Shown here piece by piece: positions 1-64,000 of a DNA stretch of 64,000 nt. Made by a program: the position numbers and the translations under genes. Each line of letters begins with the position of its first letter. Position 1 is the first letter of the stretch. The DNA comes from Cryomorphaceae bacterium 1068 (lineage in GTDB: Bacteria > Bacteroidota > Bacteroidia > Flavobacteriales_D > Cryomorphaceae): positions 124,001 to 188,000 of the forward strand of contig JAPVXR010000002.1 in assembly GCA_027214385.1 (NCBI GenBank), written 5' to 3'. The notes beneath the pieces are model-generated. The model was given only the letters and a program-made list of their open reading frames with translations, made no database searches and was not told the origin of the DNA.

Positions 1-77
1 GCAAAATTGATAAATATGTAACCAGTTGAAAGAAAGTCTCGTTCTAATTTTCAACATTTGCAGAGCAACTCTCACTT

Positions 78-1025
78 ATGCTGATAGATATAAACGGCCA
101 AGACCTCAATCTTCCCGATATTTTGATTTTAGGCGCTGCCAAAAGCGGCACCACTTCCCTCGCTTTTTTCCTTAAGCAACATCCTGATGTGTTTATGCCA
201 CGAAAAGAGCCGGGATTCTTTGCCTATCACGATAGAGATGTATCTGAGATCCCTTCGGGCATTAGGGACCGTCAAATAGTAGATCTGAAGGAATATACTG
301 ATATGTATGCGCCGGTTGGTAAAGGGCAAAAAATCTGTGATAGTTCCGTTGCTCAATTCACAAATCACAAAGATACTCTGCGCAATATCAAAGCCTTGTA
401 CGGAGAAAAAACCAAGGAGCTAAAGACCTTCATAATACTTCGAAACCCTGTAGACAGATCATTCAGTCATTATCTGATGTTTGTAAAAAATCAGCTGGAG
501 GATCTTGATTTTAAAGAGGCTTTGGCGCCTGAAATCGTAGAGCAGAGAAGAAAAGAGCAGTTGGGTTTCGACTACATCGGCGGAAGCCTTTATGCTGAAA
601 GGATTAAAGATATTCTGGAAGAACTTCCTCAAACAGTCGTTTACATTACCAGCGACCTGAAAAGATCTGAGCTTTTGGAAGAGTTTCTAACGGCTTGTGA
701 TCTACGGGTAGATGTGGATATCAATACCAAAGCTAGATTAAACCCAAGTGGCCTGCCAAAGAGAAAGGGTTTGATCTCAGCCTTGAATCATCAGAATCCT
801 CTGAAGGCTTTCATGAAAAAGGCCCTTCCCGGCAAAGCGCTATTCAAGCTTTATGCCCTGAAATCGAAGCTGATGGAAAAAGGTATCGAAAGGGTTGAGT
901 TGGACCCTGTGGTTCGGATGGAGCTGACAGAGAAATATTTCAAATCAGATATCCAAGAGCTCGAAAAGATCTTGAACAGGGATTTGTCAAAGTGGTATGC
1001 CGCAATCGAAAAGCCTAAGGCTTAG
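78..1025 (+). CDS. PAPS-dependent sulfotransferase
   Basis: Predicted to move a sulfuryl group from PAPS to a hydroxyl of a glycan, releasing PAP. The 5'-phosphosulfate loop is GAAKSGTTS (residues 19-27), and the 3'-phosphate motif is FIILRNPVDRSFSHY (about 117-131). The length of 315 aa is normal for the Sulfotransfer_1/heparan-type family. There is no signal peptide, so it should be cytosolic, acting on a lipid-linked or nucleotide-activated precursor. The start is the ATG at 78. It converges with a second sulfotransferase, overlapping it by 4 nt, and is one of four in the first 5.5 kb. The acceptor cannot be told from sequence; protein or lipid sulfation is possible, but the polysaccharide genes around it favour a glycan. 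Confidence 0.88.
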   Translation: MLIDINGQDLNLPDILILGAAKSGTTSLAFFLKQHPDVFMPRKEPGFFAYHDRDVSEIPSGIRDRQIVDLKEYTDMYAPVGKGQKICDSSVAQFTNHKDTLRNIKALYGEKTKELKTFIILRNPVDRSFSHYLMFVKNQLEDLDFKEALAPEIVEQRRKEQLGFDYIGGSLYAERIKDILEELPQTVVYITSDLKRSELLEEFLTACDLRVDVDINTKARLNPSGLPKRKGLISALNHQNPLKAFMKKALPGKALFKLYALKSKLMEKGIERVELDPVVRMELTEKYFKSDIQELEKILNRDLSKWYAAIEKPKA

Positions 1026-1927
1026 ATTTTCCAACTCTCCAGAGATTTTCCCAACAAGCCCTCCAAAGCAGCAACATCCGTACGGTAAAATTCAACCAAT
1101 TCGCGACGAGTTTCCTCATTCATAGGAGGGTAGGAAGCAATATTGATATTTTTTACCTTTTTTCTCATTTTGGCTCTCTTCTCCTTGTTGAATGCCGCTC
1201 TGAAGACGGGCCTCAAGGTTTTCTTAACTAAGTTTTCTTGAGTGATGAGCTTTTGAAGACTTTTAAACTTGGGCTCGCCCGACTTATTGTATTCCTTATT
1301 CGTGTTAAATTGCACCTCATGATTTACTCCCAGAAACTCCAAGATACTCGCCATTTCTGTTTCTTGATTTTCTTTGAACTCTTCGGTGATTAAGACTTTT
1401 ACGTTCTTGAAAGCCTCCATAAATGCTTTCACTTGCTTAAAGTACAACCCCATATCTCGGTGCATCCACATGAAGTCATACTTCTGTTCTTGCCGCAGTA
1501 CTTCCATCTTCATCGATTCCTCAAAGCTCAATTTTTCGTGTACATCCTTCACGAAATGCATGTATGAGGAATAGGCTCTGTTGACGGGATTTCTGAGAAT
1601 TATCAAGATTTTCACATCTTCACCAAAGGTTTCCTTTATCAGAGGAATACTCTTCTTGTAATGGTAGAGGTATCCTGTTCCGATTTCTCCGTAGGTTTTA
1701 GCGCTGTTCTCGGGATAGAGAGAAACGAAACTCGACTTATCAAGAATGAGCTCTGACTTGGGTCGCTGTGCCGGATAGCCAAGCCCAAAGTCCGTGAAAA
1801 CATCGCGGAGGAAATAAAATGTTTCTTTTACGGGAATATCGATTTCCGGATGTTGACGCAGGTATTCAAAAATGGAGGTCGTGCCTGCCTTGGCCGTGCC
1901 AACAAATAGAAAATGAGAATTGCTCAT
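1022..1927 (-). CDS. PAPS-dependent sulfotransferase
   Basis: Second sulfotransferase, 301 aa. The PAPS 5' loop is GTAKAGTTS (residues 10-18) and the 3'-phosphate motif is ILIILRNPVNRAYSSY (about 106-121). It resembles the gene at 78 in layout (RNPV-R motif, Lys/Arg-rich C-terminal third) but is clearly diverged, so the two probably have different acceptor positions. It is transcribed alone on the minus strand, its 3' end overlapping the opposing gene by 4 nt, and is divergent from the polymerase gene at 2114. No signal peptide. Family assignment is firm; the substrate is unknown. Confidence 0.88.
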   Translation of the reverse strand: MSNSHFLFVGTAKAGTTSIFEYLRQHPEIDIPVKETFYFLRDVFTDFGLGYPAQRPKSELILDKSSFVSLYPENSAKTYGEIGTGYLYHYKKSIPLIKETFGEDVKILIILRNPVNRAYSSYMHFVKDVHEKLSFEESMKMEVLRQEQKYDFMWMHRDMGLYFKQVKAFMEAFKNVKVLITEEFKENQETEMASILEFLGVNHEVQFNTNKEYNKSGEPKFKSLQKLITQENLVKKTLRPVFRAAFNKEKRAKMRKKVKNINIASYPPMNEETRRELVEFYRTDVAALEGLLGKSLESWKI

Positions 1928-2113
1928 ATATTCTTTTCGAAGTGTTTAATTTGTTGCTTTGATTTAAAAATCAACCGATAACTGAATCAGGTTTAAATAA
2001 TTCGAACTTAAACCGTACCCTGCGAAGCGAAAATAGGGTTATTTTGTCATCTTTGAATTGAAACCTAACTTGCTGATACTTCGTTCTAAGAAATTGGTAG
2101 CCCCCCTTAGACA

Positions 2114-3490
2114 ATGCTAAAGAACCCATATTTTTCATTAGACCGACAAGGCAATCATTTTGCAGTGAAAAAGAACTTTTTCACTATGATTGCCATAGCT
2201 CTTATAGTGGCGCTGACATTCAGGAGTTTTTGGGCAAGTGTAATGTATCCCGTCGAGCTCGTTTTAGAGGCCCTCTTAGAAGGACTTATCTTTCTTTACA
2301 TCCTGTACCGTCTGGTATGTAGGATCATCGAAAAGAACTACACATTCAGTGGGATCGAAATTTACCTCGGTATCCTCTTTATTTTCCCCATAATACCAGC
2401 TTTCGCGGCATGGAGAGAATTTGATCAACCAATGTTTTTTGGTGTAGCGACTTATCGGGATTTTTACCTTCTGTTTGGAGGTTTAATCGTTTATAACCTT
2501 CTCAAAGAAGGCTATGTAAGCATCAAAACTGTAGAACATTCTTTTGTCACGTTGGCATTGATTTACATGTTCTTCTCCTATTTTCTCACCATCTTCATTG
2601 ATCCTGTCCAGTTTCAAGATACTGCCATTTCAGGGGCAAACCCCGAGAAAGGAGGAGACGTGTATTATCGCCTCAACATGTCCTTGTTCTTTTTTGGATC
2701 AGTCTATTTCACGGTGAAGTCATTCTATCAAAAAAATCTAATCTATCTCGGCATAGCTGCCTTATTCATATTCTACGTCGTTTTCATTCGTCTCGACCGC
2801 ACATCTATTGCGGTCTTGGGTTTTGGTTTGGGTGTCTTTTTCCTGACTGCCCTTCCGGCCAAAACGCAAGTGCTTACCATCTTCAGAGCATTGATACCGC
2901 TGACAACTGTTGCCTTGATTATCGCAATTTTTAAGGCAGATATTTATGAACAATACTACCACATGTTCCTCGATGTGTTTAATACGGCAGGTAAGGCAGG
3001 ATCGGGTTCTCTAGAGGACAATATTCGCCTTATGGAAGTAGACATTGCGGTGAAAGGGTTTCTGGATAGTCCAATCTTTGGAAAGGGTAAAATAAGTACC
3101 TATTTCTTGCCCGACGGATACAATCATTTTTATGGCTTCTTCTATACATCAGATGTAGGAATATTCGGCTACTTGTTTTCTGCGGGAGTAATTGGGCTTG
3201 GAATAGTTTTCTTCCAATTCGTTCTAGCAATCAAATACATCAGAGGGATCAAGTATATCAAGCAAAATGTGTTTCTAGTTACGTTGAAAATAACGTTACT
3301 CATTCACGCACTGGATGCCATCACAACCGAATACCTCACCCTTTATTCCGGGCAAACGCTCACGATGATATTATTGATTTTTTATTTCTATCAAAGAGAT
3401 AGAGTAATTCAAGCCAGAGTCAATAATGGCGAATCGATCGAAGCTATTAAAGTAGAGGGAACATTGAGAAAAGACCGAGCACTATCATGA
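2114..3490 (+). CDS. O-antigen polymerase/ligase-like membrane protein (Wzy/WaaL type)
   Basis: A 458-aa polytopic inner-membrane protein with roughly ten hydrophobic segments. A loop near residues 300-350 carries IRLMEVDIAVKGFLDSPIFG, the usual place and form of the Wzy_C/WaaL periplasmic motif (SPIFGxG). Such proteins either polymerise undecaprenyl-PP-linked repeat units or ligate a finished glycan to an acceptor. It heads a run of plus-strand genes with 4-nt ATGA or near-zero spacing (sulfotransferase, sulfotransferase, WecG/TagA-like glycosyltransferase), so it is probably the Wzy of a sulfated polysaccharide. No Wzx flippase or initiating phosphoglycosyltransferase is visible here; they may lie before position 1. 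Confidence 0.75.
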   Translation: MLKNPYFSLDRQGNHFAVKKNFFTMIAIALIVALTFRSFWASVMYPVELVLEALLEGLIFLYILYRLVCRIIEKNYTFSGIEIYLGILFIFPIIPAFAAWREFDQPMFFGVATYRDFYLLFGGLIVYNLLKEGYVSIKTVEHSFVTLALIYMFFSYFLTIFIDPVQFQDTAISGANPEKGGDVYYRLNMSLFFFGSVYFTVKSFYQKNLIYLGIAALFIFYVVFIRLDRTSIAVLGFGLGVFFLTALPAKTQVLTIFRALIPLTTVALIIAIFKADIYEQYYHMFLDVFNTAGKAGSGSLEDNIRLMEVDIAVKGFLDSPIFGKGKISTYFLPDGYNHFYGFFYTSDVGIFGYLFSAGVIGLGIVFFQFVLAIKYIRGIKYIKQNVFLVTLKITLLIHALDAITTEYLTLYSGQTLTMILLIFYFYQRDRVIQARVNNGESIEAIKVEGTLRKDRALS

Positions 3491-4455
3491 CAACCGATAA
3501 GCAATTGCCCAATTTCTTTGTAGTTGGAGTGGTAAAAGGAGGTACAACCAGCCTGTACCATTACTTGGCGCAACACCCCGATGTGTATCTACCTCCCATC
3601 AAGGAGACCAACCACTTTGCCTCTAGCGATATTTCCGAAAAGGACTTTTTAAAGGGCTATGCTCAAGATGTCAATCTTGATCTCGATAGGTATATTAAGG
3701 GCGGAATGAAAGAGACCATTCACATTGCACATGTGAATGAAGATCACCACTACAACGCATTATTTTCAAAAGTTGAGCAGGAGAATGCGATCGGTGAGAT
3801 CAGCAATTCTTACATGATTTGTCCAAATGCAGCGAAGGCGATATATGATTTCAACCCTGAGGCTAAAATTCTGGTCATTTTGAGAAATCCGATTCGAAGA
3901 GCTTGGTCTCAGTTTTTGATGAATTTACGAGAAGCGAAAAGTGACGCGGACAATTTTATTCAGGAATTAGAGAATGACCACGCTCAAAATCCTAAAGGTT
4001 GGGGTGTGAACCATCAGTACCTCGAATTGGGAAAATATTCAGATCAACTCAAAAGGTATTTTGATCTTTTTGGAAAGGATCAAGTACTCCCGATTTTCTT
4101 TGAAGACTACAAGAAAAGCCCTGATGACGTTCTGGCTAGCATTTGTACTTTTCTAGAAATTGATGCCTCATTTGAATTTGATTTCTCAGAAAAAAGTAAT
4201 GCATCTGCCTTACCTCGAAATGCAGGTTTGAATCGGTTCTTGGTAAATTCAGGGATCATGACAACCGCCAAAAAATTGACACCGAAGCCACTCAGGCAAA
4301 AATTAGCGGGAGCCCTTTATTCTGATAAGAATATGCCAAAGCTGCAGGAAGCTGACGCAAAATGGCTTCGCGATTATTACCAAAATGAAGTTGGACAATT
4401 GTCCGAGCTTCTCGAAATAGACATCACTAAGAAATGGCCTGAATTTGGCCAATAG
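3487..4455 (+). CDS. PAPS-dependent sulfotransferase
   Basis: Third sulfotransferase, 322 aa. The 5' loop is GVVKGGTTS (residues 14-22), followed by the usual LxxHPDVYLPPIKETNHF continuation. The 3'-phosphate motif is ILVILRNPIRRAWSQF (about 128-143). Its ATG overlaps the TGA of the polymerase gene (ATGA), which implies translational coupling and a shared operon. The KETNHF segment matches the heparan-sulfotransferase-like branch. Cytosolic, no signal peptide. The coupling to a polymerase makes a polysaccharide repeat unit the likely acceptor (inference). Confidence 0.88.
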   Translation: MTTDKQLPNFFVVGVVKGGTTSLYHYLAQHPDVYLPPIKETNHFASSDISEKDFLKGYAQDVNLDLDRYIKGGMKETIHIAHVNEDHHYNALFSKVEQENAIGEISNSYMICPNAAKAIYDFNPEAKILVILRNPIRRAWSQFLMNLREAKSDADNFIQELENDHAQNPKGWGVNHQYLELGKYSDQLKRYFDLFGKDQVLPIFFEDYKKSPDDVLASICTFLEIDASFEFDFSEKSNASALPRNAGLNRFLVNSGIMTTAKKLTPKPLRQKLAGALYSDKNMPKLQEADAKWLRDYYQNEVGQLSELLEIDITKKWPEFGQ

Positions 4456-4456
4456 A

Positions 4457-5497
4457 ATGGATAATAAAGTACCGCATAGCGACGACCCCGTTGTCTTTAT
4501 TGTAGGAAATTCTCGCAGTGGAACAACTATGATGATGCGCATTATGAATAACCACAGCATGGTTCATTCCATCAACGAGCCGCACTTTTTTGAAAAGATG
4601 TGGACACCAAAAGACGATGGAGTTCCGATCAATGCTAAAGTGGCTTTTGATCTATACGCCAAGTTATTCACTTGCCAGCGCGCGGGATTTTTTGAGCCCG
4701 TAGAGAAGCACGTGGCGAAGTACAAGGCTGAAATTGACCAATTGGTGGCTCAACTTGGCGATAGCCCTTCTCGACTCGCCGTATACTCCTCATTTCTGAA
4801 ATACGAAACGGAGGTAAACGGCAAATCCATTCCTTGCGAAAAGACGCCTCAAAACATCTTTTATGTCAGGGAGATTTTAGACAAGTTTCCGAATGCCAGG
4901 ATCATTAACATGGTTCGCGATCCGCGAGCGGTGATGCTTTCGCAAAAGCGCAAATGGAAACGCAGAGCGTTGGGCGCGGACTTTATGACGAAGAAGGAAA
5001 CGCTGAGACTCCAAATTAACTACCATCCGCTCGCGGTAAGCAAGCTTTGGAATGCGGCCATTTCAGCGGCGAAGCCCTTCGCAAGTGAGCCTAGATTTAT
5101 GACGGTTCGGTTTGAAGATATATTGCAAAAGCCCGATGAGACGGTAAAGTCGATTTGTGCATTTGCTGATTTTCCCTTCGAACCGGAGATGCTTCAGGTA
5201 CCACATGCCGGCTCATCGAGTGAGGCCGATAAGAAATCGGAGTTGGGTATTCGAAAAACCAGAGCCAAAGGATGGCTGGAAAAGGGATTGACAAAAACGG
5301 AGATTCAAATTTGCCAGAACACTTGCGGAGAATTGATGAGAGAATACGATTACAAGCCGATTGATGTGAAAGTCAACCCAATTGAATTGGCATGGAAATA
5401 CCTGATTTTCCCATTTAAAATGATGCTGGCATTGCTCATCAATTTGAATCGGATGAGGAGTATTGGTGATACGTTAAAAAGAAGATTGTTTCAATGA
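4457..5497 (+). CDS. sulfotransferase, divergent branch (Sulfotransfer_3-like)
   Basis: Fourth sulfotransferase, 346 aa from the ATG at 4457. A TTG at 4445 would add four residues and overlap the previous gene; the ATG is preferred. The 5' loop has the variant GNSRSGTTM (about residues 17-25) and the 3'-phosphate motif is IINMVRDPRAVMLSQ (about 149-163). This RDPR form sets it apart from the three RNP-type enzymes of the locus. The C-terminus has a hydrophobic stretch (FPFKMMLALLIN) that may sit against the membrane. It lies in the polymerase-sulfotransferase-glycosyltransferase operon, one base after the preceding stop and overlapping the next gene by 4 nt. It may sulfate a different sugar or a lipid carrier. 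Confidence 0.82.
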   Translation: MDNKVPHSDDPVVFIVGNSRSGTTMMMRIMNNHSMVHSINEPHFFEKMWTPKDDGVPINAKVAFDLYAKLFTCQRAGFFEPVEKHVAKYKAEIDQLVAQLGDSPSRLAVYSSFLKYETEVNGKSIPCEKTPQNIFYVREILDKFPNARIINMVRDPRAVMLSQKRKWKRRALGADFMTKKETLRLQINYHPLAVSKLWNAAISAAKPFASEPRFMTVRFEDILQKPDETVKSICAFADFPFEPEMLQVPHAGSSSEADKKSELGIRKTRAKGWLEKGLTKTEIQICQNTCGELMREYDYKPIDVKVNPIELAWKYLIFPFKMMLALLINLNRMRSIGDTLKRRLFQ

Positions 5498-6279
5498 TTA
5501 AGCGATTAGAAATGCTGGGCTTTAACTTTTACTCTGCCAAGGATGTAAAGGTCATCGCCGATTTTGTGTATAATGATGAAGTGACCGAAGAAGGGGTTAT
5601 TCCTCTTATGGTTACTCCAAATGTAGATCAGATCGTGCGGCTGGATCGAAAAGAGAACCATCCGCTCAGAGAGAAATTGAAAACAGCCAGGTGGATTTTA
5701 CCTGACGGTCAGCCCGTGATTGCGCTTAGTCGGATGAAGTTTGGAAAGGAAAAAGGACTTGAGGCCCGATTGACGGGTAGTGATTTTTTTCCCGAGATGT
5801 GGAGCATCCTAAAAGACGATGAAAGCAAAAGAGTGTTGTTTGTTTTGCCCAGAGAAGATCTTGGTGAGCGGTTTAAGAACGAACGACCGAACACGGTTTA
5901 CTACGCACCGCCATTTTTCAAATTGGAAAATCAGGATGAATTTGATGAGGTGATGACCAATGTCATGTCCTTTTTCGATGAGAACCCACCGGAATACGTC
6001 TTCGTTGGCTTGGGCTTCCCAAAGCAAGAGAACATTGCCCTGGAGATATTCAAGAGGCTCAAAAGCAAGAATAAGAATCTACCCAAAACATTCCTTCTGG
6101 GAGCCTCATTCGAATTCTACTGGGGTACCAAGAAAAGAGCACCCATGTTTTATCAAAAGGCGGGAATTGAATTCGTTCACAGAATTATTTCTGAGCCACG
6201 AAGATTGGCTAAGAGGTATTTGTGGGATGATCTTCCGTTTCTGGGTATCGCGATTTCCGAATTAAGGAAAAAAGGATAA
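5494..6279 (+). CDS. WecG/TagA/CpsF family glycosyltransferase
   Basis: A 261-aa member of glycosyltransferase family 26. Family landmarks seen in order are TPNVDQIVR (about 40-48), DGQPVI, RLTGSDFF, FVGLGFPKQE and GASFEFYWGTKKRAP. It should add a sugar (ManNAc-type in characterised relatives) to an undecaprenyl-PP-linked acceptor on the cytosolic face. The ATGA overlap with the sulfotransferase before it places it last in the plus-strand operon starting at 2114. The C-terminal SEPRRLAKRYL helix is the usual membrane-targeting segment. The exact sugar donor cannot be read from sequence. Confidence 0.88.
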   Translation: MIKRLEMLGFNFYSAKDVKVIADFVYNDEVTEEGVIPLMVTPNVDQIVRLDRKENHPLREKLKTARWILPDGQPVIALSRMKFGKEKGLEARLTGSDFFPEMWSILKDDESKRVLFVLPREDLGERFKNERPNTVYYAPPFFKLENQDEFDEVMTNVMSFFDENPPEYVFVGLGFPKQENIALEIFKRLKSKNKNLPKTFLLGASFEFYWGTKKRAPMFYQKAGIEFVHRIISEPRRLAKRYLWDDLPFLGIAISELRKKG

Positions 6280-6313
6280 TCCGCCGCTATTTCTAAACTA
6301 CTAATCGCCCTTG

Positions 6314-6335
6314 CTGAACTCTAATTAGAGTTCAG
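6314..6335. repeat. perfect 22-bp palindrome between convergent genes
   Basis: Eleven bases are followed by their exact reverse complement (CTGAACTCTAA and mirror). It can form an 8-bp hairpin with a 6-nt loop in either transcript. It covers the stop codon of the SGNH-like gene and lies 35 nt after the stop of the WecG/TagA-like gene. There is no U-run on either side, so it is at best a weak bidirectional terminator or a protein-binding site. Confidence 0.6.
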
Positions 6336-7382
6336 AAGTGAATCCAGATCATCATTCAACACGGCGCAGAACCTTCTGGCACCCTCGAGATTAATGTGGC
6401 TGGAATTTTTAAAACAGCTGTCCGGCAATTGGAAGGTTGAGTAATCAAAAGCATGGATATTCGGAATATCCGTGTTCCAGTGATTGAAGAGGGAGTCCAG
6501 CTTTTCTAAATTTCTTACACCGGCTAACTCGCTTGGGTGATGGGGTGTGAATACCATAATGAAATCTCGATTCGGGTAACCCTTTGCCATGGCTTCAAAT
6601 TTTTGAATTCTTTCTTTATTCTCCGCGAAATCAGAATTGATCTGAAGTTGGTCCAGCATCTGCACTTCCATATAGGTCAGAGGAATACCTGATTCTTTTT
6701 TAGTTTCCAATTCCACCCTTTTCTCCATCATTTTATAACGGCTGTCGGTAAATCGTGTGAGAAGTTTATCACCAGGATAGTAGTCGATGAAAATCCCACC
6801 TCGATTGGTGATTTTATTAGAAGTGACTTTACGAGTCAAGGAGCGCAAATAGCGAACATAACTTCCATAATATCGAACTCCCGGTAAGAGTTGAAAATTA
6901 TCGAGCCGTCCGTTCTCATCAAGGAAGTCAATGACTTCTTGACTGTTCTGAATGGGCATAAAAGTGGACAAGTCTATAGTGTGATCGGGGCGATGAACAA
7001 AAGAGCGCGTGTTGAACTCTATAATTATCGGGCCGTCTTTGTCTTTTGCAAGCTCTGTTTCTAAAAGAAAAAAGATCACGTCGAAATTGGCTTTCTCCAT
7101 CGAGTAATTGAATACATTTTCCCCCAAGGAGTCTGGTATAAAAGAAGATCTTCCTTTGGAGCTTCCGAATACAGGAATCTCTTCAGGGTCTGTCTCTGCC
7201 AGCAATCGTTCTATCTTAAATGAATTCGAAATATCTGTTCTTTTAGGAAGTACGAAATATTGAAAGATCTGATCAATACCGACCGCAATCAATGCGGCGG
7301 TCACTAATGTTAAAGTGACTAATTTCAATCCTTGCGAAGAGCCAAATGGTGTCATAGTTGTTTTAGAATTGGAAATAAACAA
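6321..7382 (-). CDS. membrane-anchored SGNH/DltD-like protein, partner of the MBOAT acyltransferase
   Basis: 353 aa, one N-terminal membrane segment (about 20-42) and a periplasmic domain. FGSSKGRSSF (about 72-81) fits the SGNH block I serine and SSHINLEGARRF near the C-terminus fits the block V His, as in DltD/AlgX-like proteins. These work with MBOAT enzymes, finishing or editing acyl transfer onto extracellular glycans. Its start lies 20 nt inside the MBOAT gene, so the pair is translationally coupled. It is the last gene of the wza operon. I do not see a clear block V Asp two residues before the His (DxxH), only SSH, so catalytic status is uncertain. Confidence 0.65.
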   Translation of the reverse strand: MFISNSKTTMTPFGSSQGLKLVTLTLVTAALIAVGIDQIFQYFVLPKRTDISNSFKIERLLAETDPEEIPVFGSSKGRSSFIPDSLGENVFNYSMEKANFDVIFFLLETELAKDKDGPIIIEFNTRSFVHRPDHTIDLSTFMPIQNSQEVIDFLDENGRLDNFQLLPGVRYYGSYVRYLRSLTRKVTSNKITNRGGIFIDYYPGDKLLTRFTDSRYKMMEKRVELETKKESGIPLTYMEVQMLDQLQINSDFAENKERIQKFEAMAKGYPNRDFIMVFTPHHPSELAGVRNLEKLDSLFNHWNTDIPNIHAFDYSTFQLPDSCFKNSSHINLEGARRFCAVLNDDLDSLLNSN

Positions 7383-8763
7383 ATGAGTTCTTCAAGTCTT
7401 GGCCCAAGAATATGATCAGGAATAGCATTCCGGTGACGTACAGCCAGTTGTGTTTGAATCTAAGTTGATTATTAAAAAAAACGGTTAACCACAATAATCC
7501 ACTGACAAACATGGCCATCAAATATTCGAACTTATAAAGGGACAGAAGTTCCACGAAATTTAAATTGAATTCTGTAAAAATTTTGCCATAAATCTTATGT
7601 GCCATGTTGACATCAACTGAACGGAAATAGACTGCTTCTAGAAGAAGGATATTTAGATTTATATATTTCTGAATTTGTAATGTAAAGACATTACTTCTGA
7701 TTTTTCTTGCAAATCGAGTATTACGAATTGACCTCTGGATGAGCATAACGATACCGTTCACCAATCCAAACATAATAAAGGTCCAGTTCGCACCATGCCA
7801 AAACCCAATAAGGACGAGAATGAAGACTGACCAAAACATAAGGGCATATTTCGATCGGTTAATTTTGGCTAATGGGATATATACATAATCCCTAATCCAG
7901 CTAGTGAGGGAAATGTGCCAATTCGCCCAGTAAGCACTATGATTCTCCTGCCACAGGGGTCTTTTGAAATTCTCCATTAATTTCACTCCCATCAGTCGTG
8001 CTGATCCCATTGCGATATCGGTATAACCTGAGAAATCTGCGTACAACTGAACGGCAAATAAAAATGCACCCCAGTACAGTTGTGTCCCCGTAGTGCCATC
8101 GACATTGGCATAAACCAAATTGACATACTGAGAAACCGTATCTGCAACTACCAGCTTTTTGAAGAAACCAAGTAGAATTTTATTTATCGCGTATCGGATA
8201 TCATCAGGAGTGACTTTTGGTTCTCTTCTAAGTTGAGGAATAAGCCTGGTGGATCGCTCAATCGGTCCTGCTACCAGCTGGGGGAAGTAAGCGACATACA
8301 ACGCGAAGTATCCAAGATGTGTTTCAGGCTCTGATTTGCCTTGGTATACGTCAATGGTATAACTAAGCGTTTGAAATGTATAGAAAGAAATACCTACCGG
8401 TAAGAGGATGTCGTAGTACTCGAAATCGGCCAAAATATTAAACTGAGACAGCACTATGGCTGTATTCTCAGTAAAGAAGTTGAAATACTTAAAGTAGAAG
8501 AGAAATCCCAGATTCACAAAGAGACTCAGTAGCAGAAACCACCTCTTTTTCTTTTTATCAGGGGTTTTGGCTATTTGAATTCCTGCGTAGAAATCCACCA
8601 TAGTTGAGATGAGGATCAAGAAAATGTATTGCCACTTCCAACACATGTAGAAGTAGTAACTGGCAGCTAAAAGCAGCACCCACCTAAAACGATTTGGAAT
8701 CAGGTAAAACGCAGCAACTACCAGTGGCAGAAAAATCAGATAGTCTAGTGAATTAAAAAGCAT
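7363..8763 (-). CDS. MBOAT family O-acyltransferase (AlgI/PatA-like)
   Basis: A 466-aa inner-membrane protein with about ten hydrophobic segments. It carries the MBOAT signatures ENFKRPLWQENHSAYWANWH (about 257-276), HISLTSWIRDYVYIPL, and the catalytic-His motif GFWHGANWTFIMFGLVNG (about 318-335). Members pass acyl groups, usually acetyl, across the membrane onto alginate, peptidoglycan, teichoic acid or exopolysaccharide. It stands between a GT4 enzyme and an SGNH-like partner in the wza-wzc operon, which strongly suggests O-acylation of the exported polysaccharide. The start is the ATG at 8763. Confidence 0.92.
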   Translation of the reverse strand: MLFNSLDYLIFLPLVVAAFYLIPNRFRWVLLLAASYYFYMCWKWQYIFLILISTMVDFYAGIQIAKTPDKKKKRWFLLLSLFVNLGFLFYFKYFNFFTENTAIVLSQFNILADFEYYDILLPVGISFYTFQTLSYTIDVYQGKSEPETHLGYFALYVAYFPQLVAGPIERSTRLIPQLRREPKVTPDDIRYAINKILLGFFKKLVVADTVSQYVNLVYANVDGTTGTQLYWGAFLFAVQLYADFSGYTDIAMGSARLMGVKLMENFKRPLWQENHSAYWANWHISLTSWIRDYVYIPLAKINRSKYALMFWSVFILVLIGFWHGANWTFIMFGLVNGIVMLIQRSIRNTRFARKIRSNVFTLQIQKYINLNILLLEAVYFRSVDVNMAHKIYGKIFTEFNLNFVELLSLYKFEYLMAMFVSGLLWLTVFFNNQLRFKHNWLYVTGMLFLIIFLGQDLKNSFVYFQF

Positions 8764-8781
8764 TCCTTACTCTTTTTAGTG

Positions 8782-9978
8782 CTAGTTTTTTTTGTTTTCA
8801 ACGATCGAATGAATGACCTCATCGTGATCGCTAAGAAGTTTTTTCCACGTATAATTTTGAGCTATTGCTCGCGAATGATCTCTCAGACTTTCCCATGTTG
8901 CCTTAGAATCAATCAAGGTCGAGATAGCTTCTACCTGCTCCTTCTCAGATTGGGTGCAGAAGAGATCTCTTCCTGAAACCACCTCCAGTCCCTCGGTGCC
9001 AATAGGCGTAGTTACGATGGGAATTCCACGGTACATCGCATTGAGAAGTTTCACTTTGATGCCACTCCCAAAACGCAAAGGAATCACAAAGGCTCTTGCT
9101 TTTTTAAAGTAAGGCTCCAAATCCTCAACAAATCCTGTAAGCTCCACACTTTCAAACCTCTGTGCTCTGTAAATGAGCCTCGGATCAGGATTTTTACCCA
9201 CGATATAAAAGTGGATGTCAGGCTGCTTCTCTAAAACGGATGGATAAATTTCATCCAAGAACCACAAGAGACCATCAATATTCGCTTCCCAGGTTAAAGT
9301 TCCTACAAAAAGCAGGGCTTTTTCTGTTAGGTCAAATTCCAAGTCAGGGCGTTCCAAAAGAAAATCTTCACCAAGATGATAAGTCGGCTTGAGTTTCTTG
9401 CGATCAACTCCTATCCCCGCCAATTCTTCAATATCGTTGGGTGCTGCAAAAATCACAGATGCATTTTTTGCATACATCTTTTCGGCTCTCTTAATTCTAG
9501 AAGCTTCCAAGTTGATGAGCGCTTTTTTGAGTGGATTCTTTTCTATTTCTCCCAATCTTTCCCACATTACAAACTCAGCGTTGTGCTCGTGTAATACCAC
9601 AGGTTTGTCGAATGATTTCGGAACGTATTGTCCCATTTCATAATGATCGATGAAGATCAAATCGCACTTAGGGGCCCATTCTTTTACCTTGGCCTCCAAT
9701 TGCTTGTTGTAGTTTCTGAATACGTTGAGCGAAGGGGCGGTAAAGTAACTTCTGAGTAAATTCAAAGGAGTGCGCTTTCTGTCGAATGGAATGGCAAACA
9801 GATTAACCTCAGGGACTCTATCATGGAATTCGGCAAGATGTTCCTCCTCACCTTCTTTTAATGCACAAACCAGCATTAGCTCGTTGGAGGACCAGTGCTT
9901 GACCAGGTTCCAAGTCTTAATGACCCCTCCACTAACGGGAGGGTAAGGTAGTTGAGTAGTCAGAAACAAAATCTTCAT
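8782..9978 (-). CDS. glycosyltransferase family 4
   Basis: A 398-aa GT-B enzyme. The N-terminal domain begins LFLTTQLPYPPVSGG, and the C-terminal nucleotide-sugar domain has FVGTLTWEANIDGLLWF and PLRFGSGIKVKLLNAMYRG with the GT4 EX7E-like region ending in PIVTTPIGTEGLEV. It should transfer one sugar of the repeat unit from an activated donor on the cytosolic side. It follows the Wzc-like gene by 18 bp and precedes the MBOAT gene by 18 bp in the same minus-strand operon. The sugar and linkage are not deducible. Confidence 0.88.
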   Translation of the reverse strand: MKILFLTTQLPYPPVSGGVIKTWNLVKHWSSNELMLVCALKEGEEEHLAEFHDRVPEVNLFAIPFDRKRTPLNLLRSYFTAPSLNVFRNYNKQLEAKVKEWAPKCDLIFIDHYEMGQYVPKSFDKPVVLHEHNAEFVMWERLGEIEKNPLKKALINLEASRIKRAEKMYAKNASVIFAAPNDIEELAGIGVDRKKLKPTYHLGEDFLLERPDLEFDLTEKALLFVGTLTWEANIDGLLWFLDEIYPSVLEKQPDIHFYIVGKNPDPRLIYRAQRFESVELTGFVEDLEPYFKKARAFVIPLRFGSGIKVKLLNAMYRGIPIVTTPIGTEGLEVVSGRDLFCTQSEKEQVEAISTLIDSKATWESLRDHSRAIAQNYTWKKLLSDHDEVIHSIVENKKN

Positions 9979-9996
9979 CTTCCAAGAAAACGCCGT

Positions 9997-12387
9997 TTAG
10001 ACTTTAGCGAATACAGTTTTGATTCGTTCTTTGAAACTTCGTTTTTTATTCTTTTGATAGGGGTTTCGACGCATGCTCAGTGAAGTTTTTGGGCTGAACG
10101 TCCCGGTAACAACACAATTCAACTCCTTTAAAGAACCTGTTTTATACAGTTCTTTCAAATCCAGCAGGTCTTGAATATCAGTATGACTGCGCTTCGAAAT
10201 AACTATCGGCATATCAGTGGCATTCAGTATGGCCAATGATCTGGCGTCATTTCCGATCGGAGCCGTATCTACGATAATACGATCATAAGACGACCCTAAG
10301 TTGCGCAATAGCTCTGAAAAAGACTGAACCTCGACGTTGTTAAAGATCACTTTTCCCAAGCTTAATACATCAATGTTTCCATTTGACGTGCTCTTTATGG
10401 CACTATCAATCTCGTTGATGTCGAATGAATTTAACTCATCGTGGCCACCTGAAATTCTGAACAATTTGGCGACCGAAGGATGTCTTCGGTTGGCATCAAT
10501 AACAATGACCTTGTATCCTGCTTGAGCGTATTGAACCGCCAGCATACTTGATGTAAATGATTTTCCTTCACCTCTCTTGAAAGAACTGATACCTAAGGTA
10601 GAGGCATCAGGCTTTTTGACTCCGATGTTGTAAATCAGACCATTTACTTGGTTTGCCAGAGTAGAGAGTGGGTAGTCTTCCAATTCTCCCGGCCGACGAA
10701 TATTGGTGTAGTATATTTCTGATAGAAGTGAAGCTTGAGGCAAATGCCTCTTAAGATCCACACCTGAGTCGATTCCGCTGTTAAAAACCCACATCAATAT
10801 TAGAATTCCTACTCCTGTAATTAATCCAAGAAGCACTGCCACTGTTATGGTGAGAGGACCCCAAGGAATAATGGGTTTTGCAGAGGTAAGGTGCGCAGGT
10901 TCGATAATGCGAAAGTCAGATGTTGTAGAGACAAGACTTAACTCCACGTTGGATTTCTTCTCCATTAAAGAAGTGTATAATGTCTCGTTGATTCTAAAAC
11001 GTCTTTCTAATTTTAGCAGCTCACTCTGTTCTTTTGGAAACTCTTTAGAACTCGCGTCAATTTCGCCAATTCGCTTTTCGATATCACCGAGTTTCATAAG
11101 ATTACTCGACTTGAAACCTTCTACGGATCGAAGAATTGTAGCACGTTTTCCTTCAATTGCATTTTTCACTTGCCCGTATGCGGGATTATCCTGAGCTCCT
11201 TGAGCTTCCAGAGATTTTATATCCTGTTGAAGGTCGACAAGCTCTTGCGTCAAACGCAAAAGGAGACCATCTGTAATACCAAATGCTTCTGGCGAAATCA
11301 GAGTAGAGTAGTCATCGTTTGTGCGTAGCGTTTCTTCTAAGTAACTGAAGTACTTGTTTCTCACAACCAATTCGATTTTCTCGTCTTGGAGTTCTGCACT
11401 TTGATTGAGCAGAAGAGCACCTTCTGCGTCGATGCTTGTAATTGAGTTCTCTGACTTGAAGTACTTCAAAGAGTCCTCACTATCTTCAAGAAGGCTAGAT
11501 GTATTTTCAATTTCTTTTTCTAAAAAATCAAGAGCCATACGCAGTGTGCGTGTTTTTAAATCCAAGTGATTGGCGATAAAAGCATCACCCAAGGTAGATA
11601 AGAACTCCAGTTGTCGGGGTGCTGAAACGCCTGATAGCGAAGCCGTGAAGACAGTAGACTCTATATCTTGATCTACTACCTCGAGCGACTTAATCATCTC
11701 AGCGATTTGGGTAGGCAAATCCATCAGTACGAAGCCGAATTCATCTTCGAAGAGTTCATTCTTCAAGGTGATATTTGGATTCATCAAGGTATCTTGAGGA
11801 ATCAATCGGAACTTCATTTGACCTAGTGTTACCCATTCTCCAAACTGAAACTCACCTTCATAGTAATATTCTCCTGAGCCTTCCAAATACTCACCTTCTC
11901 CCTCAATAGTGTATTTATTAAAATCCGTAAAGTTTACATAAAACGGAGCTTCGTAAGGGGTTTCAAATCGCTCAAAACTCATGTAGGTAGAGTCCAACTC
12001 GAGTTTGAAGGGAGAAGAGTCATAAACCTCTCTGTTGAGAAGGCCGGATTTGATATACTTCACCATCCCCGTTTTCTGCAACGCTTCAGATACCAGTGGA
12101 TAACTGGCAAAAACTATTCTTTGGTTGTTGAAGTAATAGGCTTCTGCCTTTCTGAACACAGGCTCACCTGTTACCAAGATGCTCGGATCGTCCTGACCTT
12201 TTGGTTCTTCTGTCAGAACGGTTGTCTTAGCTGTATAGTAAGGAGGGAATGAAATTTGAAACAGTACACCAATTGCAAGCCAGAAAACGAGTGACACTGT
12301 GATAATTGGCCACCCTCTTTTGAAACGGTTTACTACGCCTCTAAAGTCGACCTCTTCTTTTCGAATAATTTCTTGTTCGTCGATCAT
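9997..12387 (-). CDS. Wzc-like chain-length regulator with BY-kinase domain
   Basis: A 796-aa inner-membrane protein: N-terminal Wzz domain with a first membrane helix (about 30-50), a long periplasmic coiled-coil region (about 260-500), a second helix (about 520-545), then a cytosolic P-loop kinase domain. Walker A is SSFKRGEGKSF (about 617-627), Walker A' is VIVIDANRRHPSV, Walker B is RIIVDTAPIG. It controls polymer length and export together with Wza. The C-terminal tail is Lys/Arg-rich and lacks the tyrosine cluster that BY-kinases normally autophosphorylate; only a single Tyr (RRNPYQK) is present. Its ATG overlaps the wza stop codon by one base. Confidence 0.9.
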   Translation of the reverse strand: MIDEQEIIRKEEVDFRGVVNRFKRGWPIITVSLVFWLAIGVLFQISFPPYYTAKTTVLTEEPKGQDDPSILVTGEPVFRKAEAYYFNNQRIVFASYPLVSEALQKTGMVKYIKSGLLNREVYDSSPFKLELDSTYMSFERFETPYEAPFYVNFTDFNKYTIEGEGEYLEGSGEYYYEGEFQFGEWVTLGQMKFRLIPQDTLMNPNITLKNELFEDEFGFVLMDLPTQIAEMIKSLEVVDQDIESTVFTASLSGVSAPRQLEFLSTLGDAFIANHLDLKTRTLRMALDFLEKEIENTSSLLEDSEDSLKYFKSENSITSIDAEGALLLNQSAELQDEKIELVVRNKYFSYLEETLRTNDDYSTLISPEAFGITDGLLLRLTQELVDLQQDIKSLEAQGAQDNPAYGQVKNAIEGKRATILRSVEGFKSSNLMKLGDIEKRIGEIDASSKEFPKEQSELLKLERRFRINETLYTSLMEKKSNVELSLVSTTSDFRIIEPAHLTSAKPIIPWGPLTITVAVLLGLITGVGILILMWVFNSGIDSGVDLKRHLPQASLLSEIYYTNIRRPGELEDYPLSTLANQVNGLIYNIGVKKPDASTLGISSFKRGEGKSFTSSMLAVQYAQAGYKVIVIDANRRHPSVAKLFRISGGHDELNSFDINEIDSAIKSTSNGNIDVLSLGKVIFNNVEVQSFSELLRNLGSSYDRIIVDTAPIGNDARSLAILNATDMPIVISKRSHTDIQDLLDLKELYKTGSLKELNCVVTGTFSPKTSLSMRRNPYQKNKKRSFKERIKTVFAKV

Positions 12388-13178
12388 TAGTTATCTGTAA
12401 TTAATAAGTAAAGGGTAAGTACGCTAACTGTAGCAGAAATAGCGTTGAATAAGTTCTGCACATCTCTGGTCGCATATTTCTTGCGCTTCTGAGGCTTCAC
12501 CATCAGGATGTCATTCGGCTTTAAATAGAATTTATCTGAAGCCAAGATATTTTGGTCGGTTAGGTCAACTGAATAAAGGTGGTTCTTACCATCACGAGAT
12601 CGGATTACTTTTACGGTTTCCCTGCTGGCAAAGTCCGTTGCATCACCCGCCAGACCCATAGCTTCAAAGATGTTGAGCCTGTGGTTATAGACGGGGTAGC
12701 GCCCGGGCCTATTGACCTCACCCAATACAGTGACAAAATAATTGAGCATGAAAACTTTGATTGAAGGGTCAGAGAATACAGCAGAGGCACCCTCTTTTAC
12801 GGCGGTTTCTGCTTCAAGCATCGTCATTCCGCCTACGTTGATCAGTCCAACCAAGGGAAGATCAATCTGACCATTCTCATCAATGGTAAAACCGGCCAAA
12901 ACGGGTAGGCTCTGTACAATCCTTGTATCGTCCATATAGAATTGGTCAATTTGACCGAATGACTTGGACAAGACTGGGTGATCAGATCTGACATACAAGA
13001 TATCACCTGTTTGAAGCTTGTAGTCTACAGGTTCGCTTGCAAAAGTGGTGTCAGCCAAATAATTATACGGCTTATTCTCGGAATAATCCTGTACGTAGAC
13101 AATACGCTTGTTTGAGATACAAGAGGCGAGGAAAAAACCAATAAATACTATTGGTAGAAATCTTCTTAACTTCTTCAT
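12387..13178 (-). CDS. polysaccharide export outer-membrane lipoprotein (Wza-like)
   Basis: A 263-aa lipoprotein; the signal peptide ends in a lipobox at FFLASC (Cys about 20). The Poly_export domain starts around YKLQTGDILYVRSDHPV and is followed by an SLBB-like part, FVTVLGEVNRPGRYPVYNHR. A hydrophobic helix near the C-terminus (ATVSVLTLYLLI) may form the outer-membrane portal as in Wza. It is the first gene of the operon wza-wzc-GT4-MBOAT-SGNH, and supplies the outer-membrane channel for the glycan. A candidate promoter lies about 200 bp upstream. Confidence 0.88.
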   Translation of the reverse strand: MKKLRRFLPIVFIGFFLASCISNKRIVYVQDYSENKPYNYLADTTFASEPVDYKLQTGDILYVRSDHPVLSKSFGQIDQFYMDDTRIVQSLPVLAGFTIDENGQIDLPLVGLINVGGMTMLEAETAVKEGASAVFSDPSIKVFMLNYFVTVLGEVNRPGRYPVYNHRLNIFEAMGLAGDATDFASRETVKVIRSRDGKNHLYSVDLTDQNILASDKFYLKPNDILMVKPQKRKKYATRDVQNLFNAISATVSVLTLYLLITDN

Positions 13179-13372
13179 TTAAGGGGATATTGTTACTTCT
13201 TGCGAATGTTTTTTTATAAAAAATCAGATAGGAAATTCCAGCTTAGCTGAGCAGAGTTAGTCTTTCCTGTACGATTGTTTATCCCCATTTATTCGAAATG
13301 AAAGCAACATATGTTTCATTATGGGTAAAAAACTTCGAGTTAGCATATTAGAGCGATTGACGATTGGTAAGG

Positions 13373-13398
13373 CAAATGTAAAAGGATTTCCTTATCAA
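13373..13398 (-). promoter_or_regulatory. candidate promoter of the wza operon
   Basis: On the minus strand TACATTTG (13380-13373) matches the Bacteroidota -7 element TAnnTTTG. A TTG at 13398-13396 lies 15 bp before it, a little short of the usual 17-23 bp. It would give a leader of about 190 nt before the wza ATG. Confidence 0.4.
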
Positions 13399-13489
13399 CC
13401 ATTTTGATCAATCGTAACTTTTATTGCATTTCTTTGGTTTTATGATTGGATGATTTAAAGGTGTTTAATGCATCATCCGATTTACTGAA

Positions 13490-13497
13490 TATATTTG
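13490..13497 (+). promoter_or_regulatory. -7 element (TAnnTTTG) before the SLC13 permease gene
   Basis: TATATTTG matches the Bacteroidota -7 consensus, 24 bp before the ATG at 13522. No good -33 TTTG is seen at the right distance (a TTTAA lies there instead). Confidence 0.5.
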
Positions 13498-13521
13498 CCT
13501 CTCGTCACCCGCTAACAGAAC

Positions 13522-15291
13522 ATGGAATTTTCTGCTCAAGCTTTAGTTGTAGCTTTCTCAATCTTGTTCTTGATCATAGTGCTATACCGTGAGCTCATCA
13601 GGCCAGGTATCGCGTTCATGATCGTGACGGTTGTGCTATTGTTGTTTGGTGTAATTTCTCCAAAAGAGGCATTAAGCGGATTTGCAAATGAGCAGCTGGC
13701 CGTAATAGTTATGCTCATGGTTGTGAGCAATACCATGCGCAAAACCAATCTTCTGGATAGAGCTTTTCAGAGTTTCTTCAAACCTACCGACGGGAGAGGG
13801 CTATTTATGACCAAAATGACAGGAAGCGTTGGTGTGGCTTCGGCTTTGCTCAACAATACTCCACTTGTGGCCATGATGATGCCCTATGTGTATTCTTGGT
13901 CTGAACAGAAAAAATTAGCCGCATCTCAATTTTTGATACCGCTCTCTTATGCTTCCATTCTCGGGGGCTGTGTAACACTTATTGGTACCTCCACAAACCT
14001 TATTGTAAACGGATTAGCGATCGAGTATGGGGAGCAGAGTTTAGGAATTTTCGACTTTGCTATTCTCGGTATCCCTGCATTGTTCATCGGGGGATTTTAT
14101 CTATTTGCTTTTTCTAAAGCACTGCTTCCGAATAATCGCTCTGCTACTGAAGAATCTGCTGCGCGAGAGTACTTTGTTGAAACTCATGTACAACCGGGAA
14201 GTAAATTGATTGGGAAGTCGATACAAGGTGCTTCTTTGAGAAGTTTGAAGGGTCTTTTCCTTGTGGAGATACGACGAAAGAAAAAGGATATTACGCCCGT
14301 GCCTCCTGATATGATTTTAGAAAAAGGAGACAAACTATTCTTTGCCGGAGACCCGGCGGGAGTAGCCGAACTGACTTCCCCTTCTTTAGGTCTTTCCTTA
14401 CCTCAGGAATGTCAACTTCCAAAGGAGAGTCAATCACGGGTGATCGAACTCGTAATTGCTCCTCAATCCAATTTAATCGGAGAAATTGTTAAAAATACCG
14501 ACTTCCGCAATCGTTACAATGGGGCCATAATGGGCATCCACAGAGGTGAAGAGAGGTTGAAAGGAAAAATCGGTGATGTAGAGCTTCGAGGAGGGGATGT
14601 TCTCTTAGTTCTCTCTGGAAATGGCTTCATTAAAAGGGTAGAAGCCAGCCAAAATTTCTATATCCTATCTCAAGTTAAGGAAGTACATAACCTCTCTTGG
14701 TGGAAAACGCTGGTGATTATCGGGGGTTTATTATTGGCCATTCTTTTGGCTGCCACCAATGTGGTTCCTCTGTTCATTTCTCTGGTAGCGCTTATTACCG
14801 TTTGCATTTTGCTAAATCTTATCAAGACCAGGGAAATAAAGGAGAATGCAGACATGAATCTTATTGTCATTATTGCGCTCGGATTAGCCTTGGGAAAAGG
14901 AATGATCAATAGTGGATTAGCAGACCTTTTGGCCAATAGTGGACTGAATCTATTGAAACCTTTTGGCGGATATGGGCTCATTGCAGGAATTTTTGTCGTA
15001 ACCAACTTGCTCTCGGCATTCATGACAAGTAAAGCGGCGGTGGCCATCGTTTTACCTGTGGCTTTAACCATTGCTCATGATATGGGAATGCCCATTGAGC
15101 CATTTATTCTGGTGGTAGCTTTTGGTGGAGCGGCCAACTTTATTACTCCTATTGGTTACCAAACCAATTTGATGGTTTACACTCCCGGAGGATATACTTT
15201 CAACGATTATTTCAGATTTGGCTTGCCTCTTACCATTATTTGCCTTTTAATTTGCACCCTCGTATTAAATAGCTATTACAACCTCAACTAA
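13522..15291 (+). CDS. SLC13/DASS-family permease with two RCK_C (TrkA-C) domains, possible sulfate transporter
   Basis: 589 aa. Two transmembrane halves carry the repeated DASS signatures GGCVTLIGTSTNLIVNGL (about 156-173) and GGAANFITPIGYQTNLMV (about 535-552). Between them, about residues 210-375, lie two soluble RCK_C-like domains (PGSKLIGKSIQGASLRSLKG and APQSNLIGEIVKNTDFRNRY). This layout is that of the SAC1/SLT-type permeases, several of which move sulfate, although other anions are possible. It is 6 bp from cysQ, which supports a sulfur role. The SAC1 resemblance is from domain order only; substrate is inference. Confidence 0.8.
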   Translation: MEFSAQALVVAFSILFLIIVLYRELIRPGIAFMIVTVVLLLFGVISPKEALSGFANEQLAVIVMLMVVSNTMRKTNLLDRAFQSFFKPTDGRGLFMTKMTGSVGVASALLNNTPLVAMMMPYVYSWSEQKKLAASQFLIPLSYASILGGCVTLIGTSTNLIVNGLAIEYGEQSLGIFDFAILGIPALFIGGFYLFAFSKALLPNNRSATEESAAREYFVETHVQPGSKLIGKSIQGASLRSLKGLFLVEIRRKKKDITPVPPDMILEKGDKLFFAGDPAGVAELTSPSLGLSLPQECQLPKESQSRVIELVIAPQSNLIGEIVKNTDFRNRYNGAIMGIHRGEERLKGKIGDVELRGGDVLLVLSGNGFIKRVEASQNFYILSQVKEVHNLSWWKTLVIIGGLLLAILLAATNVVPLFISLVALITVCILLNLIKTREIKENADMNLIVIIALGLALGKGMINSGLADLLANSGLNLLKPFGGYGLIAGIFVVTNLLSAFMTSKAAVAIVLPVALTIAHDMGMPIEPFILVVAFGGAANFITPIGYQTNLMVYTPGGYTFNDYFRFGLPLTIICLLICTLVLNSYYNLN

Positions 15292-15297
15292 AACAAA

Positions 15298-16083
15298 ATG
15301 AAAGATTTAATCTCTACCGCAATTGAAGCAGCCTACTTAGGTGGCCTCGAAATTCTAGATGTTTACGATAGTGATTTTGCCGTAGAAACCAAAAACGATA
15401 AGTCGCCGTTAACGCTAGCTGATAAGAGAGCTCACTTGAAGATTGTAGAAATTCTAGGAGAGGATTTACCTGTTTTGAGTGAAGAAGGGAAGTCTATTGA
15501 ATTCAGTGAGCGGGCGGATTGGGATCGTTTTTGGATGGTAGATCCGCTCGATGGAACCAAAGAGTTCGTCAAGAGAAACGGAGAGTTTACCGTAAACATC
15601 GCTTTGATTGAAGACGGAAAGTCTGTAGGAGGAGTCATTTACGTTCCGGTGAAAAAGGACCTCTATTTTGGAGCAGTTGGGATGGGTTCTTACAAGATCT
15701 CAAATTACGATGGTAATGCTTATCAATGGTATGAACTCGTAGGCAAAGCTGAATCTTTGCCAGCTTCAAATGATTCCACTCCGTACAGAGCTGTGGGAAG
15801 TAGATCGCATATGTCTCCTGAAACGGAAGAGTTCTTTGAGGAACTCAAAAAAGAGCACGGCGAAATAGAGATTGTTTCCATGGGAAGTTCGCTTAAAATT
15901 TGCCTTGTGGCAGAGGGATCAGCTAACGTCTACCCAAGATTCGCTCCTACTATGGAATGGGATACGGCCGCGGGTCATGCTATTGCCAAAGGTGCTGGAA
16001 AGAACATTATGGACCACACCACACAGCAAGAGATGAGGTACAATAAAGAGAATCTGCTAAATAATTGGTTCATTGTAAACTAA
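15298..16083 (+). CDS. cysQ: 3'(2'),5'-bisphosphate nucleotidase CysQ
   Basis: A 261-aa Mg-dependent, Li-sensitive phosphatase of the inositol-monophosphatase fold. It hydrolyses 3'-phosphoadenosine-5'-phosphate (PAP) to AMP. Metal-site motifs are SPLTLADKRAH (about 37-47), LSEEGK, WMVDPLDGTKEFVKRNGEF (about 79-97) and MEWDTAAGHAIA (about 223-234). PAP is the product of every sulfotransferase reaction and inhibits those enzymes, so its place within 10 kb of four sulfotransferases makes sense. It forms a two-gene operon with the permease, ended by a strong terminator. Confidence 0.93.
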   Translation: MKDLISTAIEAAYLGGLEILDVYDSDFAVETKNDKSPLTLADKRAHLKIVEILGEDLPVLSEEGKSIEFSERADWDRFWMVDPLDGTKEFVKRNGEFTVNIALIEDGKSVGGVIYVPVKKDLYFGAVGMGSYKISNYDGNAYQWYELVGKAESLPASNDSTPYRAVGSRSHMSPETEEFFEELKKEHGEIEIVSMGSSLKICLVAEGSANVYPRFAPTMEWDTAAGHAIAKGAGKNIMDHTTQQEMRYNKENLLNNWFIVN

Positions 16084-16110
16084 GACGAAGATTAATGGAA
16101 TTTCAAAACG

Positions 16111-16138
16111 AAAAGTCCCGCCTAAGCGGGACTTTTTT
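16111..16138 (+). terminator. Rho-independent terminator after cysQ
   Basis: The 11-bp stem AAAAGTCCCGC/GCGGGACTTTT has a CTAA loop and is followed by a T-run. It lies 27 bp after the cysQ stop. The A-run on the other side means it could also serve the converging S41 gene. Confidence 0.9.
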
Positions 16139-16162
16139 ATGCTTTTAAGTCTTGTCAGTGCT

Positions 16163-17782
16163 CTATAAAGATGCCGTATCTGAAATGGAAATCAGAGCTT
16201 CCCTAATCACCTTATCGTCATCATTCATAATGGCGTAAAAGCCATCGTTGCCCCAAATGTTTCTGGCGATGTAAGCTTTTATGCGAAGTTCCAAGACTTC
16301 TTTTGAAAGTTTGATACCGCCTGTGTCGGGAGTAACCCCCTTCTCTTCAGCATAACCCACAAAACTGTCAAATAGGTTTGTGTCCACATTAAAGTCGCGT
16401 TCAAACTCTTTGTAACCTTCAAAACTTTCAAGGTCTGTTCGATGAGCGTCGGCATAGTCGAAGCCGAATTGGTTCAGAATGCCTCGGTAGCTTACTATGC
16501 TTAAGTATTCAGACGCTCCCACGGTATCAAGTCCAACGAAAATGTCGGGCATGATCCCACCACCTCCGTAAACGATGCGTCCGCCAGGGGTCACGTACTG
16601 GAGCGAATCAGGAAAATGGATGCTGTCTGCAGAAACGAGTTCACCTGTTTCAAATCGATTTTCGTAATCGGCTTCGTAGTCGATATCTTCACCGTATGGT
16701 TTCTGGATACTTCGGCCTGAAGGTGTGTAGTAACGAGCTACAGTAAGCCGTAATGCTGAATTATCAGGTAGGCTCATGTGTTCTTGAACGAGTCCTTTTC
16801 CAAAGGATCGACGACCAACTATCACTCCTCTATCATTGTCCTGAATGGCCCCAGCTAATATCTCAGATGCTGAGGCTGATCCTTGGTCAATTAAGATAGC
16901 CAAAGGAATATCCGAGTATTCCCCTCTCTTGGATGCGAAATATGATTTTTTAGGACTGGACTTTCCTTCGGTGTAGACAATGAGTTGCCCTTTTTGCAGA
17001 AATTCTTCTGCGATTTGCACTGCAGCAGTCAAGTATCCACCGCCATTCCCTCTCAGATCTATCACCAATTCGCTCATACCCTCATCCATAAGTTGTTGGG
17101 CACTTTGGGCAAATTCATCATAAGTGGTCCGTGCAAATCTGCTGATTTTAATGTAGCCAATCGAATTGTCAATAATTTGAGAAGTGGCTATGCTATTGAT
17201 AGGAATAGTACCTCTGATGATTTCATAAGGAATAAGCTTGCGATTTCGTAGAACATCGACCTTCACCAAAGTTCCACCCTCACCTTTGAGTCGGGAAATC
17301 ACGTCATCATTCTTAATTCCTACACCCGCGATGTTTTCATCATCGACATTAATGATCTTGTCTCCGGCTTGAATACCTAGCTCTTGGCTGGGTCCGCCAT
17401 CAAGCGCGGCGACTACTCTTACAGTGTCGTTTTGAATCAAGAACTCTACACCTATTCCCTCAAAATTTCCTTCCAGCGGTTCTGTGTATGCGGCCATCTC
17501 TTCAGCGCTGATGTAGTATGAGTGTGGGTCCAGATCTTCCAAAATGGAGGAAATCGCTTTTTCGATCATCTGATTCTTCGCTACCGTATCGACATACTCA
17601 CGGTCAATGTAGCTGATGATCTGAGTGATCTTGTCAGCGTTGGACGAGCTGCGTGTAGGCAAGAAACTCCTCGAGCCATCATCTGAGAAAAAGGTGCCCA
17701 GATAAATACCGAATACGAGCATAAAGGCCAGCATTAGCGGATAGTAGATAATCAGTTTATTTCTGTTCGAATTTTGATTCAT
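16163..17782 (-). CDS. S41 family carboxyl-terminal processing peptidase (CtpA-like)
   Basis: 539 aa with an N-terminal membrane anchor (about 10-30), a PDZ domain (about 95-175, EGIGVEFL to INVDDENIAGVG), and an S41 serine-lysine protease domain. The catalytic Ser is in GSASASEILAG and the Lys in SFGKGLVQEH; SGRSIQKPYGED follows. The protein would act in the periplasm, trimming C-termini of exported proteins. Its start overlaps the stop of the dCMP deaminase gene by 4 nt. A second S41 protein is encoded at 36912, so their roles are likely split. Confidence 0.92.
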   Translation of the reverse strand: MNQNSNRNKLIIYYPLMLAFMLVFGIYLGTFFSDDGSRSFLPTRSSSNADKITQIISYIDREYVDTVAKNQMIEKAISSILEDLDPHSYYISAEEMAAYTEPLEGNFEGIGVEFLIQNDTVRVVAALDGGPSQELGIQAGDKIINVDDENIAGVGIKNDDVISRLKGEGGTLVKVDVLRNRKLIPYEIIRGTIPINSIATSQIIDNSIGYIKISRFARTTYDEFAQSAQQLMDEGMSELVIDLRGNGGGYLTAAVQIAEEFLQKGQLIVYTEGKSSPKKSYFASKRGEYSDIPLAILIDQGSASASEILAGAIQDNDRGVIVGRRSFGKGLVQEHMSLPDNSALRLTVARYYTPSGRSIQKPYGEDIDYEADYENRFETGELVSADSIHFPDSLQYVTPGGRIVYGGGGIMPDIFVGLDTVGASEYLSIVSYRGILNQFGFDYADAHRTDLESFEGYKEFERDFNVDTNLFDSFVGYAEEKGVTPDTGGIKLSKEVLELRIKAYIARNIWGNDGFYAIMNDDDKVIREALISISDTASL

Positions 17783-18234
17783 TCCGGTTGTTCAATGTGT
17801 TCAACTTCTATTCCCGCATCTCTCAACAGCTTAACGCCTTCACCGTCTTTGTAGAGTTTGGCAAATACCACTCTCAGGATACCGGCTTGAAGAATAAGCT
17901 TGCTGCAATCTTTGCAAGGAGATAAGGTTAAGTATAACGTAGCATCCTGTGCATTGTTGGTCGAGCGGGCCACCTTGGTTATAGCATTCGCTTCAGCGTG
18001 AAGCACAAACCAATGCGTTTCTCCTGTACCATCTTCACAGCAATTGTCAAATCCCGCAGGCGTACCGTTGTATCCATCAGAAATGATCATGCCATTCTTT
18101 ACAATAATAGCTCCTACTTGCTTTCTATTGCAATGCGACAATTTGCTCCACTCAGCTGCCATTCGTAAATAAGCCACGTCATATCGGTGCTGTTTTGCCT
18201 TGTTTTCAAATGTTAGAACTCCTTCTGCAATCAT
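17779..18234 (-). CDS. dCMP deaminase (ComEB-type)
   Basis: A 151-aa zinc-dependent deaminase making dUMP from dCMP for thymidylate synthesis. Zinc and catalytic motifs are LHAEANAIT (about 78-86, His plus the proton-shuttle Glu) and LSPCKDCSKLI (about 103-113, both Cys). KLSHCNRKQVGAIIVKNGMI and DGYNGTPAGFDNC are typical of the ComEB group. It is first in a two-gene operon with the S41 peptidase (ATGA overlap). It probably acts as a hexamer regulated by dCTP/dTTP, as in relatives. Confidence 0.92.
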   Translation of the reverse strand: MIAEGVLTFENKAKQHRYDVAYLRMAAEWSKLSHCNRKQVGAIIVKNGMIISDGYNGTPAGFDNCCEDGTGETHWFVLHAEANAITKVARSTNNAQDATLYLTLSPCKDCSKLILQAGILRVVFAKLYKDGEGVKLLRDAGIEVEHIEQPE

Positions 18235-18344
18235 AAACGCGAAGATAAAACGGAATTATGGGCTATGGTTGCCGAGGAGGTAAGTTAAATTAAGTGAAAG
18301 CTCTTTCGGTGTTGAGTAGAGTCAACATGATATACGGAATAAAA

Positions 18345-18383
18345 AAAGCGAGAGTAGGCGCTCACCGCTTCCACTCTCGCTTT
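18345..18383 (-). terminator. terminator of tRNA-Leu
   Basis: Read on the minus strand, AAAGCGAGAGT pairs with ACTCTCGCTTT (11 bp, 17-nt loop) and is followed by a T-run. It sits 7 nt after the tRNA 3' end. Confidence 0.8.
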
Positions 18384-18390
18384 GTTTTTG

Positions 18391-18472
18391 TACCCGGGGC
18401 GGGAATCGAACCCGCACTCCCGAAAGAACTGGATTTTGAATCCAGCGCGTCTACCAGTTCCGCCACCCGGGC
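18391..18472 (-). tRNA. tRNA-Leu (anticodon CAA)
   Basis: 82 nt. The acceptor stem is GCCCGGG/CCCGGGT (one G-U at 1-72), with the Leu-type D arm GGCGGAACTGGTAGACGC, anticodon stem CTGGA/TCCAG and loop TTCAAAA (anticodon CAA at 18438-18436, reading UUG). It has a long class II variable arm, T arm GCGGGTTCGATTCCCGC and discriminator A73. CCA is not encoded, as is usual in this phylum. It has its own promoter and terminator. Confidence 0.97.
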
Positions 18473-18531
18473 ATTAAAATCGGTCGTGCGATTTGATAAT
18501 TATCAATTATTCCAACCAAAATTAAGAGCGG

Positions 18532-18562
18532 CAAAATTACTCATTCAGACCAATAAGCCAAA
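18532..18562 (-). promoter_or_regulatory. promoter of tRNA-Leu
   Basis: On the minus strand, TTTG (18562-18559), 19 bp, then TAATTTTG (18539-18532) fits the Bacteroidota consensus TTTG-N19-TAnnTTTG exactly. A second TAATTTTG lies at 18524-18517. The tRNA 5' end is about 50 nt downstream. Confidence 0.7.
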
Positions 18563-18599
18563 CAAAATCTCAAAAGGCTAAATTTGCGGGCAATATTTC

Positions 18600-18630
18600 T
18601 TTGGATGTCAGTGCCATAATCGTAGCTTTG
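18600..18630 (+). promoter_or_regulatory. promoter of prs
   Basis: TTTG (18600-18603), 19 bp, TAGCTTTG (18623-18630): a perfect match to the Bacteroidota primary sigma consensus. The ATG of prs is only 14 bp further, so the leader would be very short. Confidence 0.75.
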
Positions 18631-18644
18631 CAGCCCTTTTAAAG

Positions 18645-19580
18645 ATGAGTAACTCAGTCAAAATATTCGCAGGAAGCGCATCCGAAGATATCGGAACGAG
18701 AATCGCGCGAGCGTACGGTCAGGAATTAGGAAATCTGAAGATGTCCAAATTCAGTGACGGTGAGTTCCAGATTTCTTACGAGGAGAGTATTCGTGGAAAC
18801 GATGTTTTTATCATCCAGTCCACCTTTCCACCCTCAGATAATTTGATGGAACTGCTCCTCATGGTAGACGCTGCCAAAAGAGCGTCTGCCAAAAGAATTG
18901 TTGCCATACTGCCTTATTTTGGTTTTGCCAGACAAGACAGAAAAGATAAGCCACGAGTAGCAATCGGTGCCAAATTGGTAGCCAACTTACTCACTGCGGC
19001 AGGAGTTGATCGGGTGATGACTATGGATCTTCATGCAGATCAAATCCAAGGATTTTTTGAAGTACCCGTAGATCACCTCTTCGCATCTTCCATTTTCTTG
19101 CCTTTCATCGAGACTCTTGATACTTCAAACTTGATTATGGCTGCCCCTGATACGGGAGGAACCAAGCGGGCAAATGCTTACGCCAAGTATCTGAATGTGG
19201 ACATGGCCATCTGCTACAAGCAGAGAAAAGTCGCCAACCAAATTGAGAGCATGACGGTAATCGGAGATGTGGAAGGAAAAGATGTACTACTAGTAGACGA
19301 CATTATTGATACAGCAGGTACATTGACTACTGCTGCTGACATGATGATGGACCGAGGTGCTAAAAGCGTTCGTGCTCTTTGCACCCACGCAGTACTTTCA
19401 GGACCAGCTTACGATAGAATCGAAAAGTCTACTATCAAAGAATTGATTGTTACCGACACCATTCCTCTTAAAAAGAAGAGTGATAAAATCCGTGTATTGA
19501 CCATTGCAGATCTTTTTGCAGACGTTATTCACAGCGCGATCAATTACCAATCCATTAGCAAATATTTTATCGTTTCATAA
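18645..19580 (+). CDS. prs: ribose-phosphate pyrophosphokinase
   Basis: 311 aa; makes PRPP from ribose 5-phosphate and ATP for nucleotide, His and Trp synthesis. Motifs are KFSDGEFQISYEESIRG (about 35-51), YFGFARQDRKDKPR (about 93-106), the His-containing TMDLHADQIQGFF (about 127-139), and the PRPP-binding loop VLLVDDIIDTAGTLT (about 215-229). The length is normal. It is followed 12 bp later by the L25 gene, a common Bacteroidota pairing with rplY and pth. Confidence 0.97.
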   Translation: MSNSVKIFAGSASEDIGTRIARAYGQELGNLKMSKFSDGEFQISYEESIRGNDVFIIQSTFPPSDNLMELLLMVDAAKRASAKRIVAILPYFGFARQDRKDKPRVAIGAKLVANLLTAAGVDRVMTMDLHADQIQGFFEVPVDHLFASSIFLPFIETLDTSNLIMAAPDTGGTKRANAYAKYLNVDMAICYKQRKVANQIESMTVIGDVEGKDVLLVDDIIDTAGTLTTAADMMMDRGAKSVRALCTHAVLSGPAYDRIEKSTIKELIVTDTIPLKKKSDKIRVLTIADLFADVIHSAINYQSISKYFIVS

Positions 19581-19592
19581 ACACAATCAAAA

Positions 19593-20234
19593 ATGAAAAC
19601 AGTATCGTTGAGCGGTTCTCCCAGAGAGAACGTAGGGAAAAAAGATGCTAGTCTCGTCAGAGCAGAGGGAAATATTCCTTGTGTTCTTTACGGTGGCGAA
19701 GACCAAAAACACTTTTCCATTAATGCCATAGATTTTAACAAGTTCATCTACACGCCGGATGTATTTATCTATGAATTGGACTTGGGCGGAACAAAGGTGA
19801 AAGCGATCATTCGCGATATCCAATTTCACCCGGTAACCGATGAAACAATCCACGTTGATTTCTTGGAGCTGATTGAAGGAAAATCTGTTAGAATGGAGCT
19901 TCCTCTAAGATTATCAGGAAATTCAATCGGAGTAAGAAACGGGGGGCGCCTTTTGGCAAACTTCCGTCGAGTTAATATCAAAGGTATCCCTGCCGATCTT
20001 CCGGAAGCAGTAGAAGTTGATATTTCAAAACTACGTATTGGTCAATTCATTCGAGTTGAAGACTTGAGCTTACCATCCGCTACGATTCTGCACAACCCAA
20101 AAGCGGTAGTAGTAGGAGTGAAAATGGCCCGTGGTGCTGTTGATGAGGACGAAGAAGAAGAAGGTGAAGAAGGTGAAGAGGGTGCTGAAGGCGAAGCTGC
20201 TGAAGCCTCTTCTGAAGCTCCTGCCGAAGAATAA
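19593..20234 (+). CDS. rplY: 50S ribosomal protein L25/general stress protein Ctc
   Basis: A 213-aa long-form L25 (Ctc/TL5 type) that binds 5S rRNA. It has the N-terminal L25 beta-barrel (SLSGSPRENVGKKDASLVRA, then IPCVLYGG) and the C-terminal TL5 domain (RMELPLRLSGNSIGVRNGG). The last 35 or so residues are an acidic tail of Glu/Gly/Ala repeats (DEDEEEEGEEGEEGAEGE), low in complexity. Operon order is prs-rplY-pth; the pth start follows the stop by 19 bp. Confidence 0.95.
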   Translation: MKTVSLSGSPRENVGKKDASLVRAEGNIPCVLYGGEDQKHFSINAIDFNKFIYTPDVFIYELDLGGTKVKAIIRDIQFHPVTDETIHVDFLELIEGKSVRMELPLRLSGNSIGVRNGGRLLANFRRVNIKGIPADLPEAVEVDISKLRIGQFIRVEDLSLPSATILHNPKAVVVGVKMARGAVDEDEEEEGEEGEEGAEGEAAEASSEAPAEE

Positions 20235-20253
20235 ACCTAACTCAACCGATACC

Positions 20254-20817
20254 TTGAAATATCTCGTAGTCGGTTTGGGCAATGTGGGTGATAAGTATCT
20301 CAACACCCGCCACAATATAGGATTCAAAGTAGCCGACGCTCTCGTAGAGCGATCGGCTGCTTTGTTTTCAGAGGAAAGGTATGGCGCTGTATCGACCATA
20401 AAACACAGGGGTAGAACCTTGATTATTTTGAAGCCAAACACATTTATGAATCTCAGTGGAAAGGCTGTGAACTACTGGCTCCAGAAAGAAAAGATTCCCA
20501 TTGAAAAGCTTCTTGTAGTAACGGATGATCTGGCTTTGCCTTATGGCAAGCAGAGGCTACGAATGAAAGGAAGCGATGGCGGTCATAATGGCCTCAAGAA
20601 TATCAATGCCATTTTGGGAAGGCAAGATTATGCTCGCCTTAGAGTGGGTATAGGAGACCAGTTTCACAAGGGCGGGCAAATAGATTATGTATTGGGCGAT
20701 TGGTCCCCCGCCGAGAACAAGATCCTTTCAGAAAGAATTGATGTTGCCGCTGATACTTGTCTCTCTTTCTGTTCGATCGGTGGGCCTCAAACAATGACAA
20801 CTTTTAATAACAAATAG
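20254..20817 (+). CDS. pth: peptidyl-tRNA hydrolase
   Basis: 187 aa from a TTG start at 20254; recycles peptidyl-tRNA released during translation. The frame stays open upstream to 20131, but that part only reads the L25 acidic tail in another frame as a Lys-rich string, so it is rejected. Family residues are VGLGNVGDKYLNTRHNIGF (catalytic His in TRHN) and VTDDLALPYGKQRLR, followed by GSDGGHNGLKNI. GNVG replaces the usual GNPG. Third gene of prs-rplY-pth. Confidence 0.94.
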   Translation: MKYLVVGLGNVGDKYLNTRHNIGFKVADALVERSAALFSEERYGAVSTIKHRGRTLIILKPNTFMNLSGKAVNYWLQKEKIPIEKLLVVTDDLALPYGKQRLRMKGSDGGHNGLKNINAILGRQDYARLRVGIGDQFHKGGQIDYVLGDWSPAENKILSERIDVAADTCLSFCSIGGPQTMTTFNNK

Positions 20818-20854
20818 TTAACTCCTACAAACTTCTTAACTTGGCGTTAACTCA

Positions 20855-20862
20855 TACTTTTG
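20855..20862 (+). promoter_or_regulatory. -7 element before the T9SS-secreted protein
   Basis: TACTTTTG matches TAnnTTTG 25 bp before the ATG at 20887. A TTG at 20841 is only 11 bp upstream, too close for a -33 box. The element removes the apparent upstream TTG start at 20860 from consideration. Confidence 0.5.
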
Positions 20863-20886
20863 CACCCAAAATTAAACCCAATTAAA

Positions 20887-23800
20887 ATGAAGAAAATTTA
20901 CTTCTTGCTATTTGCAGCAATGCTTATGACTTTTCAGTCAGCTGTTGCGCAGAGCGATCTTCTGATTTCAGGAGTCGTAGATGGAGACCTTACAGGGGGG
21001 AAACCTAAGGCCATCGAACTTTATGTGATCAATGATATTGCTGATCTTAGCGTCTACGGAATAGGATCTGCTAACAATGGCGGAGGCTCCGACGGTGTTG
21101 AATTTGTATTCCCTGCCGACGCCGCATCCGCAGGAGACTTTATTTACGTTAGTTCTGCTGACGGAGGTGATGATGTATTGTTTAGTGGTTATTTCGGTTT
21201 TGATGCCGATTATTTTTCAGGAGCAGCTGCAATCAACGGAGATGATGCTGTTGAGCTTTTCCTAAATGATGTAGTAGTAGACGTATTCGGAGACATCAAC
21301 GTAAATGGAGATGGTGAATCTTGGGATTATACCGATGGTTGGGCTTATCGCCAAAACGGCACAGGTCCATCTACTACATTCACAGAATCAGAATGGCCTG
21401 TAGAAGGTGTAGGTCTGCTAGACGGATTTTTGACCAACGCAGAAGCTGCTTTTCCGTTTCCTGCAGGAACATACTCTACCGAAGGTGGCGGAGGTGACCC
21501 CGTAGAAGCTACGATTCAGGAAATTCAAGAAACGACTGACCCGAGTGGAGATTCTCCGCTCGTAGATCAAATCGTGATTACCTCAGGTATCGTAACAGCT
21601 GTTTATGATGAAGGATACTGGATTCAAGATGGAACAGGTGCTTGGAGTGGAATATTTGTAAGAGGTGACAACCCTACCGTAGCAGTTGGAGACGACGTTA
21701 CCGTGACTGGAATCGTTCAAGAAAACTTCGGATTGACTCGAATCAACAACGTAACTGAACTTGTAGTTGAGTCAATGGGGAATGCCCTTCCTGCAGCGGA
21801 AGTACTTACTACAGCTGAAGCAGGAGTGGAAGAATTTGAAAACGTTTTAATTCAAGTACTAGACGTAACATGTACGGATAACGACTTGGGATTTGGCGAA
21901 TGGTCGATCAACGACGGATCAGGAGACTACAGAGTAGACGATGAATTGTACGATGCAGATCCTCAGCTACTAGTGGGGTATGACCTTACAGGTGTGGCTT
22001 TTTACAGCTTCGGTGACTTCAAACTTTTTCCCAGAGACGCAGCAGATGTCGTTTTAAACGAAGATGCGAGTGAACTTGGATTGGCATTTGAAGCTTCAGC
22101 CATTGGCGAAGATGAATCTGCCGGAACAATTACTATCTCTGTTGAGATCATCAACCCTGCTGATGTAGAGACAACTGTTGATGTAGCAGTGACCGGTGGT
22201 ACTGCCGCGAACGGAACAAACTACAACTTCACTGATCCTACAGTATTAACTTTCAATGCAAGCGACGCTACTGCGCAAACATTTGAGGTAGAAATTTTGG
22301 ATGACTTAGATCCAAATGATGACCGCACGGTGATCTTCACACTTCAGAATGCAACGAATGGAGCCACCCTTGCAACGGGAGAATTGACCTTGACTATTCA
22401 AGATGATGATACGGAAATTGAGCTTACTGACATCGCGACAGCCGCTGAGGAAGATGCTACCGGAGTAGCAGTAAACAATGGTACGGAATTTACCGTGGCA
22501 GGTCTCGTATATGGCGAGAACATGAATGGTACGGGTACTTCGTTTACAATAATTGACCAGACTGGTGGAGTAGGAGTTTATTCCAATGGTTTGGTAGACG
22601 ACTACGTCGTGACAGAAGGAGACAGTATTGTACTCACAGGTACGATCAACCAGTTTGCAGGACTCACTCAAATGAGTCCTTCCTCTATAAACTTGATTTC
22701 TCAAGGAAATGAAATCGCAGAGCCAACCGTAATCACAGAATATACTGACGCCATGGAATCTCAGTTGGTTAAATTGGAATGTGTATTCTTGGTTGATCCG
22801 GGACAATGGACCGGTTCAGGTTCAGGTTTCAATGTTACTGTAAGCAATGGCTCTACTGAATACACTGTAAGAATCGACAATGATGTGGATCTTTACAGCG
22901 CTCCGGCACCTTCAGGTACGTTTGACGTAACGGGTATTGGAGGGCAGTTTGACAGCGATGCTCCACTTACCGAAGGCTATCAACTACTTCCACGACGAAG
23001 TTCAGATATCGTGTCTCAAGAGTGTGGAATTGTAACCCCACCCGTAAACGATGATTGTGCCGCAGCCATCAATATCGACGACCTTCTTGGAGGACCAATT
23101 GGTGAAGCTCAGTTCTCAAGCCAATTTTCGAATGATGGTGCAACTGTAGAAGACAACGATGTAACAAGTGGATTTGATTGTTTCGGAGAGCCTGATGGTA
23201 CTGGTTCAGCTCCTTCATTGGAAAACACGGTGTGGTTCGAATTTGTAGGTGATGGAAACACTTACTTCTTGGAAACAAACGACTGTAATGGAACTGCGGA
23301 AGAATATGTTCCTGATGGAGATACTCAAATAGCTGTATACATCGGATTCTGTGGAATTTTCCAATCTCCATTCTTGTGTAATGAAGACGGGCCAAATGCT
23401 ACCCCTGGAAACTTTGCTGCAGGATTGGAAATTCCAACAGTAGCTGGTCAAGACTATACACTTATGGTTGACGGTTTTGCGGGAGCAGCAGGTGATTTCT
23501 GCTTGTCAATGACACGATTGGCTGCTTCTAACGATGAATGTCCAGGTGCGATTAGCATTACTGACCTCACAGGAGGAAACGTTGATGAAGCGCAAACTTC
23601 AGGAGTATTCTCTAACGTAGGCGCCACATCAATAGATGATCCGAATCCAAATGACGTTGAAGCTGACTGCTGGTTCGGAGACCCTCTTGTTTCGACTACA
23701 GTTTGGTTTAGCTTCGAAGGAGATGGAAATGAGTACTTCATCGAAACAGTAAACTGCGGTGGAGTAACAGATTACATCGATGACGGCGATACCCAAATGG

Positions 23801-24246
23801 CCATCTTTACAGGAGACTGTGGAGATCTGACTCAGGTCGCTTGTAATGAGGACGGCCCACAAGCTACTGACACAGAGTATCCTGCGGGAATCTCATTTTT
23901 GACTGAGGCAGGTGTAACTTACCAAGTGATGATTGACGGATACGAAGGAGCTGATGGAGAATTCTGCATGCAGATGACTGCTACTAGTCTTCTCTCTACT
24001 GACAATTCTGATGAATTCGAGTTCAATGCGTACCCTAATCCAACAAATGGAATGGTTACCGTAGAATCTCCCGTTTCATTGGAGAATGTAGCTTTGATGA
24101 ATGTTCTTGGACAACGCGTAAAAGAATGGAACATCACTTCTGCTGAGCGATTTGAATTCAACACAAATGATGTTGAGCCGGGTGTTTATCTTCTCCAAGC
24201 TTCTAGCGAAGGAAAGGTATCTACACTGAAGCTTATCGTTGAGTAA
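20887..24246 (+). CDS. large T9SS-secreted multidomain protein (lamin-tail-like, OB-fold, Calx-beta)
   Basis: 1119 aa from the ATG at 20887; the signal peptide ends at FQSAVAQ. In order: a lamin-tail-like domain (LLISGVVDGDLTGGKPKAIE, about 25-190), an OB-fold-like domain (VGDDVTVTGIVQENFGLTRI, about 215-380), a Calx-beta repeat (about 390-510, ending LTIQDDD), a second OB-fold-like domain, two related domains of about 160 residues starting NDDCAAAINI and SNDECPGAISI, and a type A T9SS sorting domain (AYPNPTNGMVTVES to the end). Such domain strings occur on secreted nucleases and adhesins, but I see no nuclease catalytic domain. Acidic and calcium-binding in character. Function unknown; surface-bound or released. 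Confidence 0.85.
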   Translation: MKKIYFLLFAAMLMTFQSAVAQSDLLISGVVDGDLTGGKPKAIELYVINDIADLSVYGIGSANNGGGSDGVEFVFPADAASAGDFIYVSSADGGDDVLFSGYFGFDADYFSGAAAINGDDAVELFLNDVVVDVFGDINVNGDGESWDYTDGWAYRQNGTGPSTTFTESEWPVEGVGLLDGFLTNAEAAFPFPAGTYSTEGGGGDPVEATIQEIQETTDPSGDSPLVDQIVITSGIVTAVYDEGYWIQDGTGAWSGIFVRGDNPTVAVGDDVTVTGIVQENFGLTRINNVTELVVESMGNALPAAEVLTTAEAGVEEFENVLIQVLDVTCTDNDLGFGEWSINDGSGDYRVDDELYDADPQLLVGYDLTGVAFYSFGDFKLFPRDAADVVLNEDASELGLAFEASAIGEDESAGTITISVEIINPADVETTVDVAVTGGTAANGTNYNFTDPTVLTFNASDATAQTFEVEILDDLDPNDDRTVIFTLQNATNGATLATGELTLTIQDDDTEIELTDIATAAEEDATGVAVNNGTEFTVAGLVYGENMNGTGTSFTIIDQTGGVGVYSNGLVDDYVVTEGDSIVLTGTINQFAGLTQMSPSSINLISQGNEIAEPTVITEYTDAMESQLVKLECVFLVDPGQWTGSGSGFNVTVSNGSTEYTVRIDNDVDLYSAPAPSGTFDVTGIGGQFDSDAPLTEGYQLLPRRSSDIVSQECGIVTPPVNDDCAAAINIDDLLGGPIGEAQFSSQFSNDGATVEDNDVTSGFDCFGEPDGTGSAPSLENTVWFEFVGDGNTYFLETNDCNGTAEEYVPDGDTQIAVYIGFCGIFQSPFLCNEDGPNATPGNFAAGLEIPTVAGQDYTLMVDGFAGAAGDFCLSMTRLAASNDECPGAISITDLTGGNVDEAQTSGVFSNVGATSIDDPNPNDVEADCWFGDPLVSTTVWFSFEGDGNEYFIETVNCGGVTDYIDDGDTQMAIFTGDCGDLTQVACNEDGPQATDTEYPAGISFLTEAGVTYQVMIDGYEGADGEFCMQMTATSLLSTDNSDEFEFNAYPNPTNGMVTVESPVSLENVALMNVLGQRVKEWNITSAERFEFNTNDVEPGVYLLQASSEGKVSTLKLIVE

Positions 24247-24264
24247 ATAGAAATTGAATAAAAC

Positions 24265-24303
24265 AAAAAGCCCCGCTGCGAATCTCGCAGCGGGGCTTTT
24301 TTT
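24265..24303. terminator. bidirectional Rho-independent terminator
   Basis: A 16-bp stem AAAAAGCCCCGCTGCG with its complement and an AATCT loop; A-run on one side and T-run on the other. It separates the convergent T9SS protein gene and glyS and can serve both. Confidence 0.93.
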
Positions 24304-24322
24304 GTAATAGTCTCAATACTAA

Positions 24323-25864
24323 CTACAACATCTTTAGCATCCCCTTCATCGAAACCTTACCGCTGATGACTTCTTCTAGTTTGTCCAAAGACACCCTTTC
24401 TTGTGCCATGCTGTCTCTTTCTCGAATAGTGACGCTATTGTCATTTAAGCTGTCATGGTCAACCGTAATACAGAAAGGAGTACCGATAGCATCCTGACGA
24501 CGGTAGCGCTTGCCGATCCCGTCTTTCTCGTCGTACTGACAGTTGTGGTCGAGTTTGAGTCGATCCATTATCTGGCGAGCCATTTCCGGAAGTCCATCTT
24601 TTTTCACCAATGGCAGCACGGCAACTTTCACTGGAGCTAAGGCATGTGGAATTCTCAAGACCGTTCTTTCCGAGCCATCCTCTAATTTCTCTTCTGTGTA
24701 TGCCGCCGACATAACTGCCAAGAACAATCGATCCAAACCAATGGACGTCTCAACTACATAAGGAATGTAGCTTTCTTTATCTTGAGGGTCGAAGTAGCGA
24801 AGCTTCTTCCCACTGTGCTCTTCATGACTTGCAAGGTCGAAGTCGGTTCTGGAATGAATTCCCTCCAACTCTTTAAAACCCATGGGGAAGTTAAACTCAA
24901 TGTCGCATGCAGCGTTGGCGTAGTGAGCCAATTTCACGTGATCGTGAAAACGGTAGTTTTCCTGGCCCAACCCAAGGGAATCGTGCCAATTCTTTCGTCG
25001 CACTTTCCAAGTCTCGTACCATTCCAACTCGGTACCTGGCTTCACGAAGTATTGCATCTCCATTTGCTCGAACTCGCGCATACGGAATATGAATTGACGC
25101 GCAATAATCTCGTTTCGAAATGCTTTTCCAATTTGCGCGATACCGAATGGAATCTTCATTCGGCTGCTTTTTTGAACATTTAGGAAATTGACGAAAATCC
25201 CTTGAGCCGTTTCAGGACGTAGGTAAATTGTGCTGGCATCTCCGGCTACAGATCCAAGTTCCGTTTTGAACATCAGGTTAAACTGACGCACATCCGTCCA
25301 GTTCTTTGAGCCGGTTTCGGGATCGGCAATGCCCAGGTCTTCGATCAGTTGCTTCACGGCAGCTAAGTCTTCTTTCTCCATGGCATCTTTAAATCGGCCA
25401 TGTACTTCGTCAATCTTAGTCTGATTGCGCTGCACGTTGGGATTCGTCGCTCGGAATTGAGCTTCGTCAAAGTCATCGCCAAATCGCTTTATTCCTTTGG
25501 CAACATCTTTCTCGATTTTTTGGCGATACTTCTCGAGGTAGTCTTCGATCAAAACATCGGCGCGGTAGCGCTTCTTGCTGTCTTTGTTATCGATCAACGG
25601 ATCGTTAAACGCATCAACGTGTCCCGAAGCTTTCCAGGTAGTTGGGTGCATAAAGATCGATGAGTCCAGACCTACGATCTCTTCATTCAGCCTTACCATC
25701 GCCTCCCACCAGTAGAGCTTCAGGTTGTTCTTCAGCTCTGATCCATAAGGGCCGTAGTCGTATGCGGCGCTTAGTCCGTCGTAGATTTCGCTTGATGGAT
25801 ATACAAAACCATATTCTTTAGCGTGGCCTATTATCTTTTTGAGTAAGTCTTCCGTTTGGCTCAT
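24323..25864 (-). CDS. glyS: glycyl-tRNA synthetase (alpha2 type)
   Basis: 513 aa, class II synthetase of the single-chain dimer type also found in eukaryotes and archaea. The N-terminus has GFVYPSSEIYDGLSAAYDYG. Class II motif 2 lies around PFGIAQIGKAFRNEIIAR and REFEQMEMQYFVKPG; motif 3 around ETSIGLDRLFLAVMSAAY. The anticodon-binding domain begins near HALAPVKVAVLPLVKKDG. A TACTTTTG -7 element lies 46 bp before the start. Monocistronic, converging on a shared terminator. Confidence 0.96.
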   Translation of the reverse strand: MSQTEDLLKKIIGHAKEYGFVYPSSEIYDGLSAAYDYGPYGSELKNNLKLYWWEAMVRLNEEIVGLDSSIFMHPTTWKASGHVDAFNDPLIDNKDSKKRYRADVLIEDYLEKYRQKIEKDVAKGIKRFGDDFDEAQFRATNPNVQRNQTKIDEVHGRFKDAMEKEDLAAVKQLIEDLGIADPETGSKNWTDVRQFNLMFKTELGSVAGDASTIYLRPETAQGIFVNFLNVQKSSRMKIPFGIAQIGKAFRNEIIARQFIFRMREFEQMEMQYFVKPGTELEWYETWKVRRKNWHDSLGLGQENYRFHDHVKLAHYANAACDIEFNFPMGFKELEGIHSRTDFDLASHEEHSGKKLRYFDPQDKESYIPYVVETSIGLDRLFLAVMSAAYTEEKLEDGSERTVLRIPHALAPVKVAVLPLVKKDGLPEMARQIMDRLKLDHNCQYDEKDGIGKRYRRQDAIGTPFCITVDHDSLNDNSVTIRERDSMAQERVSLDKLEEVISGKVSMKGMLKML

Positions 25865-25909
25865 GTTGTCATCTTGTTAGTCAAGAAATCGTTGTTTCCT
25901 TCGAAGGCG

Positions 25910-25917
25910 CAAAAGTA
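25910..25917 (-). promoter_or_regulatory. -7 element of glyS
   Basis: Read on the minus strand this is TACTTTTG, matching TAnnTTTG, 46 bp before the glyS ATG. No clear -33 TTTG is seen. Confidence 0.45.
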
Positions 25918-25951
25918 AAGTAATCAAGACGATATTGAAACGGTGAATACC

Positions 25952-25959
25952 TAACTTTG
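25952..25959 (+). promoter_or_regulatory. -7 element of the DUF3109 gene
   Basis: TAACTTTG matches TAnnTTTG and ends 4 bp before the ATG, so the message would be nearly leaderless. A TTG is 14 bp upstream, shorter than usual. Confidence 0.4.
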
Positions 25960-25963
25960 AGCC

Positions 25964-26542
25964 ATGATTCAAATTGACAACGCACTGCTCTCAGAAGACC
26001 TATTTTCAAAAAAGTTTGTGTGCGATTTATCAGCTTGCAAAGGAGCCTGCTGTGTAGAAGGAGATAGCGGTGCTCCGCTTGAGGCGGAAGAGGTGAGTAT
26101 GCTTGAAGACGCATTAGAAGATATCAAGCCCTACATGCGCCAAGAAGGGATAGATCGAGTGGAAGAGACCGGAGTTTTTACCATTGACGTAGATGGGGAA
26201 TATGTAACGCCACTGGTCAACGATGAAGAGTGTGCCTTCGTCTCCTTCGATGACAATGGAACCGCTAAGTGCTCTATTGAGCAAGCTCATCGAGAAGGTA
26301 AAACGGACTTTTTGAAACCGATTTCTTGTCACTTATATCCCATTCGTTTGACTCAGCTAAAGGACTATATCGCTTTGAATTACCACCACTGGCCTATCTG
26401 CGATCCTGCCAGATCTTGCGGTGCAAAACTAGATGTCAAAGTCTTCAGGTTTTTAAAAGAACCTATTACCAGAAAGTTTGGGCGAGAGTTTTTCGACAAG
26501 CTCGTTGAAGCAGATAAATTGATGGAGTCTTCTTCAAAATAA
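25964..26542 (+). CDS. DUF3109 family Cys-rich protein
   Basis: 192 aa, cytosolic. Conserved cysteines lie in CDLSACKGACC (about 24-34), in DEECAFVSFDD and CSIEQAHREGKTDFLKPISC (about 103-122), and in CDPARSCGAK (about 146-155). This resembles the YkgJ-type CxxCxxxCC metal- or iron-sulfur-binding arrangement. The family is widespread in Bacteroidota and has no established function known to me. It stands alone between glyS (divergent) and a 564-bp gene-free region. Confidence 0.85.
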   Translation: MIQIDNALLSEDLFSKKFVCDLSACKGACCVEGDSGAPLEAEEVSMLEDALEDIKPYMRQEGIDRVEETGVFTIDVDGEYVTPLVNDEECAFVSFDDNGTAKCSIEQAHREGKTDFLKPISCHLYPIRLTQLKDYIALNYHHWPICDPARSCGAKLDVKVFRFLKEPITRKFGREFFDKLVEADKLMESSSK

Positions 26543-27106
26543 GAACTCAATTGAGAGTTTTAATGATGAAATTTTTGGATAGACCGGAAAAAGCAGAAGG
26601 CCGTTTATGTCTTTTTCATTTGATGCTCAGTTAGCTTAGGAAAACAGCGAATATGTTCTCTACACATTCACATCGAAAATGCTATTTCTCCGTGGACTAT
26701 ATTTTTCAACAGAACAGGATTGGGGTATAAACGCCAGTGAATCAATTGGTAAAATGCTGATTTGTTCCTGATTTAAAACCTATCCCGAAAAATAGTGCCG
26801 GGAATTTTGCCCCAAAGGTGAATATCCACCCGTTGATTAACATTCTCCAAATTCTGTATCCACTGCTACTACTGAGCCGGTAGCCAATGTCAACTTTTCG
26901 TGTTGAAAACTTGAACCGAATGTGAATTAAAACAGATAGGTCTGCGAGTCCTTTTTTCCAATTTTTGTTGGCGGTCAATCGAGTATATTCCAGAGAGCTT
27001 TCCTCTCTTTTAATCGACTTCGACCCCGTGCTCTTCCTATAAGAGCTTACCTGTCAGGATTATACGTACTTATTTAATAAACCGATAAAAAAACAGAGAT
27101 TTTATC
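26543..27106. other. gene-free region before nrdB
   Basis: 564 bp with no coding frame I believe. It has only small inverted repeats (for example GAGAG/CTCTC near 26995-27010) and no TAnnTTTG element that I could find. It may carry the regulatory region of the ribonucleotide reductase operon, but no NrdR-box-like sequence was recognised. Confidence 0.5.
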
Positions 27107-28144
27107 ATGGCCGAAGTGACCTCTAACAAAACTGAAGTGGAGATTGAAAATGTGCTCCCTGAAAACACCACAATTACCGAGCCGATTCTAGAAGAGAACG
27201 AGAACCGTTTTGTGCTTTTTCCAATCGTACACAACGATATCTGGAAATTCTACAAGCAATCTGAAGCTTCCTTTTGGACGGCAGAGGAAATCGATCTCGA
27301 AGCTGACCTGGTAGACTGGAGCAATAAGTTGAATGACGATGAGCGTTATTTCATTAAGCACGTACTCGCATTTTTCGCGGCTAGCGATGGAATTGTAAAC
27401 GAAAATCTTGCTGAGAACTTCCTCTCGGAGGTACAATACACTGAAGCAAAATTCTTCTACGGATTCCAGGTGATGATGGAAAACATTCACTCGGAGACCT
27501 ACTCGTTGCTCATTGACACATACATCCAAAATAAGCAGGAGAAGGACACACTGTTCAATGCCATCGAGACACTTGACTGCGTGAAGAAAAAAGCAAAGTG
27601 GGCTTTGGATTGGATCGATAATGGCTCTTTTGCCGAAAGGTTAATCGCTTTCGCAGCGGTTGAAGGAATCTTTTTCAGCGGTTCTTTCTGTTCTATTTTC
27701 TGGTTGAAGAAAAGAGGTCTGATGCCAGGCTTGAGCTTCTCCAATCAGCTGATTTCTCGTGATGAAGGAATGCACTGCGACTTCGCTTGCTTGCTATACA
27801 ACGATCATATTGTAAACAAGCTTCCAAAGGAACGAATAGAAAAAATTATAGTCGATGCGGTAAACATCGAAAAGGAATTTGTAACCGATGCTCTTCCTGT
27901 AAAATTGATCGGTATGAATGCTGACTTGATGTCTCAGTACATCGAGTTTGTGGCTGACAGACTTTTGGTTGAGCTTGGAAACGATAAGGTATACAATGCA
28001 ACGAACCCATTCGACTTTATGGATATGATCAGCCTCCAAGGCAAGTCAAACTTCTTTGAGGTCCGTGTAGGCGAGTACCAAAAAGCGAGCGTCTCAAATA
28101 CGTCAGCCGAAGACAAGAGCTTCACCATGGACGCCGACTTTTAA
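27107..28144 (+). CDS. nrdB: ribonucleoside-diphosphate reductase beta subunit (class I)
   Basis: 345 aa; carries the dimetal centre and radical for dNTP synthesis. Ligand motifs are [15 protein letters not shown] (about 57-71), [15 protein letters not shown] (about 125-139, with the Tyr expected to hold the radical), [12 protein letters not shown] and [13 protein letters not shown]. The C-terminal SFTMDADF resembles the FTLDADF tail of eukaryotic R2 that docks on R1. So this is the eukaryote-like class Ia branch rather than E. coli-like NrdB. nrdA follows after 40 bp. Confidence 0.95.
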
Positions 28145-28184
28145 TCAATCCATCTGATCCACCATTAAATCCTCATAAAACAAT

Positions 28185-30542
28185 ATGTCATACGTACTTA
28201 AGCGAGACGGTCGGCGTGAAGCGATCCAGTTTGATAAAATTACAGCGAGAATCAAGAAGCTTTGTTATGGTCTGCACCCTGCGGTAGATCCTATTGAAGT
28301 GGCAAAGAAGGTAATCAATGGTCTTTATGAAGGCGTTACCACGAGTGCACTGGATAACTTGGCTGCAGAGGTAGCTGCTACCAATACCGTAAAGCATCCC
28401 GATTATGCCCTTTTGGCAAGTCGTATTGCAGTAAGCAACCTCCATAAGAATACAGAGAAGTGCTTCTCAGTAGCGATGAAAGCACTATACAATTATATCG
28501 ATCCGAATACGGGAGAACCGGCAGCACTTCTTGCTGATGATGTCTATGCCATCATCGAGGAAAATAAAGAGATTCTGGATTCTGCGATTATTTATGACCG
28601 AGATTTTCGCTATGACTTCTTCGGTTTCAAAACCTTGGAGCGTTCGTACTTGCTTAAGCTCAATGGAGAAGTGGCTGAGCGTCCGCAGCAAATGATTATG
28701 CGGGTGGCTGTTGGTATCCACAAAGAGGATATTGATGCAGCGATTGAGACTTATCACAAAATGTCTGAAGGTTGGTTCACTCACGCGACACCAACTCTTT
28801 TCAACGCAGGTACGCCTAAGCCACAAATGTCTTCTTGCTTCTTGCTTACGATGAAGAAAGACAGTATCGACGGTATTTACGATACCTTGAAGCAATGCGC
28901 TCAGATTTCGCAGAGTGCCGGAGGAATAGGACTATCTATTCACGATATCCGAGCAAAAGGAACATACATCAGAGGAACAAACGGAACTTCAAACGGAATC
29001 GTTCCAATGTTGAGAGTATTCAACGATACGGCTCGTTACGTAGATCAAGGTGGTGGAAAACGCAAAGGATCATTTGCCATGTACTTGGAGCCTTGGCATG
29101 CTGATGTATTCGATTTCCTCGATATGCGTAAGAACCACGGTAAGGAAGAGATGCGTGCTCGTGACTTGTTCTATGCCCTCTGGGTGCCCGACTTGTTCAT
29201 GAAGCGAGTGGAAGAAAACGGAGAGTGGACATTGATGTGTCCGCACGAATGTCCCGGCTTATCTGATTGTCATGGAGAAGAGTTTGAAAAACTCTACACG
29301 AAATACGAAAAAGAAGGAAAAGGTCGCAAGACTATCAAAGCACAAGAGCTTTGGTTCAAGGTTTTAGAAGCCCAAATCGAAACGGGAACTCCCTACATTC
29401 TTTATAAGGATGCGGCTAACGAAAAGTCGAATCAGAAGAATTTGGGAACGATCAAGTCTTCGAACCTTTGCACCGAAATTATCGAGTATACTGCTCCTGA
29501 TGAGGTAGCAGTGTGCAACTTGGCTTCTGTAGCATTGCCGAAATTTGTCATCGATGGAAAATTTGATCACGATAAGCTCTTCGAGGTATCGTACTTGATG
29601 ACCAAGAATTTGAACCGAATCATCGATAATAATTACTATCCTGTGCCAGAGGCACGAAACAGTAATATGCGTCACCGCCCGATTGGAATCGGAGTACAAG
29701 GATTGGCCGATGCTTTCGTATTGCTCCGCTACCCATTCGATAGTGAGGAAGCTCGTAAATTGAACAAAGAAGTATTCGAGACCATCTACTATGGAGCTCT
29801 AACAGCTTCAAAAGATTTGGCAAAAGAAGACGGACCATACGAGACCTACGAAGGTTCGCCTGTGAGCCAAGGCATTCTTCAGCACGATATGTGGAATGTT
29901 GAGCCAACTGACCGCTGGGAGTGGGATGTTCTGCGACAAGAAATCAAGGAGCACGGAGTGAGAAACTCATTGCTGCTGGCTCCAATGCCAACGGCAAGTA
30001 CGGCTCAGATTCTTGGAAACAATGAATGCTTCGAACCCTACACATCGAATATTTACACGAGAAGAGTATTGTCGGGTGAGTTCATCGTGGTGAACAAACA
30101 CTTGCTCCGAGACTTGGTAAAGCTCAACCTTTGGGATGAGGACATGCGTCAGAAACTCATGGCAGCGAATGGATCGGTACAGAACATCAAGGAAATTCCT
30201 GACAATCTCAAAGCACTTTACAAAACCGCTTGGGAGCTGAGCCAAAAAGCCATTATTGATATGGCCGCCGACCGAGGAGCCTATATCTGCCAGTCGCAGT
30301 CGCTCAACATTTTCATGGAAAGTGCCAATTTCGCGAAGTTGACGTCCATGCACTTCTACGGGTGGAAGCAAGGTTTGAAAACGGGTATTTACTACCTCAG
30401 AACCAGAGCTGCAGCCGATGCGATCAAGTTTACCGTTGACAAGTCACGACTTGAGCAGCCGGTAGCATTGACCGAGGAAGAGATAGCCGCACAAGCTTGT
30501 TCGATTGAGAATGGGCCTGACTGTGAAATGTGCAGTGGCTAG
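28185..30542 (+). CDS. nrdA: ribonucleoside-diphosphate reductase alpha subunit (class I)
   Basis: 785 aa catalytic subunit reducing ribonucleoside diphosphates. An N-terminal ATP-cone ([20 protein letters not shown]) gives allosteric activity control. Catalytic parts include [20 protein letters not shown] (cysteine of the redox pair), [20 protein letters not shown] (radical-site Cys region) and [20 protein letters not shown]. The C-terminal CEMCSG is the thioredoxin-reducible CxxC tail. Class I, eukaryote-like, in an operon with nrdB. The 3' region has a long hairpin and then a terminator. Confidence 0.96.
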
Positions 30543-30554
30543 TTCGTGCCTGAC

Positions 30555-30658
30555 CAGAGAGTCCAATATCTGCGTTACGCTTGCTCTGAAAACAGTCATC
30601 CGCCTAAGGCGGACTCTAAATTTTCAGAACTGGGCAAGCCGTGATCCTGAACTCTCTG
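30555..30658. repeat. long imperfect inverted repeat after nrdA
   Basis: A nested hairpin of about 104 nt. The outer arms are CAGAGAGT (30555-30562) and ACTCTCTG (30651-30658). The middle arms are GCTTGC+TCTGAAAA (30579-30592) and TTTTCAGA (30621-30628)+GCAAGC (30634-30639), with a 5-nt bulge. The inner hairpin is TCCGCC-TAA-GGCGGA (30599-30613). It lies between the nrdA stop and its terminator. It looks like a small palindromic repeat element or a structured 3'UTR. Confidence 0.6.
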
Positions 30659-30718
30659 ACCTAGTCCCTTGGGTTATTCAAAAGGCTTAAAGTTTTACTG
30701 TTTGTTTTATTTGATTGG

Positions 30719-30750
30719 AGAAAAGGCTACTGAAAGGTGGCCTTTTCTTA
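30719..30750 (+). terminator. Rho-independent terminator of nrdBA
   Basis: AGAAAAGGC pairs with GCCTTTTCT, extended inward by three more pairs (one wobble), loop TGAAAG. The stem ends in CTTTTCTTATTT. Confidence 0.75.
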
Positions 30751-30833
30751 TTTAGAATCCCTTTAAATAAAAGCTTCTGACAGTTCTATGACACTACGCC
30801 GACGCACCGTGTAGACATTTGCAAACGCATAAT

Positions 30834-32066
30834 ATGGAAGAGCTAAATCGTTTTTACACTATTGCATTCAACCACAAGCGGTTACCGCTTGAGGTGGTAG
30901 GCAAATTCCATATTGATGAGGACAATCAAGCCACAATTCTCACTGCTCTAAAAGAAAAATTAGGCTTAGAGGAGTTGATGTTCTTGTCCACTTGCAATCG
31001 GGTGGAGTTCTTCATGGTATCTAAACAGGTCAAAACTGCCGAAGATATTCTCGACTCAGGTCTTTTTAATCTTTCTCAAGAAAATGCCCTAATCGCGAGA
31101 TCGAATGCAGAAATCCACTTTGGAAAAGACGCTGTGAGGCATCTTTACAAAGTGACCTCTTCTCTCGATTCGATGGTGATTGGTGAACGCGAGATCATCA
31201 CCCAGGTGAGAAAATCATACGAATTCGCTGAGGCGAATGGTTTGGCAGGAGAATTCTTACGCCTTTTGATGCGAAAGAATATTGAGTCAGCGAAACGAGT
31301 ATTTACTGAAACTGCAATTTTCAGAAAGCCTGTCTCGGTGGTTTCACTTGCTTTTCACAAATTAAAAGACTTGAATGTGCCTGCTGAAGCCAGAATGCTT
31401 TTGGTGGGAGCGGGAAGAACCAATAAGGCCATGGCCAAGTTCCTTTCCAAGCACGGATACAAGAATATCGCCATCTTCAACCGCACCGAGTCACGGGCGG
31501 CTGAATTGGCAGCTCAAGTGGGTGCGACGAGTTACGCCCTCGATCAACTTGAATCCTACGATAAGGGCTTTGATGTTTTAATTGCCTGCACTGGTTCAGA
31601 GAGCCATGTGGTAAGCAGAGAACTATTTGATCACCTTTGTGGTGAGGAAACGACGCCTAAGGTGCTTATTGACCTAGCCATTCCTGCCGATATTGAAGCA
31701 AGCGTTTTCGATAGAAGCGATTTGCGCTTGACTCACATTAACATCGAGGAATTGCGGATTATCGCCGAGAAGAATCTGCACGAAAGATCTCAAGATATTT
31801 CCAAGTGCGAGGCCATCGTAGAAGAAGGTATCGCAGACTTTGACCAAATTCACAAAGAACGAATGGTGGAATTGGCGATGCGTGAAATTCCGAGGAAGGT
31901 GAAAGAAATCCGTGAGAAAGCGGTGAGCACAGTCTACGCTAAAGAAATCGAAGGTCTCAACCCTGAATCAAAAGAAGTACTCGACAAGGTGATCTCTTAC
32001 CTTGAGAAGAAATACATTTCCGTGCCCATGAAGATGGCGCGAGAGGTGATGCTTAATTCCAAATAG
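30834..32066 (+). CDS. hemA: glutamyl-tRNA reductase
   Basis: 410 aa from the ATG at 30834 (a TTG at 30819 would add five residues). NADPH-dependent reduction of Glu-tRNA to glutamate-1-semialdehyde, the first step of C5-pathway heme synthesis. The catalytic Cys is in FLSTCNRVEFFMV (about 46-58). SSLDSMVIGEREIITQVRKS and the NADPH-binding LLVGAGRTNKAMAKFLSKHG (about 185-204) follow; the C-terminal dimerisation helix is intact. First gene of hemA-hemC-hemD. Confidence 0.96.
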   Translation: MEELNRFYTIAFNHKRLPLEVVGKFHIDEDNQATILTALKEKLGLEELMFLSTCNRVEFFMVSKQVKTAEDILDSGLFNLSQENALIARSNAEIHFGKDAVRHLYKVTSSLDSMVIGEREIITQVRKSYEFAEANGLAGEFLRLLMRKNIESAKRVFTETAIFRKPVSVVSLAFHKLKDLNVPAEARMLLVGAGRTNKAMAKFLSKHGYKNIAIFNRTESRAAELAAQVGATSYALDQLESYDKGFDVLIACTGSESHVVSRELFDHLCGEETTPKVLIDLAIPADIEASVFDRSDLRLTHINIEELRIIAEKNLHERSQDISKCEAIVEEGIADFDQIHKERMVELAMREIPRKVKEIREKAVSTVYAKEIEGLNPESKEVLDKVISYLEKKYISVPMKMAREVMLNSK

Positions 32067-32986
32067 TGAACAACAATAAAATTACGATAGGATCCAGAGG
32101 CAGCGATTTAGCGCTTTGGCAGGCTTACCATATCAAGTCGAAGCTGGAAGGCCTCAGACATGAAGTGGAAATCAAGATAATTAAAACCCAAGGTGACATT
32201 ATTCAGCACTTGAGTTTTGATAAGATGGAGGGTAAGGGTTTTTTCACGAAAGAAATTGAGAAGGAGCTTTTGGACAAAACCATCGACTTGGCGGTTCACT
32301 CATTCAAAGATTTAGAGACCAATTATCCGGATGGGTTGACTATCGGTGCGATCACTGATCGGGCAAATCCAAGAGACGTTTTACTCATTCGAAAAGAGAA
32401 AACAGACACTTCTCAGAAATGGGAATTGAAAGCGGGAGCTTTGGTTGGAACATCCAGCGCCCGAAGAAAGGTGCAATTGAAAAAGCATCGTCCCGATATT
32501 CGCTTGGACGATATTCGCGGAAACGTGCCCACCCGTGTCAATAAACTGCGCGATGGTATGTTCGATGCGATCGTTTTGGCCAAAGCAGGACTCGATCGCT
32601 TGGAGCACGACGTGAGTGATCTACATGTGCACGTTTTTGATCCCACTGAGTTTATTCCCGCTCCTGCTCAAGGTGCCCTAGCCCTGCAAATCCGCGAGAA
32701 CGACGAGCGGATGAAGGAAGTGATGACCAAGCTCAATCGAGAAGATATCGCTACGACTACGTCCATTGAGCGACGTGTGCTCAACCTTTTTGAAGGTGGC
32801 TGTCAGATGCCATTGGGTGCTTATTGTTTGCCTTCCGGTAATGGGGAATTTGAGTTGCGCGCCGTTATGGCTGAATCGGTTAATCACAGGCCCGTCGACG
32901 TGATGCTGACAGGTACCGATCCCGAAAAGCTGGCTCAGGAAGCCGTAGCTCAGCTAAAGTCCAAAGCCCTTGAAGGTATTTCTTAG
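32066..32986 (+). CDS. hemC: porphobilinogen deaminase (hydroxymethylbilane synthase)
   Basis: 306 aa with a GTG start that overlaps the hemA stop by one base. It joins four porphobilinogens into hydroxymethylbilane. Landmarks are ITIGSRGSDLALWQA (7-21), HSFKDLETNYPDG, GTSSARRKVQLKKHRPD, and the dipyrromethane cofactor Cys in FEGGCQMPLGAY (about 244-255). The C-terminal domain is complete. It overlaps hemD by 17 nt. Confidence 0.96.
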   Translation: MNNNKITIGSRGSDLALWQAYHIKSKLEGLRHEVEIKIIKTQGDIIQHLSFDKMEGKGFFTKEIEKELLDKTIDLAVHSFKDLETNYPDGLTIGAITDRANPRDVLLIRKEKTDTSQKWELKAGALVGTSSARRKVQLKKHRPDIRLDDIRGNVPTRVNKLRDGMFDAIVLAKAGLDRLEHDVSDLHVHVFDPTEFIPAPAQGALALQIRENDERMKEVMTKLNREDIATTTSIERRVLNLFEGGCQMPLGAYCLPSGNGEFELRAVMAESVNHRPVDVMLTGTDPEKLAQEAVAQLKSKALEGIS

Positions 32987-33632
32987 TCGAAATAAGCCAA
33001 GCGAAGCCCTAGTCATTCACGCCCAAAAATTAGCTTGGGAACTTACCTGGTTTTCCTGTATTCGAAAGAGTCTAATTACAAGAGAAGGACCTCCTGAAGC
33101 GGATTGGATATTCTTCTACAGCCCGTCTGCAGTAGAAATGTTCTTCGAAAATTTCGGAGATTATCGAGCCAAATGGGCGGCTTTGGGTGAGGGTACGGCA
33201 CGCATCTTTCGAGAGCGAGGAATTGAGCCCGATTTCGTAGGAAAATCGCCCGACACTTCTCAGGTGATGAGAGAGTTCAAGGGAATAATTTCTGCAGAAG
33301 AGCGAGTGGTTCAAGCCAGGGGAGAGACCAGCTTTGAGCGCTTGCGAGAAGTGCTGAAAGCCGAGCAAATCATCGATTGGCCGTTTTATCGTTCTGAGCC
33401 GAAGAATGAGATTCCCTCGGTCGAAGCAGATGTCTACATTTTCACTTCACCGTCTAACGCGGAGGCTTATTTGGCCAAACAAACTTTGCCCGATAAAGTG
33501 GTTGCAGTCGTTTTTGGCGAAAGCACAAAATCCGCTCTTCAAGCGAAGTCAAGCATTCTAATACTTGTGACGGATGAACCAGGAGAGGAAAGCTCCATTC
33601 AACGAATTGAAGCTCATCTCGAGGGTTTATAG
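32970..33632 (+). CDS. hemD: uroporphyrinogen-III synthase
   Basis: 220 aa with a TTG start 17 nt inside hemC. It closes hydroxymethylbilane to uroporphyrinogen III. HemD is weakly conserved; it is recognised by the two-domain pattern (IFFYSPSAVEMFFENFGDY, LGEGTARIFRERGIEPDFVG, YIFTSPSNAEAYLAKQ, FGESTKSALQAK) and by its place in hemA-C-D. A second HemD-like protein is encoded at 35639. The operon position makes this one the better candidate for the real heme enzyme. Confidence 0.82.
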   Translation: MKVFLSRNKPSEALVIHAQKLAWELTWFSCIRKSLITREGPPEADWIFFYSPSAVEMFFENFGDYRAKWAALGEGTARIFRERGIEPDFVGKSPDTSQVMREFKGIISAEERVVQARGETSFERLREVLKAEQIIDWPFYRSEPKNEIPSVEADVYIFTSPSNAEAYLAKQTLPDKVVAVVFGESTKSALQAKSSILILVTDEPGEESSIQRIEAHLEGL

Positions 33633-33685
33633 CTTAGACTTGATCGCCAAATAAAACAATTTGACGTTTTAGGTATCACACAGAA

Positions 33686-34864
33686 TTAGGTAAACGCGTT
33701 CTCACCCGTAATATCCAATCCGGTAATCAACAAGTGGATATCATGTGTTCCTTCGTAAGTCACTACCGACTCCAAGTTCATCATGTGTCGCATAATCGGG
33801 TATTCATTTGTGATTCCCATTCCGCCATGCATTTGTCGTGCGTCACGAGCTACTTTCAATGCCATGTCCACATTGTTTCGCTTGGCCATTGAGATTTGAG
33901 CACTGGTAGCTCTGCCTTCATTTTTGAGCTGACCCAAACGGAAAGTGAGCAATTGCGCCTTGGTGATCTCTGTGATCATCTCAGCCAATTTCTTTTGTTG
34001 AAGCTGGAACCCGGCAATGGGTCTTCCAAACTGCACACGTTCTTTACTGTAACGCAATGCTGAGTCATAGCAGTCGAGAGCAGCTCCGATGGCACCCCAA
34101 GCAATTCCGTAACGGGCGCTATCCAGGCAGCTGAGTGGCGCTCCTAAACCCGATCTTCCCGGAAGAAGATTCTCTTTGGGAACTTTTACATTATCGAATA
34201 CCAACTCGCCCGTAGCACTGGCGCGAAGGCTCCACTTTCCATGAGTTTCAGGAGTGGTAAAACCTTCCATTCCTCTTTCTACGATGAGTCCGTGGATACG
34301 CCCTTCCTCGTTTTTGGCCCAAACCACTGCGACATTGCAAAACGGTGAATTGGAGATCCAAAGTTTCGCTCCGTTCAAGACGTAATGGTCTCCGGCGTCT
34401 TTGAAATTGGTGAGCATTCCTCCCGGGTTTGATCCGTGATCGGGTTCGGTAAGGCCGAAGCTCCCAATAAATTCTCCCGAAGCCAATTTGGGAAGAAATT
34501 TCTGTCGTTGTTCTTCTGTGCCATATTTCCAGATGGGAAACATCACCAATGAGCTCTGCACAGATGCAGTAGAGCGAAGCCCGCTATCGCAACGCTCCAA
34601 TTCCTGCATGATCAAACCATAAGAGATTTGATCCATTCCTGCTCCGCCATATTCCTCGGGGATATATGGTCCAAAAGCTCCGATTTCAGCCAATCCGGGA
34701 ATCAGCTGTTTTGGAAACTCTGATCGCTCGTAATACTCCTCTATGATCGGAGACACTTCCTTCTTCACCCAGGCTCTTGCCGTTTCTCTGATGAGCTTGT
34801 GCTCGTCGGTGAGCATCTCATCCATCTCGTAATAATCGTGTCCTTGATATTGATCGGTGCGCAT
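33686..34864 (-). CDS. acyl-CoA dehydrogenase, glutaryl-CoA dehydrogenase-like
   Basis: 392 aa from the ATG at 34864 (the open frame runs further upstream but overlaps the divergent gene region and lacks family sequence). FAD enzyme. RSTASVQSSLVMFPI (about 96-110) contains the Arg that binds the distal carboxylate in glutaryl-CoA dehydrogenases, and VVTYEGTHDIHLLITG (about 370-385) carries the catalytic Glu. FGLTEPDHGSNPGGM and WISNSP are flavin-site motifs. It would oxidise and decarboxylate glutaryl-CoA from Lys/Trp degradation. It sits alone between heme genes on the other strand. Confidence 0.88.
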   Translation of the reverse strand: MRTDQYQGHDYYEMDEMLTDEHKLIRETARAWVKKEVSPIIEEYYERSEFPKQLIPGLAEIGAFGPYIPEEYGGAGMDQISYGLIMQELERCDSGLRSTASVQSSLVMFPIWKYGTEEQRQKFLPKLASGEFIGSFGLTEPDHGSNPGGMLTNFKDAGDHYVLNGAKLWISNSPFCNVAVVWAKNEEGRIHGLIVERGMEGFTTPETHGKWSLRASATGELVFDNVKVPKENLLPGRSGLGAPLSCLDSARYGIAWGAIGAALDCYDSALRYSKERVQFGRPIAGFQLQQKKLAEMITEITKAQLLTFRLGQLKNEGRATSAQISMAKRNNVDMALKVARDARQMHGGMGITNEYPIMRHMMNLESVVTYEGTHDIHLLITGLDITGENAFT

Positions 34865-34931
34865 ATTCTTTTGTTTTACGGCTGCAAAGTTAAGCATATT
34901 GTCGGCAGAAATCGCCAGATTTGCGCTGCGA

Positions 34932-35609
34932 ATGGAGCCAATATTACGAGAGAATCCGATCCTTTTTGAGCCCTGGATGACAGTGGTGTTCCTCATAGCT
35001 TTAGCAGCTTTAGGATACATTCGTATGGTGTACTCCAAGCGGTTCGGCCTTTTGCTCAAAACGGCAGCGCGCTTGCAGATTCTTCGGCAGGTCATGCGCG
35101 AGGAGCTACTGTTTTCTCATCAGGCTTCCTTGGTGCTCTTCGCTCATTTTGTGGCTATGGCTTCGCTGATCATCTACGCAGCTTTGCACTATTACGGAGT
35201 GATTAGAGAAGAAAGTCTAGGCATTTCGCTCTACCTCATGGTGCTGTTTAGCTTTCTTCTTTTATATCTTCTGAAATTCCTTTTCATGAGTGTCCTGAAG
35301 TGGGTTTATCAAGACAAGGGATTACTCAGGGAATATCGTTTTGAAGTGTTTTCGGTAAGTAAAATTTTGGGTTTGATTTATCTCCCATTGGCACTTATTT
35401 CCGTTTCTGTAAATGTTGGAAAGCTGGAATGGGTTTTTCCATTAGCTGCCCTTCTGTTCATTGTATCTTTTGTATTCAGAACTGTCCAAGGCTTAGCGAT
35501 GAGCTTTTCTTACAAGGTTTCTCGAATCTATATAATTTTGTACCTTTGCACCCTCGAAATTTTGCCCTTCGTGCTGTTTTTGAGCCTCTTTAAAAAGAGT
35601 CTCGCTTAG
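34932..35609 (+). CDS. DUF4271 family integral membrane protein
   Basis: About 225 aa from the ATG at 34932 (the frame opens at 34857, within the acyl-CoA dehydrogenase start region). Several hydrophobic helices, for example FLIALAALGYIRMVYSK, LYLMVLFSFLLLYLLKFLFM and the final YIILYLCTLEILPFVLFLSL. Membership in the Bacteroidota DUF4271 family is based on its size, topology and position before a HemD-like gene. No function known to me. Its last part contains promoter-like elements for the next gene. Confidence 0.7.
   Translation: MEPILRENPILFEPWMTVVFLIALAALGYIRMVYSKRFGLLLKTAARLQILRQVMREELLFSHQASLVLFAHFVAMASLIIYAALHYYGVIREESLGISLYLMVLFSFLLLYLLKFLFMSVLKWVYQDKGLLREYRFEVFSVSKILGLIYLPLALISVSVNVGKLEWVFPLAALLFIVSFVFRTVQGLAMSFSYKVSRIYIILYLCTLEILPFVLFLSLFKKSLA
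35541..35548 (+). promoter_or_regulatory. -7 element inside the DUF4271 gene, for the second hemD-like gene
   Basis: TACCTTTG matches TAnnTTTG, with TTTC 19 bp upstream (3 of 4 of the -33 box). A second match, TAATTTTG, lies at 35533-35540. It is about 90 bp before the HemD-like start. Confidence 0.4.
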
Positions 35610-35638
35610 GCGCACAAGGAGTTCAATAATGGATGCAT

Positions 35639-36385
35639 ATGGCAGATAAAGTTAAATCAATTCTGATTTCTCAGCCCAAGCCGGCTTCTGATAAATCACC
35701 TTATTTCGAATTGGCAGATAAGTACAAGATTCAAATTGACTTTCGCCCCTTTATCCATGTTGAAGGAGTTCCTGCAAAGGAGTTTCGTCAGCAGAGGATA
35801 AATATATTGGAGCACACAGCAATAATCTTGACCAGCCGGAACGCCGTTGACCATTTCTTCAGAATGTGCGAAGAAACAAGAGTGAATGTGCCTGAGTCAT
35901 TGAAATATTTTTGCTTGTCAGAATCTACGGCATACTACCTGCAGAAATATGTGGTATACCGCAAGAGAAAGATTTTTCACGGGAAGCAAAAATTTGAAGA
36001 CTTGATGGAAGTGATCAAGAAACACAAGAACGAAAAGTTCTTGCTTCCTTGCTCTGATATCCATAAGCGCAGTATCACCGACCAATTGGATAGTTTCAAT
36101 ATCAAATACAGCAAATCCATTTTTTATAGAACGGTTTGCAGTGATTTATCAGACTTGGCTGATGTTAACTACGATATGCTGGTGTTTTTTAGTCCTTCAG
36201 GAATTGAGTCTTTGCTCAAAAATTTCCCTGATTTTAAGCAGAATGCCACTCGCATAGCTGCTTTCGGAACCACCACGGCCGATGCTGTAAAAGATGCCGG
36301 CTTGACTTTGGATGTGCACGCGCCTGCTCCGGGGTTTCCATCCATGTCAATGGCCATCGAACACTATATCAAGAAAGCGAAATAG
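35639..36385 (+). CDS. HemD-like (uroporphyrinogen-III synthase family) protein, second copy
   Basis: 248 aa from the ATG at 35639 (ATG at 35633 also possible). It has the HemD two-domain pattern: TAIILTSRNAVDHFFRMCEE (about 60-79), CLSESTAYYLQKYVVY, LLPCSDIHKRSITDQLD, VFFSPSGIESLLKNFP, FGTTTADAVKDAGL. It is preceded by DUF4271 and followed by a terminator and rnpA, not by heme genes. Since a hemD already sits in hemA-C-D, this copy may have a different role, or one of the two may lack heme activity. Confidence 0.8.
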   Translation: MADKVKSILISQPKPASDKSPYFELADKYKIQIDFRPFIHVEGVPAKEFRQQRINILEHTAIILTSRNAVDHFFRMCEETRVNVPESLKYFCLSESTAYYLQKYVVYRKRKIFHGKQKFEDLMEVIKKHKNEKFLLPCSDIHKRSITDQLDSFNIKYSKSIFYRTVCSDLSDLADVNYDMLVFFSPSGIESLLKNFPDFKQNATRIAAFGTTTADAVKDAGLTLDVHAPAPGFPSMSMAIEHYIKKAK

Positions 36386-36408
36386 CTTCAAAAGAATATT
36401 GATCAATG

Positions 36409-36439
36409 AAAAAGGCGACCTTTTGGGTTGCCTTTTTTT
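36409..36439 (+). terminator. Rho-independent terminator after the HemD-like gene
   Basis: AAAAAGGCGACC pairs with GGTTGCCTTTTT (12 bp with one G-U) around a TTTTG loop and ends in a T-run. It overlaps the apparent upstream start of rnpA, which supports the later ATG. Confidence 0.8.
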
Positions 36440-36453
36440 ATTATTGCCTATTG

Positions 36454-36840
36454 ATGAGTTTTAAATTTCCAAAAGCCGAAAAAATTTGTTCGAAGTACGA
36501 GATCGATGCGCTTTTTGGTGAGGGCAGAAATTTCCGTTCCGGCTCTTTGAGTTTTAAGCTCTTGCTTCAGGAAACGCAAGAATGGCCGCATTTAAAATTT
36601 CTCGTGGTTGTGCCAAAAAGGCGGGTTAAAAAAGCGGTGGATCGCAATCGGCTTAAGAGACAGATACGTGAAGTCATTCGACTCAATAAAAAAGCAATCG
36701 AAAATGAAGTCGTAAATTCCAATAAAAGGCTTTTGATTGCCGTTATTTACAACGGGCAACCAAGATCGAAGTATTCACAGCTTGAGTCAAACTTTGTCAG
36801 AATGATCAATGAGACTCCAAAAGTGATTAACAAGATTTAA
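36454..36840 (+). CDS. rnpA: ribonuclease P protein component
   Basis: 128 aa from the ATG at 36454; the ATG at 36406 would place a terminator inside the gene. Small basic protein that assists the RNase P RNA in trimming tRNA 5' ends. The family motif is KRRVKKAVDRNRLKRQIREV (about 54-73), with KFLVVVPK just before it. rpmH is not adjacent, so the classical rpmH-rnpA pair is split. A CtpA-like gene follows 71 bp later. Confidence 0.92.
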   Translation: MSFKFPKAEKICSKYEIDALFGEGRNFRSGSLSFKLLLQETQEWPHLKFLVVVPKRRVKKAVDRNRLKRQIREVIRLNKKAIENEVVNSNKRLLIAVIYNGQPRSKYSQLESNFVRMINETPKVINKI

Positions 36841-36911
36841 TTGCCAATAGTAGCCAAAGCAAGGTATAGCTTGAATTTCTGTTTTAAATTTAGTCCTCAA
36901 TTCACGGATAT

Positions 36912-38567
36912 ATGAAGGTTAAGGGAAAGAAAATATTTGTAGGTGCAGCCATTTTGGTTGTAGGTTTTTTAGGAATACGAGCCGTAGCTCCGGGCGATAA
37001 TTTCTTCGAAGTTTCAAAGAACTTGGAAATTTTTGCGACGCTATACAAAGAGTTGAACCTCTACTACGTAGATGAAACTCAACCTGGCGATCTGATGAAA
37101 ACGGGTATTGATGCTATGCTTGAATCACTCGATCCATATACCAACTACATTACGGAGAGCAATATTGAAGATTACCGCTTTATGACCACGGGTCAGTACG
37201 GCGGAATCGGGAGCTTAATTCGATCTATTGATGGAGACGTTTACATCTCCGAGCCCTATGAAGACTCTCCTGCGCAAAAGTCGGGATTGCGTGCTGGCGA
37301 CAAAATTATAATGATCGATGGCACCGACATCAAAGACAAAGATCAAGAAGAAATTAGCTCTTTACTGAAAGGTCAATCGGGAACCGGGTTGAAGGTGACC
37401 TACGAAAGGTTTGGCATGATGAACGAAGTTGAAATCACTCGTGAAGAGATTAAGATTCCTGATGTGCCTTATTACGGCATGCTTGATGACGAAGTGGGCT
37501 ATATCAGCCTGAGTAGTTTTACTCAAACAGCGAGTAAAGAGGTGCGCGAGGCCTTTTTAGAGCTGAGAGATAAACAAGGGATGACGAAATTGATTTTCGA
37601 TCTGAGAGGAAACGGTGGAGGATTGCTCCGTGAAGCTATCAACATTGTAAACTTTTTTGTTCCGAAAGGACAAGAAGTAGTTCGTACAAAAGGAAAGATT
37701 TCTGAATGGGACCGAACCCATGTTGCATTAAATGAGCCTCTAGACTTGGAAATGCCTTTGGTCATCTTGGTTGATCAAGGAAGCGCCTCGGCTTCTGAAA
37801 TTGTTTCAGGGAGCATCCAAGACTTGGATCGCGGAGTGGTTGTAGGAAACACCACCTTCGGTAAAGGACTTGTTCAGCAAACGAAGGACTTGCAATACAA
37901 CAGTATGTTGAAACTAACTGTGGCAAAGTATTACATCCCAAGTGGTCGCTGTATCCAAAAGCTGGACTACTCGCACAAGACAGAAGATGGAAAAGTGGAA
38001 GAAGTACCCGATTCCCTTTTGAAGAAATTTGAAACCAATAGTGGCCGGGTTGTAATGGATGGACGAGGAATTGAACCTGACGTAAAAGTCGAGAATGGAG
38101 AAATTCCCCACGTGGTAATCAGCCTGCTTACAGAGAATCTCTTCTTCAAATATGCTAATGATTATGCAAAGGATCGAGAATCTATTGCCGATGCAGCTGA
38201 CTTCAAACTGACTGATGACGGCTACAATGAGTTCGTAAAATATTTAGAAGGAAAAAACTATTCCTACACGACCGACACCGAAAAGGAATTTGAGAAACTG
38301 GTTACCGTGGCGAAGGATGAAAAGTATTACGGAATAACCGAGGAGGCCTTTAAGCAAATGGAAGAGGCCATAAGCTCGAAGAAAGACAATGATCTGGAAA
38401 TCTTCAGAGGTGATATTGAGCCAATTCTTGAGAACGAGATTGTATCTCGATATTATTACCAAAAGGGCAGAATTCAAAATAGCCTGGCGGAAGATCCCGC
38501 GATCGATTCTGCTATGACAATCTTTACCGATTCTGAAAAGTACAGCCAAATCTTAACGCCTCAATAA
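36912..38567 (+). CDS. S41 family carboxyl-terminal processing peptidase (second copy)
   Basis: 551 aa: N-terminal anchor (about 5-25), PDZ domain (YGGIGSLIRSIDGDVYISEP, about 95-175), S41 domain with catalytic Ser in GSASASEIVSGSIQ and Lys in TFGKGLVQQTKD, then SGRCIQKLDYSHK. The extra C-terminal part (about 420-551) is charged and helical. Periplasmic. It has only moderate resemblance to the S41 protein encoded at 16163. It is followed one base later by an O-antigen-ligase-like gene. Confidence 0.93.
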   Translation: MKVKGKKIFVGAAILVVGFLGIRAVAPGDNFFEVSKNLEIFATLYKELNLYYVDETQPGDLMKTGIDAMLESLDPYTNYITESNIEDYRFMTTGQYGGIGSLIRSIDGDVYISEPYEDSPAQKSGLRAGDKIIMIDGTDIKDKDQEEISSLLKGQSGTGLKVTYERFGMMNEVEITREEIKIPDVPYYGMLDDEVGYISLSSFTQTASKEVREAFLELRDKQGMTKLIFDLRGNGGGLLREAINIVNFFVPKGQEVVRTKGKISEWDRTHVALNEPLDLEMPLVILVDQGSASASEIVSGSIQDLDRGVVVGNTTFGKGLVQQTKDLQYNSMLKLTVAKYYIPSGRCIQKLDYSHKTEDGKVEEVPDSLLKKFETNSGRVVMDGRGIEPDVKVENGEIPHVVISLLTENLFFKYANDYAKDRESIADAADFKLTDDGYNEFVKYLEGKNYSYTTDTEKEFEKLVTVAKDEKYYGITEEAFKQMEEAISSKKDNDLEIFRGDIEPILENEIVSRYYYQKGRIQNSLAEDPAIDSAMTIFTDSEKYSQILTPQ

Positions 38568-38568
38568 G

Positions 38569-40104
38569 TTGGCCTTAGATTCCGGAAGGCTTCATAAATA
38601 CCGGCTTTATATCATTTGCCTTTTGGCAATTGGGATGCCGAATTTGAATCTCTTAATGAGCATAGGAATTATCCTTTTGCTCATTTTTTGGTTTATTGAT
38701 CCTGGAGTAAAAAAAGGAATCAGTCGATTAACGTTCAATAACCCTGCGACCTGGATGGCGGGGCTTTTTGCTCTTCACCTGATCTGGTTGATCAACACTT
38801 CTGATTGGGCTTACGCGGCTAAGGACTTACGTATAAAGCTTCCCCTGCTTGTTTTAGCTTTGGCATTGGGAACCATTAAACTTTCCCGAACCGATTTAAA
38901 GAAGGTATTCGTTGCATTAGGTATTGGGATATTTATAGCCACCATGGTAGGATACTACCTCTATTTCTCCGACCCTATGGTGAAGATGGATCCCAGAAGT
39001 ATGGCCCCGGATATTTCTCATATCAGACTTAGTCTGATGATTGTGGTTTTCATCGGTGGATGTCTTGAGTTTTTTAGTGAGGTGGGTGCTAAATGGAAAC
39101 TGTTTTCGATCATTTCAGTTTTGAATGCGTTGGTATTCCTCTACTTTCTCCAAACGCTTACGGTCCTTTTTGTTCTTTTTGGTGGCCTGGGGATTCTTTT
39201 GATCAGACAGGTTATAATCAGATCGGGAAAAGGTGTGAGAATTATTGTTTTAGCAAGTTTGGTAGCTATTCCTGTCTTTTTGGCCTTTGCTATGAAGAGC
39301 TATTATTCGAGCTATTTTGAGCTTGCAGACGATGCACTTCCAATGATGGATAAGACCGCTGAGGGCAATGGTTACAACCACTATGACACCTTGCAGATAG
39401 AGAATGGGAATTACCTCTACGCAAATATTTCGGAGCATGAAATGGTAGATGCTTGGAACGAGCGCAGTGAAGTGAAAATAGACTTTGACCCCAAAGAGAC
39501 CAATGTCCTTTTCGATAGACTTTTACGCTACCTCACTTCCAAGGGTCTGGCAAAAGACAAGCGAGGTGTCGAGAGTCTTTCCTCTCAAGATATTGCAAAC
39601 ATTGAAGCAGGATTTCCTGCTGTAGCATATGCGGAGAAGTCTGGGTTGGAATTGCGGATACACACATTTTTGCACGGAACCCATTTGTACTTGACCAAAG
39701 GCGTTTTGCAAGGTTCTTCATTCTATCAGCGGTTTGTGTACTGGCAAATAGGGTATACGTTGGCACGTGAAAACCTGCTCGCAGGTGTGGGCACAGGGGA
39801 TGTCAAGCAATCTTTCAATGATGCATACGTCGATTTTCCAATTTTTATAGAGTCGAAATATCGCCACCGAGCTCACAATCAATACATCACCTTTTTAGTC
39901 ACTTTCGGGCTGCTTGGCTTCATCTATTTTTTAGCGTTTCTGGGAGTCTTAATATATAGGTGGAGGAATCACAGGCTATTCCTCTTCTTTGCCATTGTAG
40001 CCCTTGTTTCTTTCTTGTCTGAAGACACTTTGGAGACCCAAGCAGGAGTTACCTTCTTTTCATTCTTTGTGGGTCTCTTTTCCGCTGCCTCATCAGAGGA
40101 TTAG
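38569..40104 (+). CDS. O-antigen ligase/polymerase family membrane protein
   Basis: 511 aa, TTG start one base after the previous stop. About ten hydrophobic segments. The Wzy_C/WaaL signature is near residues 390-440: QRFVYWQIGYTLARENLLAG, then VGTGDV and RHRAHNQYITFLVTFGLLGF with the conserved His. Between the helix ending near 240 and this motif lies an unusually large soluble loop of about 150 residues (to about 390), which should face the periplasm. It would ligate or polymerise a lipid-linked glycan. The next gene is a glycosyltransferase. Confidence 0.78.
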   Translation: MALDSGRLHKYRLYIICLLAIGMPNLNLLMSIGIILLLIFWFIDPGVKKGISRLTFNNPATWMAGLFALHLIWLINTSDWAYAAKDLRIKLPLLVLALALGTIKLSRTDLKKVFVALGIGIFIATMVGYYLYFSDPMVKMDPRSMAPDISHIRLSLMIVVFIGGCLEFFSEVGAKWKLFSIISVLNALVFLYFLQTLTVLFVLFGGLGILLIRQVIIRSGKGVRIIVLASLVAIPVFLAFAMKSYYSSYFELADDALPMMDKTAEGNGYNHYDTLQIENGNYLYANISEHEMVDAWNERSEVKIDFDPKETNVLFDRLLRYLTSKGLAKDKRGVESLSSQDIANIEAGFPAVAYAEKSGLELRIHTFLHGTHLYLTKGVLQGSSFYQRFVYWQIGYTLARENLLAGVGTGDVKQSFNDAYVDFPIFIESKYRHRAHNQYITFLVTFGLLGFIYFLAFLGVLIYRWRNHRLFLFFAIVALVSFLSEDTLETQAGVTFFSFFVGLFSAASSED

Positions 40105-40122
40105 TTTCTCTAACTTTAGGGT

Positions 40123-41238
40123 GTGATCAATAAAGAAAAAATCGGAATTCTGATCTACGGTAAGAAGATGAACGCATCAAAACGTGAAATTCTTACTGCA
40201 GCTAAGATTATAAATAGGGGCGATTTTGGTATAACCCTTTTTGGTATGAGCAAAGGCAAGCTTAAGGCCGCTGCATCGCATGCCCGTCTCAATTATGTCA
40301 AACTCGGTAAAATTGCAGGTCGCCATGATTTTGACGCTTCTCTTAAGTTTACCAAACTGCTTAAGGACAAAGAAATTTCGACCGTTATTTTTCGGAATCA
40401 TCGTTCGACCAATCTTCTGGTTACGGCCAAGTTTCTAATGAAAGGCAGATTAAGGCTGGTTTTTATTCAGGATAGACATTTGTCTGAGATGAGGCCTGAT
40501 TTCTTGCATACGTTTCGGTTCAATCAAATCGATGCTTGGATCACACCGATCAACCAAACAGCCAACAGCGTAAAGGCAGCCACTCATCTCGCTTTAGACA
40601 AAGTTCACGTTTTGCCTCTTCCCATTCCCAGAAAACCATTCCAGTTTGATGAAGATGAAAGAAGCTTGAGGAAGTCAATCCTTTTCGGTGATTCTGAGAG
40701 GATGGTAATAGGATGGAGTTTGCCGCAAAACCAAGAGCTGATTCAGCGCACGGGAAGGAAGCTCTTGCAGTTACTCAGATTGAATAAGGGAATAAACCTT
40801 TGTTTGAACCTACAAGGATCTACACTAGAGGATTTTTTCGCGGAGATTCCTGAAATGCACGCTTTCAAAGATGTCATTAGAGCGACCCCATTTGATCACC
40901 ATGATGCCGATATGTATGCCCATTTGGATGCATTATTTATTGATCCTGAAAGGGAACCTTTTGTAGGAATTACCAGAAGAGCTCTCATGGCTGGTGTTCT
41001 GCCTATAGCACCAAAATCACTGGTATCAGATGAATTACTGGAGAACGGTAAGATTGGTGTAATTTACACGGATAGGGATACTGCTGAGGTATTTGAAGAA
41101 GCTATGAACACGGCTTTTTTGAATTCATTCAAGATCACAAGTCAGGAGTATGTAGGTGAGAAATACACAAAAAAGCGCTTCAAGGAAAACCTTGAAGCGC
41201 TTATACATGCTTTACCTAAAAAGGCTCGTGCTCGCTAG
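40123..41238 (+). CDS. glycosyltransferase, GT4-like
   Basis: 371 aa, GTG start. The C-terminal half has the GT-B donor-site pattern: GWSLPQNQELIQRTG (about 202), then DALFIDPEREPFVGITRRAL (about 266) with an E-x7-type region and MAGVLPIAPKSL. The N-terminal half is less typical. It follows the O-antigen-ligase-like gene by 18 bp, so they may work on one glycan, for example LPS core. Its 3' end overlaps the convergent subtilase gene by 4 nt and contains that gene's terminator. Confidence 0.7.
   Translation: MINKEKIGILIYGKKMNASKREILTAAKIINRGDFGITLFGMSKGKLKAAASHARLNYVKLGKIAGRHDFDASLKFTKLLKDKEISTVIFRNHRSTNLLVTAKFLMKGRLRLVFIQDRHLSEMRPDFLHTFRFNQIDAWITPINQTANSVKAATHLALDKVHVLPLPIPRKPFQFDEDERSLRKSILFGDSERMVIGWSLPQNQELIQRTGRKLLQLLRLNKGINLCLNLQGSTLEDFFAEIPEMHAFKDVIRATPFDHHDADMYAHLDALFIDPEREPFVGITRRALMAGVLPIAPKSLVSDELLENGKIGVIYTDRDTAEVFEEAMNTAFLNSFKITSQEYVGEKYTKKRFKENLEALIHALPKKARAR
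41173..41202 (-). terminator. terminator of the subtilase gene, inside the convergent CDS
   Basis: On the minus strand, AAGCGCTTCAAGG pairs with CCTTGAAGCGCTT (13 bp perfect, TTTT loop) and is followed by a T-run. It begins 33 nt after the subtilase stop codon (41235) and lies wholly inside the end of the opposing glycosyltransferase gene. Confidence 0.8.
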
Positions 41239-43898
41239 AGTGTCTTAACCCATTTCCCTGAGCGGAGGTCTTTTCCATCAATCGTTTGCAGTCTGTAGAT
41301 GTACATTCCGTTTTCCAGCTCTGAAACATTGATCTGTTGTAACCCTTGGTAAACTCTCAAGGCTTTTACCTCCTTGCCTGAGATATCGAAAATTCGGAAC
41401 AACACATTTTCGCCACTCACGGCTTTGGTCAAATTGAAATCGAGGTTGAAGTTATTTCCTGAAGGATTTGGATACAACCCAAAGGCCACTACGCCATTAT
41501 TCTCGTTTACTGAGGTCACATCAGCGATGGTGATGCAGTAATCTTCAGTCTCTCCCCAATTAAAAGTCTCGCAAGTAGAAACGTCATCTGGAATCCCGAA
41601 ACCTCCCACATACTTCATAGCAATTCTCATTCTGGTGGCCCCGAGCAGCGCATCTTCTGGAATGGTAAGGTCACCTTCAACAGGTGCAGAAGACCCTTGA
41701 TCAGAGCTTAGCAATTCCTCATCATTGGAGAATGTTCCGTTTTGATCCAAATCTATCCAAACTTTGAAGAACTCATCAAATGTTTGTCCGTCAAACCCGG
41801 GAGTTAGAACAGTTTCGTAGGTTTCTCCTTGGCCTAAGATGATGTCAAAGTCTTCAAACAATTGGTATCCACCGTTATTTCCTGTTTCGAAGGTGTAGTC
41901 ACCAATGACTATCTCATCAATGAACTCCTCTGAGCTATCCTCTCCAAAATTGGCGCAGTAGGTATTGTCAAGACAAGCACCACAACCTTTGGTACGTGCA
42001 TTACTCACTATACCGGCATCTTGATCTTCTGCACAAGAGGGCGTAACGAGAAATTCATAATCCGTGCATGACTCGAGCCCGTCGATTGTGGCATCATTAA
42101 CCTCCTCGTAGTTTCCAAAAAGGATCCAGTCATCTGTTCCTAGCGCACGGTAATAAAGATTGTATGACGCTACTCCGAAATCAGTAGACCACGAAACGTC
42201 AGCTTCTGTTTCTACAGATGTTTCTGCTATGAAAGTTTCAGGAACAACACAGCAACCCAAGGTTGAAATGGTCAAGCAAGAAGTATACACTACTTCACCG
42301 CCTTCTTCGCAAGATGAGCCGATTTCAAAGTCGTAAGTCGTGCAGATGCTCAGGGTGTCAAGAACCAATGAAGTACCTTCGATTCCTTCCACTACGATCC
42401 AGTCTTCGCTGTCTTGTGGTTTGAACCTAACGGTGGCTCCATTTCCTGATACGTCAACCCAAGAAATAGTATATACCGTGTCATCTTCCAATTGAGATTC
42501 GAAAGCTAAAGGTGGAATGCAGACATTTTCGTCTAGACATCCGTTCATGATTTCTAGCATGCTGTTGAAGGCGTTGATTCTTCCACCCGTTACTGTTTCC
42601 CCAACCAAGTTTGGAACGATATCTATCCCGTCAAATAATGCTTGACGGACCAAATCAGCCCCGGCTTGAGGGTCATTTCTCACGAATTCAGCAAAGCTTT
42701 CGCATGGAGCTGAATACAAAAGGGCAATGACTCCAGCTGTTAGCGGAGAGGCAAATGAGGTTCCCGATGTAGAAGTGTATCCGTTATTTCCTGCGGTGGT
42801 TACCACATCTTCTCCGGGTGCTCCGAAGTCTACTGTGGTAGCTCCGTAAGCTGAAAAAGTTCTTTGATCATTGTTATTGGTTGCAGTTACACTGATCATG
42901 TAATCGCTTGGAGCCGCCGTCGGGATGTCTCCCGTTACATCAATATTGATGTTTTGGTTTGAAGTAGCTCCGCAATTTAGAATTCCATACGTTCCCAGCG
43001 TGTCGTAGAAAGCACTCCAGAGTGGAACTTCATCAGGATCTCCGAAATCGATACCCCAAGATGCGTTGGTGGCTACTACGAATGCTCCGGATTCTCCCTC
43101 GCTCTGATCGTAACGCTGCCGCATTACAAGAGGGTAGTTATAGGCCTCAATTACAGAAGCTTCGTTCCCTAGGTTTTCACCTGTTACGGACATGATTTTC
43201 ACATCCCAGTTTGCACCGATCACTCCGATTTCGTTTCCTCCCGTTGCGCCGATCATTCCCATTACGTTGGTTCCGTGTCCACCTTGAAACACACCTTGAT
43301 CATTTTCATCGGCAACATTCCAACCGAAGAAATCATCTACGTATCCGTTTGCGTCATCATCAATGCCATTGTCAGGTATTTCTTCGTTGTTTCTCCAAGC
43401 ATTAGCCTGTAAGTCGGGATGATTGAGATTCCCGCCTTCTATTACGCAAACTACAATGGTATCTCCCATCGCAGTAGTACCACCTGTAGTTAGGCCCCAA
43501 GCCAGATCAATGTCTATATCGGCATCTTCCGTACCTCCATCTTCTCCTGTGTTTTCCAGATGCCATTGGGCAGTATACAGAGGGTCGTTTACTTCATCAC
43601 AACGCTCTTTTACAAAGTGATTGAATTGAGCCAAACTCACTTTTGGATTCGACCGTAAGTCATCCAGAAGTGCTTGTGCATTTGAGCTTTCATCAAATAG
43701 AAAGCGATAAATATTCATGGGACCCGATAGAAGTTTGTCTGAATGCAGGTTGCCATATTCTGCAGCAAGCTGTTCAGGAGTCACACCTTTTTTCAGTTGG
43801 ACGAGGATCTCTCCTTCTACTCTGGCCATTTGCCCGTCCATGTAAAAGGATAATAAGGCAGTAAATACAGCCGTAAAGAGTAAAGCTTTAAATCTCAT
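41235..43898 (-). CDS. secreted S8 subtilisin-like peptidase with fibronectin III and a T9SS-type C-terminal domain
   Basis: 887 aa. Signal peptide (about 1-23, ends FYMDGQMA), a propeptide-like region, then the S8 domain: VVCVIEGGNLNHPDL (about 149-163), GGHGTNVMGMIG (His208) and GTSFASPLTAG (catalytic Ser). The usual Asp of the VIDTG motif is Glu154 here. After it come two fibronectin type III-like repeats (about 470-640), a GEVED-type domain (ending TFNWGETEDYCITI), and a C-terminal domain ending FGLYPNPSGNNFNLDF to the end, of T9SS type. It should be exported and bound to the surface or released. Its terminator lies in the opposing gene. Confidence 0.9.
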   Translation of the reverse strand: MRFKALLFTAVFTALLSFYMDGQMARVEGEILVQLKKGVTPEQLAAEYGNLHSDKLLSGPMNIYRFLFDESSNAQALLDDLRSNPKVSLAQFNHFVKERCDEVNDPLYTAQWHLENTGEDGGTEDADIDIDLAWGLTTGGTTAMGDTIVVCVIEGGNLNHPDLQANAWRNNEEIPDNGIDDDANGYVDDFFGWNVADENDQGVFQGGHGTNVMGMIGATGGNEIGVIGANWDVKIMSVTGENLGNEASVIEAYNYPLVMRQRYDQSEGESGAFVVATNASWGIDFGDPDEVPLWSAFYDTLGTYGILNCGATSNQNINIDVTGDIPTAAPSDYMISVTATNNNDQRTFSAYGATTVDFGAPGEDVVTTAGNNGYTSTSGTSFASPLTAGVIALLYSAPCESFAEFVRNDPQAGADLVRQALFDGIDIVPNLVGETVTGGRINAFNSMLEIMNGCLDENVCIPPLAFESQLEDDTVYTISWVDVSGNGATVRFKPQDSEDWIVVEGIEGTSLVLDTLSICTTYDFEIGSSCEEGGEVVYTSCLTISTLGCCVVPETFIAETSVETEADVSWSTDFGVASYNLYYRALGTDDWILFGNYEEVNDATIDGLESCTDYEFLVTPSCAEDQDAGIVSNARTKGCGACLDNTYCANFGEDSSEEFIDEIVIGDYTFETGNNGGYQLFEDFDIILGQGETYETVLTPGFDGQTFDEFFKVWIDLDQNGTFSNDEELLSSDQGSSAPVEGDLTIPEDALLGATRMRIAMKYVGGFGIPDDVSTCETFNWGETEDYCITIADVTSVNENNGVVAFGLYPNPSGNNFNLDFNLTKAVSGENVLFRIFDISGKEVKALRVYQGLQQINVSELENGMYIYRLQTIDGKDLRSGKWVKTL

Positions 43899-43992
43899 GT
43901 TTGGTGGTGGTATTGTTCAATTAATTTCTCGCACTGCAAGATCACAAATTAACAACTCAGAAACCCTTGCTCTTGTTCAGAATATTGGAATT

Positions 43993-46467
43993 CTATTCTT
44001 TGTAGAAGACCCTTTTCACTCGGGTAGATATATTGGTCAGAACTTCATACGGAATCGTGTTAAGGTTTTCAGCCAAAGTGTAAATGGAATTATTTTCGCC
44101 GAAAATTTCCACCTCGTCACCTTCATCGCATTCGATTTCAGATAGATCGATCATGGCCATGTCCATACATATGTTTCCGATTAAGGGCGCAAATTTATCG
44201 TTGATAAAGACCTGACCGGTGCCATTGCCAATTGCTCTGGGCAATCCATCCGCGTAACCCATGGCTATTACTCCTATCCTTTTTTCTGAATCCAAAACCT
44301 TCTCTGGAGAGTAACCGATTCCCTCACCTTTTGGAACGATTCTGATCTGTGATAAGACGGTTTTTAGCCGACTGATTGGCTGCAGCTTTTGCCTGAATTT
44401 TTCGTTTGAGGAAAGTCCATACAATCCCAGTCCAAGCCGTACCATATCCATTTGAGCGTTTTTATGTCGCAATATTCCATTCGAGTTCAGAATGTGGCGA
44501 ATGAACCCCGTGATCCCTTTTTGCTCTAGTCTTTTGCAAGCTTCATCAAATCGATCGATTTGTCTTTTTGTCGATTGATCAAATTTTTCATCATCGCTTC
44601 CAGCCAAGTGAGAAAAAGCCGAATATACTTTGACTTCAGATTTTAAAGAAAGAAGTTCGCATGACAAACGATCGATTTCATTCAAGTCAAAGCCCAATCT
44701 GTTCATTCCCGTATTTACCTTCAGGTGAATGCGGTAAGGCATTTTCTCCGAATGAACGGACAATGCCTTGGTGAATTTGTCCAAGGTCAGGAAGCTGTAG
44801 ATCTGCGGTTCCAGCTCATACCTTATCATCGAGTCGTATGCTGAAGAGACGGGGTTAAGAACCATAATCGGCGTTTTGATCCCTGATTCTCGGAGCGCGA
44901 TTCCTTCGTCGGCGTAAGCTACAGCCAGATAATCTACCCCGGCATATTCTAATGCCGCTGCTACTTCCGAACTTCCGCTCCCATATGCAAAAGCCTTTAC
45001 CATTGCCATGATTTGAACCGATGGATTGAGCAATGACCTGATGTAGTCAAGATTCTGATTCATCTTGTTCAAGTCTATTTCCATAACGGTCTCATGGGTC
45101 TTTTGCTCCAGTCTATGAACAATTCGTTCAAAGCGAAACGCCCTCGCTCCTTTTACAAGAATGGCCATTTCCTCAAAATCTTTCTCGCTGAATGAATTCA
45201 AAAAGGCTTCGGTATCTTCGAATAGGCGGATATTCAAATCGCCGAATATTGAGGAATTTGCTCCGATCTCTTCACCTATAGCAAAAATGTGTTCGATACC
45301 TTTTCTGTTTATAATATCTGACACCTCGGTATATAATGAAGCCGGATCTTTACCCGTTTGCAAAATATCGCTTAAGATCAAAGTCTTGCCTCGTCCTTGA
45401 GCTTGCATGGCCAGGAAGTCCAGCGCAATGTCCAAAGAGGCTAAATCTGAATTATAGGAATCATTGATGATGGTACATCGGTTTATCCCTGTGCGCTTTT
45501 CGAGGCGCATAGCTATAGGGCTCAGGTTCGAAAGCCGATGGGCAATTTTAGCTTTATCAATGCCTTCTTGCAGTAGATATAACCAGCAATGACAGGCATT
45601 TTCTATTGAGGCATCGTCAGAAAACGGAATAGTTACCTCCATTTCATTTCCGTTGTAATTGCCTCGAATGACAGATTGATTCGATTCCTTTATCGTATCT
45701 AGAATGACCAGATCACATTTGGAATCTTCACCCCAGGTCAAGTTTTTTCCGCTGTATTCAGCGGCAATCACTTCTTGCAATAAGGTGTGGTTGCGACAAG
45801 AAATCAATATTTCGGTACTGCTAAACAGTTTTAATTTCTCCGATGTTTTTTCTCGAAAGTCTTGAAAGTTTTCTTGGTGCGCAGGGCCAATATTCGTGAA
45901 GATGCCGATGGAGGGTTTTACCATTTTTGCCAAGTGGCTCATTTCACCATTTTTGGAAATACCGCACTCTAGAATAGCCAAATCGTTTTCCTTGGTCATG
46001 AGCCAAATAGATAAGGGAACGCCTACTTGAGAGTTGTAGCTTCTCGGGCTTCTCACGATTGAAAAGTCCGGTTGGAGCAGCTGAAATAGCCACTCCTTTA
46101 CAATCGTTTTGCCATTGCTTCCCGTTATTCCCACCACCGGATATGAAAATCTTTGTCGATGGGTAGCAGCCAGCACTTGCAAAGCTTTGAGCGGATCTTC
46201 AACGCGCAAAATGTTCGCATTGGGAAATTTGTTTCCATCGATTGTGTCAGACACGACAAAACTTCTTACACCTCTTATGTAAAGTTCCTCGATGTATTTG
46301 TGGCCGTCATTTTTTCCGCTAATCAGCGCAAAGAATAAGAAGCCATCTCCGCCGACATAAGTGCGGCTATCGGTCAGTAAATCTTGTATAGGTTCATCAA
46401 TGTATATGGAGGCTTCAGCACCAATGATTTGAGCGATTTCTGAGATCTGGTATGAGGTTCTACTCAT
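43993..46467 (-). CDS. MurF-alanine racemase fusion
   Basis: 824 aa. The N-terminal half is UDP-N-acetylmuramoyl-tripeptide:D-Ala-D-Ala ligase: P-loop [14 protein letters not shown] (about 113-126), then the MurF-type [17 protein letters not shown]. The C-terminal half (about 455-824) is PLP-dependent alanine racemase: cofactor Lys in [28 protein letters not shown] and [15 protein letters not shown]. So one protein both makes D-Ala and, with D-Ala-D-Ala, completes the peptidoglycan precursor. This fusion is known in Bacteroidota. It overlaps tdk by 8 nt. Confidence 0.95.
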
Positions 46468-47068
46468 CGTTTTTAGCGGAAGTTTCTTCTTGAATCTTTG
46501 CTCTCAAATAAGCCTCACGACTCAAAGGTTCATATCGGTCGAGTTCTCCCAGCTCAATCGTCGCTGATCCGCCGCTTATTCTGTGTGAATAGTTTGCAAG
46601 CTTTCCCGTTTTCACGCAGATGGCGTGCACCTTGGTGACGTATTCGGCTACAGCCAAAACGTTGGGCATGGGCCCAAATGGGTTGCCTTGAAAGTCCATA
46701 TCCAATCCGGCCACGATCACTCGAATGCCCTGATCGGCCAATTGATTACAGACATTGTGCAGGTTGGTGTCAAAAAATTGAGCTTCGTCGATACCGATTA
46801 CATCTACATCAGAGGCGAGTAGCAAAATGTTTTCGGAAGAATCTACCGGTGTGCTTCGGATGGAATTTCGGTTGTGGCTGACTACCTCTTCATCGTCGTA
46901 GCGCGTATCAATGCGGGGCTTAAAGATTTCAATTCTTTGATTCGCTATTTTGGCGCGATTGAGTCGCCGAAGCAATTCCTCTGTCTTCCCTGAAAACATG
47001 GATCCGCAAATGACTTCAATCCAGCCTCCTCCCGGTTTTTTTGATCTGACGTTGTCTTCTAAAAACAT
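46460..47068 (-). CDS. tdk: thymidine kinase (TK1 type)
   Basis: 202 aa. ATP loop [15 protein letters not shown] (about 22-36), lid and Walker [10 protein letters not shown] (about 91), and the nucleoside loop [19 protein letters not shown] (about 150-168). TK1 proteins usually hold a zinc with four Cys, including a CxxC near this loop; here only one Cys remains (AICVKTG), so the zinc site seems lost. It salvages thymidine to dTMP. It is first in tdk-murF/alr. A TAAATTTG element lies about 50 bp upstream. Confidence 0.92.
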
Positions 47069-47103
47069 ATAATCCTAAACACAACCATTCAGGCAATATG
47101 CCT

Positions 47104-47111
47104 TAGTTTTG
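47104..47111 (+). promoter_or_regulatory. -7 element for the gene at 47181
   Basis: TAGTTTTG matches TAnnTTTG. It lies 69 bp before the ATG. No TTTG at the right distance upstream. Confidence 0.4.
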
Positions 47112-47119
47112 TGTTTCAG

Positions 47120-47127
47120 CAAATTTA
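47120..47127 (-). promoter_or_regulatory. -7 element for tdk
   Basis: On the minus strand TAAATTTG matches TAnnTTTG, 51 bp before the tdk ATG. A TTG is 15 bp upstream (47145-47143), slightly short. It faces the plus-strand element at 47104. Confidence 0.4.
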
Positions 47128-47180
47128 ACATTTATCAATAGCCAAGTAAGGTACGAGTGCTATTGACTCAACGTTAAATT

Positions 47181-47897
47181 ATGAACAAGAATAACCGTTT
47201 CATGACGATTCAAGATATCATTAGACAACTCGAAGAGCTCGGCACCAAACTGGAAGCCGGTCGATTAGAGGCAGAAGAAGTAATAGAAATGGCTGATCTC
47301 AGTCGAGATCTCTACGAGCGTTTGGTGGTAATTCGCCATAAATCCTACGAAGACCTCATCCGTGAAGAGCGAGAAGCAGAAATAGTGGAAGAGCCTAAAG
47401 CGGAAACTCCTGAAGTAGCTCCCGCTGCTACCGAAAAAGAGGTAATCACAGAAGCTATCTCTGAAGATGAGACGGAAATAGCTGCTACAGATGAGGCAGT
47501 TTCGGGGCCTGTTATCCCGATGGGAAGTGCCGAAGTATCACCAAATCAGATTTCCTTGATTGATTCTATTGAAGAGATTAAGCGGATGGAGCAAAGTTTA
47601 AACGATAAGTTTCACGAGAAAAGTGACGAAAAGTCATTGGCCCAAAAACTTAAGCAAAAGCCAATCGAAGATCTAGTGAGTGCGATCGGAATAAATCAGA
47701 AATTTCGCTTTATCAGTCAACTTTTTAATGATGATCAAACCGCTTTCGAAGGCTCCATTCAAAAGTTGAATAGGTTTGGCTCCTACATTGAGGCCGACGA
47801 GTACATTCAAAATACCTTAAGTGAGCAGTATGGCTGGAATCCCAAAGATCCCGCAGTGAAAGAATTGATCGACTTGGCTCAACGCAGGTACTTATGA
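47181..47897 (+). CDS. uncharacterised acidic protein, Bacteroidota type
   Basis: 238 aa, not recognised by function. N-terminal helical part (about 8-65, MTIQDIIRQLEELGTKLEAG, coiled-coil-like), an acidic Glu/Ala-rich linker (about 70-125), and a C-terminal helical part (about 165-238: EDLVSAIGINQKFRFISQLF, ending DLAQRRYL). Cytosolic, no signal peptide. It overlaps the M28 peptidase gene by 4 nt and so is in an operon with it and rsmI. The C-terminal motif IGINxKFxFIxxLF suggests a conserved binding surface. Confidence 0.8.
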   Translation: MNKNNRFMTIQDIIRQLEELGTKLEAGRLEAEEVIEMADLSRDLYERLVVIRHKSYEDLIREEREAEIVEEPKAETPEVAPAATEKEVITEAISEDETEIAATDEAVSGPVIPMGSAEVSPNQISLIDSIEEIKRMEQSLNDKFHEKSDEKSLAQKLKQKPIEDLVSAIGINQKFRFISQLFNDDQTAFEGSIQKLNRFGSYIEADEYIQNTLSEQYGWNPKDPAVKELIDLAQRRYL

Positions 47898-49114
47898 GAG
47901 GGCTTCTTGCTTTTATTTTCTTCATTACCGTATTTCAGCTATATGGTCAAAACCTCGATCAGGTAAAATCAGATTTGGAGATGCTCGCTTCTCCTGAATT
48001 GGCGGGAAGGGGCTATGTTGATAACGGTTTAGCGAAGGCTTCAGCATTTTTACAAAAGCGACTCAATGACATTGGACTGGAGCCAATCGTTCAATCTTAT
48101 GGTTTCTCGGTCAATACTTTCCCGAAGTCTTCGACGCTAAAAGTCGGCAAACGGCAGCTCAAAGAGGGTTTTGATTTTATCATCGATTCTCGATCAGTTG
48201 CCGCGAAGGGCAAATGGAAGATTATGCGCTTGGATTCGGCGATTCTTCTTTCCTCTGCGGTTCCCGTTTTGCCGAAAGGCTCCATCCCCGTTATCGATAC
48301 CAAGGGTATAGACACTCCCGAAGAAGTGACGGTTCAGCACGAATTTGTGAAGGCCGCTTTGACCAGAGGACCTGTCATACTTCTCAAAGAAAAATTGACT
48401 TGGTCGGTAGGTCAACAATCATTGAGTAATCCCATTTTTGAAGTCCTCACCTCTTCTTTCCCTGAGCGCGAAGAGAAGTTAAGTTTGAAAACACAACCGA
48501 CGCAAATTGACTTCACCGCCCAAAACATCATTGCGAAGATCGATGGGAAAAGCTCAGATAGTCTCGTGGTTTTCACAGCGCATTATGATCATCTGGGAAT
48601 GATGGGAGATGCCCTTTTTGCGGGGGCTAGCGACAATGGAACAGGGACGGCGACGCTGCTTGATTTGGCAAGCTATTATTCCCAAAATCAACCTGAGTTC
48701 GATACCTATTTCATCTTCTTTTCGGGAGAAGAGGCGGGGCTTATCGGCTCGCGGTATTTCGTGGAGTATCCCACATTCGATCTCGACAAGATCAAGTTTC
48801 TGATTAATCTAGATTTGATGGGCTCAGCCGAAAAAGGAATTACCATTGTTAACGGTCGGCTTTACCAAGAGCGTATGGCTCAAATGGCAGCCATCAATAC
48901 TGAGAGAGACTTGGTCCCCAAAATCAAACTCCGTGGAAAAGCCGCGAATAGCGATCATTATTGGTTTTCCGAGAATGGAGTTCCTGCTGTCTTCATTTAC
49001 ACCGAAGGAAACATCACCGCTTACCACGATGTTTTCGATACACCCGCAGTGGTGGATTGGAGCAACTACGAGGAAGTTTTTACCTTGCTCGTGGAATTCG
49101 TCAAAACCCTCTAG
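47894..49114 (+). CDS. secreted M28 family zinc aminopeptidase
   Basis: 406 aa with a signal peptide (about 1-18, FQLYGQ). Zinc-site residues: His in FTAHYDHLGM (about 225), Asp in GASDNGTGTATLLDLA (about 246), catalytic Glu-Glu in FFSGEEAGLIGSRYFVEY (about 278), Asp in NLDLMG and His in DVFDTP region (TAYHDVFDTPA). Exported leucyl/glutaminyl-aminopeptidase-type enzyme, likely outer periplasm or surface. Coupled by a 4-nt overlap to the gene at 47181; rsmI follows two bases after. Confidence 0.9.
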   Translation: MRGLLAFIFFITVFQLYGQNLDQVKSDLEMLASPELAGRGYVDNGLAKASAFLQKRLNDIGLEPIVQSYGFSVNTFPKSSTLKVGKRQLKEGFDFIIDSRSVAAKGKWKIMRLDSAILLSSAVPVLPKGSIPVIDTKGIDTPEEVTVQHEFVKAALTRGPVILLKEKLTWSVGQQSLSNPIFEVLTSSFPEREEKLSLKTQPTQIDFTAQNIIAKIDGKSSDSLVVFTAHYDHLGMMGDALFAGASDNGTGTATLLDLASYYSQNQPEFDTYFIFFSGEEAGLIGSRYFVEYPTFDLDKIKFLINLDLMGSAEKGITIVNGRLYQERMAQMAAINTERDLVPKIKLRGKAANSDHYWFSENGVPAVFIYTEGNITAYHDVFDTPAVVDWSNYEEVFTLLVEFVKTL

Positions 49115-49116
49115 CC

Positions 49117-49788
49117 TTGTCAAAACTCTATCTGGTTCCTACGCCTGTCGGCAATCTCGGCGACATGACTTTTCGTTCGGTCGAAGTGCTCAAATCGGTA
49201 GCGGCCATTCTCGCTGAAGATACCCGTACTTCAGGAAAGCTCCTCAAGCATTTTGAAATCGACAACTCAATGATCCCTTTCCATGCGCACAATGAGCATC
49301 GGATGCTGGAACGTGTGATCGATCGATTAAAAAGTGGAGATGAATTAGCGTTGATCACCGATGCAGGAACTCCCGGAGTTTCTGACCCCGGCTTTTTGCT
49401 GGTTCGGGCTTGCGCCGAAAACGATATTGTTGTGGAAACGCTTCCTGGTGCTACTGCCGTAATTCCTGCTTTGATTAATTCAGGATTGCCTGCAGATCGG
49501 TTTTGTTTTGAAGGATTTCTTCCTCCGAAAAAGGGCCGCAACAAGCGACTTACCGGTTTAGCAGAAGAGGAGCGAACCATGATTTTTTACGAATCGCCGC
49601 ACCGCATTGTCAAGACCTTGGTTCAGTTTGCCGAATTTTTTGGGGAAGATCGTCAGGCCGCATTGGTAAGGGAAATTTCAAAAATTCACGAGGAAACCGT
49701 TCGCGGAACTTTGGGTGAATTGGTTGCGAAATACACCGATCATCCGCCGAAAGGCGAAATTGTTTTAGTCGTAAACGGAATAAAGTAA
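49117..49788 (+). CDS. rsmI: 16S rRNA (cytidine1402-2'-O)-methyltransferase
   Basis: 223 aa from the TTG at 49117 (a longer frame exists to 48961, but it overlaps the M28 gene in another frame). Tetrapyrrole-methylase fold using SAM. LYLVPTPVGNLGDMTFRSVE (4-23), ILAEDTRTSGKLLKHFE, DAGTPGVSDPGFLLVR (about 85-100) and GLPADRFCFEGFLP are RsmI landmarks. It methylates C1402 of the decoding centre. Third gene of the operon. Confidence 0.94.
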   Translation: MSKLYLVPTPVGNLGDMTFRSVEVLKSVAAILAEDTRTSGKLLKHFEIDNSMIPFHAHNEHRMLERVIDRLKSGDELALITDAGTPGVSDPGFLLVRACAENDIVVETLPGATAVIPALINSGLPADRFCFEGFLPPKKGRNKRLTGLAEEERTMIFYESPHRIVKTLVQFAEFFGEDRQAALVREISKIHEETVRGTLGELVAKYTDHPPKGEIVLVVNGIK

Positions 49789-49790
49789 CC

Positions 49791-50813
49791 ATGAAAGCAG
49801 TATTCTTAAAATCATTCGGGAAGCCCGAACAAGCTTTTGAAATCAGAGAAGTAGAAAAACCCACTTGTAAGGACTCACAGGTTTTGATCAAGGTGGAGGC
49901 CTTTGGTTTAAATTTCGCCGATGTGCTGGCCCGAAGCGGTATGTATCCGGAAACACCTCCTACACCTTGCGTGATTGGCTACGAAGTAGTGGGACGGATC
50001 GAAGAAGCGGGAAGTGAGGTGCCTGCGGGCTATGTGGGGAAACGCGTAGTAGCTCTCACTCGCTTTGGAGGATACTCCGAATATGCTGCTACAGATTATC
50101 GGGCTCTGACAGAAATAACAGATGACTTTGAAGCAGCCAAAGCACTAGCTTTAGGAACACAGGGAACCACGGCCTACGTTTGCTTTGAAGAGAGTATGAA
50201 CCTTTACAAAGGTGATCGGGTGCTCGTTCATGCCGCGGCAGGAGGAGTTGGATTGATGCTTTGCCAGCTGGCATTGGCCAAAGGATGTGAAGTTTTCGGA
50301 ACAGCGAGTCAATCGAAGAAACTAGACTTTTTAAAAGAAATGGGTGTTCAGCATCCGATCAATTATAGAGAGCAGGATTACTCCGAAGCCATCAACAAGA
50401 TTTTAAAGAAAGATAGGCTTGATGCTACTTTCAATTCATTGGCGGGAAAGAGCACCAAGAAGGATTTAAAGCTTTTGGGTGCAGGCGGAAAGTTTGTGAT
50501 TTTCGGAGCGGCGTCGCGGGTAGGAGGTTCGAAAGGGATGATCTCAGGCTTGAAGTTACTCTGGCAAACGGGATTCTTTTCACCACTCACCTTCATTATG
50601 CGATCCAAGTCAGTAATTGGTATCAACATACTGAAACTAGGAGATTACAAACCCCAAGTGGTAGCGAAGTGCATGCAGGAAACCGTGGCTCTTGCCGAGA
50701 AAGGAGTCTTAAAACCCGTCGTTCATGAAACTTACACTGTTGAGCAATTGGCGGAAGCCCACAAAGCTTTGGAGAATCGCGGAACGATTGGAAAGCTGGC
50801 GGTGAAGTGGTAA
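49791..50813 (+). CDS. VAT1-like NAD(P)H quinone oxidoreductase (MDR superfamily)
   Basis: 340 aa, zinc-independent medium-chain reductase. N-terminal catalytic domain (VEAFGLNFADVLARSGMYP), and the NADPH-binding fold with VLVHAAAGGVGLMLCQLALA (about 145-164). It lacks the catalytic zinc Cys/His set. Relatives reduce quinones or enones; the natural substrate is unknown. It starts two bases after rsmI and converges with the epimerase gene. Confidence 0.88.
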   Translation: MKAVFLKSFGKPEQAFEIREVEKPTCKDSQVLIKVEAFGLNFADVLARSGMYPETPPTPCVIGYEVVGRIEEAGSEVPAGYVGKRVVALTRFGGYSEYAATDYRALTEITDDFEAAKALALGTQGTTAYVCFEESMNLYKGDRVLVHAAAGGVGLMLCQLALAKGCEVFGTASQSKKLDFLKEMGVQHPINYREQDYSEAINKILKKDRLDATFNSLAGKSTKKDLKLLGAGGKFVIFGAASRVGGSKGMISGLKLLWQTGFFSPLTFIMRSKSVIGINILKLGDYKPQVVAKCMQETVALAEKGVLKPVVHETYTVEQLAEAHKALENRGTIGKLAVKW

Positions 50814-50817
50814 TGGA

Positions 50818-51732
50818 CTAAGCCATCTTCCCCAAAAAATCCTCCAGCTCTTTTTGAAATTCGGCTTCAGGGGCTCCGATCAGTGCTTTTACATTGGCAT
50901 CCTCATTCACTCTTATCTCTCTTAGCTTTAGCTGCTGGTCGACATAGAGCATCTCCATTTCGGGCATAATGTCCTTGAGTGTATACGCCACATCATTGAC
51001 AGATAGATTGCGATCAACGAGATTGTAAATCTTCTTTTTGTTTTTTGCGAAGCAGAGTTTTTCGATAAAGCCGGCCACTCTTTCGATATGAACAAAAGCC
51101 CTAAGCTGTTCACCTGATCCATTGATGGTCACTCGGTTGAAATTCTTGGCTTGAAACACAAATCGATTGATCACTGAATCAAAGCGCATGCTTTTGGAGT
51201 AGCCGTAAACATTGGCACATCGAACGATGGAAACCTCTTTCTTTCCCGCTAATCGAGCGATGTGTTCTTCACCTTTGAGCTTAGAAATTCCGTAGAAGGT
51301 CTTAGGGTTTGGAGTCGATTCGGGTGTAGCTGATTCTTCACCTGAGCCATAAACACTGGCGCTGCTCAAATAGATCACTTTCTCACACGAGGACTCTTCA
51401 AGAGCATAACTCAGCTCTGCGGTTCCCCAATGGTTCACTTGATCAAAAAGGTGTGGGCTGATGTCTGCAAAAGGCGTGCTCACCTTTGCTGCAAGGTGAA
51501 TGACCAAATCAGCTTGGGCGATTTCTTTCTTCAGCGTGTACGAATCAAGGATGTCCGCTTCTACAAAACTCGTCTTCCCATTCAGTCGCTCAGGTCCTAG
51601 AAAAATATTGTAATTTTTTCGGCTGAGGTTGTCGTAAATGCGGATCGACTCCACCTCTTCGTGATTCATCAAGCGTAAGCTGATTTCCGTTCCGAGGTAT
51701 CCCGCCCCACCGGTGATTAGTATTCTCATCAA
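50818..51732 (-). CDS. NAD-dependent epimerase/dehydratase (SDR)
   Basis: 304 aa extended SDR. NAD loop ITGGAGYLGTEI (about 6-17); active site YLSSASVYG and YGISKLKGEEH (YxxxK, about 146-156); NLVD and NINGSG-type sugar-binding parts (RVTINGSGEQLRAFVHIERV). Acts on a nucleotide sugar, by family UDP-glucose/GDP-sugar type. It is in a run of minus-strand genes with cysH next to it (1 bp apart). It could feed the surface polysaccharide, but this is unproven. Confidence 0.88.
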   Translation of the reverse strand: MMRILITGGAGYLGTEISLRLMNHEEVESIRIYDNLSRKNYNIFLGPERLNGKTSFVEADILDSYTLKKEIAQADLVIHLAAKVSTPFADISPHLFDQVNHWGTAELSYALEESSCEKVIYLSSASVYGSGEESATPESTPNPKTFYGISKLKGEEHIARLAGKKEVSIVRCANVYGYSKSMRFDSVINRFVFQAKNFNRVTINGSGEQLRAFVHIERVAGFIEKLCFAKNKKKIYNLVDRNLSVNDVAYTLKDIMPEMEMLYVDQQLKLREIRVNEDANVKALIGAPEAEFQKELEDFLGKMA

Positions 51733-51733
51733 A

Positions 51734-52387
51734 TTATTTTTCTGTCAGTTCGGTATGAAGGCCACATTCAGTTTTGCTGAGGCCAAACCATCTGGCTGCA
51801 CGAGGATCGTTCAAATCCGTTTTTCGCGTACATGGGATGCAGCCAATACTTTGGTAGCCTTGGGCGTCCAGCGGATGTCTGGGAAGGTCGTGCTCCTTGA
51901 TGTAGTCAAAAATGTCTTTGCCCGACCAGTCGAGCATTGGGTGGAAGCGTTCAGTGCCAAACTTGGCAGCTTGATATGTGGTCATATTTCGCCGATTCAA
52001 ATTTTGATCTGCCCTCACACCATTTACCCAAATGTTATACTTGTGAAGCAATCGCTCGGTGGGCTCAACCTTGTTGAGGTGGCAGCAATAATCGGGGTTG
52101 GATGTGAAAAAGAAATTCCCATTTGCATCCTTCTGCTGGTGTTTTGGGGTGGAAGAAGAGATCGTTTTTAAGTCCAATTTCAACTTATTGGCTAGTTCAT
52201 CTCGAAAAGTCAACGTCTCAGGAAATAGAAACCCTGTGTTCAGACAGTAAATCGGGATGGGAACTTCACTTCTACTTACAATGTGCAACAGTGGTATGGA
52301 GTGTGTTTGAAACGATGAGGTCAGAAACATCTTCTTGCCTTCTGCCTCTAGCTTTCCTAATTCAGCGATTATGGCCTCTACTTTCAT
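51734..52387 (-). CDS. cysH: APS/PAPS reductase
   Basis: 217 aa. Reduces adenylylsulfate (or its 3'-phosphate form) to sulfite. The motifs for the [4Fe-4S] cluster are present: YCCHLNKVEPTERLL (Cys pair) and SIGCIPCTR (second pair). The C-terminal nucleophile is in ECGLHTE. Two Cys pairs are typical of APS reductases, which release AMP and not PAP; some relatives use both. It is followed by the epimerase and preceded by an Lrp-type regulator. It would compete with PAPS-using sulfotransferases for APS. Confidence 0.9.
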   Translation of the reverse strand: MKVEAIIAELGKLEAEGKKMFLTSSFQTHSIPLLHIVSRSEVPIPIYCLNTGFLFPETLTFRDELANKLKLDLKTISSSTPKHQQKDANGNFFFTSNPDYCCHLNKVEPTERLLHKYNIWVNGVRADQNLNRRNMTTYQAAKFGTERFHPMLDWSGKDIFDYIKEHDLPRHPLDAQGYQSIGCIPCTRKTDLNDPRAARWFGLSKTECGLHTELTEK

Positions 52388-52401
52388 TGGTGCGAAGTTA
52401 A

Positions 52402-52869
52402 TTAGTCTTTCTGTGAAAGAGGTGCCTTCCTGCGGATGCTCTGCTCCAAGGAAATCATCGTCTCGGTGCGTTGTATTCCATCTACCTGTTGAATTTTTTC
52501 ATTCAACACCTCCCTCAGATTCTCGGTGTTTTTACAAACTACTTTTAAAAAGATGCTGTAGCCGCCCGTAGTGTAGTAGGCCTCGACTATTTCATTGATC
52601 TCATTGAGCTGCTTGATTACGTTTTGGTATACTGCTCCTTTGTCTAAAAAGACTCCGATAAATGCGGTAAGATCAAAACCCAGTTTGATAGAGTCCACTA
52701 CGATTTCGGTTCCCTTCACCACTCCTGCAGCCTCCATCTTTTTCATACGAACATGGATGGTTCCCGCGGAAACAATCAGTTTTTCGGCAATTTCGGTGTA
52801 AGGCGTGCGAGCATTTGCACTTAATATCTCCAGTATCTGCCTGTCGAGTTTATCGATCTGATAATTCAT
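52402..52869 (-). CDS. Lrp/AsnC family transcriptional regulator
   Basis: 155 aa. N-terminal winged helix-turn-helix (LDRQILEILSANARTPYTEI, about 8-27), and the C-terminal RAM domain for effector binding (YTTGGYSIFLKVVCKNTENL). It lies 14 bp upstream of cysH on the same strand, so it may regulate it or the two may be cotranscribed (inference). Effector unknown; an amino acid is usual. Confidence 0.92.
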   Translation of the reverse strand: MNYQIDKLDRQILEILSANARTPYTEIAEKLIVSAGTIHVRMKKMEAAGVVKGTEIVVDSIKLGFDLTAFIGVFLDKGAVYQNVIKQLNEINEIVEAYYTTGGYSIFLKVVCKNTENLREVLNEKIQQVDGIQRTETMISLEQSIRRKAPLSQKD

Positions 52870-53001
52870 CTATGACTATTTGCGCTCTAATTATGGATTA
52901 GGAAGTGAGAGCTGATAAAATTAATGAATACATAAAAATAGACTCAATATGTAACGAATATAGCAATGAAAAGGTATAAACTATAAATTAGCACTAATCC
53001 T

Positions 53002-53117
53002 TGTAGGGTGATGAAACCGGCAGACATGCCCTCCTGTCTCGAGGGTGGAGGTAAAGAATAAATCAGCTCAGGCTGGCTAACTGCTCCTTGAAGGTTCGAA
53101 TCCTTCCCCTACAGCCA
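53002..53117 (+). tRNA. atypical tRNA-like gene with GUC anticodon and 44-nt variable region
   Basis: Folds as a complete tRNA of 116 nt: acceptor TGTAGGG/CCCTACA (7 perfect pairs), T arm GAAGGTTCGAATCCTTC, D arm ATG..CAT with A14, G18, G19 and A21, anticodon stem CCCTC/GAGGG, loop CTGTCTC, anticodon GTC (53036-53038). G73 and CCA are encoded. The D arm is Leu-like, but the variable region is 44 nt, with GGAG/CTCC pairing at its base and an inner hairpin CAGC/GCTG. Position 37 is U, not a purine. A strong terminator follows. I cannot tell whether it is charged by AspRS, SerRS, LeuRS or none. Confidence 0.75.
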
Positions 53118-53119
53118 AC

Positions 53120-53160
53120 AAGAAAGCGGCATCCGACTTATTCGGATGCCGCTTTCTTTT
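53120..53160 (+). terminator. strong terminator after the tRNA-like gene
   Basis: A 17-bp perfect stem (53120-53136 with 53142-53158), loop CTTAT, then TTTCTTTT. It starts 3 nt after the CCA. This supports the RNA being made as a transcript of its own. Confidence 0.9.
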
Positions 53161-53172
53161 ACAGAGTAAAAA

Positions 53173-53196
53173 AAGCCCGCTGTATTCAGCGGGCTT
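53173..53196 (-). terminator. terminator of the Cys-rich lipoprotein gene
   Basis: AAGCCCGCTG pairs with CAGCGGGCTT (10 bp, loop ATA on the minus strand) and has a T-run on the minus strand. It lies 25 bp after the stop codon at 53221. Confidence 0.85.
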
Positions 53197-53220
53197 AGTA
53201 ATTCTATTTATTCAACTTCC

Positions 53221-54876
53221 CTATTCGTAGAAATTGTACTGAATTTGGAAAGTGATGTCATTAATTGGAATGTTTTCCGTATTCAAGGGATTAAACGCCT
53301 GCTTCACTCTGGTGAATGTAATCTGACCTTTGAGATAGGCATATCCTTGGGGACTCACTTCAAACTTGTAGAATAGGCTAAACTCTGGATCAGGATCACC
53401 TGCTTCATAGTCATTATCACTCGACTGATAAGTAGCCGAACCTGCAAAAGGACCATCTAAGAAACCTTCTGTAAGTTCTACTGTCGGAGGCACTGTAAGG
53501 CCCAATTCAAAACCCTCTACTTCTATAGGATCATCTCCGACTTCTACATTGTTTGGAGCAGGAATATAAACCTTCAGGATTCGTTGGAATGTTCCATTTG
53601 CTGTTTCTACTTGCTGAATTCCTTGAATTATGCGATATGCATTTTCGGGATTCGGAAATTGTCCCTGTGTGGGCCCAATGGTGAGAGCGTTGGGGACGAA
53701 AAGCGTATCCGGATCATTTGAATTGCCGGGAGCTATAGTACGATTAAAGAAGAACTGATCCGTGAATCCGGAACCATCAATATCGGCAATAAGGAATTGC
53801 TCACAAGATTCACATTCAGGACCTCCACAATCCACATCAAGTTCAAATAATTCTTCGTTCTGTATGAGGTCATGACAAGAAATACACTGAGGACATGAAC
53901 CTCCATCATATGGTGGAATGAAGTAGTCCACACAGTCAATGTCAAACTCAGGACCGTTTTGGATGCCATCTGAACATGTAGCACATGGAGGACATTCAGT
54001 CAGAGGATCATCATCACAATCTACACCGGTTTCATCACCGTCTTGGTAACCATTTCCACAAGCAGGAACAGGGTCGCAAGGAGGACAGCCATTGTTGTCA
54101 ATGTCATCACAATCAATACCTGTTTCGCTTCCGTTTTGCAATCCGTCAAAGCATGTCGGGATCGGACAATCAGGACATGATGTTTGGAAATCGTTGTCGC
54201 AGTCAGGACCTGTTTCTACTACCACCAGATATCCTTGAGGATTCTGAGGAGTAGGATCAATGTATTCTATATGGATATTTTGGATTCCATCGTTGCAGGT
54301 AGGAGTAGGGCAATCAGGACAACCCGGCGTACCGCAGTCGATTCCTGTTTCTTGACCGTTTTGAATACCATCGCCACAAGTAGGAGGGAAGCAAGTTGTA
54401 GGACAATTCGTTCCGCCACAATCTACACCTTGTTCGTCACCATTCATAATACCGTCATCGCAAGTCGCTACACAGAAAGTGTCACATGGAACACCACAAT
54501 CTACACCTTGCTCCAATACCAAACGCCACAAAACACCACCAGCCATACCAATGCTGTCGTTGGAGTTGAAATCAGCCATGGTTAAGTTCGGATCAAATTT
54601 CCAGTGAGCGTTCTGAATATTGTCGTTACAGGTTGCACATGGAACGCAATCTTCGCCACCACAATCAATAAATTGCTCAGTACCGTTTAAGACTCTATCG
54701 TCACAAGTGGGCAAACATTCGGGGCAAGGGCCACCACAATCGATGCCTATCTCGCCTTGATTTTTCACTTCGTCGAAGCAGGTAGGCTCAATTCTATTAT
54801 CTTCATTTCGGCATGAACTTAACGCAAAAGCCACAGAAGCAGTGATGAAGAGGAGTCTCAGTATTCTAAATTTCAT
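53221..54876 (-). CDS. Cys-rich lipoprotein with about ten tandem repeats
   Basis: 551 aa. Lipoprotein signal with lipobox ALSSC (Cys about 22). Residues about 32-365 contain some ten repeats of the form C-x-D/N-G-I-Q-N-G-x-E-x-G-x-D-C-G-G-x-x-C-x-x-C (for example CDDGIMNGDEQGVDCGGTNC). Two repeats have inserts of 20-25 residues. The C-terminal 185 residues are beta-rich and lack Cys. Acidic and Cys-dense, suggesting disulfide-bonded or calcium-binding modules outside the cell. There is no T9SS domain. I know of no function. Confidence 0.85.
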   Translation of the reverse strand: MKFRILRLLFITASVAFALSSCRNEDNRIEPTCFDEVKNQGEIGIDCGGPCPECLPTCDDRVLNGTEQFIDCGGEDCVPCATCNDNIQNAHWKFDPNLTMADFNSNDSIGMAGGVLWRLVLEQGVDCGVPCDTFCVATCDDGIMNGDEQGVDCGGTNCPTTCFPPTCGDGIQNGQETGIDCGTPGCPDCPTPTCNDGIQNIHIEYIDPTPQNPQGYLVVVETGPDCDNDFQTSCPDCPIPTCFDGLQNGSETGIDCDDIDNNGCPPCDPVPACGNGYQDGDETGVDCDDDPLTECPPCATCSDGIQNGPEFDIDCVDYFIPPYDGGSCPQCISCHDLIQNEELFELDVDCGGPECESCEQFLIADIDGSGFTDQFFFNRTIAPGNSNDPDTLFVPNALTIGPTQGQFPNPENAYRIIQGIQQVETANGTFQRILKVYIPAPNNVEVGDDPIEVEGFELGLTVPPTVELTEGFLDGPFAGSATYQSSDNDYEAGDPDPEFSLFYKFEVSPQGYAYLKGQITFTRVKQAFNPLNTENIPINDITFQIQYNFYE

Positions 54877-54999
54877 CTGGTAAAGGTTGAAACAGGGTAT
54901 TTGCCCGCAAATTAAGTATATTCTTCAGACGCTCAAATATAAGTAAAGTTGTTTCGGGTTGCGTGTTTGCTCGCATTTGTAAATGATGAAAACCAAAGA

Positions 55000-56757
55000 A
55001 TGGATCGATTAGTAAATAAAGAAAGTGGATTAGAGAGCAAGAAATTTACTTGGAAGAAGTTGAGTGCTCCCAACCGAGAAAGGGTGCGAACGCTCCATGA
55101 AAAGTTTCCGAGGCTCCATCCTGTACTGGCAGAGTTGCTGATAGCGAGGGGCTTGAATTCAGTAGAAAAGATCGCCGCGTATTTCTCTACTGACATTGGT
55201 GCTCTGCAGAGCGGCACCAAAATGAAGGATTTGGAAAAGGCGGCAGATCGACTGATTGTAGCCATCCAAGAGAACAAAAAAATTAGACTTTACGGCGATT
55301 ATGATGTGGACGGCACGACGTCCGTGGCTATGATGAGCCTTTTTCTTGAAAACCTGGATGCCGATTTTGATCATTACATACCCGATAGGTACAAAGAGGG
55401 TTATGGTGTGAGTGATGCAGGCATAGACGATGCGATTCAATCTGAGGTGAATCTTTTCATCACGCTAGATTGCGGGATCAGGGCTGTAGATAAAATCGAG
55501 AGGCTCAAAGATTCGGGGATCGATACTATCATATGCGATCACCACGAAACGGGCGAAAAAGTCCCACCTGCATTTGCCATATTAAATCATAAGCAGGAGG
55601 ACTGTCCTTATGAAGAGAAGATTCTCTGCGGTTGCGGTGTGGCACTAGCGCTCATTAAGGAAGTTGTGCAAAAGCTAGAGATCGATGACTTTGATTTCGA
55701 TCGATTTTACGAACTAGCAGCCATTGCGACCTGCAGCGATATTGTTCCGCTCAAGGGAGTGAATCGGGCCATTGTAGCCAAAGGGCTCGAGGTCATATCG
55801 AGAAATCCCGGATATGGCGTCAGGGCTTTGCTGGGAAATGCTGGTCATAGCGGTGGAGCTGTTCAAGTCAGCGACATTGTATTCAAGATTGCACCGCGCA
55901 TCAATGCCGCCGGAAGGATGGATCACGCCAATATCGGAGTGAAACTTCTTCGAGTACAATCCGAGGAAGAAGCGGCTGAACTGGCAGAGATAATCGAGAA
56001 GCTAAATATTTCCCGAAAGGAGAGGGACATTATCATAACGGAGGAAGCGCTGGAGCTGATGTTTTCTGAAGACCCCGAGCTGGAAAATGCCGCGACAATC
56101 GTGGCCAAAGAATCGTGGCACAAGGGGTTGGTAGGCATTGTGGCATCGCGGCTTATGGAGACATGCTATCGACCCACCATTGTACTCACAGAAATTGCCG
56201 GGTGGCTGAGTGGAAGCGCTCGAAGTACTCCCGCTTTCAACCTACACGAGGCACTCACCGTTTGTTCTGAGCATTTGGAAAAATACGGAGGTCATGCGGC
56301 AGCGGCAGGCCTTACGCTCAGAAAGGAGAAACTCGATCAGTTCAAGTCAGATTTTGAGGCTTACGCCAAAAGGGTACTCGGTTCGCAGAGAAAATACCCG
56401 GCCATTGAAATTGCTTTGGAATTGAATTTCGAAGATTGGCACAATACGGATTATCAGGAATTCTACATTCAGCTAAACAGATTCAGGCCTTATGGCCCTG
56501 AAAATTTACCTCCCGTTTTCGCTACACCTCATTGCCGTGCTCGTAATGTGAAAATAGTTGGTGGAACGCATTTGAAATTCACTGTTCACCAAGATGGTAG
56601 TGATGAGCGCGAACTTCCTGTGATTGCATTTGGCTTTGCCGATAAATTCGATCACATGGCTTCGGGTGGAGCTTTTGAATTGGCTTACAGCATTGAAGAA
56701 AACGTGTGGAAAGATCGAAGAACCCTTCAGCTTGTCGCAAAGGATATTAAGTTTTGA
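55000..56757 (+). CDS. recJ: single-stranded-DNA-specific exonuclease RecJ
   Basis: 585 aa from the ATG at 55000 (an upstream in-frame start at 54949 looks false). DHH-superfamily 5'-3' exonuclease for recombination and mismatch repair. Motif I is LYGDYDVDGTTSVAMM (about 96-111), motif III the DHH of ICDHHETGEKVP (about 176-187), and the DHHA1 domain ends in KYGGHAAAAGLTL (about 422-434). The C-terminal OB domain is complete. It overlaps the mscS gene by 11 nt at the 3' ends. Confidence 0.95.
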   Translation: MDRLVNKESGLESKKFTWKKLSAPNRERVRTLHEKFPRLHPVLAELLIARGLNSVEKIAAYFSTDIGALQSGTKMKDLEKAADRLIVAIQENKKIRLYGDYDVDGTTSVAMMSLFLENLDADFDHYIPDRYKEGYGVSDAGIDDAIQSEVNLFITLDCGIRAVDKIERLKDSGIDTIICDHHETGEKVPPAFAILNHKQEDCPYEEKILCGCGVALALIKEVVQKLEIDDFDFDRFYELAAIATCSDIVPLKGVNRAIVAKGLEVISRNPGYGVRALLGNAGHSGGAVQVSDIVFKIAPRINAAGRMDHANIGVKLLRVQSEEEAAELAEIIEKLNISRKERDIIITEEALELMFSEDPELENAATIVAKESWHKGLVGIVASRLMETCYRPTIVLTEIAGWLSGSARSTPAFNLHEALTVCSEHLEKYGGHAAAAGLTLRKEKLDQFKSDFEAYAKRVLGSQRKYPAIEIALELNFEDWHNTDYQEFYIQLNRFRPYGPENLPPVFATPHCRARNVKIVGGTHLKFTVHQDGSDERELPVIAFGFADKFDHMASGGAFELAYSIEENVWKDRRTLQLVAKDIKF

Positions 56758-57853
56758 AAGGATCCTGATTGGACGGAGCAATGATGTGAAGATCTCTCTG
56801 AGGGAATGGAATGTGAATATTGTGCTTCCTGAATTCCCTGTCTATATCAAAGCGAATTTCACTCTGTAAAGTTTCCACAACCCATGTTTTTTTCGCCCAG
56901 AAGAAAACCGTAAAGATCAAAGCACTATCTCCGAAATTATCAAAGCGAACAATGATTTCGCGATTCTTACTCACGTCGGGATGGCGGAGAGCACAATGGT
57001 ACAGGACATCTTTGACAAGTGCCGTATCACTCCCATACTTTACACCAACTTCTACATTAAATCGAGTCAGTTCGGTTCCATGGCTCCAATTCACCACTTT
57101 TTCTCCGATCAGTTTTGAATTGGGAATGATGATGTATTTCCCGTTTCGGGTCAATACCTTGGAAGTACGAATATCTATTTGCTTCACCCGAGCTACCAAT
57201 CCATCAACTTCTATCACATCTCCCACTTTAATAGGTCCTTCAAAAAGAATGATCAAACCCGAAATGAGATCGTAGAATAAGTACTGCAATCCAAAACCAA
57301 TACCCACCAAAAGCGCACCTGCACCGGCTAGGATCAACTTCATGTCGATACCGATGCTTGTAAGACCTACCAAGACGGCGAAACCGTATAGGCCGTATTT
57401 GGTCAGCTTAAATACGGTGTACTCCTTTCCTTCGTCTACCCAAGTTTTTCGCGAGAAATTCTTTTTGAGAATAATTCGAATCAGTCTGGCAAGGATTCTC
57501 GTAATGATGAGGATAATGATGAGAATGAAAACATTCCCAACAGTGATCGTTACTTTTTCAGTGGTGATGAGTTGGTAATCGAAAATAGCTTCCAACAAAG
57601 GCATTAGCCCCAAACTCACAACTGCTCCCACCACACCGATCAGTAGAATGATGTTTTTCCCCGATTTGATAAAAAGAGCTTCTCTCTCTTTGTCAAATAC
57701 ATCAAGCGCCCTGATTTGCTTGTGAACGAATACTTTATAAAACCGAAGTACGAGACGCGTCAGGAATATGATAAAGATCAGCGTAAGAATATTTCCTACC
57801 GTAACATGTAGCAGATCAGACTCATAGAAGCTATACCCAAAAAAGTCGCTCAT
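56747..57853 (-). CDS. small-conductance mechanosensitive channel (MscS family)
   Basis: 368 aa. Four or five N-terminal membrane helices, the pore-helix TM3 region LILAGAGALLVGIGFGLQYL (about 170-189), the beta domain (VGDVIEVDGLVARVKQIDIR, about 210-229), and the C-terminal alpha/beta domain with HNIHIPFPQRDLHI (about 345-358). Releases solutes under hypo-osmotic shock. Last gene of the minus-strand operon, 4 bp after dnaG. Confidence 0.93.
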   Translation of the reverse strand: MSDFFGYSFYESDLLHVTVGNILTLIFIIFLTRLVLRFYKVFVHKQIRALDVFDKEREALFIKSGKNIILLIGVVGAVVSLGLMPLLEAIFDYQLITTEKVTITVGNVFILIIILIITRILARLIRIILKKNFSRKTWVDEGKEYTVFKLTKYGLYGFAVLVGLTSIGIDMKLILAGAGALLVGIGFGLQYLFYDLISGLIILFEGPIKVGDVIEVDGLVARVKQIDIRTSKVLTRNGKYIIIPNSKLIGEKVVNWSHGTELTRFNVEVGVKYGSDTALVKDVLYHCALRHPDVSKNREIIVRFDNFGDSALIFTVFFWAKKTWVVETLQSEIRFDIDREFRKHNIHIPFPQRDLHIIAPSNQDPFKT

Positions 57854-57857
57854 ATTG

Positions 57858-59795
57858 CTAGATAATTGTACTTCCGAAAAAATCGCTCAACTGTATTTTC
57901 ATTTGGTCAAGTTTGATTTTCTCTTGCAAGTGCAAATTTAGTTCTTCTTCGCTCTCTGCGCTCTTGATTGCTTGTTCGACTTCCCGCATCAAGGTTTTAA
58001 TTTTACTCAGCTTCAATCGCATCAAGGGATCAAAGACGGTTCGGCGTAGGTCTTTCTCTTCAGAGTCGGTGTAGATGCGGTGCTTATCCGCCCAATTTTC
58101 GCTCAATTCGTAAGGGCTTGAAATCATCGCAGCAATGGCTTCGCTCAATTCTGCATTTCTCACCAATTTTTCGGTGGTAGGAAAACTCCCTACTTCTTTA
58201 AAATGAATTCTGAATCGCTCAATGATACCTCCGAATACTTCTGACTTAAACGAAATTTCATCTTGAAGCAGATCGTGAAGAATGTATTCAGCCACTTGGA
58301 CTTTTACCTTTTCATCCTCGCCTTCGTCAGACTGTATATCCACTTCGATCTCTTGAGCACCGTAGTTGATCAGAATCCGCGTGACCTCTTTTTCCCAAAT
58401 GGTAGAATCTGAAACGGGAATAACTCCCTCTTGATCCTCTTTGTGTTGAGGCTCATCGGGAATTGTTTCGGGATCGACTCCTGCTTTTCGGAAAGTTCGC
58501 TTTCGCAAAAACTTGTTGAGCTCGTTGAGAAGGGCCTTCTCGGGAATTTCGAGTTTCTTGCTGCAACGTTGAATGTAAATACTGCGCGTAATCTGATCCG
58601 TAATGAGCGACAAGCTTTCAACAATTCTTCTTGTCGCCTCCGCTCTTTTAATGGGATCGTCAGGATGACCATCCATCAGGACTTCGATCATAAAGTCCGT
58701 AAAATCTTTTGCACCCGTATTAAGGTATTCCTCTAACTCGGTTTGAGACACTGATCGAGCGAATGAGTCAGGGTCGTGTCCTTCCGGGAAAAGCAATACT
58801 TTGACCTGAAGCCCCTCTGTCAAGAGAAGGTCTATTCCGCGCAAGGCGGCATTTATTCCCGCTTTGTCCCCGTCGTAGAGAACAGAGACATTTTTCGTGT
58901 AGCGCTTGATCAGCTTGGCCTGCTCTGAAGTAAGCGAAGTTCCTGACGAAGCCACTGCGTATTCAACTCCTGCTTGATTGAGCGAGATTACGTCAGTATA
59001 TCCTTCCACCAAGAAGCACTTGTCTTCTTTTATAATGCTCTGCTTTCCTTCGTAAAGTCCGTAAAGTGTCTTGCTCTTGTCGTAGAGTTCACTTTCGGGA
59101 GAGTTGATGTATTTTACCTTATTGTCTGCTTTCAGCGTCCTTCCGGCAAAAGCGATGCAACGACCGCTCACATTTCTGATCGGGAAAATGACCCGACCTC
59201 GAAAGAAGTCGTACTTCCCGTAATTCCCCTCTTTGGTCAGCCCCAAATTCAGAAGGTGCTCTTCTTTGTGACCTGCATCTACGGCCGTTTTTAGGAGGGC
59301 ATCATTTTTTTCCAGTGCATACCCCAGTGCAAACTTGCGGATGGTCTTGTCAGAAAATCCCCTTTCGCGAAAGTAGCTCAGGCCGATGGACTTTCCTTCG
59401 TCGTTTTCCCAAAGGTTTTTCTCGAAAGATTCCAAAGCGAATTTGTTGACCAACACCAGGCTTTCGCGGAGGCTCTGATCCTCCTTCTCTTTAGGTCCCA
59501 TCTCGGTTTCTTCCACCTCAATGGCATACTTATCGGCTATGTATCGAAGCGCCTCAGGATATGACATGTGCTCCAGCTCCATCAGGAAGGTCACGGCGTT
59601 TCCACCTTTTCCCGAGCTAAAATCCTTGAAGATTCCTTTTGCCGGCGATACGAAAAACGAAGGCGTTTTTTCATCAGACCACGGACTCAGGCCTTTGAGA
59701 TTTGAGCCTGCTCTTTTGAGCTGCACGAAGTCGGCGACTACCTCTTCGATACGAGCTGCTTCAAAAATCTTGTCTATGGTATTTCTATTGATCAA
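57858..59795 (-). CDS. dnaG: DNA primase with replaced zinc ligands
   Basis: 645 aa. The N-terminal primase zinc domain keeps its frame (DEKTPSFFVSPAKG, about 41-54) but the Cys/His ligands are changed: residues 37, 40, 58 and 61 are Ser, Ser, Asp, Ser, where the canonical pattern is C-P-F-H and C-F-G-C. The catalytic TOPRIM parts follow (GRVIFPIRNVSGRCIAFAGR, CFLVEGYTDVISL, VSVLYDGDKAGINAALRG). The C-terminal DnaB-binding region is present. Its start overlaps the stop of the lipoprotein gene by 4 nt. Confidence 0.94.
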   Translation of the reverse strand: MINRNTIDKIFEAARIEEVVADFVQLKRAGSNLKGLSPWSDEKTPSFFVSPAKGIFKDFSSGKGGNAVTFLMELEHMSYPEALRYIADKYAIEVEETEMGPKEKEDQSLRESLVLVNKFALESFEKNLWENDEGKSIGLSYFRERGFSDKTIRKFALGYALEKNDALLKTAVDAGHKEEHLLNLGLTKEGNYGKYDFFRGRVIFPIRNVSGRCIAFAGRTLKADNKVKYINSPESELYDKSKTLYGLYEGKQSIIKEDKCFLVEGYTDVISLNQAGVEYAVASSGTSLTSEQAKLIKRYTKNVSVLYDGDKAGINAALRGIDLLLTEGLQVKVLLFPEGHDPDSFARSVSQTELEEYLNTGAKDFTDFMIEVLMDGHPDDPIKRAEATRRIVESLSLITDQITRSIYIQRCSKKLEIPEKALLNELNKFLRKRTFRKAGVDPETIPDEPQHKEDQEGVIPVSDSTIWEKEVTRILINYGAQEIEVDIQSDEGEDEKVKVQVAEYILHDLLQDEISFKSEVFGGIIERFRIHFKEVGSFPTTEKLVRNAELSEAIAAMISSPYELSENWADKHRIYTDSEEKDLRRTVFDPLMRLKLSKIKTLMREVEQAIKSAESEEELNLHLQEKIKLDQMKIQLSDFFGSTII

Positions 59796-60229
59796 CGCAG
59801 TCCGGTAGAATCGGGTTTAAAAATATTGTCACTCTCAATTATGTCCATATCAACTTTTTCCACCATCGTACCTGTGGTGTCGTAGAATGTCCAAATACCC
59901 GATGGCTCGTCATTGTAATAGGCCCCTTGATACCGCATCATTCCATTGGGGTAATAAGTTACGGCATCACCTTCACGGTATCCGTTTCGGTAGGTGGCTT
60001 CGCTCCATCGGTAGCCCGTTGGATAAAAAGACTCCCATTTCCCGATTCTTTTTCCGCCTTGGCTTGTGCCTTGCAGCTTTACTGCTCCATTGGGGTGGTA
60101 CTCCACCACCTGTACAATCTCTCGCGAGCTGAGAGCTCGAGTTGCGTCTTTTTCATCTCCGCTTTGATTGGTCGCGGAGTCGCAAGCGCAAAGGGTCAGC
60201 GCGAGTAGAAAGAATACGCGAATTGTCAT
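59792..60229 (-). CDS. MORN-repeat-like lipoprotein (YwqK-type)
   Basis: 145 aa from the ATG at 60229; upstream codons lie in the synthase gene. Lipobox at TLCACD (Cys about 16). Three MORN-type repeats: VVEYHPNGAVKLQGTSQGGK, then YPTGYRWSEATYRNGYREGD and YYPNGMMRYQGAYYNDEPSG. It is in an operon with a polyprenyl synthase upstream and dnaG downstream (ATGA overlap). Role unknown; the repeats may bind a membrane or partner protein. Confidence 0.82.
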   Translation of the reverse strand: MTIRVFFLLALTLCACDSATNQSGDEKDATRALSSREIVQVVEYHPNGAVKLQGTSQGGKRIGKWESFYPTGYRWSEATYRNGYREGDAVTYYPNGMMRYQGAYYNDEPSGIWTFYDTTGTMVEKVDMDIIESDNIFKPDSTGLR

Positions 60230-60242
60230 AAATAAGAAGAGT

Positions 60243-61217
60243 TTACTTTTTGCGTTCGATCGTGTAATTGACGAGGGCTTCCAAAGAATTTCTGGCCTCG
60301 CCTTCTTCAAAAGTATGAAGAATTTCCAAAGCCTCATCTCGGTAGGCGAGCATTTTATCTCGAGCATATTCTATACCTCCTGATGCCATGACATAGTCGA
60401 TTACTTTCGCTACTCGATTCTTGTCTTCGTGGTGATTTTTCACGGAGTTGATCAACCATTTTCGGTCGCGTCTTTCTGCTTTCGCCAAAGCGTATATCAA
60501 AGGCAAGGTCATTTTCTTTTCCTTGATGTCAATCCCGGTTGGCTTGCCAATTTTCCCATTGACGTTGTAGTCAAAAAGGTCATCCTTGAGTTGAAAAGCG
60601 ATTCCCGTTTTTTCGCCGAAAAGGCGCATTCTCTCCTGCGAATCCAAATCAGTTTTGGAGGAGTGTGCTCCACTTTGGCAGCAAGCTGCAATGAGCGATG
60701 CCGTTTTTTGACGGATGATTTCAAAATAAACTTCTTCCGTGATGTCGAGCTTTCGAGCTTTCTCCATTTGCATCAGCTCTCCTTCCGACATTTCCTTCAC
60801 AGCGTTACTCACGATTTTCAGAAGCTCAAATTCTCCCTCGTCCACACTCATCAGTAGTCCTCGAGAAAGGAGGAAGTCGCCGACCAATACGGCTATCTTA
60901 TTTTTCCAAAGGGCATTGATCGAAAAGAAACCACGGCGCAAATTGGCATCATCTACCACATCATCGTGAACAAGGGTAGCTGTGTGGAGCAACTCAATCA
61001 GAGAGGCCGCCACATAAGTGCTGTCGTTAATGCCTCCGCACATTTTTGCCGATAAGAACACGAACATAGGGCGCATCTGCTTCCCTTTCCGCTTTACAAT
61101 GTAGTGGGTGATTTTATCGAGCAAGGGGGTCTTGCTCCTCATCGACTCGCGAAAGCGATGCTCAAATTCGTCCATTTCGGCAGAAATGGGAGCTTTTATT
61201 TCTTTAACCCCTGTCAT
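60243..61217 (-). CDS. polyprenyl diphosphate synthase
   Basis: 324 aa from the ATG at 61217 (a TTG at 61229 adds four residues). Trans-isoprenyl synthase. The first Asp-rich motif is LVHDDVVDDANLRRG (about 86-100), the second is QLKDDLFDYNVNGKIG (about 212-227). It makes a long prenyl diphosphate for quinone side chains or similar. In the family the residue before the first motif sets chain length; here it lies in the alpha-helix ASLIELLHTATL, consistent with a long-chain type. First gene of the operon with dnaG and mscS, or second after 61259. Confidence 0.92.
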   Translation of the reverse strand: MTGVKEIKAPISAEMDEFEHRFRESMRSKTPLLDKITHYIVKRKGKQMRPMFVFLSAKMCGGINDSTYVAASLIELLHTATLVHDDVVDDANLRRGFFSINALWKNKIAVLVGDFLLSRGLLMSVDEGEFELLKIVSNAVKEMSEGELMQMEKARKLDITEEVYFEIIRQKTASLIAACCQSGAHSSKTDLDSQERMRLFGEKTGIAFQLKDDLFDYNVNGKIGKPTGIDIKEKKMTLPLIYALAKAERRDRKWLINSVKNHHEDKNRVAKVIDYVMASGGIEYARDKMLAYRDEALEILHTFEEGEARNSLEALVNYTIERKK

Positions 61218-61258
61218 TTGATCGGGCAAATATCACAATTCAATCTCACTCTGTGTCG

Positions 61259-62791
61259 TTATGGGGTCAGTACTTTTATATACCTCGTCCTGTTGCCATT
61301 GTAGGTGGTTAATATTTGGCACTTTGTTGTTTTATATTGCTGCTCGGCATCAAGATGATATCCATCTATAGCGTCAGAATTAATTGACATTTTTTCGAGT
61401 GAATTCTCACCAAGTATGCAGTAGGTTATGTTTATGTTATTGTCATTATTAAGAGCTCGGTAATCGTTGTACTCCACGGGCGAGAGTGATTCATTGCGCA
61501 CGTGATCGTTGTAAAAAAACAAGAGCTTGTTGCCCCATTGCGTGGTTACATAAGATGTATATCGGCCGCTACCCTGAGAACTGGATTGGTATTTTGGAAT
61601 GACGATATTCTCTTCAATCCTCGAGCTCGGTCGGATAGTTGAGATCAATAGCTCTTCATTGTAATGTATAAGAATTACGGTATACATTCTAGACGCGGGG
61701 TCATACACCGTTGACTCGCGAGAGTACCTTTTCTCACTTACCATTGTTAGGGATCCGTTGCTTTTTAGGAATACTTTGTCGAGTTTGAAAAGACCCAGAT
61801 CATCTTCATTATTTTTGATGTCGTGGCGAAACATGAGGCGGAAATCTCTGTCAAATGGGGAAAGGCCTGTGTTTAAAAGCTGTCCCGTATTCGAGTCTAT
61901 AACCACCGAGAATGTTCCCACCATCGAAGGCTCAACCATATTGCTGTAGTATCCTGCTAGCCATAAATTGGTATCAGGTGTCAATGTGAGCTTCAAGTCA
62001 TAGAACCATTTATTGCCCAAAGCCAAGGATTTTTCTTTCACTCCTTCTTTTGCGGGATTATAGGTCAGTAACGAATACGAATCTGGCAATACACGAACCT
62101 CTGACTCTTTTCGTAATGAGATGATTCCGTGAAAGACTCCGTTGGGAGTCATCACTGCGTCTTCTAGCAATACTTTATCTGAAGGGTAAGGGATTTCAAT
62201 TTCTTTAGTATCCAAAAGATTGAGCTCCGAGTCGAAATAACGCAAAGCAAATTTTTCGTTTCGAACAGGGTTTTTCTCTTCCGGGATAAAGAGAATTACC
62301 TTTTGACTGTCTTCACTTTGGAACATCAAGAATCCATGTTCTGAAATGAGCGCTTCGCGATCAGCGATTCCAATAACAATGGGCTCTTTACTGATTTGTA
62401 AATCGTCAGAAATTCGATAAGCCATGATGTAGATATCCGTTCCTTCAGGATCTTCGGCTGTGGCAATCAAAAAGCTGGAATTGGCTGTGGAAATTGGATA
62501 GGCCAAAGAGGGAACTCTATTGCTGATTTCAGACGGTGTAAACGAGAGAGTTTTCACTACCGTGAGACTATCGGTTCCTATTTTCTCAATGATGAATTCA
62601 CCTTTTTTGCGACGATCAGTGCGGATACAGTAGAAGAATTCTTCGCTATGGCCAAAAGTCTCCCAAATGCGATTTCCCTTCTGCTCCTCTAAGTCAGGGC
62701 CCACGAAAAACTCCACCTTAGCAGTATCTTGTGCTCTTAGCGAGCAAAATAGAAAAGTCAGAAGAAGAAGTAAGATCGAACTAGGTCGCAT
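61259..62791 (-). CDS. uncharacterised secreted protein
   Basis: 510 aa, not recognised. Signal peptide (about 1-20, ending SLRAQ). The body has many short beta-type segments with alternating aromatic and charged residues (IWETFGHSEEFFYCIRTDRR, TVVKTLSFTP, DLKLTLTPDTNLWLAGYYSN), compatible with a beta-propeller. No T9SS sorting domain is visible at the C-terminus. It is divergent from the outer-membrane protein gene at 62836 and 41 bp before the polyprenyl synthase gene, with which it may be cotranscribed. Confidence 0.75.
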   Translation of the reverse strand: MRPSSILLLLLTFLFCSLRAQDTAKVEFFVGPDLEEQKGNRIWETFGHSEEFFYCIRTDRRKKGEFIIEKIGTDSLTVVKTLSFTPSEISNRVPSLAYPISTANSSFLIATAEDPEGTDIYIMAYRISDDLQISKEPIVIGIADREALISEHGFLMFQSEDSQKVILFIPEEKNPVRNEKFALRYFDSELNLLDTKEIEIPYPSDKVLLEDAVMTPNGVFHGIISLRKESEVRVLPDSYSLLTYNPAKEGVKEKSLALGNKWFYDLKLTLTPDTNLWLAGYYSNMVEPSMVGTFSVVIDSNTGQLLNTGLSPFDRDFRLMFRHDIKNNEDDLGLFKLDKVFLKSNGSLTMVSEKRYSRESTVYDPASRMYTVILIHYNEELLISTIRPSSRIEENIVIPKYQSSSQGSGRYTSYVTTQWGNKLLFFYNDHVRNESLSPVEYNDYRALNNDNNINITYCILGENSLEKMSINSDAIDGYHLDAEQQYKTTKCQILTTYNGNRTRYIKVLTP

Positions 62792-62835
62792 GAAATTCTC
62801 TATATCTTCGTGGTTGTTACAAAAACCATGTCATT

Positions 62836-63516
62836 GTGATAGGAAGGTATAAATATATCCTCTTCTTCCTTACTTTCTTGGCCTCAAATGCTTTCGGCCA
62901 GACTCAAGAAACCGAGGATTTTGATTTTTATATTCAAGATTCCATTTACTCCGTTAGAAACGCCATAAAGGTAGATCCTGTTCAGATTATTTACGGTGAT
63001 TACCGACTTTATTATGAGCACATCCTTTCGGGAAGGTTTAGTGTCCAAGTCGGAGCAGGGTTTACCAGAAGAGACTATACCTCTGGATGGTTCGATTACG
63101 AACTCGACAACTTTGGAAACAACGTTGACATTAAAACAGGGCCCACTGTTTCTCTTTCTTTCCGACGCTACTTCAAAGACTATGAAGAACTTGGCGGCAC
63201 ATATTTATCGGTAGGAGCGAATTACCGTGAATACAAAAAAGAATTTGCTGTCATCGATACGGCTGGTGCTCTAACTGATTTCACTTTCACTGATGACCGT
63301 CGATCTGTGTCGGTTATTTTCAATATTGGTTACCAGGCACTTCCGCTTACAAGTAATGTTTTTGCCGATTTTTACACGGGTCCCGCCATTCGCTTCAAGA
63401 ATTACGACATCGTGAGAACCACGTCTACCAATGACCCTGAAGCCTATTCGGTTGAAAATTTGGAAGAGTTTGTTTTTGGTTGGGAGCTTGGCGTTAGAAT
63501 TGGATTTGGATTCTGA
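62836..63516 (+). CDS. predicted outer-membrane beta-barrel protein
   Basis: 226 aa, GTG start. Signal peptide ends ASNAFGQ. The rest is an alternation of amphipathic strands with aromatic girdle residues (YYEHILSGRFSVQVGAGF, GPTVSLSFRRYFKDY, SVGANYREYKKEFAV, FGWELGVRIGFGF), ending in the aromatic C-terminal Phe typical of BamA substrates. No homolog recognised; OmpW/DUF3575-like porins are possible. Confidence 0.72.
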   Translation: MIGRYKYILFFLTFLASNAFGQTQETEDFDFYIQDSIYSVRNAIKVDPVQIIYGDYRLYYEHILSGRFSVQVGAGFTRRDYTSGWFDYELDNFGNNVDIKTGPTVSLSFRRYFKDYEELGGTYLSVGANYREYKKEFAVIDTAGALTDFTFTDDRRSVSVIFNIGYQALPLTSNVFADFYTGPAIRFKNYDIVRTTSTNDPEAYSVENLEEFVFGWELGVRIGFGF

Positions 63517-63714
63517 TAATTGGTATCAAGTATCAAGATGAGAATGCCTGAATAACAGTAAGTTCGCTACTGCTCAATAGAGATTCCAGCGGGAAAACTA
63601 CATCGATGAATAAGTCATACAAGCAATTCTCTGCGGACTCAGCGCCTTCTCATTTTTCTCTGCGAGAACCCGCATAGTCCCGTGTTTGAAGAACAGTTTT
63701 AATCAGCCTCACGG
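63517..63714. other. short gene-free region before rlmN 3' end
   Basis: 198 bp, nothing recognised; no hairpin with a T-run for the minus-strand rlmN was found. Confidence 0.5.
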
Positions 63715-64000
63715 CTAGTCAGTGATTTTCAAAGCCGCCTTGTTCTTATTCGCCAATTGGCCGCAGGCTGCATCGATATCTTTTCCACGGCTGCGTCTCA
63801 CATTCACAATGATGTTCCGACTTTCAAGGTATTCTGCGAAAGCGTCCACCTTTTCGGGATCAGCTTGTTTGAATTCACCATCATCGATGGGGTTGTACTC
63901 GATGATGTTGATTTTGCAGGGAACGATCATCGCGAAGTCGGCGAGTTCACGGGCATCTTCTAATTCGTCGTTGAAATCCTTGAAAATGATGTACTCGTAG
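63715..64000 (-). CDS. rlmN: dual-specificity RNA methyltransferase RlmN, C-terminal part
   Basis: Partial; the 5' part lies beyond the window end. About 95 codons remain. The segment MIVPCKINIIEYNPIDD continues into SRNIIVNVRRSRGKDIDAAC, followed by GQLANK. The Cys of ACGQLA is the methylated Cys of the radical SAM mechanism of RlmN (A2503 of 23S rRNA and A37 of some tRNAs). The usual RlmN C-terminus ends close after this motif, as here. Confidence 0.9.
   Translation of the reverse strand, partial: YEYIIFKDFNDELEDARELADFAMIVPCKINIIEYNPIDDGEFKQADPEKVDAFAEYLESRNIIVNVRRSRGKDIDAACGQLANKNKAALKITD

Follow-up and report, generated by a model that had tools for sequence, protein, structure and literature searches.

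The window, as we call the whole stretch of 64,000 nucleotides analysed from Cryomorphaceae bacterium 1068, carries a gene for a tRNA-like RNA that lies divergent to the gene of an AsnC-type regulator and is followed by an intrinsic terminator (Table 1). The region between the two genes holds a near, not exact, match (TAAATTAG) to the promoter-like motif TAnnTTTG. Further along, positions 53221-54876 of the minus strand encode a 551-aa Cys-rich repeat protein, probably a lipoprotein, without a Pfam or NCBIfam match, relatives of which occupy the same place in three genomes (G001, G004 and G005).

Table 1. Features of the tRNA-like RNA gene and its flanks (positions within the window)
Feature	Position	Strand	Basis or remark
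tRNA-like RNA gene, mature part including encoded CCA	53002-53117	+	cloverleaf covariation, 46 distinct homologues; best own match, model R1, 131 bits
Acceptor stem, 5' strand; pairs U1-A72 and G2-C71	53002-53008	+	both invariant in 59 model-only members
Acceptor stem pairing, UGUAGGG/CCCUACA	53002-53008/53107-53113	+	read from sequence
D stem, Leu-type D arm	53011-53013/53025-53027	+	read from sequence
Anticodon stem, arm CCCUC-CUGUCUC-GAGGG	53029-53033/53041-53045	+	read from sequence
Anticodon-like loop CUGUCUC	53034-53040	+	AspRS determinants kept, purine-37 absent
G34, U35, C36; U37; C38	53036-53038; 53039; 53040	+	within anticodon-like loop
Variable region, 44 nt	53046-53089	+	stem covaries; internal loop conserved in family
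Variable-region stem (4 bp); inner hairpin	53047-53050/53084-53087; 53063-53067/53072-53076	+	
Variable-region internal loop, GAAUAAA; CUAAC	53056-53062; 53077-53081	+	conserved in family
T arm GAAGG-UUCGAAU-CCUUC	53090-53106	+	pairs conserved
Acceptor 3' strand; G73; CCA	53107-53117; 53114; 53115-53117	+	G73 and C74 encoded in 148/148 members
Intrinsic terminator hairpin, 17-bp stem then T run	53120-53158	+	read from sequence
Divergent promoter region, asnC-like gene to RNA, 132 nt	52870-53001	.	spacing 127-330 nt in 94 loci
AsnC-type regulator, 155 aa	52402-52869	-	Pfam AsnC_trans_reg; best NCBIfam model AsnC

The RNA belongs to a family missed by Aragorn and by Rfam at its cut-offs. Aragorn reported only a tRNA-Leu(CAA) in the window, no Rfam family was matched by the RNA at gathering score, and the Rfam tRNA model aligned with a T-arm fragment only (14 bits). 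Folding of the single sequence was uninformative (z -0.21, with a minimum free energy structure other than the cloverleaf). The case for the RNA fold therefore rests on comparison.

When 60 relatives were searched at the DNA level, close homologues came from five further genomes of the window's family, and partial homologues from other parts of the order. Ten homologues were aligned; each of the 25 named pairs is standard in 100% of their cells, and seven of these pairs are doubly changed. With a covariance model built from the ten members, 299 genomes of the order and 395 of the phylum were searched, and true members (about 85-136 bits, 109-203 nt) separated from ordinary class II tRNAs (at most 69 bits, 74-91 nt). 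Two loci fall outside this split, namely L063 (93 bits, 96 nt, short variable arm, other loop) and L153, which is among the named loci (79 bits, 212 nt). Across 46 distinct homologues, 24 pairs are kept in 99.7% of cells, and double changes affect 14 of these pairs and 105 cells; none of 500 shuffles was as good and slid controls reached 53-63%, in an alignment that was fitted to the model and therefore leans towards structure. In total, 148 good members were collected, with variable regions of 39-133 nt, and tandem as well as multiple copies were found. A pattern scan of named genomes yielded at least 119 stretches, and among the matches listed the titles were those of Bacteroidota, with the genera and groups Chitinophaga, Dyadobacter, Spirosoma, Algoriphagus, Cyclobacterium, Niabella, Emticicia, Saprospiraceae, one Flavobacteriales MAG and others. 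Collectively, these data define an undescribed, strongly covarying and widespread RNA family carried by many environmental Bacteroidota; full-text searches of openly licensed papers returned no prior description of it.

The original prediction of a complete tRNA fold with GUC, G73 and a 44-nt variable region is thus confirmed by covariation in homologues, and it had picked out the right nucleotides with GUC, C38, G73, U37 and a Leu-type body. The encoded CCA, which had been contrasted with the tRNA-Leu of the window, is present, but the tRNA-Leu(UAA) of the genome encodes CCA as well. Among the observations named in advance as speaking against the prediction were a lack of homologues and a normal tRNA-Asp(GUC) together with decay of this copy. 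Homologues turned out to be numerous in the covariance search of order and phylum, and a normal tRNA-Asp(GUC) does exist, but the homologues display constraint instead of decay.

Several other identities were considered and discarded. A decayed tRNA or pseudogene is ruled out by the covariation and the breadth of homologues. No match was obtained in phage or plasmid records, and a 21-base piece had no exact match in viral contigs, as regards a phage or plasmid tRNA. Stem lengths differ from those of tRNA-Sec and allo-tRNAs, and the architecture is not that of tmRNA.

Throughout the family the 7/5 cloverleaf is kept, with a conserved GG in the D loop and UUCGA in the T loop, and an encoded CCA is uncommon (16/148). 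The variable region consists of the covarying 4-bp stem, a conserved internal loop, typically with GGAUAAA on one side and CUAAC on the other, and a hairpin of varying length. This hairpin is capped by GGGUUGACCAC in 70 of the 148 members, a few of which have one base changed; GAGCUC or CCGG often takes its place in genera of the Cyclobacteriaceae. A deacylase, AspRS/GatCAB or AsnC could bind the internal loop or apical motifs. Promoter-like TAnnTTTG lies upstream of the RNA in 90/148 members, compared with 21 in shuffled sequence, and terminator-like sites follow the RNA in 113/148 (58 expected). In 32/148 members, for example L090 and L233, the RNA is preceded by a GTTCTT element (2.9 expected), in most cases at a distance of 10-13 nt, which resembles boxA of stable-RNA leaders.

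Some loci deviate from this scheme. A reduced relative upstream of an AsnC homologue (L241 in G801, covariance score 31 bits) keeps the acceptor stem, T arm, G73 and GAAUAAA, with D and anticodon arms not recognisable. L063 (G292, 1501-1596) has a variable arm of normal length, the loop CUGUUUC and a tRNA-Thr-like gene just upstream; it may represent a transitional form that links ordinary class II tRNAs with the family. Two genomes that bear AsnB and are devoid of the RNA (loci L242 in G418 and L245 in G300) have, divergent to asnC, a short stretch with promoter- and terminator-like features and a common TATAATTGGTT, perhaps a relic or another small RNA. Copies away from asnC, several of them paired, are found in Cyclobacteriaceae and relatives (L083, L084, L103, L120, L125, L130 and L145); these have other apical loops (GAGCUC or CCGG), and several have a common GGTTATTTTGGGTTTATTGTTAATTGACTAAA tail before the terminator.

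Nucleotide identities were counted in the 59 members found by the covariance model alone, because the pattern scan had fixed part of the loop. Strong determinants of AspRS are G34, U35, C36, C38 and G73, with G2-C71 as a minor one (PMC9976931, PMC6523644). U35, C36, C38, G73 and G2-C71 are each present in 59/59 members and G34 in 56/59; G73 extends to all 148 collected members, at a position where tRNA-Leu has A73. The first acceptor pair is U1-A72 in 59/59 model-only members and in 147/148 of all collected, and this is the pair recognised by bacterial GatCAB on the RNA whose Asp becomes Asn (PMC4206432). In the window's genome tRNA-Asp has G1-C72 and tRNA-Asn has U1-A72, as does the tRNA-Asn of another genome with the RNA, G305; both the G1-C72 pair and the class I variable loop of tRNA-Asp are missing from the family. 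Positions that matter for decoding are kept far less strictly, with U33 in 52/59 members, a purine at position 37 in 4/59 and A37 in 0/59 (U37 in the window RNA), compared with 32/32 for both U33 and purine-37 among the ordinary tRNAs found in the window's genome. Selection hence keeps the AspRS determinants and not the decoding positions. Judged from its nucleotides, the RNA appears to have a loop and a discriminator suited to accepting aspartate, together with an end competent for amidation, and these sit on a body that would be unfit for the codon.

The genomic neighbourhood was compared across 128 loci, in 94 of which an AsnC homologue lies divergent to the RNA at 127-330 nt; about a quarter do not adjoin asnC. 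The window's regulator scores 194.7 bits with the NCBIfam AsnC model, under the cut-off of 227, and 50.8 with Lrp. AsnC was the best of all NCBIfam models for each of the 11 divergent gene products checked (150-195 bits, cut-off 227), that is, the window's own and ten homologues from other lineages. E. coli AsnC activates asnA, encoding asparagine synthetase A, and asparagine reduces this activation (PMC8707732). In one genome of the window's own family (G006), asnS, encoding asparaginyl-tRNA synthetase, is next downstream of the RNA, and in G777, where the RNA was not seen beside the AsnC homologue, asnB lies divergent to it. In G305 (C2:1309958-1317552), about 6 kb separate asnS (1316125-1317552) from the pair formed by asnC and the RNA, the latter at 1309958-1310120. 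A common palindromic AsnC operator was sought and dropped, the best palindromes in 94 intergenic regions scoring 6.93, barely above the 6.66-6.85 of shuffles.

From the identity signs and the neighbourhood, genomes with the RNA were predicted to have GatCAB and no asparagine synthetase. GatB was searched first, and its outcome prompted the tests for AsnB and AsnA. GatB was present in 36/36 genomes with the RNA and in 0/12 without it in the class sample (Fisher 1.4e-11, relatedness ignored), the RNA-negative set being hand-picked and this, like the other co-occurrence counts, not phylogenetically independent. The same division is seen within families, with 7/7 versus 0/3 in f14 and 11/11 versus 0/2 in f15. 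Taking all RNA-positive genomes, 48/49 have GatB, the exception being a fragmentary assembly (87% complete, 490 contigs). An AsnB orthologue was found in 0/48 RNA-positive genomes (0/36 in the class sample) compared with 9/12 RNA-negative class genomes, and AsnA in 3/48; therefore 45/48 RNA-positive genomes have neither. At least one asparagine synthetase is present in 10/12 RNA-negative class genomes, and G315 and G411 are without the RNA, GatB, AsnA and AsnB. Genomes with GatB and without the RNA are common outside the class sample, one of them (G002) in the window's own family, and may use the ordinary indirect route.

Aminoacyl-tRNA synthetases were inventoried in one RNA-positive genome, G305, of which 2.38 of 2.85 Mb were read, all but the last 17%. 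AsnRS, GlnRS, one bacterial AspRS, GatA and GatB are all present, and GatCAB has no obvious translational job there because AsnRS and GlnRS are available. At the place where His and Gly are aligned in the Asp/Asn enzymes of Pseudomonas and a Mycobacterium, the AspRS of G305 has Phe and a shorter loop; that of Thermus shares the shorter loop and has Leu. Under the residue rule that we take to mark non-discriminating AspRS, and with the species of the aligned structures likewise assumed, this points to a discriminating enzyme in G305.

As the RNA is found with GatCAB and mostly without the ordinary asparagine synthetases, it is probably a dedicated carrier for asparagine synthesis. We consider it likely that the RNA is a non-translating tRNA, charged with aspartate by AspRS and amidated by GatCAB, that supplies asparagine under AsnC control. 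With slightly less assurance, we think that asparagine synthesis in a broad group of Bacteroidota takes place on such a purpose-built non-translating tRNA, which replaces asparagine synthetase and is controlled by AsnC. From the RNA family, identity nucleotides, synteny and co-occurrence obtained here, we infer transcription, charging, amidation, release and AsnC control as follows. Transcription of the RNA would start at the promoter divergent to asnC, and its processing would be that of a tRNA. AspRS would load it with aspartate, because GUC, C38, G73 and G2-C71 are present, and GatCAB would convert the bound Asp to Asn, because U1-A72 stands in place of the G1-C72 of tRNA-Asp. The resulting Asn would not be inserted at Asp codons, because purine-37 is missing, U33 is often lost and the variable arm is oversized; it could instead be hydrolysed off the RNA, or handed over, and so become available to AsnRS. 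RNA output would be matched to asparagine by AsnC, in the way known for asnA and AsnC of E. coli, and a cell without AsnA and AsnB could make asparagine while keeping a discriminating AspRS. Counted against this explanation are the loci that do not adjoin asnC, the three genomes with AsnA, the missing G34 in 3/59 members, L241 with its unrecognisable D and anticodon arms, the existence of RNA-negative genomes with GatB, the relatedness of the genomes counted and the hand-picked RNA-negative set, the replacement by U1-A72 of the G1-C72 pair that helps E. coli AspRS, and a G10 that is usually A; the internal loop and the lineage-specific apical motifs are also not accounted for by it.

The original prediction of a non-canonical tRNA is supported by the constraint in numerous homologues. 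Its other suggestion, a tRNA mimic with a regulatory role, is not favoured, the identity nucleotides, the co-occurrence with GatCAB, the lack of the RNA in genomes with AsnB and the asnC neighbour pointing to a metabolic carrier of asparagine synthesis. A related possibility is that AspRS, and perhaps GatCAB, acts on the RNA for regulation and not for asparagine supply, with the charged RNA informing AsnC or translation about the Asp/Asn or amidation state. The AsnC-type neighbour with its conserved divergent spacing would fit such a sensor, as would the internal loop GGAYAAA/CUAAC and apical GGGUUGACCAC, which look like binding sites. We nevertheless hold it to be unlikely: several loci do not adjoin asnC, and with AsnA and AsnB lacking in 45/48 RNA-positive genomes something must make asparagine, unless these bacteria are auxotrophs.

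The RNA might also travel with GatCAB for another reason, for instance as a scaffold of an AspRS-GatCAB complex, while asparagine is made on ordinary tRNA-Asn via a non-discriminating AspRS. Such a route has been shown in Bdellovibrio (PMC4206432), the tRNA-Asn of both the window's genome and G305 has U1-A72, and genomes with GatB and without the RNA exist. However, G305 has GlnRS and AsnRS, its AspRS is without the residues of the aligned non-discriminating enzymes, and the AspRS and GatCAB signals of the RNA itself would be left unexplained, which makes this reading improbable. A base-pairing small RNA that uses its loops as mRNA seeds and the tRNA fold for stability and processing is, in our estimate, slightly more improbable still. 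Although promoter and terminator signals of its own and conserved unpaired loop motifs are what such an RNA would have, the complement of GGGUUGACCAC was not enriched in eight genomes, and U1-A72, G73, G2-C71, the AspRS nucleotides and the GatB/AsnB pattern are left without explanation. Least probable is a translating minor Asp- or Ser-tRNA with a long arm, charged by AspRS or, as allo-tRNAs are, by SerRS and decoding GAC/GAU: GUC is accompanied by U33 in most members and is common among allo-tRNAs (PMC7609411), and a class II body with G73 can acquire Ser identity, as A73G can switch Leu to Ser (PMC9976931), but purine-37 (4/59) and A37 (0/59) are rare or lacking, U33 is missing in 7/59, the genome has its normal tRNA-Asp(GUC), the variable region reaches 133 nt, and charging by SerRS would not be expected to keep U35, C36 and C38 invariant.

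If the RNA is indeed a non-translating carrier of asparagine synthesis, a tRNA would have been turned into a cofactor in the biosynthesis of a free amino acid, providing a tRNA-dependent route to asparagine without relaxing AspRS. It would also explain the retention of GatCAB in some bacteria that have AsnRS and GlnRS and are without asparagine synthetases, a puzzle described for 18 such genera with Bacteroidetes among them (PMC4206432). The predicted phenotype of an RNA deletion is a need for asparagine.

The proposed pathway resembles known systems in part. tRNA-dependent asparagine synthesis by non-discriminating AspRS, GatCAB and tRNA-Asn is known in Bdellovibrio, Staphylococcus, Deinococcus and Thermus. 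Aspartate on a U1-A72 RNA and its amidation by GatCAB, proposed here from sequence, would be common to both, as would cells without AsnA and AsnB and the possible presence of AsnRS. The carrier differs in being a separate RNA with an Asp anticodon that is not fit for decoding, and AspRS therefore need not be relaxed. Among ordinary tRNAs, class II tRNA-Leu of Bacteroidota is the best match of the covariance model (up to about 62 bits) and shares the D arm and the 2-nt link between variable arm and T stem, whereas the RNA has G73 instead of A73, U1-A72 instead of G1-C72, a GUC loop, a variable region of 39-133 nt and no purine-37. Allo-tRNAs (8/4 or 9/3, class II) likewise have a long variable arm, with GUC among their common anticodons, and those tested are active in translation in E. 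coli, where they insert mainly Ser or Ala. In contrast, the RNA described here has 7/5 acceptor and T stems, a Leu-type body and one conserved loop, occurs in another phylum and is tied to asnC and GatCAB; an eighth acceptor pair -1:73 is possible in many members (C or U at -1, 130/148), the T stem staying at 5 bp. In staphylococcal cell-wall synthesis, a non-proteinogenic tRNA-Gly is likewise retained for a metabolic role and impaired in translation; it differs in amino acid, purpose and phylum and is without a long variable arm. Finally, as in the asnC-asnA pair of E. coli, the gene of an AsnC-type regulator adjoins what we propose to be an asparagine-making function, with the difference that the regulated partner would be an RNA and not a synthetase.
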